Translations under genes and position numbers: made by a program
Shown here: piece after piece, positions 1-35,459 of the stretch
Numbering within the stretch: the first letter of the stretch is position 1
How the letters are laid out: each line of letters opens with the position of its first letter
Source: a virus
Length of the DNA: 35,459 nt
Direction: 5' to 3' (one strand)
Virus record (IMG/VR): IMGVR_UViG_3300027861_000097
Location: 1-35,459 of that record
The notes under the pieces: model-generated
Database searches by the model: none
What the model was told of the DNA's origin: nothing
Seen by the model: only the letters and a program-made list of their open reading frames with translations

Positions 1-766
1 AACTAATTGGTGCTGCATCAAACATAGTTAAGAATACAACATAATCATCTGATGTAAATGGAGAACCTGGTCCAACATAACTAACATTATCTAAAGATAA
101 GTTAGCAAAACTCGCTGAAACAGAATTATTGGTTGGGTCAGTAACTAAACATCCATCGGCTAATGGAGTATTCAACCTAACAAAAACAGAATCATCACAA
201 GAGACTGAATTATTTGAAGGACCTAAATCTACTTCAGCTGAAATAGAAGGATTACCATTACTAACTACAGCAAAAGGTACTAAATATAAATTAGTTGCTT
301 CATCTAAAGTTATTTCACCCACTAAACGATAATTCTTAACAAAAATAGGGGTACCACTCTCATCTATGGTACTATTATCACTAATTTCTTGTAGTTTACA
401 GTATGCAGATGAATTTGGATATCCAGCCACACCTGCCATATCGAATTCTAATAAATCATTATTAGATGTCGTGGTAAATAAACCAAATTTGTTGGTATTA
501 CCTTTTATTGTGTCTGATGTATCGTTTCTATTAGCTCTTTGTATGTATTGATTTAATAAGAACCAATATTGTCTTCTAGAAAATACGTTTTTAATGGTTA
601 AATTACCAGATAATCCTTTTTCCTTTAAAAAAGTAACAAATAAACCAGCGTTACTATTTTTATCATTCAGACTAGAAAAGAAATTATCCAATGTTTTATT
701 ACCCACAGATAGTAAATTAATACCTACCGCAGAATTCAATTGTTTTAATTTATTATATAAAGCCAT
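1..766 (-). CDS. Unknown protein, 3' end cut by window edge
   Basis: An open minus-strand frame runs from ATG at 766 to the left edge with no stop, giving at least 255 residues; the true C-terminus lies outside the window. It starts MALYNKLKQLNSAVGINLLS and is rich in Asn, Ser and Thr with short beta-type segments, which suits a structural protein. I recognise no family. The start lies one base after the stop of the 235-residue gene (768-1475), so the two are surely co-transcribed downstream of the major capsid gene. From that position it may be a head-decoration, neck or tail component, but this is inference from context only. The plus-strand frames in this stretch are shadows. Confidence 0.8.
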   Translation of the reverse strand, partial: MALYNKLKQLNSAVGINLLSVGNKTLDNFFSSLNDKNSNAGLFVTFLKEKGLSGNLTIKNVFSRRQYWFLLNQYIQRANRNDTSDTIKGNTNKFGLFTTTSNNDLLEFDMAGVAGYPNSSAYCKLQEISDNSTIDESGTPIFVKNYRLVGEITLDEATNLYLVPFAVVSNGNPSISAEVDLGPSNNSVSCDDSVFVRLNTPLADGCLVTDPTNNSVSASFANLSLDNVSYVGPGSPFTSDDYVVFLTMFDAAPIS

Positions 767-767
767 T

Positions 768-1475
768 TTATTTTAATTTATTTTTTACGTTAGTTGTTTT
801 GGTTTCTAAACCATCTATTATAGCCTGCTTTTTATCAGTTTTACTTACTCTATCCATTAATATTCTGAGAGGTAACTCACCAGTCTTATTTGAAAGGATT
901 TTTGGATTGAAGGTAATTTGTTTCTCCTGAAAGCCATTAACAAGTATTGTTGCTCTTGCTTCCGCATATTTTTGAAATTCGGTAATGCCCCTTTCTTCTA
1001 ATCCTATTTTACCATCCGTTATCTCTGAAATTAAAGGAGTTAACTCCCATTTATCTGTCTTACTTTTTCTAACTTCCCATTGTACAGTTCCACGGTAAAC
1101 ACTGTTATTACTTATAATATTTTTGTTGTTATCAAAAATAATTCCGAAAACGGTTGGGGGTGTAACTAATTCCACTATGAATATTATTTTTTCTGGTGTT
1201 CTAGGATCTTCCCATTTAGAATTTTCACTAAATTCACCAATAGTAAATGCTCTTGTACTCCACTCTATAGATTTAGAATCTTTTATTTGATACTCCCACC
1301 CTTTTCTCTTTTCACTGAATACAAACCTCACATCTCTATTCCCAAAGGGAGTCTTTATAATACTTGTAGGTATTTCTGTTTTTGGTGATACATCGAAGTC
1401 ACCATATTCAAAGGTAACATCCTCACCCTCTGTATTCACAAATTTATATACTCCAACTAATGCGTATTCTGCCAT
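768..1475 (-). CDS. Probable virion protein of unknown function (235 aa)
   Basis: A 235-residue protein starting MAEYALVGVYKFVNTEGED. It is mostly beta-type sequence with a Lys-rich C-terminal tail. No signal peptide, membrane segment or known motif is visible. It is the first gene after the terminator that follows the major capsid gene and has its own late-type element at 1513-1521, about 37 bases before the ATG. The leader is A/T-rich with no Shine-Dalgarno sequence. It forms a pair with the edge-truncated gene that follows. The location just downstream of capsid suggests a head-completion, vertex or decoration protein. A T4 gp24 vertex paralogue can be excluded, because it shows none of the capsid motifs seen in the gp23-like neighbour. 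Confidence 0.8.
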   Translation of the reverse strand: MAEYALVGVYKFVNTEGEDVTFEYGDFDVSPKTEIPTSIIKTPFGNRDVRFVFSEKRKGWEYQIKDSKSIEWSTRAFTIGEFSENSKWEDPRTPEKIIFIVELVTPPTVFGIIFDNNKNIISNNSVYRGTVQWEVRKSKTDKWELTPLISEITDGKIGLEERGITEFQKYAEARATILVNGFQEKQITFNPKILSNKTGELPLRILMDRVSKTDKKQAIIDGLETKTTNVKNKLK

Positions 1476-1512
1476 TTTATGTATTTTTTTAATTTTATTA
1501 TTATCTCTTTAA

Positions 1513-1521
1513 ATAAATATC
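1513..1521 (-). promoter_or_regulatory. Putative phage late promoter element
   Basis: Coding-strand reading is GATATTTAT, upstream of the 235-aa gene (ATG at 1475) and just past the capsid terminator. One of 15 copies of the (G/C)ATATTTAT element placed on the matching strand. Confidence 0.6.
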
Positions 1522-1540
1522 TAGTAATTTAGTTAAAATA

Positions 1541-1568
1541 AAAAAGGGGGACTAATTTAGTCCCCCTT
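1541..1568 (-). terminator. Strong intrinsic terminator after major capsid gene
   Basis: A near-perfect G/C-rich hairpin (GGGGGACTA paired with TAGTCCCCC, 3-base loop) is followed on the minus strand by a T-run. It lies about 23 bases after the stop of the major capsid gene and separates it from the next late promoter. Confidence 0.9.
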
Positions 1569-1590
1569 CAGTTATTATTTAAGATTTATA

Positions 1591-3390
1591 CTATCTTAAT
1601 TCTCTAACATCAAATGTACGAATACCATCAACGTTGATTGTTCCGTAGAAACGGTTATTAACCATTTTCTTAGCGTAACGAGTCATGATACCTTTAACAG
1701 GTACGAAGTTGAACGGGTTATACATTGTAGGTGTCAATTGTAATGGAACGTAAGGTGCGTAAATGTACCCAGTATCCAATAATGATTGACCTTTATGTCC
1801 AAGTAACACAGTGTTAGCTGGAGCGTATGGGTCTCTGTATACAGTATATCTACCTGATAAAGAACCTACTCTCTCAATACCCATGTTATAGTTATCTTGT
1901 TCTGGAGAAGCGTTAGATACGTGGAAGTACTCTAAGTCATCAAAAATAGCTGATACCTCAGAAGAAACCACGATAAAGTTAGCCCCACCTCTTAAAGTAG
2001 ACTTATGGATTTGTGCTGAAATTTGGTTGATTGCCGTAATCAAAGTCTGGTTCCAATCTTTTTGAGTGTAAGCAGCTTGACCAGAAGGTAATCTCTTCCA
2101 TCCGTCATAATCCCATCTTAATGTCCAAGCCGCACCTGTTCTTAAGTCTCTTAAGATTTCACGGTCAATTTCCGCCGCAACTTGTTCTGATAATAATGCT
2201 GTCAATTCAGCTTCAGCATCAATGTTATGGAATGCTGATACATCTTGTGCTAACTCAGGAGTCCAAGTAGCTCTTAGTTTTCTTTCTGTTACAGAAACCG
2301 TTACAGATTCTAATTCGAAAGAAACTTCTCCCATTTGAGATTCAAGTTCTAAGTTTGCGTACTGTCTGAAAGTAACCGCGAAGTTAGTTCCACCTAAGTC
2401 AGTTGAAGCAACACCAGGAACGATAGCAGTTGTTCCAGAAGCAGCTCCGATGTAACCATCTAAAGTACCACCTTCACATGTTGCACATACTGGGTGAGTT
2501 AAATCAGCTTCTAAGAAGATACATCCATCAGCGTCACAGATATCACCGTAATCAACGATACCTCTTCCGTATTTTTGAGTAACAACTCTAACTGGTACTT
2601 GGTCACCAGAAGTAAAGATAGTTTCACCATCTTTATCAACGATAGGACCATCAACAGTTACCATTAATGATGCTAAGAATTCTTCAGAATCCATTTCATT
2701 TCCGTTAGGACCAGTTAATCTACCAGCTCCAGAGTCATTGAAGTTACACATTTTAAGGATTTGAGTTCTAACCGAACCATCACCAGCAAATGCAGAAACA
2801 CCATCAGTAAATTCATTACCAGCTTGACCATCAGTACATGCTGTCCAAACAACTGGAGTAGCGTCAGTTACAACAACAGTAATTTTACCTTTTGATTGGT
2901 CAAACATTCCGTCATTGTAGAATCTATCATAAAGATTCTTAGCACATTCAGAATAAGTAGTCTCATCACAACCTGCTGATACACAAGTAGTAACAACTGG
3001 TTCACCGTGTGAAGCAGTACCACCTGATGCTGGCCATCCGTTTTCAAAAATTCTGTCAGATGTTTTAGGTACGAAGTAGAACAATTTACCGATTGGTAAG
3101 TTCATAGCTTGTACAGATACGATATCGTTAGCTAATAATTTAGAAAATACTCTTCTAACGATTGGGAAAACTACAGTTTCGAAAGAACCAGAGTTCCCTG
3201 CGTCAGTTGTTTCCGTAATAAGAGATGATGCTGTGTTCTCATATAACAAAGCGATGTTTTCTCTTGTGTGACCATTAAGTCCTTCTAAGAACCCTAAGTC
3301 ATTCCATTTAGAGACAGTTGCTTCACGAACAGCTTTTTGGTGCTTAAGTCCGATGTTACCAACTTCTCCTGATTTTAATAAATATCCCAT
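1591..3390 (-). CDS. gp23: Major capsid protein, T4 gp23-like
   Basis: A 599-residue HK97-fold major head protein of the T4 gp23 family (T4 gp23 is 521 residues). The family signatures are visible: a segment ending RKLRATWTPELAQDVSAFHN around 370-389 followed by DAEAEL, then IDREILRDLR, GRYTVYRDPYAPANTVLLGH, and a C-terminal block with YAPYVPLQ and GIMTRYAKKMV. The first 60 residues look like the cleaved delta domain: SSLITE|TT at residues 55-62 fits the (L/I)xE consensus of the prohead protease and matches the place of the T4 cut at residue 65. A family-atypical insert (about 130-310) holds all nine cysteines of the protein. It follows the scaffold gene after 27 bases without its own promoter and ends in a strong terminator. 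Confidence 0.96.
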   Translation of the reverse strand: MGYLLKSGEVGNIGLKHQKAVREATVSKWNDLGFLEGLNGHTRENIALLYENTASSLITETTDAGNSGSFETVVFPIVRRVFSKLLANDIVSVQAMNLPIGKLFYFVPKTSDRIFENGWPASGGTASHGEPVVTTCVSAGCDETTYSECAKNLYDRFYNDGMFDQSKGKITVVVTDATPVVWTACTDGQAGNEFTDGVSAFAGDGSVRTQILKMCNFNDSGAGRLTGPNGNEMDSEEFLASLMVTVDGPIVDKDGETIFTSGDQVPVRVVTQKYGRGIVDYGDICDADGCIFLEADLTHPVCATCEGGTLDGYIGAASGTTAIVPGVASTDLGGTNFAVTFRQYANLELESQMGEVSFELESVTVSVTERKLRATWTPELAQDVSAFHNIDAEAELTALLSEQVAAEIDREILRDLRTGAAWTLRWDYDGWKRLPSGQAAYTQKDWNQTLITAINQISAQIHKSTLRGGANFIVVSSEVSAIFDDLEYFHVSNASPEQDNYNMGIERVGSLSGRYTVYRDPYAPANTVLLGHKGQSLLDTGYIYAPYVPLQLTPTMYNPFNFVPVKGIMTRYAKKMVNNRFYGTINVDGIRTFDVRELR

Positions 3391-3417
3391 TTTTTTAGGT
3401 TTTTTAATTTTTTGTTA

Positions 3418-4653
3418 TTAGTGCTTATATTGGTAATCCCAAAGTTTCTTCATTTTTTCTAACTCTGGATTAACATACACTTGTGATTCATTAATTTCCG
3501 TTGATGAACCACTTGTTTTTGTTTCATTTAGTTTTTCCTCAACAGATTCTTTGATAGGTTCTTTTTTAGAAATCTCTTTTACTAACCCTTTATAGGTAGC
3601 TTTAGATTCCTTCAAAGTTTTAACGTCATCAAATCTCTTGATTATTTCTAATTTTTCTTCTTTTGTAGTCGTGTTCTCAGTGAACAGTCTTACTGAATAA
3701 GTTAAATTACTATTGAAAACAGCTACTTCATTAAGTTTATCTCTAAATTGTTTTAAAGCGTCAACCATTTTGTTGTAGTCTTCTTTTAATGTTTCATTTT
3801 CACTAGTGATAGAACCTACTTTATCTTTAAGATTTTTGTTTTCGTTAATTAATTTTAAGAACTTTGGTTTTTTAGATTCACCCATTTTTACACGATTACT
3901 ATTGATATCAGAAGATTTTCTGTTAGGTAATTTACCTGCCTTAGAAAGTGTTCTTGGGGATTTACCCTCTTCCATGTCATCCATGTAATCACCTTCAGAC
4001 ATTTCATCATCCATTTCTTCTTCTTCTTCATCGTCTTCATCATCTAGTACCACTTGGTATTCGATTTCTTCTTCAGACTCATCTTCATCATCAAGTTCCA
4101 TATCTTCCATGTCTCCCATTTCTGGTTCCATGTCAACCATATCTGCTTCCATGTCTTCCATTTCACTTTCTTCACCACCAAGTTCTATTCTGTACTCAGC
4201 ACCAGTTTCTGTGTCTTTAATCTCAACATTACCACCATCGGTTACAACCTCTATTTCATCATCGTCACTCATTTTCTTGAATACGTTGATTACTTCAGGC
4301 ATTTCCGCTGTTGTTAAGTCAATACTTTCAACATCATCCATTTCGATTTCACCATCCATGGTTTCATCATCCATTTCTAAGTCACCCATTTCTAGGTCAA
4401 CTTCTTCACCAGCACCGCTGGCATCCATTTCATCAGAGTCACCTAATTCTAGATCTAACTCTAACTCATCTTTCTCTTCATCTTCATCCTCCGTTAAACC
4501 AATCGAACCTTCTAAAGATTCCTTTACCATTTCTTCAATTTCTGAACTCATTGTACGAGTCAGTATTTCTTTTGCGTTGGCTTCAAAAGCTTTCTCAATT
4601 TGAGCGCTTTCTAAAAGGGCTTCATCGATGATAGACTTTCTTTCATTTGCCAT
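3418..4653 (-). CDS. Prohead scaffold / core protein, T4 gp22-like
   Basis: A 411-residue, extremely acidic protein. Residues about 60-230 are almost wholly Asp/Glu with Met; after that comes a coiled-coil-like stretch (about 265-310, ENKNLKDKVGSITSENETLK) and a Lys/Glu-rich C-terminal part. Composition, length and position directly before the major capsid gene and after the prohead protease match the T4 order 21-22-23, so this is most likely the internal scaffold that the protease digests during maturation. An LLE|S site (residues 14-17) and several internal (L/I)xE sites are present. Sequence alone gives no family match beyond composition, so the gp22 call rests mainly on synteny. A late element and a hairpin lie in its leader. 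Confidence 0.8.
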   Translation of the reverse strand: MANERKSIIDEALLESAQIEKAFEANAKEILTRTMSSEIEEMVKESLEGSIGLTEDEDEEKDELELDLELGDSDEMDASGAGEEVDLEMGDLEMDDETMDGEIEMDDVESIDLTTAEMPEVINVFKKMSDDDEIEVVTDGGNVEIKDTETGAEYRIELGGEESEMEDMEADMVDMEPEMGDMEDMELDDEDESEEEIEYQVVLDDEDDEEEEEMDDEMSEGDYMDDMEEGKSPRTLSKAGKLPNRKSSDINSNRVKMGESKKPKFLKLINENKNLKDKVGSITSENETLKEDYNKMVDALKQFRDKLNEVAVFNSNLTYSVRLFTENTTTKEEKLEIIKRFDDVKTLKESKATYKGLVKEISKKEPIKESVEEKLNETKTSGSSTEINESQVYVNPELEKMKKLWDYQYKH

Positions 4654-4690
4654 TTTTCATTTTTTTTAAAAAAATTATTATTAAAAACAG

Positions 4691-4704
4691 CGCAACGAGT
4701 TGCG
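4691..4704 (-). other. Leader hairpin upstream of scaffold gene
   Basis: CGCAAC and GTTGCG form a 6-bp stem with a 2-base loop in the 5' leader of the scaffold gene, downstream of its late element. On the minus strand it is followed by a T-rich stretch, so it could act as a weak attenuator. A related GTTGCGC string lies upstream of the 107-aa gene at 6396. Confidence 0.4.
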
Positions 4705-4713
4705 TGTTTCTCA

Positions 4714-4722
4714 ATAAATATG
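4714..4722 (-). promoter_or_regulatory. Putative phage late promoter element (scaffold-capsid operon)
   Basis: Coding-strand CATATTTAT about 60 bases before the scaffold ATG. No other copy lies between scaffold and capsid, so it probably drives both genes. It is divergent from the plus-strand copy at 4774. Confidence 0.6.
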
Positions 4723-4773
4723 TCAAAAGTGTGGAAAAGTTTTATTTTTTTATTTCTCTTGTTAAAAAAGAGG

Positions 4774-4782
4774 GATATTTAT
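4774..4782 (+). promoter_or_regulatory. Putative phage late promoter element (zinc peptidase)
   Basis: GATATTTAT on the plus strand, ending 7 bases before the ATG at 4790. This plus-strand copy in front of a plus-strand gene supports the element being directional. Confidence 0.55.
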
Positions 4783-4789
4783 TTTCTGT

Positions 4790-5194
4790 ATGAGAAGTCT
4801 AATTAAAAAAGTACTGAGTGAAACTGGTGTACCACACACTGAAGAACCAAATTATTTGATAAGTAAATTAAAAAATAAGATTGTGGATGATTTGGGTAAG
4901 GTTTACCTAGATGTCACAGGTAACAAACTAGTACTACCACCAATAGATATTAAAATAGATGATACCATAAAAGATGGTAAGATAGCAGGATTTAACCATC
5001 CTAAAAATGGTGAGAATGGTAAAATGGGTATTAAATCTAAAGCTTTAGAGGATGTAGAATACTTAAAGTGGGTTATAACTCACGAACTTATACATGCCGC
5101 AGTTGGTGAAGACTTACCCAAATCAGAAGAACATGAGGGTTTATTTAAAAAATTAGCTGAAAAGATTAATTTACCTAAAGAATATTGGGATTAA
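4790..5194 (+). CDS. Small HExxH zinc metallopeptidase with capsid-targeting-like leader
   Basis: A 134-residue protein with a clear zincin motif THELIHAAVGE: His98, Glu99 and His102, with His115 in SEEHEGLF a likely third metal ligand, as in SprT/minigluzincin-like folds. The N-terminus MRSLIKKVLSE|TG resembles a T4 capsid-targeting sequence with an (L/I)xE cleavage site after residue 11, so it may be packaged in the head and trimmed by the prohead protease. There is no signal peptide or membrane helix. It is the only plus-strand gene within the head operon, has its own late-type element ending 7 bases upstream, and shares a bidirectional terminator with the DUF4494 gene. The substrate is unknown; a host target on DNA entry or a head-assembly role are both possible. 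Confidence 0.85.
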   Translation: MRSLIKKVLSETGVPHTEEPNYLISKLKNKIVDDLGKVYLDVTGNKLVLPPIDIKIDDTIKDGKIAGFNHPKNGENGKMGIKSKALEDVEYLKWVITHELIHAAVGEDLPKSEEHEGLFKKLAEKINLPKEYWD

Positions 5195-5195
5195 A

Positions 5196-5222
5196 AAAAA
5201 AGACCCATTTCTGAGTCTTTTA
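5196..5222. terminator. Bidirectional terminator between convergent genes
   Basis: An eight-pair stem (AAAGAC plus two inner pairs) with a six-base loop has an A-run on one side and a T-run on the other. It lies between the zinc peptidase gene (+) and the DUF4494-like gene (-). One inner pair is C-A on the plus strand but becomes a U-G wobble on the minus strand, so the minus-strand version is stronger. Confidence 0.8.
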
Positions 5223-5244
5223 ATAATTTAAAGATTTTTATTTT

Positions 5245-5478
5245 TTATGCTGGAACAGCAACTCTAATAACATCTTCGATTGGTGATTTAACTGCCGATA
5301 CAATTTCATAATCTAAAACAGTACCTTCTAAGTATTGGTGTGTTCTAGTTTCGGCTTCAGTACAACTCATAGAATCTACTAAGTACTGTGTTTTGATTTT
5401 TTTTGTTTTACCGTTTGATTCGTTAATTGTTTCAAACTCTACTTTTACTAAAAAGTAATTTGTAATTTGGTCATCCAT
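5245..5478 (-). CDS. DUF4494-like small protein
   Basis: A 77-residue protein whose pattern (YFLVKVEFE, then a Lys-rich turn, then TQYLVDSMSCTEAETR) matches the DUF4494 family, which is found mainly in Bacteroidota and their phages and typically reads YLVDALSFTEAEARI. Its function is unknown. It supports the host assignment. It lies between two late genes of the head cluster, with a bidirectional terminator at its 3' end. The upstream region (5479-5549) contains an imperfect relative of the late element (CATATTATT on the coding strand, near 5520) that I do not count as a copy. The start ATG at 5478 is preceded by an A-rich leader. Confidence 0.8.
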   Translation of the reverse strand: MDDQITNYFLVKVEFETINESNGKTKKIKTQYLVDSMSCTEAETRTHQYLEGTVLDYEIVSAVKSPIEDVIRVAVPA

Positions 5479-5549
5479 TTTTTAAACTTTTTTAAAATTA
5501 ATAATTATTAGTTCAATAATATGGAAAATAAATTTAGTTGTGAATAGTT

Positions 5550-6071
5550 TTAGTTAAAAAAAGTATTACCACCTGTTGCTCTAGAGAATCTACCTTTAAA
5601 CATGTTATTACTTTTTATTAAACTATCACCATACTCTTTAGCTTTAGGTAAAAACCCCATCACTAGTTTTTTGAGTTCTTCTTCGTATTCAGATTTTGTG
5701 TAAGTAGAAACCATGTTAGATATTAACCTAATTCTTTTTACTAATGATTTAAGGTGTGTGATAAATTTTTTACCACCCTCAATAACATCATCCTCCGTAA
5801 AATCTTTTAAAACGTTTTCAGTGTCTTTAATCACCTCAGACGTAACCTTGTCTAAATCACCAATAATCGAATTAGATAAAGAGAACTTACTATAACCTTT
5901 TTCACTATCTAATAGTGAGTTTGCTATATCCGTTAGTAAATCCATTAAGATTTGGTAGCTACTGGTTAATATACTCATGCTAGCTCCAGCATGTTGACCC
6001 ATGACACTTAAATCATCATAACCACCAGCCTCTTTGAGGAGTTCTTCTTTTATGATTTTACGAATATTCAT
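5550..6071 (-). CDS. Tagged probable internal virion protein (173 aa)
   Basis: A 173-residue, mostly helical protein. It begins MNIRKIIKEELLKE|AGG, a leader that matches the capsid-targeting pattern and ends in an LKE cleavage site after residue 14. The rest (YDDLSVMGQHAGASMSILTS onward) has long amphipathic helices, with a Lys-rich middle section and FKGRFSRATGG near the end. No family was recognised. It follows the 107-residue gene after one base and lies between the prohead protease and the scaffold. That is the place where T4-like phages keep head-core genes, so an internal head protein is the favoured reading. Confidence 0.8.
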   Translation of the reverse strand: MNIRKIIKEELLKEAGGYDDLSVMGQHAGASMSILTSSYQILMDLLTDIANSLLDSEKGYSKFSLSNSIIGDLDKVTSEVIKDTENVLKDFTEDDVIEGGKKFITHLKSLVKRIRLISNMVSTYTKSEYEEELKKLVMGFLPKAKEYGDSLIKSNNMFKGRFSRATGGNTFFN

Positions 6072-6072
6072 A

Positions 6073-6396
6073 TTACTTACCTAGACCAGATTTCTTCAAT
6101 TCTGCTTTAGCCATATTAATCAAATTAGTATCTACACCTAATTCTTCAGCTAAGGCAGCTAACAACATCGCTTTTTCTTTTCTAGTATTTATTTTATTAG
6201 CGAACCTTGGGTATCTGTCCATAAAATACTTTTTCATAGCGTCTAAGAACATCTCAACATCTTTTGGGTTATCCTTCTCTTCTTCACCACCTTCTTCAGA
6301 TGAGTTAGGATCCATTTCTTCTTCTCTAATAATTTTCTTGACTAATAATTCTAAGTCAGATTCGTTTAATTTTACAATTCTTTTTTTCATTTTCAT
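6073..6396 (-). CDS. Tagged small protein next to prohead protease (107 aa)
   Basis: A 107-residue protein with a two-part leader: KKRIVKLNE|SDLELLV followed by KKIIRE|EE, both (L/I)xE-type sites. Next comes an acidic Ser/Gly/Glu linker (about 28-45) and a helical domain (about 48-107) containing FMDRYPRFANKINTRKEKAM. ATG codons at 6396 and 6390 are both in frame (MKMKKR), and the second is equally likely. The LNESDLELLVKKII pattern recurs at the N-termini of otherwise unrelated proteins in this window. It is probably packaged in, or a core element of, the prohead. Family and function are unknown. Confidence 0.78.
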   Translation of the reverse strand: MKMKKRIVKLNESDLELLVKKIIREEEMDPNSSEEGGEEEKDNPKDVEMFLDAMKKYFMDRYPRFANKINTRKEKAMLLAALAEELGVDTNLINMAKAELKKSGLGK

Positions 6397-6408
6397 TTTT
6401 TTTAATTT

Positions 6409-6440
6409 GCTTAAGCTGCTTGCTGCTTAAGCTGCTTGCT
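6409..6440. repeat. 16-bp tandem duplication
   Basis: GCTTAAGCTGCTTGCT is present twice in perfect tandem in the leader of the 107-aa gene. Each copy contains the palindrome GCTTAAGC. It is much more G+C-rich than its surroundings and is followed by GCGCAAC. Confidence 0.9.
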
Positions 6441-6476
6441 GCGCAACTTATATATATTAAATATTATATTAATAAT

Positions 6477-6504
6477 AAAAGATCTAAATTAGATCAGATC
6501 TTTT
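6477..6504 (-). terminator. Terminator after prohead protease gene
   Basis: AAAAGATCT pairs with AGATCTTTT across a 10-base loop just past the protease stop codon. The T-run is present on both strands, and an alternative overlapping GATCTAA hairpin is possible. Confidence 0.7.
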
Positions 6505-6507
6505 TTT

Positions 6508-7242
6508 TTATTTTAATAAGAACTTATTTAAACTATCTAACAAATCAGAGTCATTCTCGATTACTAGTTTGGTCTTATTATCTTTTGTTGATTCCATAAA
6601 GGGTTTCAAATCTTTCTCACTCGAAGATATCCAAGAACCTGGTGTTGATGGTGAGGTAACGATGTCCCAACAAATTAACTCGAAATCGTCTTGTACAATA
6701 TTTTTACCATTTTCATTTTTAAGTGAACCGACCCCCCTAGAAGAAATACCAACGGTCCAACCTTTTCTAATCATATTGAGTACCTTATCACCAACAGATG
6801 AGATAATACCCGATTTAAGGTAACCTGGTGTTGTATCTAACTCCATTTTACCCATAAGTGTTCTACCGTTCCACCAAATCTCTGAAATCATATGTGATAC
6901 TCTATCAGCATCAATGATTGAAGATTCTGGGTGATTTAGTTCACCTAAAGAAGTACCCATATCGATGAATTCCTGATATCTTTTCGCCTCTCTTTTAAGT
7001 ATCTCTTCTGGGTATACTCTACCATTTTTATTTTCTACACCCCATTTCTGTAACACGGCATAAATTTCTATTTTATCTGGTAAAGGTCCATCTTGACCTA
7101 AATTTATTCCTGATTTAAATTCTTTAATTAAATTGTGATTCGAACATACCCCATCTTGGCAGGTTAGTTCAGATGATACAAATCCGGAATCATATTCCAC
7201 TAAATATCCATATCCTTCTTCACCTGGTTTTAATATTTTCAT
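6508..7242 (-). CDS. gp21: Prohead core protease, T4 gp21-like (peptidase family S80)
   Basis: A 244-residue serine protease that matures the prohead by cutting scaffold, capsid and internal proteins at (L/I)xE sites. Family landmarks are visible: NKNGRVYPEEIL (72-82), GELNHPE with the catalytic His104, and GISSRGVGSL with the catalytic Ser at 167 or 168. Length is close to T4 gp21 (212). The gene lies upstream of the scaffold and capsid genes as in T4, with three small genes between it and the scaffold. It has a late element at 7258-7266 and a terminator directly after its stop. A CQDGVC pair near residue 28 is unusual for the family. It is the expected processor of the many (L/I)xE leaders found in this window. 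Confidence 0.95.
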   Translation of the reverse strand: MKILKPGEEGYGYLVEYDSGFVSSELTCQDGVCSNHNLIKEFKSGINLGQDGPLPDKIEIYAVLQKWGVENKNGRVYPEEILKREAKRYQEFIDMGTSLGELNHPESSIIDADRVSHMISEIWWNGRTLMGKMELDTTPGYLKSGIISSVGDKVLNMIRKGWTVGISSRGVGSLKNENGKNIVQDDFELICWDIVTSPSTPGSWISSSEKDLKPFMESTKDNKTKLVIENDSDLLDSLNKFLLK

Positions 7243-7257
7243 ATTTATATTTTTTCT

Positions 7258-7266
7258 ATAAATATG
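7258..7266 (-). promoter_or_regulatory. Putative phage late promoter element (prohead protease)
   Basis: Coding-strand CATATTTAT, 15 bases before the protease ATG and just past the terminator of the upstream 145-aa gene. Confidence 0.6.
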
Positions 7267-7286
7267 CTACTATAGTTTAAAGCAAT

Positions 7287-7312
7287 AAAAAAGAGACCGA
7301 AGTCTCTTTTTT
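7287..7312 (-). terminator. Intrinsic terminator after the 145-aa gene
   Basis: AAAAAAGAGAC and GTCTCTTTTTT form a perfect 11-bp stem with a CGAA loop, one base past the stop codon at 7314. By symmetry it could also work in the other direction. Confidence 0.92.
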
Positions 7313-7313
7313 T

Positions 7314-7751
7314 TTAGTTTTTAGTTTTGAAGAATTTAAAGTCCCTATCCCTCTCAAAAAACTCAGTTATTAATCTCTCAGATATACACTTAACCTCTTC
7401 TAATAAGTTTTTAGAGGTTAATGGTAGTAGTGGTTCCTTTTTAAATAAAGTTAACTCTACCGACATATAACTCCTTTTATCTTTCCTTATTCCAGAAGAA
7501 GCCATGTTGAAATCCACTATACTTCTTTTTTTATAAAAAAAATCTTCTTTAACCACATCATATAATTGTTTTTTAATACCTTTAGCTTTTTGTTTTAATA
7601 TTGATTCATAACTAGATTCTACATATTCTATGGGTTTACCCCACGCAGAAATTTGAATGTATATTGATTTTGGGTTTTTATTATCAACTGTACCCGAAAC
7701 AACATTATACTCAAATGGTAGGTCTAGTTTCACTTCTTTCCCTCTTCCCAT
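7314..7751 (-). CDS. Unknown protein between portal and protease (145 aa)
   Basis: A 145-residue protein starting MGRGKEVKLDLPFEYNVVSG. It has an N-terminal beta-type half (SIYIQISAWGKPI) and a basic, helical C-terminal half ending in a Phe/Lys-rich tail. There is no membrane segment or enzymatic motif. A SGIRKDKRSYMSVELTLF stretch near residues 87-104 looks like a conserved core. It is flanked by two terminators, so it forms its own transcription unit, but no copy of the late element is visible upstream. Its place among head genes suggests a head-assembly role. No family was recognised. Confidence 0.75.
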   Translation of the reverse strand: MGRGKEVKLDLPFEYNVVSGTVDNKNPKSIYIQISAWGKPIEYVESSYESILKQKAKGIKKQLYDVVKEDFFYKKRSIVDFNMASSGIRKDKRSYMSVELTLFKKEPLLPLTSKNLLEEVKCISERLITEFFERDRDFKFFKTKN

Positions 7752-7814
7752 GATTGTTTTTTTTTAACTACATTGTTATTTTTTAGATAATTATACGTAT
7801 TTTATTGCATAAAA

Positions 7815-7846
7815 AAAAGCCCCCCTAATTTTAGGGAGACTTTTTA
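7815..7846 (-). terminator. Terminator whose stem is complete only on the minus strand
   Basis: A 15-pair stem with a short loop follows the 97-aa membrane protein gene. Two pairs are C-A mismatches if read on the plus strand but become U-G wobbles in the minus-strand RNA, which shows the active direction. Confidence 0.88.
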
Positions 7847-7859
7847 TATTTTTTTCCCT

Positions 7860-8153
7860 TTAATCCTTACTTACAGACTTAGAAGAACCAACTACTTTAA
7901 CCACATCTAAGAACTTACCACCGAAGACGTAACCACCGAAGAGAACCATAGCATATTCTAATGCTTCAGTAATTAATCTAAACTTCTCTACATCTAAATC
8001 ACTATCCTTATGCATACCCGCAACTAACAATATACCTAATGTAATGTAATAAGCTATTACGGACCAAAACAAATAAACCCTACCTTGTGAGAATTTATTA
8101 TTCTCTGTTAACATGTCTTTAAAAATTTTCATAATTTTGTTTATTAATATCAT
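7860..8153 (-). CDS. Small two-helix membrane protein, possible holin
   Basis: A 97-residue protein with two predicted transmembrane segments: VYLFWSVIAYYITLGILLVA (about 27-46) and YAMVLFGGYVFGGKFLDVV (about 67-85). They are separated by a charged loop, and the C-terminal tail is short and basic. Size and topology suit a class II holin or another small phage membrane protein. An alternative start at 8132 (MKIFKDMLTENN) would remove seven residues. It lies 22 bases after the membrane-anchored GAF protein gene and ends in a terminator, so the two probably form a functional pair at the host membrane. No endolysin lies nearby, so the holin label is only a suggestion. Confidence 0.75.
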   Translation of the reverse strand: MILINKIMKIFKDMLTENNKFSQGRVYLFWSVIAYYITLGILLVAGMHKDSDLDVEKFRLITEALEYAMVLFGGYVFGGKFLDVVKVVGSSKSVSKD

Positions 8154-8175
8154 AATTAAAACTTTTAAATTGTTA

Positions 8176-8784
8176 TTATATTTTAAGGTGATTCATTAAT
8201 ACCCCACCTAAAGTAGATGCTTGTACCATTATATTATTTACAACATCATCATCTAGTGTAACTTTCTTTTTTGTATAATCGATACCTAAGACACCAATAA
8301 ACTTATCATCTATTGTTTTTATTGCAAACAAGTAACCAGATTTACAACCAGTATCTTCAGCAACATATTTTAACCCATAAGTTAAAGCCTCAACGTCTTT
8401 ATAATCTGGTATTTCAATGGTTTCACTCTTAACCAAACGATTCATGGATTTAGAAAATAAGTTAACTGGTATGTTTTGAAAATTTTGTTGAATCGATGAT
8501 ACACCAGTATTTACACTTTCGTACATTACAGAAAATTTAGCGATTGATTTACCAGTTGGGTAAAAATGTCCGCCATTATGGAATTGAGTTACCCAAATTC
8601 TGTCAGCTTTAACACCCTCCCTTATCTCCTCGATCTTATGTTGTACTAATTCACTGACCATTAAGGCTTCAGTAACCATGTCTGGTTTATTTCTTTTTTC
8701 TATTTTACTTTTTAATAGGAGTAATATTACTGGTCCCATTACACCAGTAATAAAAGCGATTATTACACTAGATAAGTCTTCCAT
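8176..8784 (-). CDS. Membrane-anchored GAF-like domain protein
   Basis: A 202-residue protein with one N-terminal transmembrane helix (VIIAFITGVMGPVILLLL, about 7-24), a basic stop-transfer (KSKIEKR), a helical linker, and then a GAF-like sensory fold. The fold has DRIWVTQFHNGGHFYPTGK (about 61-79), KFSVMYE, and a C-terminal half with SGYLFAIK, FIGVLGIDY and a final amphipathic helix. GAF domains bind small ligands such as nucleotides. Similar TM-GAF proteins occur in other large phages with no known role. Its neighbour is a two-helix membrane protein, so a membrane sensor that gates lysis, or a superinfection-related function, can be proposed but not shown. Confidence 0.75.
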   Translation of the reverse strand: MEDLSSVIIAFITGVMGPVILLLLKSKIEKRNKPDMVTEALMVSELVQHKIEEIREGVKADRIWVTQFHNGGHFYPTGKSIAKFSVMYESVNTGVSSIQQNFQNIPVNLFSKSMNRLVKSETIEIPDYKDVEALTYGLKYVAEDTGCKSGYLFAIKTIDDKFIGVLGIDYTKKKVTLDDDVVNNIMVQASTLGGVLMNHLKI

Positions 8785-8807
8785 TTTTCTTTAGGTTATT
8801 TAAATAA

Positions 8808-9605
8808 TTATTCATCTTTTAGATTATTTTTTAAATCGTACAACTTCAATATATTATTATTTAAATCCCCCTCATTTTCTAACATGGAGTAAACTGTGTC
8901 TTTAGTTTCAAGTAACTTTTCTTTAATATCGATGTTGTTTTTGTGAGAATCTATTTTGGTATTTAGAATAGATATAGTCTCTTTTACTAAACTACTCACA
9001 ATCTTTTTACCATCTTCTTTATTATCCTCACGTAAAACTTTTAAGATATTCTTCTCTTCTTCTGTTAGATTAGAATATTTCTCATTAAATTTATTTGTAA
9101 CTATCTCTAAAAACTTTTGGGTATTCACACCCTCTTTCACATATTCATTATTATTATTCACTATTTCCTCAGATTCCTTATCCATCATCAACCAGTTGAT
9201 TAATTCAGACTTACTCTCCTCTATTCTATTCAATGTCGAAGCGTTTTTTTCTGTGGATAAAACTACGTCCAAATTTTTGTGTATTTCTTTTTGATTTAGA
9301 TTGGACAAATCTACACCATGGTCCTTCAATATAGACACTAACTTCTTATTCTCCAAAACCAATGGATTATTGTTAAACTCACTAAACAATGATAAAGATT
9401 CTTTTAAATAATCATTAGCCCTTATTTCACTCTTTATCGTATTGTTCTCTATGTTTTTATAAACAATAAAAGCAGTTTTTAATGTTTCACTTTCACTTAT
9501 TGTTTTTATAAATTTTTTGAATAAGATCTTCCCATCTTCACTTTTACTTGAGTAAGACTCAATTAACTTCTCCGTAAATAAATCTTTTAACGTACCAAAA
9601 TCCAT
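8808..9605 (-). CDS. Helical protein downstream of portal, possible prohead core component
   Basis: A 265-residue, Lys/Glu/Asn-rich, wholly helical protein. It begins MDFGTLKDLFTE|KLIESYSS, which contains overlapping (L/I)xE-type sites near the N-terminus. It has no cysteine, membrane segment or enzymatic motif. It lies 30 bases after the portal gene with its own late element in the gap. T4 places the small prohead core genes 67 and 68 here, which suggests a core or scaffold role by position. Sequence similarity to gp67/68 cannot be seen by eye. Confidence 0.78.
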   Translation of the reverse strand: MDFGTLKDLFTEKLIESYSSKSEDGKILFKKFIKTISESETLKTAFIVYKNIENNTIKSEIRANDYLKESLSLFSEFNNNPLVLENKKLVSILKDHGVDLSNLNQKEIHKNLDVVLSTEKNASTLNRIEESKSELINWLMMDKESEEIVNNNNEYVKEGVNTQKFLEIVTNKFNEKYSNLTEEEKNILKVLREDNKEDGKKIVSSLVKETISILNTKIDSHKNNIDIKEKLLETKDTVYSMLENEGDLNNNILKLYDLKNNLKDE

Positions 9606-9621
9606 ACTAATCGTTTATTAT

Positions 9622-9630
9622 ATAAATATG
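9622..9630 (-). promoter_or_regulatory. Putative phage late promoter element
   Basis: Coding-strand CATATTTAT, 16 bases before the ATG at 9605, in the short gap after the portal gene. Confidence 0.6.
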
Positions 9631-9635
9631 TAGAA

Positions 9636-11528
9636 TTAGGTTAATATATCTTTTTCATCGAAATTTTCTTCATTTAATAACACATCTATACCAGATGTCA
9701 TCATTATAATGTCCTCGTTTTTCTTTTTACCCTCTAATAAAAGTTTATCTATAACATTTTCATCACCCTTAAAACCTTCACCGAAGTCACCACTAGTATC
9801 ATCTCCACCGAAACCTCCTGTGTCACCACCGAAACCTCCTGTGTCACCACCGAAACCTCCTGTGTCACCACCGAAACCTCCTGTGTCACCACTAGTATCA
9901 TCTCCACCGAAACCTCCTGTATCTTCAGAATCGTTAGTATCATCACCCATTTTCTGACTCATTATATCCCCATATAATTTATCTACCTTGTCGAAGTAAC
10001 CAGTTTTAGTTATAACTTCGGAAGTTTTTTCTAACTCAGCAGACGCTGCTTTCTCTAGTCTTTGTTGTTCTAAGTCTAATTTAATCTCATCTTCAGACCA
10101 ATTAAATATGTTCTTCTTAGCCCATGTATGTGAGGTTGGTGCTATCCCATCAGTTGCCGCAACTAAATCCTTATAAAGTAATACCTTTTCTTTCCACTGT
10201 TCAACCTTCAACATCTCACCTTGAGTTGATGGGTTGTTGAGGGATAATTTAAAATTACTAAGTTCTTCATGAAAACCTAACATATATAAGTGTACAATAG
10301 CTATTTTATTTAATTCTTGTATCATAGCTTGTTGTATTCTATTGATAGTCCTAGCAAACCTAATATCCATCAACGCTAAATTCTTACCTTCTCCAGTGGG
10401 TTCCTCAAAACCTAGAAAAGTTTTAGGTACTCTAAGTGCTGTAACCATTTTTCTTTGAATAAATTGTATATCAGCTATTTGATCCAAATTAGTAGCCCCA
10501 GGTAAAGTTTCTATTGGACTTGGTGAGTTAGGGTCTCTGACTGGAACAAAGTAATCTTGGTCTACAGCCAAGGTGTTATATCTAACATCTAACTGACCAG
10601 TGTTGTTATCAGCTGTTTGTGTCCTTTTAAATTTATTAGCCACTTTCTGTACATAAGATTCTACATCCTCATCATCTATGTTACCAACATAAACCTTAAA
10701 AACCCTCCTTTCTGGTGCTCTCGTCACACGATACACCAACATAGCATCCTCAGCTAAAAGTAACTGTCTCCAAGTTCTTCTAACTTTATCTAATACAGAA
10801 GTACCATATGGTAATTTTCTATCATCACCTAATAATCTAAAGTGAGCTACTTCCCACGCATTAAAACTAAGGTTTTTAGATTTCCACTCAAATTTAACTT
10901 CTTTTTTTGAATCTTCGTTGGTTGTGGAGTTTGTTTCATTATAATCAAAGTTATTGGAATCACTCCTACTTATCTCTATGTTGGTTAGTTGTGTTGCTCC
11001 TATAACACCATATTTATAATTTAATTTTAAGTGTACAAAGTTGTCACCATATTTACAGGTGTTCCTAGTCCACATAGGTAGATTAGAATGGATATCTAAA
11101 ACATTAAAGAACAAATCCTCTAAAACTTTTTTAATTCTAGAAGAATCTGAATAAATAGACATTATTTGTCCTTGTTCATTTAAAGTACAACTTTCTTCCG
11201 CCATAGTTTCAAGAGCTACAGCTATTTCTGGTGTAAACTCCATAGCTTCATAATCCATATAAGAAGCTAACCTAGTAGTTTCATAGTAAGTAGCCTTTTG
11301 ATACATGTCATTCTCAATTTTCTGCCATTGAGAATCTAAGTATTTCTGTTGTTGTAACTGTAATTTTGTTTTTTCAAAGTCCTCCTTAGACTTACTAACG
11401 ATTAGGTCCTTGTCACCCAAACTATATTTTGGATTTAAGTTTGTATCACTCCTCATCGTTCCACCACCTTGTCCGAAAACGGTGAATAACTTTTGGTATA
11501 TTGTTAGATTATCTTTCTTATCTGCCAT
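9636..11528 (-). CDS. gp20: Portal protein, T4 gp20-like, with repetitive C-terminal tail
   Basis: A 630-residue portal vertex protein (T4 gp20 is 524). Family landmarks are EFTPEIAVALETMAEE near residue 97, AWEVAHFRL...LPYGTSVLDKVRRTWRQLLLAEDAMLVYRVTRAPERRVFKVYVG in broken blocks around 220-280, and a later clip/stem region with GEGKNLALMDIRFARTINRI. Twelve copies form the DNA-packaging and tail-attachment ring. The C-terminal extension is unusual: residues about 535-581 contain tandem GGFGGDT units separated by DDTSGD, followed by an acidic segment. The late element at 11562-11570 lies 33 bases upstream. The order terminase, 82-aa protein, portal lacks the tail sheath and tube genes found between 17 and 20 in T4. 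Confidence 0.93.
   Translation of the reverse strand: MADKKDNLTIYQKLFTVFGQGGGTMRSDTNLNPKYSLGDKDLIVSKSKEDFEKTKLQLQQQKYLDSQWQKIENDMYQKATYYETTRLASYMDYEAMEFTPEIAVALETMAEESCTLNEQGQIMSIYSDSSRIKKVLEDLFFNVLDIHSNLPMWTRNTCKYGDNFVHLKLNYKYGVIGATQLTNIEISRSDSNNFDYNETNSTTNEDSKKEVKFEWKSKNLSFNAWEVAHFRLLGDDRKLPYGTSVLDKVRRTWRQLLLAEDAMLVYRVTRAPERRVFKVYVGNIDDEDVESYVQKVANKFKRTQTADNNTGQLDVRYNTLAVDQDYFVPVRDPNSPSPIETLPGATNLDQIADIQFIQRKMVTALRVPKTFLGFEEPTGEGKNLALMDIRFARTINRIQQAMIQELNKIAIVHLYMLGFHEELSNFKLSLNNPSTQGEMLKVEQWKEKVLLYKDLVAATDGIAPTSHTWAKKNIFNWSEDEIKLDLEQQRLEKAASAELEKTSEVITKTGYFDKVDKLYGDIMSQKMGDDTNDSEDTGGFGGDDTSGDTGGFGGDTGGFGGDTGGFGGDTGGFGGDDTSGDFGEGFKGDENVIDKLLLEGKKKNEDIIMMTSGIDVLLNEENFDEKDILT
9787..9921. repeat. 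Tandem 21-bp coding repeats in portal gene
   Basis: Four adjacent 21-bp units begin at 9805, 9826, 9847 and 9868, and a fifth follows at 9904 after a 15-bp spacer. A CACTAGTATCATCTCCACC block flanks both ends. They encode GGFGGDT heptads. The near-identity at DNA level suggests recent expansion and possible length variation. Confidence 0.9.
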
Positions 11529-11561
11529 TATAATGGTATTTTAACATTTTATTTATCACAT

Positions 11562-11570
11562 ATAAATATG
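11562..11570 (-). promoter_or_regulatory. Putative phage late promoter element (portal)
   Basis: Coding-strand CATATTTAT, 33 bases before the portal ATG, in the gap after the 82-aa gene. Confidence 0.6.
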
Positions 11571-11613
11571 CCATTCAAATATAAACACATCTTAAAATAA
11601 TGTGAATAGTACT

Positions 11614-11862
11614 CTAATCGACATAATCACAATCAACATAAGCCAATCTATTACCATTGGATGTGTCTATCTCAAAAACATAACTAACAATATTATCATA
11701 TGGGCCATAACAATTACTAAACTCAGATTTTTTAGTACTATTATTACCATTAGTTGGGTTTTCTCTCGGTGGAACTTTCCAAGTGTACCTTATCGTTCCA
11801 GCACCAGGTCTGTTATTGGGTCTACCCTGAAATGGGTTATTAGAGGAATACTGTCTACTCAT
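11614..11862 (-). CDS. Small unknown protein between terminase and portal (82 aa)
   Basis: An 82-residue protein starting MSRQYSSNNPFQGRPNNRPG, with an Asn/Pro/Arg-rich, probably disordered N-terminus and a beta-type C-terminal half (SYVFEIDTSNGNRLAYVD). Its ATG overlaps the terminase stop by four bases (ATGA), which indicates translational coupling. Position suggests a packaging or portal accessory. No family was recognised. The plus-strand frame over the same interval is a shadow. Confidence 0.75.
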   Translation of the reverse strand: MSRQYSSNNPFQGRPNNRPGAGTIRYTWKVPPRENPTNGNNSTKKSEFSNCYGPYDNIVSYVFEIDTSNGNRLAYVDCDYVD

Positions 11863-13733
11863 TTTCTATTTTTTTTAAATCCTGCCATACCATTAAATAA
11901 CCACATATGTTCTTGTGTTTCTTTTATGGTTTGTTTATCTTTTTTTCTACCCTTATTATCGGTATAAAAACCAGTATTAATAACATCACTTAAACTACTC
12001 TCATCCTCAACATTGGTTACTTCCACAGACCAACTATTAATCATAGCTTTAGCTTGACCCTTAGATTTTTCCAAATCTTTAAAAGATGTGGCCGCAACAA
12101 AACAACACATAGCTATTGACATTAATAAATCGTCATGATAACCTTTCATATGGTCAGCTCTACCACCAATAAAAACAAATGTTTCTATTTCCATTAAAGC
12201 TCTTTTAGAACGAATCTTAAATGAATCCATCCTAATAGCTTCTTCTAACTTAGATACAATAGTGTTTCTATTTTTTTGAAAATTTAAACCAGGTAATTTA
12301 CCCCTATCCATGTGTTTTTGTAGAGCCTTATTGTTTTCAACAGAGTCTATACCAACTGTGATATCATAGTAGAGATTTTTCTTTGGGTAACCCAATTCTA
12401 TTAATTTTAAAACAACAGAAGCTCCCCAACCACCAGTAATGTCTACCACAATAAATGCGTTATATGATTCACCATAGTATTTACATATCTCACCTAAAAC
12501 ATCTGGAGCTACCTTACCATGATACTCAGCGACTTGGTTACCAGTGGTAAAATCCCAAATCACAAGACCAGCAAAATCGTCAGACGAACCAGAGGAAGGG
12601 TCAGCAGATAATATGTATTGGTGACCTTCTATAGGGTCTTCCCAAATCCACATATTACCATCAATCCATTCTTTCCTAATAGGATCTTTAACATTATCAC
12701 GTTCTTGTCTATTTTTGTATTTATCATCTATTACATTATCACCAGAACCTACAAAAGAACATAGTAATTCTTGAGCAATAGACCTAGTATTATGATTAAG
12801 TTGTGCACACATACCGTCAAACCAACCAGAAGTTGGTTGGTACCCCTTCTCAATCATATCAGGCCATGTTTCTTCAGGTACAGTAGATTTTTCTCCTGTG
12901 TAATGGTTAATATCACCACTAGCTGGGTCAAAAATAGATTCTATTACATCACCTGTTTTCTCATCAAATAAATTCCATGTCATCCCATGTGGGAATTGTT
13001 CGTTTTTATTTCTACCATTGTATCTAGGGTCTTCATACCATTTCATTGAAACAATATTAAAATTATTGAAACCTCTTTCAGCGTTAATATAAGCTTTATG
13101 GTACAATGGATCATGCCCATTAGGTGTTGAAATAAGTATTGACCTACCACCTGTTGATAACGAAGGTTGAGCAGCTGTATAGAATTCTTCACCCTTATTA
13201 CCTTCAATAAAGGCTGCTTCATCTACAACAATACAAGAAGGTGTATACCCTCTAAGAGCATCTTTTGAAGATGCTACCGCCTTCACCTCTGAACCATTCC
13301 ACAACTTATAGTGTGAACTAGAATTTTTCTCTGGGTCAAACCAAGTCTCAGAACCAGCAGGTCTATAAACGTCCATCCAACTAGGTAATTGGGTGGTGAA
13401 GTCTCTAATTTTTTTTAAAAACTCCTTAGCCGTCTCTTGTTTATTAGCTGCAACTAATATTTTTTCTGTACTTTTACTAGAAGCCAAAGCAGTTAGTATA
13501 GCTAAATAAGCTGCCGTTGTTGTGGATATACCAGCCTGCCTAGGTTTCATTACTATATTGTGATCATTAATACGGTAAGCATCTACCAATTCCTTTTGTC
13601 TTGGGAATAATTTGAATGGTACAAAACCCCCTTGCGTTCTATCTTCTGTTTCTAAGTAAGATTCTATAGCGTAAATAGGGTCTTTAAGAGATTTACCAAT
13701 CTCATATAACATTTGTGTTTTTGTTAAACTCAT
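11859..13733 (-). CDS. gp17: Terminase large subunit, T4 gp17-like
   Basis: A 624-residue DNA-packaging motor with ATPase and nuclease domains. The Walker A-type loop is MKPRQAGISTTT (Arg65-Thr71 region), Walker B is SCIVVDEAAF (Asp170, Glu171), and a coupling motif ILISTPNG follows. The nuclease acidic triad is Asp378 (SADPSSG), Asp431 (VVDITGG) and Asp534 (HDDLLMS), equivalent to the RNase H-like site of T4 gp17. I chose ATG 13733 (MSLTKTQMLYEIG). The longer frame from 13748 would begin inside the late element at 13738-13746 and lacks a better start. No separate small subunit gene was recognised upstream. The four-base ATGA overlap couples it to the next gene. Confidence 0.96.
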   Translation of the reverse strand: MSLTKTQMLYEIGKSLKDPIYAIESYLETEDRTQGGFVPFKLFPRQKELVDAYRINDHNIVMKPRQAGISTTTAAYLAILTALASSKSTEKILVAANKQETAKEFLKKIRDFTTQLPSWMDVYRPAGSETWFDPEKNSSSHYKLWNGSEVKAVASSKDALRGYTPSCIVVDEAAFIEGNKGEEFYTAAQPSLSTGGRSILISTPNGHDPLYHKAYINAERGFNNFNIVSMKWYEDPRYNGRNKNEQFPHGMTWNLFDEKTGDVIESIFDPASGDINHYTGEKSTVPEETWPDMIEKGYQPTSGWFDGMCAQLNHNTRSIAQELLCSFVGSGDNVIDDKYKNRQERDNVKDPIRKEWIDGNMWIWEDPIEGHQYILSADPSSGSSDDFAGLVIWDFTTGNQVAEYHGKVAPDVLGEICKYYGESYNAFIVVDITGGWGASVVLKLIELGYPKKNLYYDITVGIDSVENNKALQKHMDRGKLPGLNFQKNRNTIVSKLEEAIRMDSFKIRSKRALMEIETFVFIGGRADHMKGYHDDLLMSIAMCCFVAATSFKDLEKSKGQAKAMINSWSVEVTNVEDESSLSDVINTGFYTDNKGRKKDKQTIKETQEHMWLFNGMAGFKKNRK

Positions 13734-13737
13734 AACT

Positions 13738-13746
13738 ATAAATATC
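13738..13746 (-). promoter_or_regulatory. Putative phage late promoter element (terminase)
   Basis: Coding-strand GATATTTAT; the AT-core ends four bases before the terminase ATG at 13733. That leaves almost no leader, so the transcript may be leaderless. Confidence 0.55.
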
Positions 13747-13939
13747 AATCAAACCCAAATGGCCAATTATTCATAATCATTTCGTGATATTCATTTTTGG
13801 GGGAATACGGTTCTTTATTGATGAAGTATTGATTCACACCGTCTTTCGATTTAATCTCAAAAAGTATAATATCCTCGTCAACAGATAAGACATATTTTTT
13901 TTCATTGGTTTGAGATAGTATGTATATATTTTTCTCCAT
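13745..13939 (-). CDS. Small unknown protein upstream of terminase (64 aa)
   Basis: A protein of about 64 residues starting MEKNIYILSQTNEKKYVLSV, with compact alternating beta-type sequence and a C-terminal helix ending NNWPFGFD. Start codons at 13945 and 13939 are in frame. I prefer 13939 because the ATG at 13945 overlaps the late element, whereas 13939 keeps the same four-base gap seen at the terminase and nucleotidyltransferase genes. It lies directly before the terminase, where a small terminase subunit would be expected, but at 64 residues it is too short for a typical T4 gp16 and shows no helix-turn-helix. Confidence 0.65.
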   Translation of the reverse strand: MEKNIYILSQTNEKKYVLSVDEDIILFEIKSKDGVNQYFINKEPYSPKNEYHEMIMNNWPFGFD

Positions 13940-13943
13940 ACTC

Positions 13944-13951
13944 ATAAATAT
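13944..13951 (-). promoter_or_regulatory. Putative phage late promoter element
   Basis: Coding-strand core ATATTTAT ends four bases before the preferred ATG at 13939. The preceding base is T rather than G/C, so this is a slightly weaker copy. Confidence 0.5.
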
Positions 13952-13966
13952 ATTAATACAAACAAA

Positions 13967-13999
13967 AAACCCACCATAGTAGCGAACTTTAGTGGGTTT
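13967..13999 (-). terminator. Terminator after the 700-aa gene
   Basis: AAACCCAC and GTGGGTTT form an eight-bp stem, followed on the minus strand by a T-run. It lies about 30 bases after the stop at 14032. Confidence 0.8.
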
Positions 14000-14001
14000 C
14001 G

Positions 14002-14015
14002 TAGTCCGTAGACTA
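14002..14015 (-). other. UACG-tetraloop hairpin before terminator
   Basis: The minus strand reads TAGTC-TACG-GACTA, a stem closed by C(UACG)G, the stable UNCG tetraloop class. It sits between the stop codon and the terminator and may protect the 3' end or assist termination. Confidence 0.6.
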
Positions 14016-14031
14016 TAACAGTCCTAATCTG

Positions 14032-16134
14032 TTATTTCTTATTTAATATCGACCCTAATTGTCTCACTAAATCCATATCACCAGTGTCTAAAGCTAAATC
14101 TATTTCACGTTCTAAATCTCTTTTAGACATAGACTCATAATTAGGTTCATCACTTTCTTCTTCACCATCATTAGTCATAATATCGTCTATATTAACTTCT
14201 GAAGAATCTTCACTTGGTGGTACTAGTGTATCACCATCTTCTTCACCATCCTCTTCCTCATAACCACCAAGGACCTCATCTGAAGATTCTTGTCTTAACT
14301 CTTCCAAAGCTTCGTCAGCTAATCTCCTAACTTTATTCTGTGCATCTCCACTTCCAGATATCAAACCTTCTATGGTTGAGTTAAACTCATCATCACCCAA
14401 ACCTTGTAACATATTCCAAGTTAACGAAAGAACCTCTTGGTTATCTACTGGTATTTGTTGTACAAACTTCTCCCATATTTTAGCACCTAACCTAATATCA
14501 TTAGTTTCTGATTCTAAATTATCTGTTTTATCTAAGACATACTTTCTTTCTTCTGAATTTTCTGGTAAACCCCATAAAGACATTAATTCTAATACACCCT
14601 TACTTAATTCATGTAACAGAAATGGGAATACCATTCCTTGTGCTATTATTTTAGGTTTCTGTGGGTTAGATAAATCTAATTTAACGTTACCAGCGTGAAT
14701 ACCACTCTCACCTTCAGATTTTATAGATTGATTATCCAATAAAAAGTAGTTTGCGTCATTCGCTGCCATAACATTAGAATAGTGATTACCTAATTGTGGG
14801 TTTTCTTGTCTGAGAGTATCATCCATGTGATGTAAGTTCTGAGACTTTCTAGCTGCTCCATGAATCATCGCGTTAGTTAATCTACGTCTCTTCACTTTTG
14901 GTTTTAACTCTTCAGAAGTTTTATCTTGTGGTGGAGGTGTATTACCCTTCCCCATCTTTAAGTTTTGTCTATTAATTTTACCAAGTTTAACACCTACTTG
15001 ATTAGACATCTGTTCCATTTGTTCTGGTGACGCATCAGCACCAAGTATCAGTTGTGGTGGTAAACCAACTATTTTAGCATCAAACTCAACGGCGTCAACA
15101 GGGATGTTAAATTCTTTTCTAATCATATCAACAGCTTTCCTTTCTAAATTTCCAATACCTAAACGATACTCTTCTTTAGCTGACTCAACCAATGAACTCA
15201 TCAGTAATGTTTGAACGTCCATTAAACTAACGTTTGTTTTACCAGTTTTTCTCCTTATAGAATCAGCAATATCACCAAAAGACTCTTGTGCTAATTGGTT
15301 TGTCATTTCTCTACTTAAAATATCTCTATAGTCGTTGTCACCACTTTCGAAACTATTTCTTACACTATCTTCCATATTTGCTTCAGTAATTATTTGATTT
15401 CTTAAATCAGATTTTTTAATAATACGTTTATCTTCAGCAATAATACTCATAATTTCTGATTCAGACAAATTTATCTCCATTTTTTCGGTAGATTCTGAAG
15501 TTTCCCCCTTATCTATTGTAGCTGTTTGGTTATCTTTAGATACCCTTAACTTATTAGTGTCTTTTGGTTCCATCTTTTCTATTTTATCTTTATACTTTTC
15601 AAAATCACTTGGGTTGTTAAATTCTCCCTCATCATTAACACCTATATCATATTTTTCAGCTGGTACATCTCTAGTCACATCCTCAACCTCAGCTAGTTCT
15701 TCATCATTTAAAAGATAAGGTTCTTGTTTTTTACCCTCTAATTTATACGTACCCAAATCCCTCTCAATCCCAGAATCAGTAACTTTCATTTTTGAAAGTA
15801 AAATATCTTGTTGGTGTTTATTAAATTTAGATGGGTCTTTATCGAATTCTCCATAAACTAAATCATCTAATTTTTTAAGTTCTCTCATTACTTTTTTTAA
15901 CATACCCCTTTTTTCGTATCTTGGGTGTTCGTCTAACTGATTTTGAACGAAGGACTTTAGATTATTCATTTCTTTTTTATACCCTTCTTCATCACCACTT
16001 TTCTTTAGTTTATATAAATTGGGTATTTTTCTAACACTGTAACCTATACTTTTAGCCATAATAGCTAAGTCATGTAGTTTATCTCTTAATTTATCCCACA
16101 TTACACCTTCTGTTAGATTTTTTTTTGTTTTCAT
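14032..16134 (-). CDS. Large acidic probable internal virion protein (700 aa)
   Basis: A 700-residue protein starting MKTKKNLTE|GVMWDKLR, a short leader with an (L/I)xE site after residue 9. It has a basic helical N-terminal domain (about 10-110), an acidic linker (about 130-230), and a helical middle containing KVKRRRLTNAMIHGAARKSQ (about 412-431) and NYFLLDNQS. A C-terminal tail (about 620-690) is rich in Glu/Asp/Ser. No catalytic motif was recognised. The basic KRRRLTNAMIHGAARKSQN block could contact DNA. Its ATG overlaps the stop of the 136-aa gene by four bases (ATGA). Size, tag and position upstream of terminase favour an internal head or injected protein. Confidence 0.8.
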   Translation of the reverse strand: MKTKKNLTEGVMWDKLRDKLHDLAIMAKSIGYSVRKIPNLYKLKKSGDEEGYKKEMNNLKSFVQNQLDEHPRYEKRGMLKKVMRELKKLDDLVYGEFDKDPSKFNKHQQDILLSKMKVTDSGIERDLGTYKLEGKKQEPYLLNDEELAEVEDVTRDVPAEKYDIGVNDEGEFNNPSDFEKYKDKIEKMEPKDTNKLRVSKDNQTATIDKGETSESTEKMEINLSESEIMSIIAEDKRIIKKSDLRNQIITEANMEDSVRNSFESGDNDYRDILSREMTNQLAQESFGDIADSIRRKTGKTNVSLMDVQTLLMSSLVESAKEEYRLGIGNLERKAVDMIRKEFNIPVDAVEFDAKIVGLPPQLILGADASPEQMEQMSNQVGVKLGKINRQNLKMGKGNTPPPQDKTSEELKPKVKRRRLTNAMIHGAARKSQNLHHMDDTLRQENPQLGNHYSNVMAANDANYFLLDNQSIKSEGESGIHAGNVKLDLSNPQKPKIIAQGMVFPFLLHELSKGVLELMSLWGLPENSEERKYVLDKTDNLESETNDIRLGAKIWEKFVQQIPVDNQEVLSLTWNMLQGLGDDEFNSTIEGLISGSGDAQNKVRRLADEALEELRQESSDEVLGGYEEEDGEEDGDTLVPPSEDSSEVNIDDIMTNDGEEESDEPNYESMSKRDLEREIDLALDTGDMDLVRQLGSILNKK

Positions 16135-16541
16135 AATCCTATTACTTTATTCTCTTTGTATTTTAATATGAGGTCATATTCATAAAGTTGGTCATCCACA
16201 GACTCCTTGGTGTCACCAAATTTAAAAACCCTACGTTTCTCAACCAACTCCTCATCCTCCTCTAGTTTCTCCCAACCCAATGCAATAATACCCTCTACAG
16301 CATTATAAATATCACGAACTCCGTCTTCCTGTACTAATTCCATGTTGAAAAGATTTGTTTTGAGTGTCCCAACAGATTTAATAATATTTTCATCAGGTGA
16401 TAACTCCCTAGTTTCGGTCATGACAGAAGATTCATACCAACTATCATCCCACTCCCAATCTATTGAATCTGAAAAGAGGAACTCAAAAATGTGTTCCCCT
16501 TTAAATGTTGTCCCTATTCTGTTAATATAAATTAAATACAT
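16131..16541 (-). CDS. Unknown protein coupled to two acidic virion genes (136 aa)
   Basis: A 136-residue, mixed alpha/beta protein starting MYLIYINRIGTTFKGEHIFE and rich in Trp and acidic residues (DSIDWEWDDSWYE near 26-38). There is no membrane segment, signal or leader tag. Its ATG shares one base with the stop of the acidic 654-aa gene, and its stop overlaps the start of the 700-aa gene, so the three are translationally coupled and probably made in fixed ratio. It may be a structural or chaperone partner of the two acidic proteins. No family was recognised. Confidence 0.78.
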   Translation of the reverse strand: MYLIYINRIGTTFKGEHIFEFLFSDSIDWEWDDSWYESSVMTETRELSPDENIIKSVGTLKTNLFNMELVQEDGVRDIYNAVEGIIALGWEKLEEDEELVEKRRVFKFGDTKESVDDQLYEYDLILKYKENKVIGL

Positions 16542-18505
16542 TATTCAAACTCTACTTCATCTTCAGCTTTTGGACCTGGTTCCTCACCTGGTGTAATTGA
16601 TGGTGGTGGTGTAAATGGTCTTCTTGAAGGTCTCTCACTTGGAGACTTTCTTTCTGGTTTACCAGGTTTTGTATCTGGTTGACTTGGTCTTTTATCTGGA
16701 GTTCTTTGTGGTGCTGGACTCATTTCTATATCTTCTACCATATCTATCTCTAATTCTTGTTTTTCTTTTTTAGTTAAATCTTCTCCAAAAATTTCGATAA
16801 AATCTTCGACACTGTCAACAGGTTCACCTGAAAAGTTATTACCTTTCATTTCACCAACTTCAATATCACCTACAGAGTTAATTCTAGAAACAAGAACTTT
16901 TTTACCATCACCATTAATGATATCTAAATAAATTACACTTTCTTCTGGGTCTTCAGATGTTGCCTTTTTTCTTAATTCAACACCCATCCCATATCTTTTA
17001 ACAACAGTTTCAACGTCCTCATAAGCTTTTTCTTGTTCGTAAGTTTCCATTTGGTCGTTTAAGTGGTCTTCAGTCATATAATCACCTTCTTCCATAAACT
17101 CAGTGTCATAAGGTAATTTATGTTTTGACCATTTTTCAACAGGGTCCAAGTCATAACCTGGTGCTGATTGTTTGTGGTAATGTTTTGATATATCTTTTTC
17201 AGCTTGTTTATAAGCCGTTTTATATGGTGACCTACTATACTTTTTAGCCACACTAATTTTAGGACCGTAAAGGGCTTCCATTTCTTCTGGACCCATTTCG
17301 TCTTCCTCAATATCCAATAATAATTTATCTTCAACATTCTTATCTTCAGGTTTAGCAACTTTATCATCTTCGTCACCACCTAATTCAGTATCTTCTTCTT
17401 TATCTTCTGATTCATAAGCTCTGGTTAACCCACCGTTGTATCTATTGGCTCCACTAACATCTATATTAGTATCCTCATCCATGTAAGAATCATAATCATC
17501 ATACTCACTATCTGATTCAGTTGGTTCCCAATTATATTGACTCATACCATCAAATTCGTCATCCATGTAGTTGTCATAACTTTCTTCCATTTCCATTTCT
17601 TCAGATGGAACTTCTTCTTCTTCAGAATTATCACCGTTGTCCTCAGAAGTTTTAACAGTTTTGATAATATCTTTTTTGTCTTCTGAATCCATAGTATCTA
17701 AATCTAAAGCTGACAATACAGATTTAGCAACCCACTTCTGCATATCAGATGAAATATCCTCAATATCTCTAAGTTGTTGACCTAATTTACCAGTTGTACT
17801 TTGTATGTCTCTTATCTCATCTTCAGTATCATCAAATTCCTCGCCCTCTTCAAAATCAAAAGATTCTTCTTCAGATGGTTCTTCTTCAGATTCAAAATCA
17901 AAAGATTCTTCTTCAGATGGTTCTTCTTCAGATTCAAAATCAAAAGATTCTTCTTCAGATGGTTCTTCTTCAGATTCAAAATCAAAAGATTCTTCACCAC
18001 CTTCAGTTTCCCCTTCTTCAGATTCAAAATCGAAAGATTCTTCCTCAGTATTTTCGACATCATCACCGAAATCAAACTCATCCTCAGCTTTGGGTTCTTC
18101 TATTTTAGGTTCTTGTTTTTTAGATTTCTTTTTATCTAATTTTAGAACATATTTTTTTTCGTTTAAAGAATCAGATTCTAAAATGTTAACATTACTAACA
18201 TCGAAATGATTATTAATTTCTTCAAACATTAAATTTAGATGTTTTGCCGCTTCACTAAAAGACTTAAAATTGTTTTTAGCTTTATTAGCAACACCACCTA
18301 TATAATCAAAATCAGATTCTTTTAAATCTTTAGTGGTTTTTGTTTCTTTGATGTAATATTTTTTATTTTCTCTAATGATAGCGTAAGTATTACCATTAAC
18401 CGATTCTTTAATCAAATCAAAAGAGGATAAAACATCACTTTCTTTTGTTGGATTAATATTAGATAAATCTAACATCTTATTTAAAGTACTTTTTTTCATT
18501 TTCAT
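16541..18505 (-). CDS. Very acidic, repeat-bearing probable virion core protein (654 aa)
   Basis: A 654-residue protein dominated by Glu, Asp and Ser. A short basic N-terminal domain (about 1-115, including LIKE|S near residue 30) is followed by acidic linkers. The SFDFESEEEPSEEE repeat lies at about 171-219, then come long Asp/Glu/Tyr stretches, a small folded part around 500-590 (VVKRYGMGVELRKKA...VIYLDII), and a Pro/Arg-rich tail (about 600-645). ATG codons at 18505 and 18499 (MKMKKS) are both possible. Acidic composition resembles scaffold or core proteins, but a dedicated scaffold already precedes the capsid gene. It could be a second core protein or DNA-mimic cargo. Confidence 0.78.
   Translation of the reverse strand: MKMKKSTLNKMLDLSNINPTKESDVLSSFDLIKESVNGNTYAIIRENKKYYIKETKTTKDLKESDFDYIGGVANKAKNNFKSFSEAAKHLNLMFEEINNHFDVSNVNILESDSLNEKKYVLKLDKKKSKKQEPKIEEPKAEDEFDFGDDVENTEEESFDFESEEGETEGGEESFDFESEEEPSEEESFDFESEEEPSEEESFDFESEEEPSEEESFDFEEGEEFDDTEDEIRDIQSTTGKLGQQLRDIEDISSDMQKWVAKSVLSALDLDTMDSEDKKDIIKTVKTSEDNGDNSEEEEVPSEEMEMEESYDNYMDDEFDGMSQYNWEPTESDSEYDDYDSYMDEDTNIDVSGANRYNGGLTRAYESEDKEEDTELGGDEDDKVAKPEDKNVEDKLLLDIEEDEMGPEEMEALYGPKISVAKKYSRSPYKTAYKQAEKDISKHYHKQSAPGYDLDPVEKWSKHKLPYDTEFMEEGDYMTEDHLNDQMETYEQEKAYEDVETVVKRYGMGVELRKKATSEDPEESVIYLDIINGDGKKVLVSRINSVGDIEVGEMKGNNFSGEPVDSVEDFIEIFGEDLTKKEKQELEIDMVEDIEMSPAPQRTPDKRPSQPDTKPGKPERKSPSERPSRRPFTPPPSITPGEEPGPKAEDEVEFE
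17851..17995. repeat. Tandem 42-bp coding repeats in acidic gene
   Basis: Units start at 17851, 17893 and 17935 (three full 42-bp copies), and a partial copy starts at 17977. They encode 14-residue acidic repeats. The copies are nearly identical in DNA, so expansion is recent. Confidence 0.9.
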
Positions 18506-18516
18506 ATATTTTTATG

Positions 18517-18813
18517 TTAACCTTTTATGTTGTTAAAACCATCGGTAGTAACACCACCTTGTCCTGGAGGTCCTGGTCTGAAAAACTCAGGTTTAGGGTT
18601 ACCCAACAACATTAATTGAGCGTTAGCTGGTGTACCACTAGGATCTATTGTTAGTGGTATGACTTGACCATCCCAATTATTGGGTGGGGAGAAGGTTGTC
18701 CCATTAATTGTAAACGGTGAACCCGCTGAATTTTCTATAATTATAAAAGCGGTATAAGTATATGCTGAATAAACAGCTTCAGTACTTAAATGCATAACTG
18801 AATGTAGTGTCAT
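18517..18813 (-). CDS. Small beta-type protein, possible virion component (98 aa)
   Basis: A 98-residue protein starting MTLHSVMHLSTEAVYSAYTY, with alternating beta-type hydrophobics (TAFIIIENSAG, TINGTTFSPP) and a Pro/Gly-rich C-terminal tail with GPPGQGG. It looks like a single immunoglobulin- or carbohydrate-binding-like sheet, but no family match can be claimed. It opens the operon that continues into the acidic 654-aa gene (11-base gap) and has a late element 26 bases before its ATG. A head-decoration or neck protein is a reasonable guess. Confidence 0.75.
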   Translation of the reverse strand: MTLHSVMHLSTEAVYSAYTYTAFIIIENSAGSPFTINGTTFSPPNNWDGQVIPLTIDPSGTPANAQLMLLGNPKPEFFRPGPPGQGGVTTDGFNNIKG

Positions 18814-18839
18814 AATTTTGTCTTTTTATATAAATATGT

Positions 18840-18848
18840 TTATTATTG
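18840..18848 (-). promoter_or_regulatory. Putative phage late promoter element
   Basis: Coding-strand CATATTTAT, 26 bases before the ATG at 18813. It probably drives the run of coupled genes down to the terminator at 13967-13999. Confidence 0.6.
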
Positions 18849-18855
18849 TTTAAAT

Positions 18856-20730
18856 TTATGTGTTAGGTTCGAATTTATTAAGTTCTTCATTGTATACGTA
18901 AGAATTGGAAGGTATAACACCTGACTTCAAATGATGATAACACTCACCCAAAAGGTTTGAGACAGCTGAACTACTAAAATTATTAAGTGGGTATAAAATA
19001 TGGAATTCATCAATTATTTCATAATCATCCCCAACCCAGATACTACCATCATCTTTTTTTTCTGTTTCAAAAAAATCTTGTCTTAGAATAGTGGGGGTAC
19101 GGCTACCATCCTGATCATTAAACACCACAAAATCAACTCTTTCCCATGAATCAGTTTCTTTAACGTCCTTTACCCAATCAAAATCTTTTGTTTCGTCAAG
19201 AAAGGAAGATGGTAATAAATGTTTTTTAAATTTATCGACTTTAGATAACATTAAATATAAGATACCACCTGGTAATATAGAAGCTACAGTAAACCCAACC
19301 AACTTAAGTATATCTTTGAGTTGTTCGGTTACCTTGTCTTTTTCTTCTTTAGATAAGTTTTCACCACTTTTTATTGAGTTTACTAAAATTTTATAAGCTT
19401 CTTTAGTTTCACCACCTTCTTGTTTTACTTTAGAAAGAAAATTATTGAATTTTTTTTTTAATTCACCCTTACTCATATTTTTTTTACTAAATAATTCTAA
19501 TAATTTACCCTTTTTGATTCTGTGTTCAACATAAGCTGTTGAAAAATCAGTTAGACGTTGATTTAATGTACTAGAAACTAACTTTGGGTATTCATTCTCC
19601 AGCCAGTTAATTAAATCTTCCTTATAACCAAAATTTGGTATCTCCAATATTTCTAAGTTATCGTAGTCACCCATATCTCCCGAATAATCAATGGGTAATT
19701 CATTAGAAATACCCTCCCAATAAGGGGTTGCGTAAAAAACAAAATCAGCTATGGTAGGTGATGACCAAAGAATCGATCCACTATGACCGTCCATTGAATA
19801 TTTCCAATCACCATATTTTAATTCTCTTGGGATCGAATTAAAATAATCCATAACAATGTCAAAATGAGCCTGATACTTAGTTATAGGATATTTTTTTATA
19901 GGTGTTTTAGGTGTAATATCCCTTATCCAACTCAAAGAATCGTCTAACATTGACTCTATCAAGGTATTTAATTTAGTCGATTCTAGTGTTACTGAATTAT
20001 CATAGGCCACAGTTTTAATATCATACAACCTATCTAACATACCATTACGTCTTAAAACTTTAAAAACAATATTTTCAACAGAAAACTCACCACCAGTCTC
20101 TAGACCAGACTGACGCATTTTTTTTATTTTTTCAGTTAATTTATCAACACGTTTAATTGTGACCTCATTATCTACCTCATCCATTTCATCATAAATCTCT
20201 TCCACCCTATCCATTAAACGGTTAGATTTTTCTTTCACAGATTTGTCATTAAATGATATTTTTTGTTTTTTGGGTTTAGTCACCCACTCATCTTTTAATA
20301 TGGAATAAACACCAGTAGAGTGATGTGGTTCGTTTATATCTTGTACATACAATTCCACATCATAACCATAAATGGTAACGTCATGTTCTTTATTCCAATT
20401 AGAACTTTTAGATTTAAGAAAGTCCTGTACCAACTCCTCATCTACTGGAATATCATCATAATCCACCACAATATGTAAATCAACATCAGAGTACTTAGAC
20501 CAATTATAATTAGCCAAAGAACCAGTCATGGTTACGTCCTCAATATCAACTTTAGGTAATTCCAAAGACTCAAAATAATCGTCAGCAATCTTTAACAAAG
20601 TTTTTCTAACGTCAGATTTCATTTTTTGATCTTCATCCCATATTTTAGGATTAAGTTCATCCTGCACTTTAAAACCAGATAAATCTATAGATCTATCAGA
20701 TTTTTCAATTTCTTTCTCATTTACCACCAT
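18856..20730 (-). CDS. Nucleotidyltransferase-fold protein with LETM1-like membrane hairpin
   Basis: A protein of about 624 residues. The N-terminal part has a pol-beta-type nucleotidyltransferase signature: TGSLANYNWSKYSDVDLHIV with Gly70-Ser71 and Asp82/Asp84, and a third acidic position in YDVELYVQD (Glu126). The substrate is unknown. The C-terminal part has a charged helical region, then a hydrophobic stretch with SILPGGILYLMLSK ending LPSSF (about 506-510), reminiscent of the LETM1 family membrane segment. The final part begins FDWVKDV, a motif shared with the divergent neighbour. I chose ATG 20730 because the ATG at 20736 overlaps the late element; the 20745 start would be GTG. A membrane-linked NTase in a virion operon is odd. 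Confidence 0.82.
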   Translation of the reverse strand: MVVNEKEIEKSDRSIDLSGFKVQDELNPKIWDEDQKMKSDVRKTLLKIADDYFESLELPKVDIEDVTMTGSLANYNWSKYSDVDLHIVVDYDDIPVDEELVQDFLKSKSSNWNKEHDVTIYGYDVELYVQDINEPHHSTGVYSILKDEWVTKPKKQKISFNDKSVKEKSNRLMDRVEEIYDEMDEVDNEVTIKRVDKLTEKIKKMRQSGLETGGEFSVENIVFKVLRRNGMLDRLYDIKTVAYDNSVTLESTKLNTLIESMLDDSLSWIRDITPKTPIKKYPITKYQAHFDIVMDYFNSIPRELKYGDWKYSMDGHSGSILWSSPTIADFVFYATPYWEGISNELPIDYSGDMGDYDNLEILEIPNFGYKEDLINWLENEYPKLVSSTLNQRLTDFSTAYVEHRIKKGKLLELFSKKNMSKGELKKKFNNFLSKVKQEGGETKEAYKILVNSIKSGENLSKEEKDKVTEQLKDILKLVGFTVASILPGGILYLMLSKVDKFKKHLLPSSFLDETKDFDWVKDVKETDSWERVDFVVFNDQDGSRTPTILRQDFFETEKKDDGSIWVGDDYEIIDEFHILYPLNNFSSSAVSNLLGECYHHLKSGVIPSNSYVYNEELNKFEPNT

Positions 20731-20734
20731 ATTC

Positions 20735-20743
20735 ATAAATATC
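20735..20743 (-). promoter_or_regulatory. Putative late promoter element, left half of a divergent pair
   Basis: Coding-strand GATATTTAT, ending four bases before the preferred ATG at 20730. Its core is an exact inverted repeat of the plus-strand element at 20747. Confidence 0.55.
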
Positions 20744-20746
20744 ACA

Positions 20747-20754
20747 ATATTTAT
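20747..20754 (+). promoter_or_regulatory. Putative late promoter element, right half of a divergent pair
   Basis: ATATTTAT on the plus strand, 8 bases before the ATG at 20763. It is separated by four bases (CACA) from the opposing copy. Confidence 0.5.
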
Positions 20755-20762
20755 TAAATGTA

Positions 20763-21308
20763 ATGAGAAATACTATTAAGAAAATATTAAAAGAAAATGA
20801 TTTTGATTGGACTAAAGATGTTGAACCTATTAGTGTAGAACAAATAGAGGATAAGATTGATGTTATAACTGACTATGGGGCCAGCAATTGGTTTTTAAAT
20901 CATATCGCCACAAAAGTACATGGATTAGGTTTATTAAATAAAGAACTGAACCTATTGACCGATATAATAAAACAAGTGGCAGAAACCTCACAAGAAAACG
21001 GTAAACAATTGGGTTGGGAAGAAGGTCATAGAGAAGGTCATAGAGAGGGTTTTACAGAAGGAGAGAAAGATTGTGAAGATAACATCAATCATCTTCTACA
21101 AAACGCTCAGGATGAAGGTTACGATGAAGGTTACGCTGATGGACTTAAACAAGGAGAAGAAGAAGGTAAAGACCAAGCCGAAAAAGAATTTAATGAAATA
21201 AAGGAAATTGTATATAATAAAGGTTTCGAAGAGGGAAGAATGTATGAGGCTGGTTTAGATTCCGAAGAATATGAAAGAAGACAAAGTGGGTTAGACTTTG
21301 AATATTAA
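20763..21308 (+). CDS. Tagged coiled-coil protein with FliH-like glycine repeats (181 aa)
   Basis: A 181-residue protein starting MRNTIKKILKE|NDFDWTKDV. It has a capsid-targeting-like leader with an LKE site at residue 11, followed by a DFDWxKDV motif also found in the neighbouring nucleotidyltransferase gene. Residues about 78-170 form a long charged helix with glycines spaced every four residues (EEGHREGHREGFTEGE, DEGYDEGYADGLKQGEEEG). This resembles the GxxxG repeats of FliH/type III secretion stator proteins, which pack helices closely. No membrane segment. It is co-transcribed with the next tagged gene from a plus-strand late element. A role as an elongated internal or tail-associated protein is inferred. 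Confidence 0.8.
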   Translation: MRNTIKKILKENDFDWTKDVEPISVEQIEDKIDVITDYGASNWFLNHIATKVHGLGLLNKELNLLTDIIKQVAETSQENGKQLGWEEGHREGHREGFTEGEKDCEDNINHLLQNAQDEGYDEGYADGLKQGEEEGKDQAEKEFNEIKEIVYNKGFEEGRMYEAGLDSEEYERRQSGLDFEY

Positions 21309-21320
21309 AATTAATTAAAA

Positions 21321-21650
21321 ATGAAAAAAATTATAAGATTAACTGAATCACAAATGAGTAAACTAACTGAGGTTAGGATAAATGAAGTAACCGCGGCTGA
21401 AGTAGCTAAAGTATTAGAAGCAATACCTTGTACAGGTCAAAGTGTTAAGTCTTTAATAAGTAAACGTTTAAATGAATATGGTTTCAAAGATGTTACAGTT
21501 AAGTTTTTAAATTATGGTGAAAATAATAAGTTGTTGAATTATATAGCTTACACTGAAGGACCTATTTTTATTATAGAATCTATTAGTAATTCTAAAGTAT
21601 CACCACCTTGTATGGAAGTTCTTAGTGTTATACCTTATCTCAGAACTTAA
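21321..21650 (+). CDS. Tagged small unknown protein (109 aa)
   Basis: A 109-residue protein starting MKKIIRLTE|SQMSKLTE|VRINE|V. These are the clearest stacked (L/I)xE sites in the window, on an N-terminus of the widespread phage form KKxIRLTESxM. The mature part has a helix (AAEVAKVLEAIP), a beta segment with VTVKFLNYGE, and two cysteines. No family was recognised. It follows the glycine-repeat gene by 12 bases, in the same operon, and its stop overlaps the 3' end of the convergent KTSC gene by four bases. No terminator is seen between them. Confidence 0.78.
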   Translation: MKKIIRLTESQMSKLTEVRINEVTAAEVAKVLEAIPCTGQSVKSLISKRLNEYGFKDVTVKFLNYGENNKLLNYIAYTEGPIFIIESISNSKVSPPCMEVLSVIPYLRT

Positions 21651-21952
21651 ACACCTTTACGTTCATTTATTTGACTCTTTAGGTTTAATAGACCCTCCTC
21701 AGTGAGAGAAATTAATTTAGTACACTCATACTTATTCATAGTTTTATTGAAAACCGAACCTTGACTCTCAGACACCTCAAATCTAATATAATCCCTATCC
21801 AACACTTCTTTATAAACATACCTAGTACCAGCTTTGAAGGTTATTTTTAAGGTTTTTTTAGATTTATCATATTCAGAATGTAATATATTACTAGAATCTA
21901 TTAAACACTCTATAACACCATCTTCCTTTTTCTCTCTTTTTACTACTGCCAT
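21647..21952 (-). CDS. KTSC-domain protein
   Basis: A 101-residue protein whose central part matches the KTSC domain: DSSNILHSEYDKSKKTLKIT, then FKAGTRYVYKEV, then SESQGSVFNKTMNKYECTKL (about 18-80). KTSC domains are small beta folds often found alone in phages or fused to other domains; their ligand is not known. The N-terminus is Lys/Glu-rich, and the C-terminal helix carries LTEEGLLN. The gene overlaps the end of the upstream 74-aa gene and is part of a short minus-strand operon with a host-like early promoter at 22213-22243. Confidence 0.85.
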   Translation of the reverse strand: MAVVKREKKEDGVIECLIDSSNILHSEYDKSKKTLKITFKAGTRYVYKEVLDRDYIRFEVSESQGSVFNKTMNKYECTKLISLTEEGLLNLKSQINERKGV

Positions 21953-22167
21953 ATTTTATAAGATTTAATTGTTTTTAGGTTAAAAACTTGTCCAGTTATA
22001 CCACCCTCTTCTTTAGTTTCTATAATCATGTTATCACTTTTAAAAAAATAAAATGAGTTTTGGAAATCTACCCTATAAGTACCACTATCGAAACCATCAT
22101 CATCATAAGGGTTGTTTTTTATTATTAAACTAATATTAAAAAGTTCTTTATATTGAATATTTGTCAT
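21943..22167 (-). CDS. Small unknown early protein (74 aa)
   Basis: A 74-residue protein starting MTNIQYKELFNISLIIKNNP, beta-type, with an Asp/Gly turn (DDDGFDSGTYRV) and a C-terminal VFNLKTIKSYKIWQ. No motif was recognised. It is the first gene of a two-gene operon with the KTSC protein, overlapping it by ten bases. Its promoter has the host consensus, and the leader is about 45 bases. Expected early in infection; function unknown. Confidence 0.7.
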   Translation of the reverse strand: MTNIQYKELFNISLIIKNNPYDDDGFDSGTYRVDFQNSFYFFKSDNMIIETKEEGGITGQVFNLKTIKSYKIWQ

Positions 22168-22212
22168 TTATTTATTGATTTATCACCAAGATTATGTTAT
22201 AATTAACAATAA

Positions 22213-22243
22213 CAAATATAATAATAATAAATAAAAAAACAAA
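22213..22243 (-). promoter_or_regulatory. Bacteroidota-type promoter for the 74-aa/KTSC operon
   Basis: On the minus strand TTTG (22243-22240), a 19-base spacer, then TATATTTG (22220-22213), an exact match to TTTG/TANNTTTG. It lies face to face with the clpC promoter, whose -33 box begins four bases beyond the -33 box of this one. Confidence 0.8.
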
Positions 22244-22246
22244 TCG

Positions 22247-22278
22247 CTTGTTAATTTTAAATATTTAACTTATTATTG
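22247..22278 (+). promoter_or_regulatory. Bacteroidota-type promoter for clpC
   Basis: TTG (22248-22250), a 20-base spacer, and TATTATTG (22271-22278), one mismatch from TANNTTTG. The ATG at 22284 follows five bases after the box, so the mRNA is probably leaderless. Confidence 0.7.
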
Positions 22279-22283
22279 TAGTA

Positions 22284-24749
22284 ATGAAGAACATGAACAA
22301 AGAAATAAAAGACATAATCAAGAGGTCTTACACAGAATCACTTAATTCTGGTTCTAACACAATTGAACCTGTTCACATATTAATAGCCCTTATAAGTGAT
22401 AATGATAACATAGTAATAGAAACCCTACAATCAATGGGTTATGATGTAGAGGATTTAATTTCTAGGTTAGAGGGATATTTAAGATTAAAAGTAAAAAACC
22501 CTAACTTAAAGAAAAAATTACTATATTTGAACAATGAATCCAATTCGGTAATTAATAGTTGTGAATTGGAGTCAGATAAACTTGGTGATTCCTACGTTGG
22601 TGTAGAACATTTAATGTTATCTATTTTAAAGTTCAAAGAGTTGGGGTGTACTAAAGTTTTAACGAATAGGGATATAACATATAAAACATTTAAAGAAAAA
22701 TTAAAACAAATAAAAAAAGAAGTAAATATGAGTGGAATAGCGGACGATTTTAATGAAGGAAAAGGTAGTTATTATAAAAAATCCAAAGGTGAAAAAACAG
22801 ACACACCTATCTTAGATAATTTTGGTAGAGATATAACTAAATTAGCTGAACAAGGTAAAATAGACCCTATTATAGGTCGTAATGACGAAATAGAGAGAGT
22901 TACACAAGTTTTGTCCAGAAGAAAGAAAAACAACCCACTATTAATTGGTGAACCAGGTGTAGGTAAAACCGCCATTGTTGAGGGGTTGGCTCTAAAAATT
23001 ATTGAAAAGAAGTGTCCTAGGGTACTTTTTGACAAAAGAGTTGTTTCACTAGATTTAGCTCTACTAGTTGCTGGTACAAAATATAGGGGTCAGTTTGAAG
23101 AGAGACTTAAAGGTATTATGGATGAGTTAGAAAAAACTTTTGATGTTATATTGTTTATTGATGAAATACATACAATGGTTGGAGCTGGTAATTCGTCTGG
23201 TTCTTTAGACGCTTCTAACATACTTAAACCAGCTTTAGCTAGGGGTGAGATACAATGTATCGGAGCAACCACTTTAGATGAGTTCAGAGAAAACTTTGAA
23301 AAAGACGGAGCTCTAACGAGAAGATTTCAAACCGTGTTAATAGAACCACCTTCTAATGAAGACACTTTAACAATACTTAATAATATTAAAGACCGTTATG
23401 AAGACCATCATAAAGTTTCCTACACAGAGGAATCGATAAAAGCTTGTGTTCAACTAGCTGGTAGATATATCACAGACAGAGAACAACCAGATAAATCTAT
23501 TGATATTTTAGATGAGGTGGGGGCTAGAAGTCAAACTAAAATTGAGGCACCTAAAGAAATTATTACTTTAGAAGAAAGTATTTCAAAAATAGATGAAAAA
23601 AAGAAGACCGTAATTAAAGCACAAAAATATGAAGATGCTGCAAATTTAAGGGATGAGGAAAGGCGACTAAAACAAGAATTAGAAAACAAGACCACTGAGT
23701 GGTTAGAATCTATAAACAATGAACGGAGAGTGGTAACAGAAGATAATGTGGCCGAAGTAGTTGCTAAAATAACTGGTATACCAGTAAACAAAATCAACCA
23801 GTCTGACCTACAAAAATTAAAGAGTATGGCAGAAGATTTACGTGGTGTTGTTATTGGACAAGATGATGCTGTTGAACAAGTGACCAAAGCCATTAGACGG
23901 AATAGAATGGGTATAAAATCAGAAGACAAACCAATTGGATCTTTTATGTTCTTAGGACCTACTGGTGTTGGTAAAACACACTTAGCTAAAACTTTAGCTA
24001 AAAACATTTTTGGTTCTGAAGATTCTATAATTAGAGTTGACATGTCTGAATATATGGAAAAACATAGTACCTCTAAGTTAATTGGAGCTCCTCCAGGATA
24101 TGTTGGTTATGAGGAAGGGGGTCAGTTAACTGAAAAAGTGAGAAGAAAACCGTATTCAGTTATATTATTAGATGAGATAGAAAAAGCTCACACAGACGTA
24201 TTCAATATTCTTTTACAGGTTTTAGATGAAGGGTTTCTAACAGATAGTTTGGGTAGAAAAATAAACTTTAAAAACACCCTAATTATAATGACATCTAATG
24301 TTGGAGCTAGAAAGTTACAAGATTTTGGAACTGGTGTTGGTTTTGGTACCCAATCTAGAATAGACAATTTGGAGGATATTAGAGATGGTGTGATTAACGA
24401 CTCAGTTAAAAAAGCCTTCTCCCCAGAGTTTTTAAATAGATTAGATGATATTATAGTATTCAAATCACTTCAAAAAGAAGAAATTGGTAAGATTATTGAT
24501 TTACCTTTAAAAAGTTTGATTGATAGAATGTCTGATATGGGTTATAAAGTATCTATAACCACTAAGTTGAAGGAATTCTTAATAGAGAAGGGTTATGATG
24601 AAAAATATGGGGCTAGACCTCTAAACAGAGCGATACAAAAGTACGTTGAAGACCCCATAGCTGAAAAAATGTTAGACACCGAACTAAAAGAAGGTGATAC
24701 ATTAAAGATAGGTATCTCAAAAGGTAATATTACTGTGACAATAAAGTAA
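22284..24749 (+). CDS. clpC: ClpC-type AAA+ unfoldase
   Basis: An 821-residue Hsp100 unfoldase. Domains in order: Clp_N repeats (about 1-145), a first AAA+ module with Walker A GEPGVGKT at 222 and Walker B VILFIDEIH, a middle domain with a UVR-like motif (about 433-465, YEDAANLRDEERRLKQEL) that marks ClpC rather than ClpA, and a second AAA+ module with GPTGVGKT at 558 and VILLDEIEKAH. Loop residues VGF at 685-687 correspond to the ClpP-docking tripeptide. Arginine fingers and both sensor regions appear intact. No clpP lies in the window, so it probably works with host ClpP. It has an early, host-like promoter that diverges from the KTSC operon, and a bidirectional terminator after it. Confidence 0.95.
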   Translation: MKNMNKEIKDIIKRSYTESLNSGSNTIEPVHILIALISDNDNIVIETLQSMGYDVEDLISRLEGYLRLKVKNPNLKKKLLYLNNESNSVINSCELESDKLGDSYVGVEHLMLSILKFKELGCTKVLTNRDITYKTFKEKLKQIKKEVNMSGIADDFNEGKGSYYKKSKGEKTDTPILDNFGRDITKLAEQGKIDPIIGRNDEIERVTQVLSRRKKNNPLLIGEPGVGKTAIVEGLALKIIEKKCPRVLFDKRVVSLDLALLVAGTKYRGQFEERLKGIMDELEKTFDVILFIDEIHTMVGAGNSSGSLDASNILKPALARGEIQCIGATTLDEFRENFEKDGALTRRFQTVLIEPPSNEDTLTILNNIKDRYEDHHKVSYTEESIKACVQLAGRYITDREQPDKSIDILDEVGARSQTKIEAPKEIITLEESISKIDEKKKTVIKAQKYEDAANLRDEERRLKQELENKTTEWLESINNERRVVTEDNVAEVVAKITGIPVNKINQSDLQKLKSMAEDLRGVVIGQDDAVEQVTKAIRRNRMGIKSEDKPIGSFMFLGPTGVGKTHLAKTLAKNIFGSEDSIIRVDMSEYMEKHSTSKLIGAPPGYVGYEEGGQLTEKVRRKPYSVILLDEIEKAHTDVFNILLQVLDEGFLTDSLGRKINFKNTLIIMTSNVGARKLQDFGTGVGFGTQSRIDNLEDIRDGVINDSVKKAFSPEFLNRLDDIIVFKSLQKEEIGKIIDLPLKSLIDRMSDMGYKVSITTKLKEFLIEKGYDEKYGARPLNRAIQKYVEDPIAEKMLDTELKEGDTLKIGISKGNITVTIK

Positions 24750-24756
24750 AACCAAC

Positions 24757-24785
24757 AAAAACCCCCCTAAAACATGGGGGTTTTT
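24757..24785. terminator. Bidirectional terminator between clpC and membrane gene
   Basis: AAAAACCCCC and GGGGGTTTTT form a perfect ten-bp stem with a nine-base loop, between convergent genes. Both strands end in a T-run. Confidence 0.92.
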
Positions 24786-24788
24786 AAT

Positions 24789-24989
24789 TTAGTTATTTTT
24801 TCTATACTCCAAATACCAAAATAAAGAACCTATAAAACCACCATAAGCGGCTACAGCTACAGCAATCTTTAAATAGGTGGTATCTAAATAACCATTATAC
24901 CACCAAAATGGGTATAATATACACATAACTAACATAAATAAAATTTGTAGTACATGTATAGAGTGTTTTTTAATTCTTTTCCAATTCAT
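24789..24989 (-). CDS. Small two-helix membrane protein (66 aa)
   Basis: A 66-residue protein with a basic N-terminus (MNWKRIKKHSIHV) and two hydrophobic segments, VLQILFMLVMCILYPFWW (about 13-30) and IAVAVAAYGGFIGSLFWYL (about 42-60), ending in a basic tail. It is likely an inner-membrane hairpin. It follows the DHH-sigma gene after three bases, so the two are co-transcribed. A role as an anti-sigma-like membrane partner is conceivable from that linkage but there is no sequence support; a holin-like or toxin-like small membrane protein is equally possible. Confidence 0.72.
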   Translation of the reverse strand: MNWKRIKKHSIHVLQILFMLVMCILYPFWWYNGYLDTTYLKIAVAVAAYGGFIGSLFWYLEYRKNN

Positions 24990-24992
24990 AAC

Positions 24993-26915
24993 TTAATTTT
25001 TTTGTTTTTTTATCATATCCCTAATTTTAGATTTAGCTTTCATTAGATTGGTTTTAGAGGTGTTAATTGACACACCTAACCTCTCAGCTATTTCTTTATG
25101 TGATAAACCAGATAAATAATAAAGTTCTAACGTTTTTTTGTAAGCTGGTGTTAGTTTAGGGATAAAACCTATTATTTTTTTTATGTCATCCTCTTTTTTA
25201 GAATCGTCTTCTAAGGGTTGTTCATATTTAGAGAAATTAAAATCATCTATTGTATTATCAGTAGTCACATTTTTACTTTTCCTCAGTGAGTCTAAAATAT
25301 TATTACTAATAACCCTTCTAACCCAACCTTCAAGATTACCTTTACCATCGTATTTATTTAAGTTTTTATAAACCTTCATAAAACCATCTTGACAAAAATC
25401 TTCCGCTTTATCAACATTATTTGTATATTTCATACAAACTTGCTTTAACATTTTATCCCATAAACTATGGTAAACATCTTTAAATTCTAAAACTTCTTTT
25501 AATAAAGATTTTTTAGTCACATAATTTTCTTTTAACCCATCGTTTGTAATTCTATCCTTCAATAATCTCACAAATTCTTCTTGGAAATTTTTTAAGAATT
25601 CTTTACCATCCTTCCCAAAATAAGTTAATCCAGAAATATTAGTTATACACTTATGACCCCCACTATTAGCCTTTATCATATCCCAACCAGTAACAGATAA
25701 CAATTTTAATGCTTTTATTTCTCTCTCGGATAGAGAATCGTATGGTTTGGACATTACCTTTTTTATAGCTTCCACCCACCTTTCTGTTGTATATTCTTCC
25801 GAAGAACCTTTTGGTGGTTCCCCTAAACCTATAACACCCTCATCTGAGTCCTCAAACATCGCCACCATATCATTATAATTAAATCCAACTGACTCCTCAT
25901 TGAAGTGTTTACTTTTTTCAGCAAAATATTTAACACTATCTATCGTTATCTTCTTCTCTTTTAAACTAGTTTTAAAGACTTCTAAGACCTCTTCAGCTAT
26001 TTCACCTAAGTTTACACCTTTAAGTTCTCTATTCTTCTTAAACGGATTACAAGAAGCTTGTAACAAACCCATAGGCCAAACTATAACTAAAAAGTTTGCG
26101 TTTGGGTATAGTTTGAAGGGTACGTACCTATCGTAAGACCCTGGTTTAAATAAAGCTCCACCACCATATTGTGATATTATACCAAACTCCTCATCGTACT
26201 TTACTTTATCACTTTCACTCTGTGATTTAATATAGTTTTTTAGATTAACTTTCATAACTTCTGGTGATACATAACCATCTTCCTTAGCCATTTTAACAAT
26301 ATTTAAATAAATATTTTTAATACTAGGTGTAGAATTCATAACCAAAGACTCCAAAAACTTAGGTTTATTTTTATAGGCCAAAAGTAATTTATTTGTTACT
26401 AATGACATAGCCATTTTATTTTTAAGTAAATCATTTTCTTTATCATACTTAAAAATATAATTCATCAGTTCCTCTGGTTTAATATCTAGTTTAGCGAAAT
26501 CAGCACTATCAACAGTAGAAATCATTTTAATATCGTCAGAAGGGAATATGTCTTTAGGTGATACAACCTGTGAAATGGTCTCAACATTTGAACGAGCTTG
26601 TCTAAAAGATTTAGAAGCTCCCTTTTCAGCACCAACTTGTTTGTCATGGTGGTCGGTATGTATGATGAACATTGGTTTACCATGTGCGAAGTCAACCAAA
26701 ACAGGCATTACATCACCTCTAGCAGACGGTTTCTTAACAGCAAACTCTCTATCACCATATTGGATAACCTCTGAATCAACAACTTCTATACCATTACTTT
26801 TCAGATATTCCTTCATGGCTAGAGCTGTAGTAACACCATCTAAGTCTTGATGAAAGTATATTTTAGCTTTATTATATCTTTTAGATAAATCTTTTATATT
26901 TCTAATACCACCCAT
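24993..26915 (-). CDS. DHH/DHHA1 phosphoesterase fused to an ECF-like sigma factor
   Basis: One uninterrupted 640-residue frame with two parts. The N-terminal DHH phosphoesterase has HQDLDG (Asp24, Asp26), Asp75, the DHH triad Asp88-His89-His90, and Asp136. A DHHA1-like SGGHKC follows at 419-421, further away than in compact NrnA-type enzymes, leaving a long insert. Residues about 478-640 are an ECF-like sigma: region 2 with KAEDFCQDGFMKVYKNL and GWVRRVISNNILDSLRKSK, region 4 with KKTLELYYLSGLSHKEIAE and LGVSINTSKTNLMKAKSK. DHH enzymes degrade nucleotide messengers or short oligonucleotides; sigma redirects RNA polymerase. The fusion suggests transcription tied to nucleotide signals. It has a late-type element at 26949. 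No stop or frameshift separates the halves. Confidence 0.93.
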   Translation of the reverse strand: MGGIRNIKDLSKRYNKAKIYFHQDLDGVTTALAMKEYLKSNGIEVVDSEVIQYGDREFAVKKPSARGDVMPVLVDFAHGKPMFIIHTDHHDKQVGAEKGASKSFRQARSNVETISQVVSPKDIFPSDDIKMISTVDSADFAKLDIKPEELMNYIFKYDKENDLLKNKMAMSLVTNKLLLAYKNKPKFLESLVMNSTPSIKNIYLNIVKMAKEDGYVSPEVMKVNLKNYIKSQSESDKVKYDEEFGIISQYGGGALFKPGSYDRYVPFKLYPNANFLVIVWPMGLLQASCNPFKKNRELKGVNLGEIAEEVLEVFKTSLKEKKITIDSVKYFAEKSKHFNEESVGFNYNDMVAMFEDSDEGVIGLGEPPKGSSEEYTTERWVEAIKKVMSKPYDSLSEREIKALKLLSVTGWDMIKANSGGHKCITNISGLTYFGKDGKEFLKNFQEEFVRLLKDRITNDGLKENYVTKKSLLKEVLEFKDVYHSLWDKMLKQVCMKYTNNVDKAEDFCQDGFMKVYKNLNKYDGKGNLEGWVRRVISNNILDSLRKSKNVTTDNTIDDFNFSKYEQPLEDDSKKEDDIKKIIGFIPKLTPAYKKTLELYYLSGLSHKEIAERLGVSINTSKTNLMKAKSKIRDMIKKQKN

Positions 26916-26948
26916 AAGTTGTGAATTTTTTAGTTATTAAACTTTATT

Positions 26949-26957
26949 ATAAATATG
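26949..26957 (-). promoter_or_regulatory. Putative phage late promoter element (DHH-sigma gene)
   Basis: Coding-strand CATATTTAT, 33 bases before the ATG at 26915. If the encoded sigma reads this element, the gene would be self-activating. Confidence 0.55.
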
Positions 26958-26988
26958 CTATTATTTAATAACGATTGGGTAATTTGGT

Positions 26989-27198
26989 TTATTTACTTTC
27001 CTCCATAGATATTAATTTATCTAAATATTGTTTAGCCTTTTTTAAATCTTCTAAACCATTTTTATCTTTCCACCTAGTAACATACTTCACAATATTACCC
27101 TCAAAAAAACTTAGGTTATGTGAGTGTGCGTAATCCCACATTTCTATACCCCTATTATAGTGGTTTGGGTGAATTACCCTTTCTTTTGATTTTACCAT
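26989..27198 (-). CDS. DUF3310 family protein
   Basis: A 69-residue protein matching DUF3310: HPNHYNRGIEMWDYAHSH, then FFEGNIVKYVTRWKDKNGLE, then DLKKAKQYLDKLI. DUF3310 proteins are common in phages and have been linked to nucleotide metabolism (annotated in places as nucleotide-kinase-like), with no firm function. The protein is nearly all domain. It is a short early-type gene with no late element upstream; a possible host-like promoter is at 27250-27282 on the minus strand, inside the facing gene. Confidence 0.85.
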   Translation of the reverse strand: MVKSKERVIHPNHYNRGIEMWDYAHSHNLSFFEGNIVKYVTRWKDKNGLEDLKKAKQYLDKLISMEESK

Positions 27199-27224
27199 AA
27201 TTTTTTTATTTTAAATAAATTTAC

Positions 27225-27232
27225 TATATTTG
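27225..27232 (+). promoter_or_regulatory. Bacteroidota-type -7 box for the 53-aa gene
   Basis: TATATTTG matches TANNTTTG exactly, 24 bases before the ATG at 27257. No TTTG sits 19-21 bases upstream, so the call is partial. Confidence 0.45.
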
Positions 27233-27249
27233 TATGAAATAGTAAATTT

Positions 27250-27282
27250 TAAAAGTATGATAAAAATAAAATCCACAACAAA
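27250..27282 (-). promoter_or_regulatory. Possible Bacteroidota-type promoter for the DUF3310 gene
   Basis: On the minus strand TTTG (27282-27279), a 21-base spacer and TACTTTTA (27257-27250), one mismatch from TANNTTTG. It lies inside the facing 53-aa gene; low certainty. Confidence 0.35.
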
Positions 27283-27418
27283 TCCTAGTGAAAGAATTTA
27301 TAGACCTTATTGTAGAGCTAGTATGAAAGAAATTATAGATTTTTGGACTAAAGAGAATTCTTTTATTAATACGGAACTTTATTTACAAATATTAAGAGCT
27401 AAGACCACTCACGACTAG
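27257..27418 (+). CDS. Small unknown plus-strand protein (53 aa)
   Basis: A 53-residue frame starting MIKIKSTTNPSERIYRPYCR, with an Arg-rich first half and a helical second half with MKEIIDFWTKENSF. An in-frame TTG at 27230 would lengthen it but lies inside the -7 box, so ATG 27257 is chosen. An A-rich leader precedes it. The 3' end overlaps the end of the 81-aa minus-strand gene by 20 bases. No family was recognised. It stands alone as an early-type gene between two minus-strand units. Confidence 0.5.
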   Translation: MIKIKSTTNPSERIYRPYCRASMKEIIDFWTKENSFINTELYLQILRAKTTHD

Positions 27419-27644
27419 ATAATATCGGTATCATCTCTTCGTAACTGTAGGGACCAGTTTTAGACATTAAATTACTAACAGAGTTGGGTATTTTTTCACC
27501 CTGCCATTTAACAAATGTTTTATCCCCATTAATAGATTTTCTAAGGCTTTCTGGTGAGGTTTCTAAAATTTCTTTAAAATCTAAAGAGTCAACCTCTAAT
27601 ACATTTAAAATCATAAAATTTCTTTGACTAAAATTGTTTGACAT
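27399..27644 (-). CDS. Small unknown protein downstream of adhesin genes (81 aa)
   Basis: An 81-residue protein starting MSNNFSQRNFMILNVLEVDS, with alternating acidic and hydrophobic residues, KSINGDKTFVKWQGEKIP in the middle, and MIPILSSREWS at the end. No motif or membrane segment. It follows the LamG-like gene after 21 bases and is probably the last gene of the tail-fibre operon. It may be a fibre-assembly helper, but this is only position-based. Confidence 0.65.
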   Translation of the reverse strand: MSNNFSQRNFMILNVLEVDSLDFKEILETSPESLRKSINGDKTFVKWQGEKIPNSVSNLMSKTGPYSYEEMIPILSSREWS

Positions 27645-27665
27645 TATTAGTTTTTTTTAAACGAC

Positions 27666-28769
27666 TCATAATAAATCGAATCTACTTTTTATTGTGTTAT
27701 AGTTTTGTAATACTTCACTTTGAGATAATGCTCTATCATACATCATACAAGGACCTAAACTACCATTTAAGAAAGTGGAGAAAGTAGATGGGTTACCTTT
27801 ACCAATATTTATTTGTCCCGCATTTATAGTTCCAGGATTCATTTGTGAACCATTTAAGAATGTTGACGTATCTTGATTAACTAATTCCCCATTAACATAA
27901 CAACTTAAATTATTAGTAACCAATTCTCCCACATCTGTAATAGTAATTAAATTCCATTCTTTTGGTTCGTTACTTACTCTATCTGTAGTAAATGTACCCC
28001 TATCAATTGAATCCCCTATCGTCATTCCATAGTTATTACCTATACCAAAACCCCATCTCATCTGACTAGACGTACTACTTCTCCAAAATAGATACGCATC
28101 ATCTGCAGGTGTTGAACCACCTATAGTATCACCAGATAATTTAACAATAACCTGTTCATTGTCAGGTGCAGCACCCCCACCGATAGAGTTAATGGTTTCC
28201 GCAATTGCTTTTGTTATTACCCCACCAGAATCTATAGTAACCTCAAATGAGGGTAAATTTTTAGAAGCTTGTGTTGGTGTTGTTGCGCTCCAATTCTCAC
28301 CGATAACACCTGTATAAGTTCCTGGTGTGTATGTTGTCGCAGTCAATGCTGGTATTTTTAGAAATCTATCATTACCACCACCAAAAAACATAACACCACC
28401 CGCACCAGTTGTTCCCGATTTAACCCAAGCTGAAAATGTGAATGTTTTTGGTTTGTATCTATAAAAAGGTTGTTGTAATTGGACTGATTCTGCGGAAGAA
28501 AATGGGAATACAATAAAATCATCCGTACCATCAAAAGTTATGTATTTGTAGTCATTAGAAACTTCTGGTTCATTCGTGAAAGTTCCCTCAAAATTATAAG
28601 AACTAGTTAAATCAATAATAGTACCACCACTTAAATCTTCAGACCTATTTCTAGACTTAAAATTAAATGGGTCAACATAAAAAACTAACCCATCAGTCAC
28701 AATTTTAGGTGATACTTGTGTACTTTTACCCCTTACTTCTATACCATCTCCATTTACTGTAATAGCCAT
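27666..28769 (-). CDS. LamG/concanavalin-like lectin domain protein, probable adhesin
   Basis: A 367-residue protein with a Laminin-G/ConA-type jelly roll. Landmarks are TDGLVFYVDPFN (about 26-37), YITFDGTDDFIVF (about 70-82), TFTFSAWVKSG (about 109-119), WNLITITD, LSCYVNGELVNQ, and the closing SLGPCMMYDRALSQSEVLQNYN (in blocks near the C-terminus). Such domains bind glycans and occur on phage tail fibres, baseplate and decoration proteins. An insert of about 100 residues rich in Gly/Thr divides the fold. The gene follows the tail-fibre-like gene after two bases, so both probably build a receptor-binding appendage recognising flavobacterial surface polysaccharide. No signal peptide, as expected for a virion protein. 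Confidence 0.85.
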   Translation of the reverse strand: MAITVNGDGIEVRGKSTQVSPKIVTDGLVFYVDPFNFKSRNRSEDLSGGTIIDLTSSYNFEGTFTNEPEVSNDYKYITFDGTDDFIVFPFSSAESVQLQQPFYRYKPKTFTFSAWVKSGTTGAGGVMFFGGGNDRFLKIPALTATTYTPGTYTGVIGENWSATTPTQASKNLPSFEVTIDSGGVITKAIAETINSIGGGAAPDNEQVIVKLSGDTIGGSTPADDAYLFWRSSTSSQMRWGFGIGNNYGMTIGDSIDRGTFTTDRVSNEPKEWNLITITDVGELVTNNLSCYVNGELVNQDTSTFLNGSQMNPGTINAGQINIGKGNPSTFSTFLNGSLGPCMMYDRALSQSEVLQNYNTIKSRFDLL

Positions 28770-28771
28770 AA

Positions 28772-30031
28772 TTATATACTCCTCACAATCGTCTTAACCA
28801 CCCAACCCGTGGTAGCACCAGTTAATGTCCCTATTAGTGAAGCTTCAGAACCATCAGATGATACTGTAAATGTCAATGGTGTTGTGGAACCTATATCGTT
28901 TGTAACGTTTTCTCTATACTCAACAGTAGAACCACTCCAAATAGACATTATAGTACCAGCTCTAACACCTAATGTATTAGAAACTGTGTAATCAAAGAAA
29001 GCTCCAGTGTAAGCACTTATGGGAACTGAGTAGATGGTTTGTGCACCAGAACTACTAAAACTAGTTTTTACTGTTGTATTGAGACAAGGTGCTTGGTAGT
29101 TTCCTATGTGGACAGTGTCATTATCAAAAACCTCCAATATTGGTAATCCAGATGAATCACCAACTGAAAGTAAAGAACCTACTAAGTTATCACTCACACT
29201 AAATAACTCCCCACTTGAACCTTCTACCGTTAGTAATGCTTCAGTACCCCCAGAACCAATTATATTCAGTAAAGTTTGACCATCTCCAGACATAGTTGTT
29301 TGACCATTTACGGTTAGACCTGTCATTACACTAATATTTGATACTAAATCAGATAGTCCACCACTTTGACTTATTGTGAAGTTGTTGTTTAAATATGTAA
29401 ACCCCGTAACACTAGATAAATCTGTGGTTAATGCTATAGTACCACTTTGGTCTGGAAGAATCCATGTATTAAAACCTGTATTTGGTAACTGTTGTGATAA
29501 AGTACCGTAACTACTAGTCCCACCATTCTCAAACTTATAGGAAGCCGCTTCAAATTCACCATCATTTGTGACTTGTAAACCTTTAAAATTAAAAGAACCA
29601 CCATCACCATACACATAATAATCCTCAGCTCCATCAAAGAAGTCAAAAATTACCCCAGTATCTGTGAATTGACTCGTACCATTAAAAATACCTTCACTAG
29701 CGGTTGTAGGGTTACCCAATTTGATTGGACCAAAAACAGTACCACCAGAAAGTGGTAAATAATTTCCACTGATGATTGTACCCCCACCAGTACCACCTGT
29801 CAGTGCTGAAACATCAACCGAAAAAGGTGTGAAACCCACATTACCCACAAAATCTAACGAAGTTGTTCCAGAACTATAAGTACCTCCAGTAACGAAAGTG
29901 TCTTGTGTTGTTATTTGGCTTTCTAATTGGTATATACAATTTCTGAGATTTAAAAAATTTCCATCTAACTCATCAAAAGTTAGTTTACTATTTTTAATCG
30001 TTCTTAATACTAATGGGCAATTTATTGGCAT
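28772..30031 (-). CDS. Tail-fibre-like appendage protein
   Basis: A 419-residue Gly/Ser/Thr-rich protein. It starts with a small N-terminal part (MPINCPLVLRTIKNSKLTFD...FLNLRNCIYQLESQIT) that could attach to the tail. A low-complexity beta region follows with GNYLPLSGGTVFGPIKLG (about 93-110), the LPLSGGT motif common in phage fibres. Later come a hydrophobic beta stretch with STVEYRENVTN and a C-terminal WVVKTIVRS end. No enzymatic motif. It leads the adhesin operon with the LamG-like gene and has a late element 15 bases before the ATG. The low-complexity middle is typical of trimeric fibre shafts. Confidence 0.8.
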   Translation of the reverse strand: MPINCPLVLRTIKNSKLTFDELDGNFLNLRNCIYQLESQITTQDTFVTGGTYSSGTTSLDFVGNVGFTPFSVDVSALTGGTGGGTIISGNYLPLSGGTVFGPIKLGNPTTASEGIFNGTSQFTDTGVIFDFFDGAEDYYVYGDGGSFNFKGLQVTNDGEFEAASYKFENGGTSSYGTLSQQLPNTGFNTWILPDQSGTIALTTDLSSVTGFTYLNNNFTISQSGGLSDLVSNISVMTGLTVNGQTTMSGDGQTLLNIIGSGGTEALLTVEGSSGELFSVSDNLVGSLLSVGDSSGLPILEVFDNDTVHIGNYQAPCLNTTVKTSFSSSGAQTIYSVPISAYTGAFFDYTVSNTLGVRAGTIMSIWSGSTVEYRENVTNDIGSTTPLTFTVSSDGSEASLIGTLTGATTGWVVKTIVRSI

Positions 30032-30046
30032 TTTCTTTTTTTATTT

Positions 30047-30055
30047 ATAAATATC
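30047..30055 (-). promoter_or_regulatory. Putative phage late promoter element (tail-fibre operon)
   Basis: Coding-strand GATATTTAT, 15 bases before the ATG at 30031. Confidence 0.6.
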
Positions 30056-30074
30056 TAATCAATCAGAAAGATTA

Positions 30075-31643
30075 TTAGTAACTTATTTTACCTAGGTAAC
30101 ATTCACCACCTTCGTCATCATCTTCAGTGTTAAAGTCACCCTCAAAAATAATACGAGCCATATCACCTGTTGGATTTACTAAAATACCATTCGAAATCCA
30201 ATCATCCTTGTCAAAGTAAAAACCATCAGCCTTCATCATTTCATTTATATCCTTAAAATGACCATGTTCATTGATGAAATAATCTACAGGACCATACATA
30301 TCTATTTCAGACTCTATTTTGTCTGCTTCATCATCGACATAATCTGTTTTACATTCTTCAATTAACTGGTCGAATTCGCCTTCTTTTTCATCTCTCTGTA
30401 TCTCTAAATCATTTATTTGGTCATTCAATTCTTCTATCTCTTCTTCAGTTTCTGCGTATTGTCTTTGTTCTGACTCAAGGTCATCTATATCACTATCTAA
30501 ATCTTCGATTTCAGATCGTAGATTATCATAGTCTAAAACCCTATCTTGTTTCATACATACTTCACGTTCATCAAAGTTATCTAACATATATTCAGCTTCG
30601 TTCTCTGCGTAACCCCTTGAATCATTCATTGTTATATAACTTCCTAAACTACTTGGTTCCATTATCTGAAATATCTCACTTTCATCCATCATTCCGTAAT
30701 AGTCTGTTATAGACTCTACTAAATCATCTTCATCACCAACAGCATAGTACTGATTATTATTTTCATCTAAATAAATTCTTAATTTGTACCATAAATCATT
30801 TTCGACTGGGATGATATTACTGTGACCAAGTAAATTTTCTAAAGCCTGTGCTCGATAATCATCATCAATCCATTCAGTACCGCCGGGACGTGTTGGATAA
30901 TTATCCATGTGATATTGATTAAGCTTATCCACCATTCTTTTGGGTAATCTTTCGAACCATGCCTCACCTCTTTCTTGTTTACTAAACTCTAAATCCTCGG
31001 CGTCCCAAAACTCCCATTTATTGTCCTTTAACATTCTGTAAGCGACTTTATAAAGTGGGTCTTTTTGATTTTTATTTTTATCTATCACATAAAAAAAGGT
31101 AGATCTTTTATTGTAGCTTTTCCAATGAGTGTCAGTTTGTTTTGAAGCCACACACCACTTTGTCCCAGCACCGTAATAACAAGAAGACTCCCAAGATTTG
31201 GGTGAAATAACTAACCAATCATCATCCTTGTAAATTACTTCTGCCTGTTTTTTAGCTTTTTTTACTTTTTCCTTCTCTTTTTTGGCTTCCTTTTCTTTTT
31301 TTTCAGCCTCTGTAACAGTATTTTTTAAATCTAAATATGTTTTATAACTATTGATGTCTTTATTTTCTAACCTTTGTATGAGTCTATGAAAATTCTTCAC
31401 AGTTGACGTTAGACTTTCCCTATTTGGTGCTACTGTGTAAGCTAGCTTAACGTTCCCTATAGGAGTCAACCAATTTTTTACCATCCACTCCAAATATTTG
31501 TTGTTACCAGATGGGTCGTTATCGGATAAATATTTTATCTCTTCCACATCCTCCCCATCTTTAGCATATTTTTTAATGGTGTTTTCTAATCTACCCTCCA
31601 TTAAAAGTTTACCTAATAATTCCTGTTTTATTATATTTTTCAT
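30075..31643 (-). CDS. Tagged GxGTKWC-domain protein (522 aa)
   Basis: A 522-residue protein with an N-terminal tag (KQELLGKLLME|GR) carrying an (L/I)xE-type site after residue 16, then DPSGNNKYLEWMVK (about 43-56). A Lys/Glu coiled-coil (about 112-133) precedes a central domain with SCYYGAGTKWCVASKQTD (about 154-171) and FYVIDKNKN. An acidic C-terminal half holds another heptad-like region (DSDIDDLESEQRQYAETEEE). The GxGTKWC domain is known to me only as a recurring phage domain of unknown role; two cysteines and a Trp are its invariant feature here. The leader suggests packaging in the capsid. A late element lies 12 bases upstream. Confidence 0.82.
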   Translation of the reverse strand: MKNIIKQELLGKLLMEGRLENTIKKYAKDGEDVEEIKYLSDNDPSGNNKYLEWMVKNWLTPIGNVKLAYTVAPNRESLTSTVKNFHRLIQRLENKDINSYKTYLDLKNTVTEAEKKEKEAKKEKEKVKKAKKQAEVIYKDDDWLVISPKSWESSCYYGAGTKWCVASKQTDTHWKSYNKRSTFFYVIDKNKNQKDPLYKVAYRMLKDNKWEFWDAEDLEFSKQERGEAWFERLPKRMVDKLNQYHMDNYPTRPGGTEWIDDDYRAQALENLLGHSNIIPVENDLWYKLRIYLDENNNQYYAVGDEDDLVESITDYYGMMDESEIFQIMEPSSLGSYITMNDSRGYAENEAEYMLDNFDEREVCMKQDRVLDYDNLRSEIEDLDSDIDDLESEQRQYAETEEEIEELNDQINDLEIQRDEKEGEFDQLIEECKTDYVDDEADKIESEIDMYGPVDYFINEHGHFKDINEMMKADGFYFDKDDWISNGILVNPTGDMARIIFEGDFNTEDDDEGGECYLGKISY

Positions 31644-31655
31644 AACTCTATAACA

Positions 31656-31664
31656 ATAAATATG
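31656..31664 (-). promoter_or_regulatory. Putative phage late promoter element
   Basis: Coding-strand CATATTTAT, 12 bases before the ATG at 31643, overlapping the gap after the 375-aa gene. Confidence 0.6.
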
Positions 31665-31670
31665 GTGTTT

Positions 31671-32798
31671 TTACTTACGAGTACAGTAAACTTTATTTTT
31701 CTTGTGGTTTGGTATTACTAATGTTATTTTTTTTAAACCATTTGTCTTAGAATAAAGATAACCATATACACTATTTTTATTTGATTTTTTGACACGGTAC
31801 CTTATACTGAGTCTGTGATCTGAATCACAACTAGACCTACCTTTATTACTCCAGTAAAGTTCTATATTATCTTTATGTATGAAAACATTTTCATCATATA
31901 TGATACCAGTAAAACTTTTTTTAATAGAATCTATTATTCCACCATCATCCTTTAAAAGTAATTTATAAACACTATCAATCAACTGATTGTAACTATCTCT
32001 AAAGTTTTGTTTTCTAGCATATTCTGGTAGTTTTTCTAAACTACTTTTATAGATACTAAAAAATTCTGATAAATAACTGTCAGCTTCATAATCTATCTTT
32101 TTAACCTCTATGAAATCACCCTTTTTTATGATGATTTTACCACTCTCATCTTTAAGGTTTTCGAGACATTTCAAGTCTGACTTAACCATGTTATCGATAA
32201 AGTTATTTATAATATTTTGATGTAAGTTTTTAGCTATCTTTGAGGTGTTGTTTTTATTTTCTTTTAAAACTTTGTTAATCGTATCTATATTATTACCCTC
32301 TTCTTCATTTTTTTTAAAGTTTAGAATCAACTTTGTCCTATGTGATTCGAAATGAGGACCAACAAAATAATCCTCATATTCATTATATGTTTGATTTTTT
32401 GTTCTTTTAATAAAATCATCTAAGTTAGTGGGTGACCAATCACTATCTTTGAATTTTTTTAAAGCTAATTTTATATTCTGATTATCGTCAGATTTTTTTA
32501 TATATTCCGAAATAATTTTTATTGAGTTAATTGGTGTATCGAGGTTGACTATATTTTCCATTAAACCCCTAAAAATAACCATATTGTTATTACCACTGGG
32601 TTTTAACTCATCGTATATTATCTTTATATCCCTAATAAAATTGTTGTAATTATAGTTGTTGGGTAGGTTTTTTGATAAAAATATTAACCCCTTTTTCGAA
32701 TTACAAAAAACAGAACTACTATCAATCTCACAAAGAGACTCTAACCAAGAGGTTAGTTTAATATCCTTCTTTAAAACTTTTATTATTTTATCTGTCAT
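31671..32798 (-). CDS. Unknown basic protein (375 aa)
   Basis: A 375-residue, Lys/Asn/Ile-rich, mostly helical protein starting MTDKIIKVLKKDIKLTSWLE. The C-terminal 60 residues look more folded (SNKGRSSCDSDHRLSIRYRV, then YGYLYSKTNGLKKITLVIP), with conserved-looking Cys, Asp and His that could be a catalytic cluster, though no family can be named. The helical middle contains SGKIIIKKGDFIEVKKIDY. No membrane segment. It lies seven bases after the 120-aa gene, in a three-gene operon (33415, 33168, 32798) led by a late element. An injected effector with a C-terminal activity domain is one possible reading. Confidence 0.75.
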   Translation of the reverse strand: MTDKIIKVLKKDIKLTSWLESLCEIDSSSVFCNSKKGLIFLSKNLPNNYNYNNFIRDIKIIYDELKPSGNNNMVIFRGLMENIVNLDTPINSIKIISEYIKKSDDNQNIKLALKKFKDSDWSPTNLDDFIKRTKNQTYNEYEDYFVGPHFESHRTKLILNFKKNEEEGNNIDTINKVLKENKNNTSKIAKNLHQNIINNFIDNMVKSDLKCLENLKDESGKIIIKKGDFIEVKKIDYEADSYLSEFFSIYKSSLEKLPEYARKQNFRDSYNQLIDSVYKLLLKDDGGIIDSIKKSFTGIIYDENVFIHKDNIELYWSNKGRSSCDSDHRLSIRYRVKKSNKNSVYGYLYSKTNGLKKITLVIPNHKKNKVYCTRK

Positions 32799-32805
32799 AA
32801 AAAAA

Positions 32806-33168
32806 TTAAGTACCTATTTCACCCTCATCCTCGATTAACAAAACCAAAGACTCAACAACATCAGTTAATTTACTGATTAAACTTTCTAAATGAGTATCCG
32901 CGTACAAATCCCTTTTATTTCTTTTATGAATTATAACGTCACCCTCTTTTTCTTTAATGAAATCTAAATCCACTAAAACTTCACTTAAACCATCTACTAT
33001 ATCTGAAAAGGCTTCTTTAGAATCTTCACTAAAGGATATTTCACCTTTTTCATACGTTACCATATCCAAATCTTCTCTTTCTAAAAGATACTTCTTTATA
33101 ATTGTATCTATTTTTTTTTCAGATAGTAAAGTTTCTTCTATTATTTTTTCACTCTTTTTTTTCATCAC
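32806..33168 (-). CDS. Tagged acidic small protein (120 aa)
   Basis: A 120-residue protein starting MMKKKSEKIIEETLLSE|KK, followed by a helical stretch (DTIIKKYLLE|RED). This gives two (L/I)xE-type sites within 30 residues. The rest is strongly acidic with heptad-like hydrophobics (LISKLTDVVESLVLLIEDE near the C-terminus), suiting a coiled coil. It follows the 80-aa gene after four bases and precedes the 375-aa gene. The tag marks it as likely head-packaged. No family was recognised. Confidence 0.72.
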   Translation of the reverse strand: MMKKKSEKIIEETLLSEKKIDTIIKKYLLEREDLDMVTYEKGEISFSEDSKEAFSDIVDGLSEVLVDLDFIKEKEGDVIIHKRNKRDLYADTHLESLISKLTDVVESLVLLIEDEGEIGT

Positions 33169-33172
33169 TAAC

Positions 33173-33415
33173 TTAAACTTTAAATTTTAAAACATCATCA
33201 GTTTTTAAAGAATCGAACTCTTCTTTACTTATTTTAACCACTTTAAAACCAGCATCAAAAAAGGTGTCTAAGAAATCAATTAGATTATCACCCTTTAAAT
33301 TAATCTTTAACTTCATCAATTTTTCATCTGTTTTTGGGTTAACTACAGCAATATACTCGTATTTAGATTCTTTTAATGAATCGAGTATTAAATAAATTTT
33401 ACTAGCTTCTTCCAA
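33173..33415 (-). CDS. Small unknown protein with TTG start (80 aa)
   Basis: An 80-residue protein starting (M)EEASKIYLILDSLKESKYEY. No ATG is available near the start, so translation most likely begins at TTG 33415, preceded by an A-rich leader; ATT just upstream is a poorer choice. The sequence is a small alpha/beta fold with KTDEKLMKLKINLKG and DTFFDAGFKVVKISKEEF. No motif. It opens a three-gene late-type operon with its element 17 bases upstream, divergent from uvdE. Confidence 0.65.
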   Translation of the reverse strand: MEEASKIYLILDSLKESKYEYIAVVNPKTDEKLMKLKINLKGDNLIDFLDTFFDAGFKVVKISKEEFDSLKTDDVLKFKV

Positions 33416-33432
33416 AATATTGTTTTTTTTTA

Positions 33433-33441
33433 ATAAATATC
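33433..33441 (-). promoter_or_regulatory. Putative phage late promoter element
   Basis: Coding-strand GATATTTAT, 17 bases before the TTG at 33415. It is divergent from the host-like uvdE promoter eight bases away, so a late and an early promoter lie back to back. Confidence 0.55.
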
Positions 33442-33448
33442 TATTTTA

Positions 33449-33480
33449 TTTGTTTAATTATAAAAAGTTCATTATATTTG
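33449..33480 (+). promoter_or_regulatory. Bacteroidota-type promoter for uvdE-thyA operon
   Basis: TTTG (33449-33452), a 20-base spacer and TATATTTG (33473-33480): an exact match to the host primary-sigma consensus. The ATG follows four bases later, implying a leaderless or near-leaderless mRNA. Confidence 0.85.
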
Positions 33481-33484
33481 TTCT

Positions 33485-34390
33485 ATGAATATTGGATATG
33501 CTTGTATTAATATGACTTTAGGTTCACAAAAACCCAAAGTAACCACCAACCGAGGTATGATTCGTAAAACTTTTGATGAGAGGGGTATTCCTTATGTTTC
33601 AGAACTAGCTTTACAAAATGTGAGAGACTTAATCGAAATAATCAAATGGAATGAAAAAAACGATATAAAATTTTATCGTATGTCTTCTGATATGTTTCCT
33701 TGGATGTCTGAGTACAATTTTTCTGACTTACCAGATTATAAAAAAATATGTTTACTACTGCTTGGTGCTGGTAACTTAGCTAAAAAGTATGGTCAAAGGT
33801 TAAGCTTTCACCCAGGTCCCTTCAACGTGTTAGCCTCACCCACCGACAACGTTGTTAAAAAAACAATTGTAGAATTAAATAAACACTCACAAGTAATGGA
33901 TTTAATGGGTCTTTCTAGAACACCCTATAACAAGATAAACATCCATGTAGGTGGGGTTTATGGTGATAAGACTTCAGCCCTACAGAGATGGGTTGATAAC
34001 TTTCACTTATTAGATGAGGGTACAAAATCTCGTTTAACTATTGAAAATGATGATAAGCAATCGGCTTATACTGTACGTGACCTTATGTTTATCCATAAAA
34101 ACACTGGTATCCCAATAGTCTTTGATTACCATCACCACACTTGTCACGATGGTGGGATGACACACCAAGAAGCTTTAGAAATGGCTATCTCTACTTGGCC
34201 TAAAAATATTGTACCAGCTGTACATGTCTCAGAACCAAGAGATGAGAAAATGTTTAGAGCTCATCACGACTATGTTAGAAGTAGGGTTAATAATTATGGA
34301 CACACTATCGATATTATGATGGAGGCTAAAGCCAAAGAGTTATCCGTTTTAGAATACAATAAAAAATATGGTAGACTATTGATAAGTTAA
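33485..34390 (+). CDS. uvdE: UV damage endonuclease (UvdE/UVDE family)
   Basis: A 301-residue TIM-barrel endonuclease that nicks DNA 5' to UV photoproducts and other distortions. Family signatures are complete: IGYACINMTL at the N-terminus, LSFHPGPF (His109), INIHVGGVYGDK (His154), IENDD (Glu187), FDYHHHTCH (Asp214, His216-218) and VHVSEPR (His247), which supply the metal ligands. ATG 33485 is fixed by the conserved N-terminal strand. It is transcribed from an exact host-type promoter with almost no leader, so it should be made early. It heads an operon with a 77-aa unknown and thyA, a DNA repair and nucleotide-supply group. Confidence 0.95.
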   Translation: MNIGYACINMTLGSQKPKVTTNRGMIRKTFDERGIPYVSELALQNVRDLIEIIKWNEKNDIKFYRMSSDMFPWMSEYNFSDLPDYKKICLLLLGAGNLAKKYGQRLSFHPGPFNVLASPTDNVVKKTIVELNKHSQVMDLMGLSRTPYNKINIHVGGVYGDKTSALQRWVDNFHLLDEGTKSRLTIENDDKQSAYTVRDLMFIHKNTGIPIVFDYHHHTCHDGGMTHQEALEMAISTWPKNIVPAVHVSEPRDEKMFRAHHDYVRSRVNNYGHTIDIMMEAKAKELSVLEYNKKYGRLLIS

Positions 34391-34423
34391 TTTTATCTAA
34401 CTATCATTAATAAGTAAAAATTT

Positions 34424-34657
34424 ATGGAAGAAAAAGAAGGATTTTACTCCGAATCACCCATCTCTAGTTTAGTAAATGATTATGAGAAAGTGACTAAAGT
34501 TATTGAGAGTTGTCAAAATCTTAATCAGTTAGAAATAGCGGAAAGTTATGTAGAACTATTTAAACAAAAATATGAACAACAAGAAAATTTTCTAGATATA
34601 TTATCTAATAGTATTTTAGGTAAGAAAATGAAATTAAAAAGTAGTTTAACAAATTAA
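34424..34657 (+). CDS. Small helical protein between uvdE and thyA (77 aa)
   Basis: A 77-residue, Glu/Ser-rich, helical protein starting [20 protein letters not shown], with [21 protein letters not shown] as a likely coiled-coil helix and a basic C-terminal tail. No domain was recognised. It lies 33 bases after uvdE and 4 bases before thyA, so it is co-transcribed with both. No promoter of its own is seen. Function unknown. Confidence 0.65.
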
Positions 34658-34661
34658 AGTT

Positions 34662-35459
34662 ATGAATATAGAACACGACTATTTAAGATTATTAAAAGAT
34701 ATTTTAAACAACGGAAAAGAAAAAGATGACCGTACTGGTACTGGTACCATCTCTGTATTTGGTAGACAAATCAGACACAAAATGAATCAAGGTTTCCCCT
34801 TACTAACAACAAAGAAAATGTATTGGAAAGGAATTGTAACCGAATTGTTATGGTTCTTACGTGGTGATACAAACATTAAATATCTTGTTGATAATGATTG
34901 TCATATTTGGGATGGGGACGCTTATAAGAAGTATAAAAAAGAATGGTCTAAATCTGTACCCGGTGATGATACTTTTAAAGAAAGTGAATACAATACTTCA
35001 AAACCATATGAATCTAGTAATTTTACAAAAGAAGAATTCATCAACAAAATCAAAACAGATGATGAGTTCGCAAAGAAGTGGGGTGAATTAGGTCCTATCT
35101 ATGGTAAACAATGGAGAAATTGGACTAAAGATAAAGATGCTGGTGCTGTTGAAGGTGGTGTCTTTGTAGAATATGAACAAATAGACCAAATCTCAAACTT
35201 AATAGAACAACTTAAAACCAACCCAGATTCAAGACGATTAATGGTTAACGCTTGGAATGTTGGTGAATTAGACCAAATGACACTTCCACCTTGTCATTAT
35301 GGATTTCAAGTTTATACAAGAAAGCTTAGTGAAGGTGAAAGATATAAAATCTTTGAGGAAAAAGGTTATGAATTTAGAATGAATCAATGGTCTAGAGAAG
35401 AACAATATGATAAAGCGGGAATACCTAAACGAACAATCTCTCTAATGTGGAATCAACGT
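34662..35459 (+). CDS. thyA: Thymidylate synthase, 3' end cut by window edge
   Basis: The first 266 residues of a ThyA-type enzyme, which makes dTMP from dUMP with methylenetetrahydrofolate; the C-terminus lies beyond the window. Signatures seen: [12 protein letters not shown] (the phosphate-binding Arg loop), [42 protein letters not shown] and the catalytic LPPCHYGFQ with Cys211. The frame runs open to the right edge, ending SLMWNQR, just short of the conserved segment that follows. Two insertions relative to E. coli ThyA (264 residues) are visible: about 45 residues after HIWDGDAY, and about 30 after VYTRKL. It has no frame track entry because of the missing stop. Operon with uvdE. Confidence 0.94.

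Follow-up and report, generated by a model that had tools for sequence, protein, structure and literature searches.

What is a gene for a membrane-anchored, sensor-like protein doing among the head genes of a phage? The question is raised by a virus record of 35,459 bases (the window, meaning the whole stretch of DNA analysed here) that carries T4-type head genes for a portal protein, a large terminase, a prohead protease and a major capsid protein, as identified with Pfam. Between the portal and protease genes, the reverse strand carries in series a 265-aa gene, a gene for a 202-aa protein (TM-GAF) that crosses the membrane once and ends in a GAF fold, a 97-aa gene, a terminator and a 145-aa gene. 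An earlier note had proposed that the GAF protein is either a ligand-responsive switch for a holin or a membrane anchor for prohead assembly. Our analyses indicate that TM-GAF is probably part of the phage lysis timer rather than part of its shell, because relatives of its gene often adjoin genes whose products burst the host.

A candidate sensor gene within a T4-type head cluster

The two open reading frames recognized in the earlier note are both present on the reverse strand, one encoding TM-GAF (8176..8784, -), in which FHNGGHFYPTGK corresponds to residues 68-79, and the other encoding the 97-aa protein (7860..8153, -). Their setting within a head cluster is likewise as the note described, with the portal gene on one side (9636..11528, -; PF07230, E 2.6e-73), the prohead protease gene on the other (6508..7242, -; PF03420, E 5e-28) and the gene for the major capsid protein Gp23 further along. 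The 265-aa gene (8808..9605, -) lies between the portal and TM-GAF genes, 23 bp upstream of the latter, and the 97-aa gene is followed by the intrinsic terminator that the note had also recognized (7838-7820, - strand; CTCCCTAAAATTAGGGGGG followed by a T run). Three terminator-like sites were observed in 2.4 kb, compared with 0.7 expected. Because the intergenic gaps measure 22-30 bp, the genes from the portal through the 97-aa protein are likely to be expressed as one transcript. Comparison with the two nearest relatives by the NG86 method reveals purifying selection on both the TM-GAF gene (dN 0.09-0.10, dS 1.3-3.1) and the 97-aa gene (dN 0.12-0.13, dS 1.0-1.6). The window's TM-GAF gene itself has no adjoining holin and endolysin genes.

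Elsewhere in the window, a DHH-sigma protein that the note had paired with TM-GAF as another nucleotide-related sensor is indeed encoded (24993-26915, -, 640 aa), but no tie between it and the TM-GAF gene was found. Its Sigma70 region 2 (Sigma70_r2) and region-4 models score above the cut-off, and its N-terminal DHH match is weak (E 0.003). The window also encodes a ClpB/ClpC-type AAA unfoldase of 821 aa (22284-24749, +). Unrelated window proteins, encoded at 4790, 5550, 6073, 20763, 21321, 30075 and 32806, share a short basic and hydrophobic start ending in E (e.g. MKKIIRLTES, MRNTIKKILKE), as do many proteins of the relatives. We take these starts to resemble the capsid-targeting leaders of T4.

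TM-GAF represents a widespread viral family

Relatives were sought in IMG/VR, where a scan with the window TM-GAF matched 565 stretches, 536 of which were confirmed by tblastn; the best 80 of these 536 constitute branch 1. A second scan, with the copy from Mel-JY01, yielded 107 confirmed relatives among 120, and the best 80 of the 107 constitute branch 2 (Mel-JY01-like). De-replication left 46 branch-1 and 42 branch-2 loci. Named phages with a copy include Microcystis phages, Nonlabens P12024S, the crAss-like cr127_1, Salmonella Arash and Bacteroides BS-TP1. A profile comparison between the alignment of 53 relatives (A1) and the group formed by the P12024S, L088, Arash and MaMV copies gave a probability of 99.9, and therefore we treat them as one family. 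Exactly one TM-GAF gene resides in each of 23 selected records. Searching IMG/VR with the copies from cr127_1 and LR756508 recovered no relative, and a GTDB scan for cellular relatives with alignment-derived patterns returned 35 stretches, none of them confirmed, although two strict patterns constitute weak evidence of absence. Two candidates from fecal scaffolds (H66 and H68) were dropped, since they encode proteins of about 450 aa in cellular-looking surroundings and are not TM-GAF.

Predicted fold, conserved residues and topology

The AlphaFold2 (AF2) model of TM-GAF, calculated from alignment A1, has a mean pLDDT of 86.5 and consists of a helix at residues 2-31 that corresponds to the transmembrane (TM) segment, a second helix at residues 36-58, and then the strand and helix order of a GAF domain. 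The proposal of a TM helix joined to a GAF-like domain thus stands at the level of the predicted fold, where GAF-containing PDB chains are matched with a Foldseek E of 3e-10 and GAF domains with a VIA Z of 19.4 (rmsd 2.2, 148 residues aligned), but not at the level of sequence, where PF01590 (GAF) gives no Pfam match to the window protein at E<=1. Distant relatives reach E 0.009-0.05 with PF01590, which is below the cut-off, and a sequence search of solved structures returned nothing significant, its weak profile matches being GAF photoreceptors. Because the model matches GAF domains whereas the PF01590 matches remain below the cut-off, the modelled protein is best described as having a GAF fold without being a member of the Pfam GAF family.

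Twelve residues are invariant in all 53 rows of alignment A1: R62, H69, N70, G71, Y75, G78, K83, S85, E89, P106, D130 and G167. Most of these group in and after strand 1, which suggests that the conserved stretch R62...QFHNGG..YPTGKS..K.S..YE (residues 62-89; 8518..8601, -) is a candidate ligand or partner site. Part of this group falls within the HNGG/PTG loop, which is modelled at low confidence (pLDDT <50 at residues 71-73 and 75-78). GAF is commonly a ligand-binding fold.

The TM segment occupies residues 6-24 (8713..8769, -; hydropathy 2.55), with no K or R ahead of it and many behind. From these flank charges, TM-GAF is predicted to insert with its N terminus outside and its GAF domain in the cytoplasm. 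The same bias, an excess of 3-7 K/R residues on the GAF side, recurs in 45/45 branch-1 and 40/40 branch-2 copies counted, a tally that comprises copies of at least 190 aa. Applied to T4 holin T itself, whose C-terminal domain is described as periplasmic in PMC11413866, the charge count is neutral.

Lysis genes adjoin many relatives

In 26 of the 46 non-redundant branch-1 loci, a lysis-type (holin or endolysin) gene lies within three genes of the TM-GAF gene. The association declines sharply with distance: 37 of the 264 genes located 1-3 positions from TM-GAF are lysis-type, compared with 1 of 511 at positions 4-10. The queries were eight Pfam-confirmed neighbours chosen from among those already seen, and their amidase and GH19 labels overlap through a common peptidoglycan-binding domain. 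Since they were drawn from the neighbourhood itself, the contrast between near and far genes inside the same loci is the useful one.

The partners belong to different families, including the PF23987 holin, GH19, Amidase_2, VanY/M15, M23 and phage lysozyme. PF23987 (Pam3-type holin) occurs in 8 of 23 whole records; in six of the eight it is located 78-336 bp upstream of the sole TM-GAF gene, on the same strand, and the remaining two records place it at distances of 7.8 kb and about 59 kb. GH19 genes reside within about 1.6 kb of TM-GAF in G003, G004, G008 and G010, and an amidase gene within 180 bp in G012. Distant relatives show comparable arrangements: TM-GAF, a 69-aa two-TM protein and Amidase_2 in L088; TM-GAF, an M15 peptidase and a PHROG-annotated holin in Nonlabens P12024S; and TM-GAF, a 66-aa protein, DUF6808 and Amidase_3 in Bacteroides BS-TP1.

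Among 882 proteins of the branch-1 loci, seven carry a C-terminal tag resembling INExIxRIKxLL, a pattern that was written after seeing them (L010 7277, L013 7123, L033 1164, L036 7110, L045 7308, L054 6627 and L062 6602). The bearers identified by a Pfam scan of some of them are cell-wall peptidase or amidase-type genes near TM-GAF.

A holin occupies the TM-GAF position in one relative

Contig L231 (11.7 kb) has the same head-cluster order as the window, yet the position between its 265-aa and 97-aa genes is filled by a 175-aa holin of the Phage_holin_4_1 family (PF05105, 32.5 bits against a cut-off of 22.2; PHROG holin, E 2e-5). This exchange is a single case. In a search of 24 records, PF05105 was detected in L231 and in none of the other 23. 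The portal ORF of the same contig (112-2676, 854 aa) includes an insertion that looks intein-like by eye (CLAGDTKIATPDG...).

The 97-aa protein downstream is a candidate partner of TM-GAF, possibly as holin or antiholin. It had been described as a two-TM protein, the layout of a class II holin, and its first hydrophobic segment is strong (residues 26-44; 8022..8078, -; Kyte-Doolittle 2.06), whereas the second is only weakly hydrophobic (residues 70-88; 7890..7946, -; 1.42, with a range of 1.16-1.57 in 11 relatives). No Pfam or NCBIfam holin model matches the protein, its PHROG matches are weak and have no assigned function, and no match was found in the phage records searched. The 97-aa family comprises 15 loci, and TM-GAF is the immediate neighbour in four of them (L220, L221, L226 and L232, the first two being contigs of L009 and L008), all with window-like head clusters. 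In the remaining 10 loci apart from L231, the gene is placed elsewhere and TM-GAF does not adjoin it. Of 11 records searched, most of which hold the 97-aa gene, six contain a TM-GAF gene. The pairing proposed in the earlier note is therefore real in one lineage, but it is not a general property of the 97-aa family. Because a holin takes the place of TM-GAF in L231, while most 97-aa loci lack an adjoining TM-GAF gene, it is the slot, more than the pair, that looks like a lysis slot.

Two of the four paired loci carry a further gene directly after the 97-aa gene, within the head cluster: a glutamine synthetase gene in L226 (4402-5511, PF00120) and one that looks alike in L232 (4381-5490).

TM-GAF as a probable lysis-module membrane protein

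On balance, we favour a reading in which TM-GAF is a lysis-module membrane protein, acting as a holin itself or as the gating partner of one, and carries a regulatory GAF domain. The protein would be made late, from a transcript that also carries the portal and 265-aa genes, and would insert by its single TM helix in the orientation predicted above. Contacts made by the TM helix, the GAF domain or both would then set the time at which the membrane opens for the endolysin. In this lineage, the co-produced 97-aa protein would be the probable second membrane component of a holin/antiholin pair. The exchange in L231 favours TM-GAF as the hole maker, whereas the separate holins that lie beside it in many relatives favour a role in gating a small holin; because such a holin is often next door, TM-GAF need not be the holin. 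As part of the same reading, and with similar slight preference, TM-GAF would putatively work like a T-type or otherwise regulated holin. The idea of a switch for a holin thus gains contextual support from the lysis neighbours of relatives, the same-slot holin and the fold and layout of T4 holin T.

A broader and distinctly more tentative proposal is that the family as a whole places a cytoplasmic GAF sensor on one TM helix, such that an intracellular small molecule sets the time of lysis via a small holin. The invariant HNGG..TGKS..KxS..YE stretch would read this molecule, and T4 holin T would be an inverted cousin whose GAF domain is read from the periplasm by the antiholin RI.

The GAF fold, holins and T4 holin T are all familiar, but we found no earlier account of GAF joined to phage lysis cassettes, nor literature linking a GAF domain or fold with holins, among the papers listed in a search that covered literature other than the primary T/RI structure paper. 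If the favoured reading is correct, an environmental phage family hundreds strong, to which no function has yet been assigned, would be recognized as a sensor-bearing component of lysis timing, and the control of such timing by metabolite or superinfection signals could be tested outside T4. Cassettes composed of a small holin, TM-GAF and an endolysin offer ready-made sets for expression tests.

Alternative explanations

Some BFVD matches of the window model bear the name T holin or class III holin, and T4 holin T was modelled for this reason (T4 NC_000866, 160221-160877, L169; AF2 model built from 15 viral-contig sequences). The model matches its own crystal structures at Z 24-26 (25.8), followed by domains of GAF type at Z 12-13.6, and a GAF fold is thus seen in the periplasmic domain as modelled. 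T4 holin T has an established role in lysis (PMC11413866), and its globular domain is reported to be regulatory and dispensable for lysis (PMC12162936); the word GAF is absent from the main text of both papers. A GAF fold in this regulatory domain would offer a structural idea of how the antiholin site may have arisen.

This resemblance gives some appeal to a sub-case of the lysis-module reading, judged separately, in which TM-GAF genuinely belongs, in diverged form, to the T-type (class III) holins and has a periplasmic GAF domain and an RI-like antiholin encoded elsewhere. Such a holin would account for the common fold and layout, and in the Arash copy, as in T, a basic N-terminal stretch precedes the TM segment. 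Moreover, PF11031, the T holin family, was found in 0/23 non-T4 records, so that it does not co-occur with TM-GAF there. Yet no sequence relation to T4 holin T was detected, as profile-profile comparison (hhalign) gave a probability of 0.2 and an E of 0.29, and TM-GAF has no Pfam match to PF11031; because of this, TM-GAF is not assigned by sequence to PF11031. The uniform K/R excess on the GAF side and the separate holins next door in many relatives also speak against this alternative, which we regard as doubtful.

A second alternative associates TM-GAF with the head or the virion, as a membrane protein (e.g. a prohead-membrane anchor or an ejected internal protein) whose lysis neighbours elsewhere reflect common late expression. 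Not all relatives adjoin lysis genes, and those that do not count against the lysis-module reading. The 42 non-redundant branch-2 loci have no lysis-type neighbours and lie in the head/neck region near Gp23, with PhoH directly downstream of TM-GAF in 42/42. Lysis neighbours are also absent from 20 of the 46 branch-1 loci, among them the window's nearest relative. In the window's 380-kb relative, the lysozyme gene is about 36 kb away, no amidase gene is near and none of three endolysin families searched is close. The G020 copy resides in what by eye appears to be a baseplate region, and no recognized lysis gene lies directly beside the Arash or cr127_1 copy. In the Arash record the copy is labelled ‘structural protein’, a label given to every gene of that block, but we found no publication that mentions Salmonella phage Arash by name and could support it.

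Head-cluster positions are indeed seen in the window, L220, L221, L226 and L232. Most branch-1 relatives reside outside the head cluster, and so the conserved position by which a prohead core or scaffold protein would be recognized was not observed. For this reason the earlier suggestion of a membrane anchor for prohead assembly is not favoured, though branch 2 lies inside the head region. The virion alternative is further weakened by the L231 holin and by the single lysis-type gene at distance 4-10, a tighter linkage than late expression alone predicts. We consider it unlikely, slightly more so than a diverged T-type holin.

Finally, a putative cytoplasmic binder of nucleotides or metabolites unrelated to lysis (a sensor or sponge, e.g. 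against cyclic-nucleotide defence) would suit the usual ligand-binding role of GAF, the invariant polar stretch and the predicted cytoplasmic domain, but it leaves the repeated holin and endolysin neighbourhood without a reason and is the least probable of these alternatives by a clear distance.

Comparison with known systems

By sequence, the closest catalogued families are PHROG 38864, 30125 and 14038, which match the window TM-GAF at E 2e-6 to 5e-4; they represent distant relatives and have no assigned function. By fold, TM-GAF is like the GAF domains of phytochromes and cyanobacteriochromes (PDB 7LSC, 6P58), with Z 19.4 over 148 residues at about 15% identity. It differs from these proteins in that the whole of TM-GAF consists of one TM helix and one GAF domain, with no output domain.

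Two established holin families are connected with TM-GAF by genomic position. Phage_holin_10 (Pam3 gp28, PF23987) is a neighbour of the TM-GAF gene, and Phage_holin_4_1 (PF05105) is its substitute in L231; both are different membrane proteins that lack a GAF domain.

A further close system is T4 holin T (class III, PF11031; PDB 6PSK/6PX4/6PXE), which like TM-GAF has an N-terminal TM helix, a long helix and a C-terminal GAF fold within a total length of about 200-220 aa. The invariant residues of the two proteins differ, and T4 holin T begins with a cytoplasmic amphipathic region, whereas about 5 residues precede the TM segment of the window TM-GAF. Judged by flank charges, the predicted topology of TM-GAF is opposite to that of T4 holin T.

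Follow-up and report, generated by a model that had tools for sequence, protein, structure and literature searches.

A recurrent phage gene fusion joining a DHH-type phosphoesterase to an ECF sigma factor, likened to processed head cargo of T4-like phages

In this work, we have analysed a gene of the window (the whole 35,459-nucleotide stretch of viral DNA under study) whose product joins a DHH/DHHA1-type N-terminal part to a C-terminal part with the regions of an ECF sigma factor (Table 1). The original prediction had described it as one open frame of 640 residues, which was borne out; the gene lies on the minus strand, a point that had been left unstated. Our results show that the fusion is found at full length in 18 further viral contigs (L002–L019), with 66–96% identity, so that an assembly join as its origin is ruled out. 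No described protein joining the two domains was known to the original prediction, and none was found in the literature searched. Whether or not the packaging that we propose below holds, the fusion recurs among phages, and we found no earlier account of it. The window also bears a T4-type head module, with genes for the major capsid protein, a gp21-type prohead protease, the portal and the large terminase. Directly downstream of the fusion (24,789–24,989) lies the gene of a small hydrophobic protein of 66 amino acids, a close relative of which also follows the sigma-less DHH gene of L020.

Table 1. Features of the fusion gene, of the head genes and of the candidate cargo genes in the window
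Feature	Positions	Strand	Remarks
DHH–ECF sigma fusion ORF	24993..26915	-	640 aa, open frame; full-length relatives L002–L019
DHH/DHHA1 phosphoesterase part, residues 1–460	25536..26915	-	Motif conservation and predicted structure/fold matches
DHH catalytic residues in the fusion			D24, D26, D75, D88-H89-H90, D136, G419-G420-H421
Linker, residues 461–474 (LKENYVTKKSLLKE)	25494..25535	-	L-K-E at 461–463 and 472–474; putative prohead-protease sites, putative decayed sigma tag
Predicted ECF sigma factor, regions 2 and 4, residues 477–640	24996..25487	-	Curated profile matches
Promoter-like element before the fusion gene, CATATTTATA	26948..26957	-	ATATTTAT copy at 26949-26956
gp21-type prohead (head maturation) protease	6508..7242	-	phrog_207, E 2.8e-42; proposed processing enzyme
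Major capsid protein	1591..3390	-	phrog_138, E 7e-66
Tagged cargo candidate MRSLIKKVLSE	4790..5194	+	SprT-like, below cut-off
Tagged cargo candidate MNIRKIIKEELLKE	5550..6071	-	
Tagged cargo candidate MKMKKRIVKLNESDLELLVKKIIRE	6073..6396	-	
Tagged cargo candidate MRNTIKKILKE	20763..21308	+	
Tagged cargo candidate MKKIIRLTE	21321..21650	+	
Tagged cargo candidate MKNIIKQELLGKLLME	30075..31643	-	

By its motifs and its predicted fold, the N-terminal part of the protein is a DHH/DHHA1-type phosphoesterase. The catalytic residues named in the original prediction are correct, and they are conserved in a family alignment of 41 rows, where D75, D88, H89, H90, D136 and G419-G420-H421 are invariant and D24 and D26 reach at least 90% conservation. 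The Pfam model for DHH (PF01368) matches the window protein weakly and below its cut-off (E 0.003, 18.2 bits against 28.1; the recJ model gives E 0.006), whereas the structure predicted for residues 1–460 (mean pLDDT 81, pTM 0.81) matches the DHH domain of PF0399 (Z 13.4), PggH (Z 13.3), RecJ-Cdc45 (Z 12.5), PAP phosphatase (Z 11.8), RecJ (Z about 11) and the NrnA class (Z 8.6–9.4). In this model the catalytic loop with D88–H90 is poorly defined, residues 77–117 having a pLDDT below 50. Catalytic motifs and predicted fold are shared with PggH, NrnA, GdpP, RecJ and PAP phosphatase, but identity to these enzymes is about 10–15% and the DHH half of the window protein, with 460 residues, has a middle region specific to its family. 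A search of PDB sequences with the family profile gave no DHH match, and no cellular homologue of the family was confirmed in the genome collection with the two strict patterns used. It is possible that the enzyme acts against a nucleotide messenger; for the DHH enzymes of jumbo phages, a role against a defence messenger or nanoRNA has been proposed by Iyer and colleagues (PMC7824862).

The C-terminal part is predicted to be a complete ECF sigma factor, in agreement with the original prediction. It contains regions 2 and 4 and no other sigma region, and the curated models are matched well above their cut-offs (PF04542, 55.7 bits against 24; PF08281, 50.0 against 25.7; the sigma70-ECF model TIGR02937, 102.6 against 42.9). 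Besides the general ECF model, the best matches are Bacteroidota-type ECF families, each below its own cut-off, and a group of large phages whose head module is similar has been predicted to infect Bacteroidota (PMC9723584). We infer that the window probably comes from a Bacteroidota phage. Relatives of the sigma half had to be collected with an alignment as the query, since the window sequence as sole query gave only near copies. With PADLOC, the sole match was a weak one between sigma region 4 and a CARF model.

The comparison with these relatives shows that the DHH part, the sigma factor and their partner domains are exchangeable modules. DHH and sigma are adjacent genes in L022, they overlap at ATGA (a 4-base overlap) in L027, and in L024, a contig of 210 kb, the sigma factor is a free gene distant from the DHH gene. 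L020 and L028 keep the DHH part with no adjoining sigma factor, and the L028 gene ends inside the linker. The tree built from the DHH part shows fused and split members in alternation, the fused label requiring six changes, at least three of which are forced by well-supported branches. In a distant clade (L056–L058, L070, L071, L073, L074, L076–L079), the C-terminus of the DHH protein is joined not to a sigma factor but to a TseH-like type VI effector domain (PF25218, E 5.6e-8 in L070), and members with and without this domain interleave on the tree. In other phages (loci L167, L170–L175, L177–L179, L182 and L183), a sigma factor of the same ECF family forms the C-terminal part of a fusion with a tagged, unrelated protein of some 150 residues (GIFDPTGLVDIGNAISYW...), and the junction again bears [LI]xE. 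The idea that enzyme and sigma factor are coupled in a single chain does not sit well with these data, as the halves are also separate (L022, L027 and the L024 contig) and swap partners, which makes an obligate coupling unlikely. An internal start that could provide a free sigma factor is not conserved in the linker, the position being GTG, GTA, ATG, ATA, TTT or ATC.

From which promoter is the fusion expressed? The sequence ATATTTAT lies upstream of 12 genes of the window (for example at 7258-7265, 11562-11569, 26949-26956, 30047-30054 and 31656-31663) and of 44 genes of the 210-kb relative, with sense to antisense counts of 12:3 and 44:11 respectively, and it is commonly placed 20–26 bases before the start codon. 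It precedes about one third to one half of the window genes with non-coding upstream DNA and is also present in three related contigs, and it is likely a phage promoter box. The fusion gene and several head genes are among those that it precedes. The element at 30047, singled out in the original prediction, is one of many such sites upstream of genes. The position of the motif before head genes is the sole indication that it is a late promoter, and this function is putative. The T4 late box TATAAATA was considered as an excess motif and rejected (12 sites against a shuffle mean of 7.9, with 10 of 100 shuffles as high, not significant).

The fusion might be a cytoplasmic bifunctional regulator, whose DHH part would detect or remove a nucleotide signal in the infected cell and thereby control the attached sigma factor, which would take the host RNA polymerase to the late genes. 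We consider this rather unlikely. In its favour, both domains look intact in one chain and the window copy has no N-terminal tag; however, the halves are also encoded by separate genes or occur with other partners, and ATATTTAT is also found upstream of the DHH gene in phages in which no copy of the sigma factor was detected, such as the 318-kb contig of L052 (these contigs may be incomplete). The ECF sigma factor is therefore unlikely to be the reader of this motif, and it was rejected in that role. A protein of 250–264 residues with a weak sigma region 2, common to several of these phages, may be a better candidate for the late sigma factor. Thus, while the domain identities and the fusion were correctly recognised in the original prediction, its mechanism leading from a nucleotide signal to a switch to late promoters is unsupported.

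A different role is suggested by the comparison with relatives. In phage T4, gp21 cleaves after L/I-x-E, and the N-terminal propeptides of its cargo, 10–19 residues long, are capsid targeting sequences (PMC9026906). Our analyses showed that, in 33 out of 33 distinct cases, the N-terminal extension of a DHH homologue has [LI]xE as its last residues, right up against a conserved [STG]G[LI]R, and none has [LI]xE at offsets of 1–4 residues; these counts, like those that follow for the sigma proteins, come from related, non-independent sequences, and their significance is overstated. The five distinct members without an extension (the window, L002–L004 and L020) make up the window clade and have a methionine at that very point. 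The window copy starts with MGGIRN and bears no tag, a stop being present six codons upstream with no start codon between. A similar boundary is seen in the sigma proteins, where [LI]xE lies at most 9 residues before the sigma domain in 27 of 28 distinct sequences and abuts it directly in 16, against a background of 13% at randomly chosen positions of these proteins. This is true for the DHH fusions, for the sigma factors behind the unrelated tagged protein, and for the free sigma factors, which carry N-terminal tags such as MEKLIKKILKEELLKE. Two L-K-E motifs stand between the domains of the window copy, and [LI]xE is present in every fusion linker though the neighbouring residues vary. The DHH-fusion linker resembles the tag of a free sigma factor in a decayed state. 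Shuffled linkers contain [LI]xE in 23–66% of cases, however, and the linker motif alone is therefore unconvincing.

The resemblance of the linker to the N-terminus of a free sigma factor would also be expected if the fusion had no function of its own, that is, if neighbouring genes had merged by stop loss or by a frameshift at a 4-base overlap, the linker being a decayed start region and the sigma factor acting in the producing cell. The overlapping gene pair of L027 and the alternation of fused and split states on the tree fit such an origin, but the fusion has been kept in many diverged contigs, and [LI]xE persists in every linker while the adjacent residues change. We regard this explanation as unlikely.

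The same kind of N-terminus is not restricted to the fusion family. Basic N-terminal tags with [LI]xE were found in 10 of the 36 ORFs of the window and in 60 of the 227 ORFs of the 210-kb relative (about a quarter), against 4–5% when the rule was applied to internal stretches and 6–7% on three unrelated stretches (crAss001, SPO1 and the T4 early region); a loose form of the rule matches 12–13% of the ORFs in other phages tested, and the tag counts are thus rough. A stricter form is present in 12–14% of the ORFs in the window and the 210-kb relative and in none of 159 in the crAss001, SPO1 and early T4 stretches, figures that are descriptive and not an independent test, as this rule was composed after the tags had been seen. 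The tags, for instance MKNLIKKILKEE and MNIRRIIREE, are short, basic and amphipathic, and are carried by many unrelated window proteins (4790–33168), which are candidates for a packaged proteome. Almost no function could be assigned to 39 tagged candidates compared with Pfam and PHROGs, and the association between the tag and an upstream ATATTTAT was not significant (p 0.11). That the tags are some other address, such as helices that bind membranes or a signal for import into a replication compartment, is very unlikely. They are indeed short, basic and amphipathic (as in IKKIIKEE), and their link to the virion is one that we infer. However, the exact [LI]xE boundary in all the extended DHH homologues is more readily explained by a protease site than by a helix, the window carries the gene of a gp21-type protease, and the length and position of the tags match those of the T4 propeptides.

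On the basis of the fusion and its spread, the conserved catalytic residues, the protease gene and the positional conservation of [LI]xE, we propose, with rather more confidence than doubt, that the fusion ORF may encode the precursor of a two-part head cargo in a T4-like phage, which would be cut by the protease and ejected, both halves acting in the next host. The DHH enzyme and the sigma factor would be made as a single chain from a promoter class shared with the head genes and built into the prohead, where the gp21-type protease would separate the halves at the L/I-x-E site of the linker, and both would be ejected with the DNA into the next host cell. A sigma factor made late would be of little use in the same infection and useful at the start of the next one, when it would steer the host RNA polymerase to phage promoters. 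The DHH enzyme would hydrolyse a nucleotide messenger or a short oligonucleotide, most plausibly as an immediate counter-defence, and might, as it enters the cell, break down a defence messenger or nanoRNA. More speculatively, the fusion might hold the sigma factor silent until packaging. The chief weakness of the head-cargo proposal is that the window's own clade has no N-terminal tag. Targeting of the window copy would thus have to use the linker tag or partners, and since this copy lacks one feature of T4-type cargo, we liken it to such cargo and do not count it as a proven member. We put forward tentatively, and are slightly more inclined to doubt than to accept, that the virion delivers a sigma factor whose precursor also contains a DHH enzyme degrading a messenger, that the prohead protease would release this sigma factor, and that it would reprogram host RNA polymerase from the start of infection, as one of dozens of packaged tagged proteins in these phages.

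How does this compare with known systems? The T4 proteins Alt, IPI, IPII and IPIII likewise depend on a gp21-type protease and on a short N-terminal extension ending in L/I-x-E (present in the window's homologues); they are late head cargo ejected with the DNA, as we propose for the DHH–sigma protein, Alt acting on the host RNA polymerase and IPI blocking a defence enzyme (PMC9026906). In contrast to the T4 internal proteins, the candidate here combines a sigma factor and a DHH enzyme in one chain and has a putative cut site between them, the packaging is proposed from sequence, and the window copy lacks the N-terminal tag. In phiKZ-like phages, transcription machinery is carried in the head and proteins are processed by a protease after glutamate (PMC5694885), the same as proposed here, but these phages carry a whole multisubunit polymerase and have no sigma factor (PMC7824862). 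According to the excerpted text of PMC4281155, phiEco32 and SU10 have a phage sigma factor of the ECF type, like the sigma half of the window protein, but there it is a free protein that serves the middle and late promoters within one and the same infection, with no processed tag described in that excerpt; for SU10, the same excerpt reports one peptide of it in mass spectrometry data, among the middle gene products. The large Bacteroidota phages that encode bS21 have, as here, a T4-like head module and large genomes, and their authors consider that bS21 is possibly encapsulated and delivered; sigma factors and DHH enzymes are both unmentioned in that paper (PMC9723584).

If packaging is true, the fusion would be a variant of T4-type processed head cargo. 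The transcription machinery that phages are known to bring with them is a polymerase or a modifier of one; a sigma factor that is injected and released by a protease would take over host transcription at once by smaller means, and to our knowledge no such case has been described. The DHH half, arriving with the DNA, would be a candidate for an enzyme of counter-defence. With the L/I-x-E boundary, the proteins that uncultured T4-like phages may inject can be listed as candidates from sequence alone, and the boundary gives direct predictions for mass spectrometry.

Outside the window, some relatives of the DHH gene contain a possible programmed translational bypass (L186:8875-8905, L187:6959-6989 and L189:1503-1533; also L185, L188 and L190), for which T4 gene 60 is a known precedent. 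The order is GAT CTT, a stop TGA within an 8-base gap, and then CTT GAT. The take-off codons match those for landing, the gap is spanned by a predicted hairpin, and the hop would restore the DxD motif. The arrangement is common to three lineages, in which third-codon identity is 0.85–0.90 over the 20 codons before the gap against 0.46–0.56 after it (controls, 0.60 and 0.57). Alternatively, the gene may be broken, or the sequence may be an inverted repeat that is mobile.

Elsewhere in the window, runs of short repeats are present in the C-terminus of the portal protein (9709–9957, DTGGFGGD units) and inside an acidic protein (17,794–18,209, SFDFESEEEPSEE units), and a protein of 629 amino acids (18,856–20,745) matches phrog_36119 and resembles nucleotidyltransferases at its N-terminus, where the Pfam match (E 4e-4) is below the cut-off.
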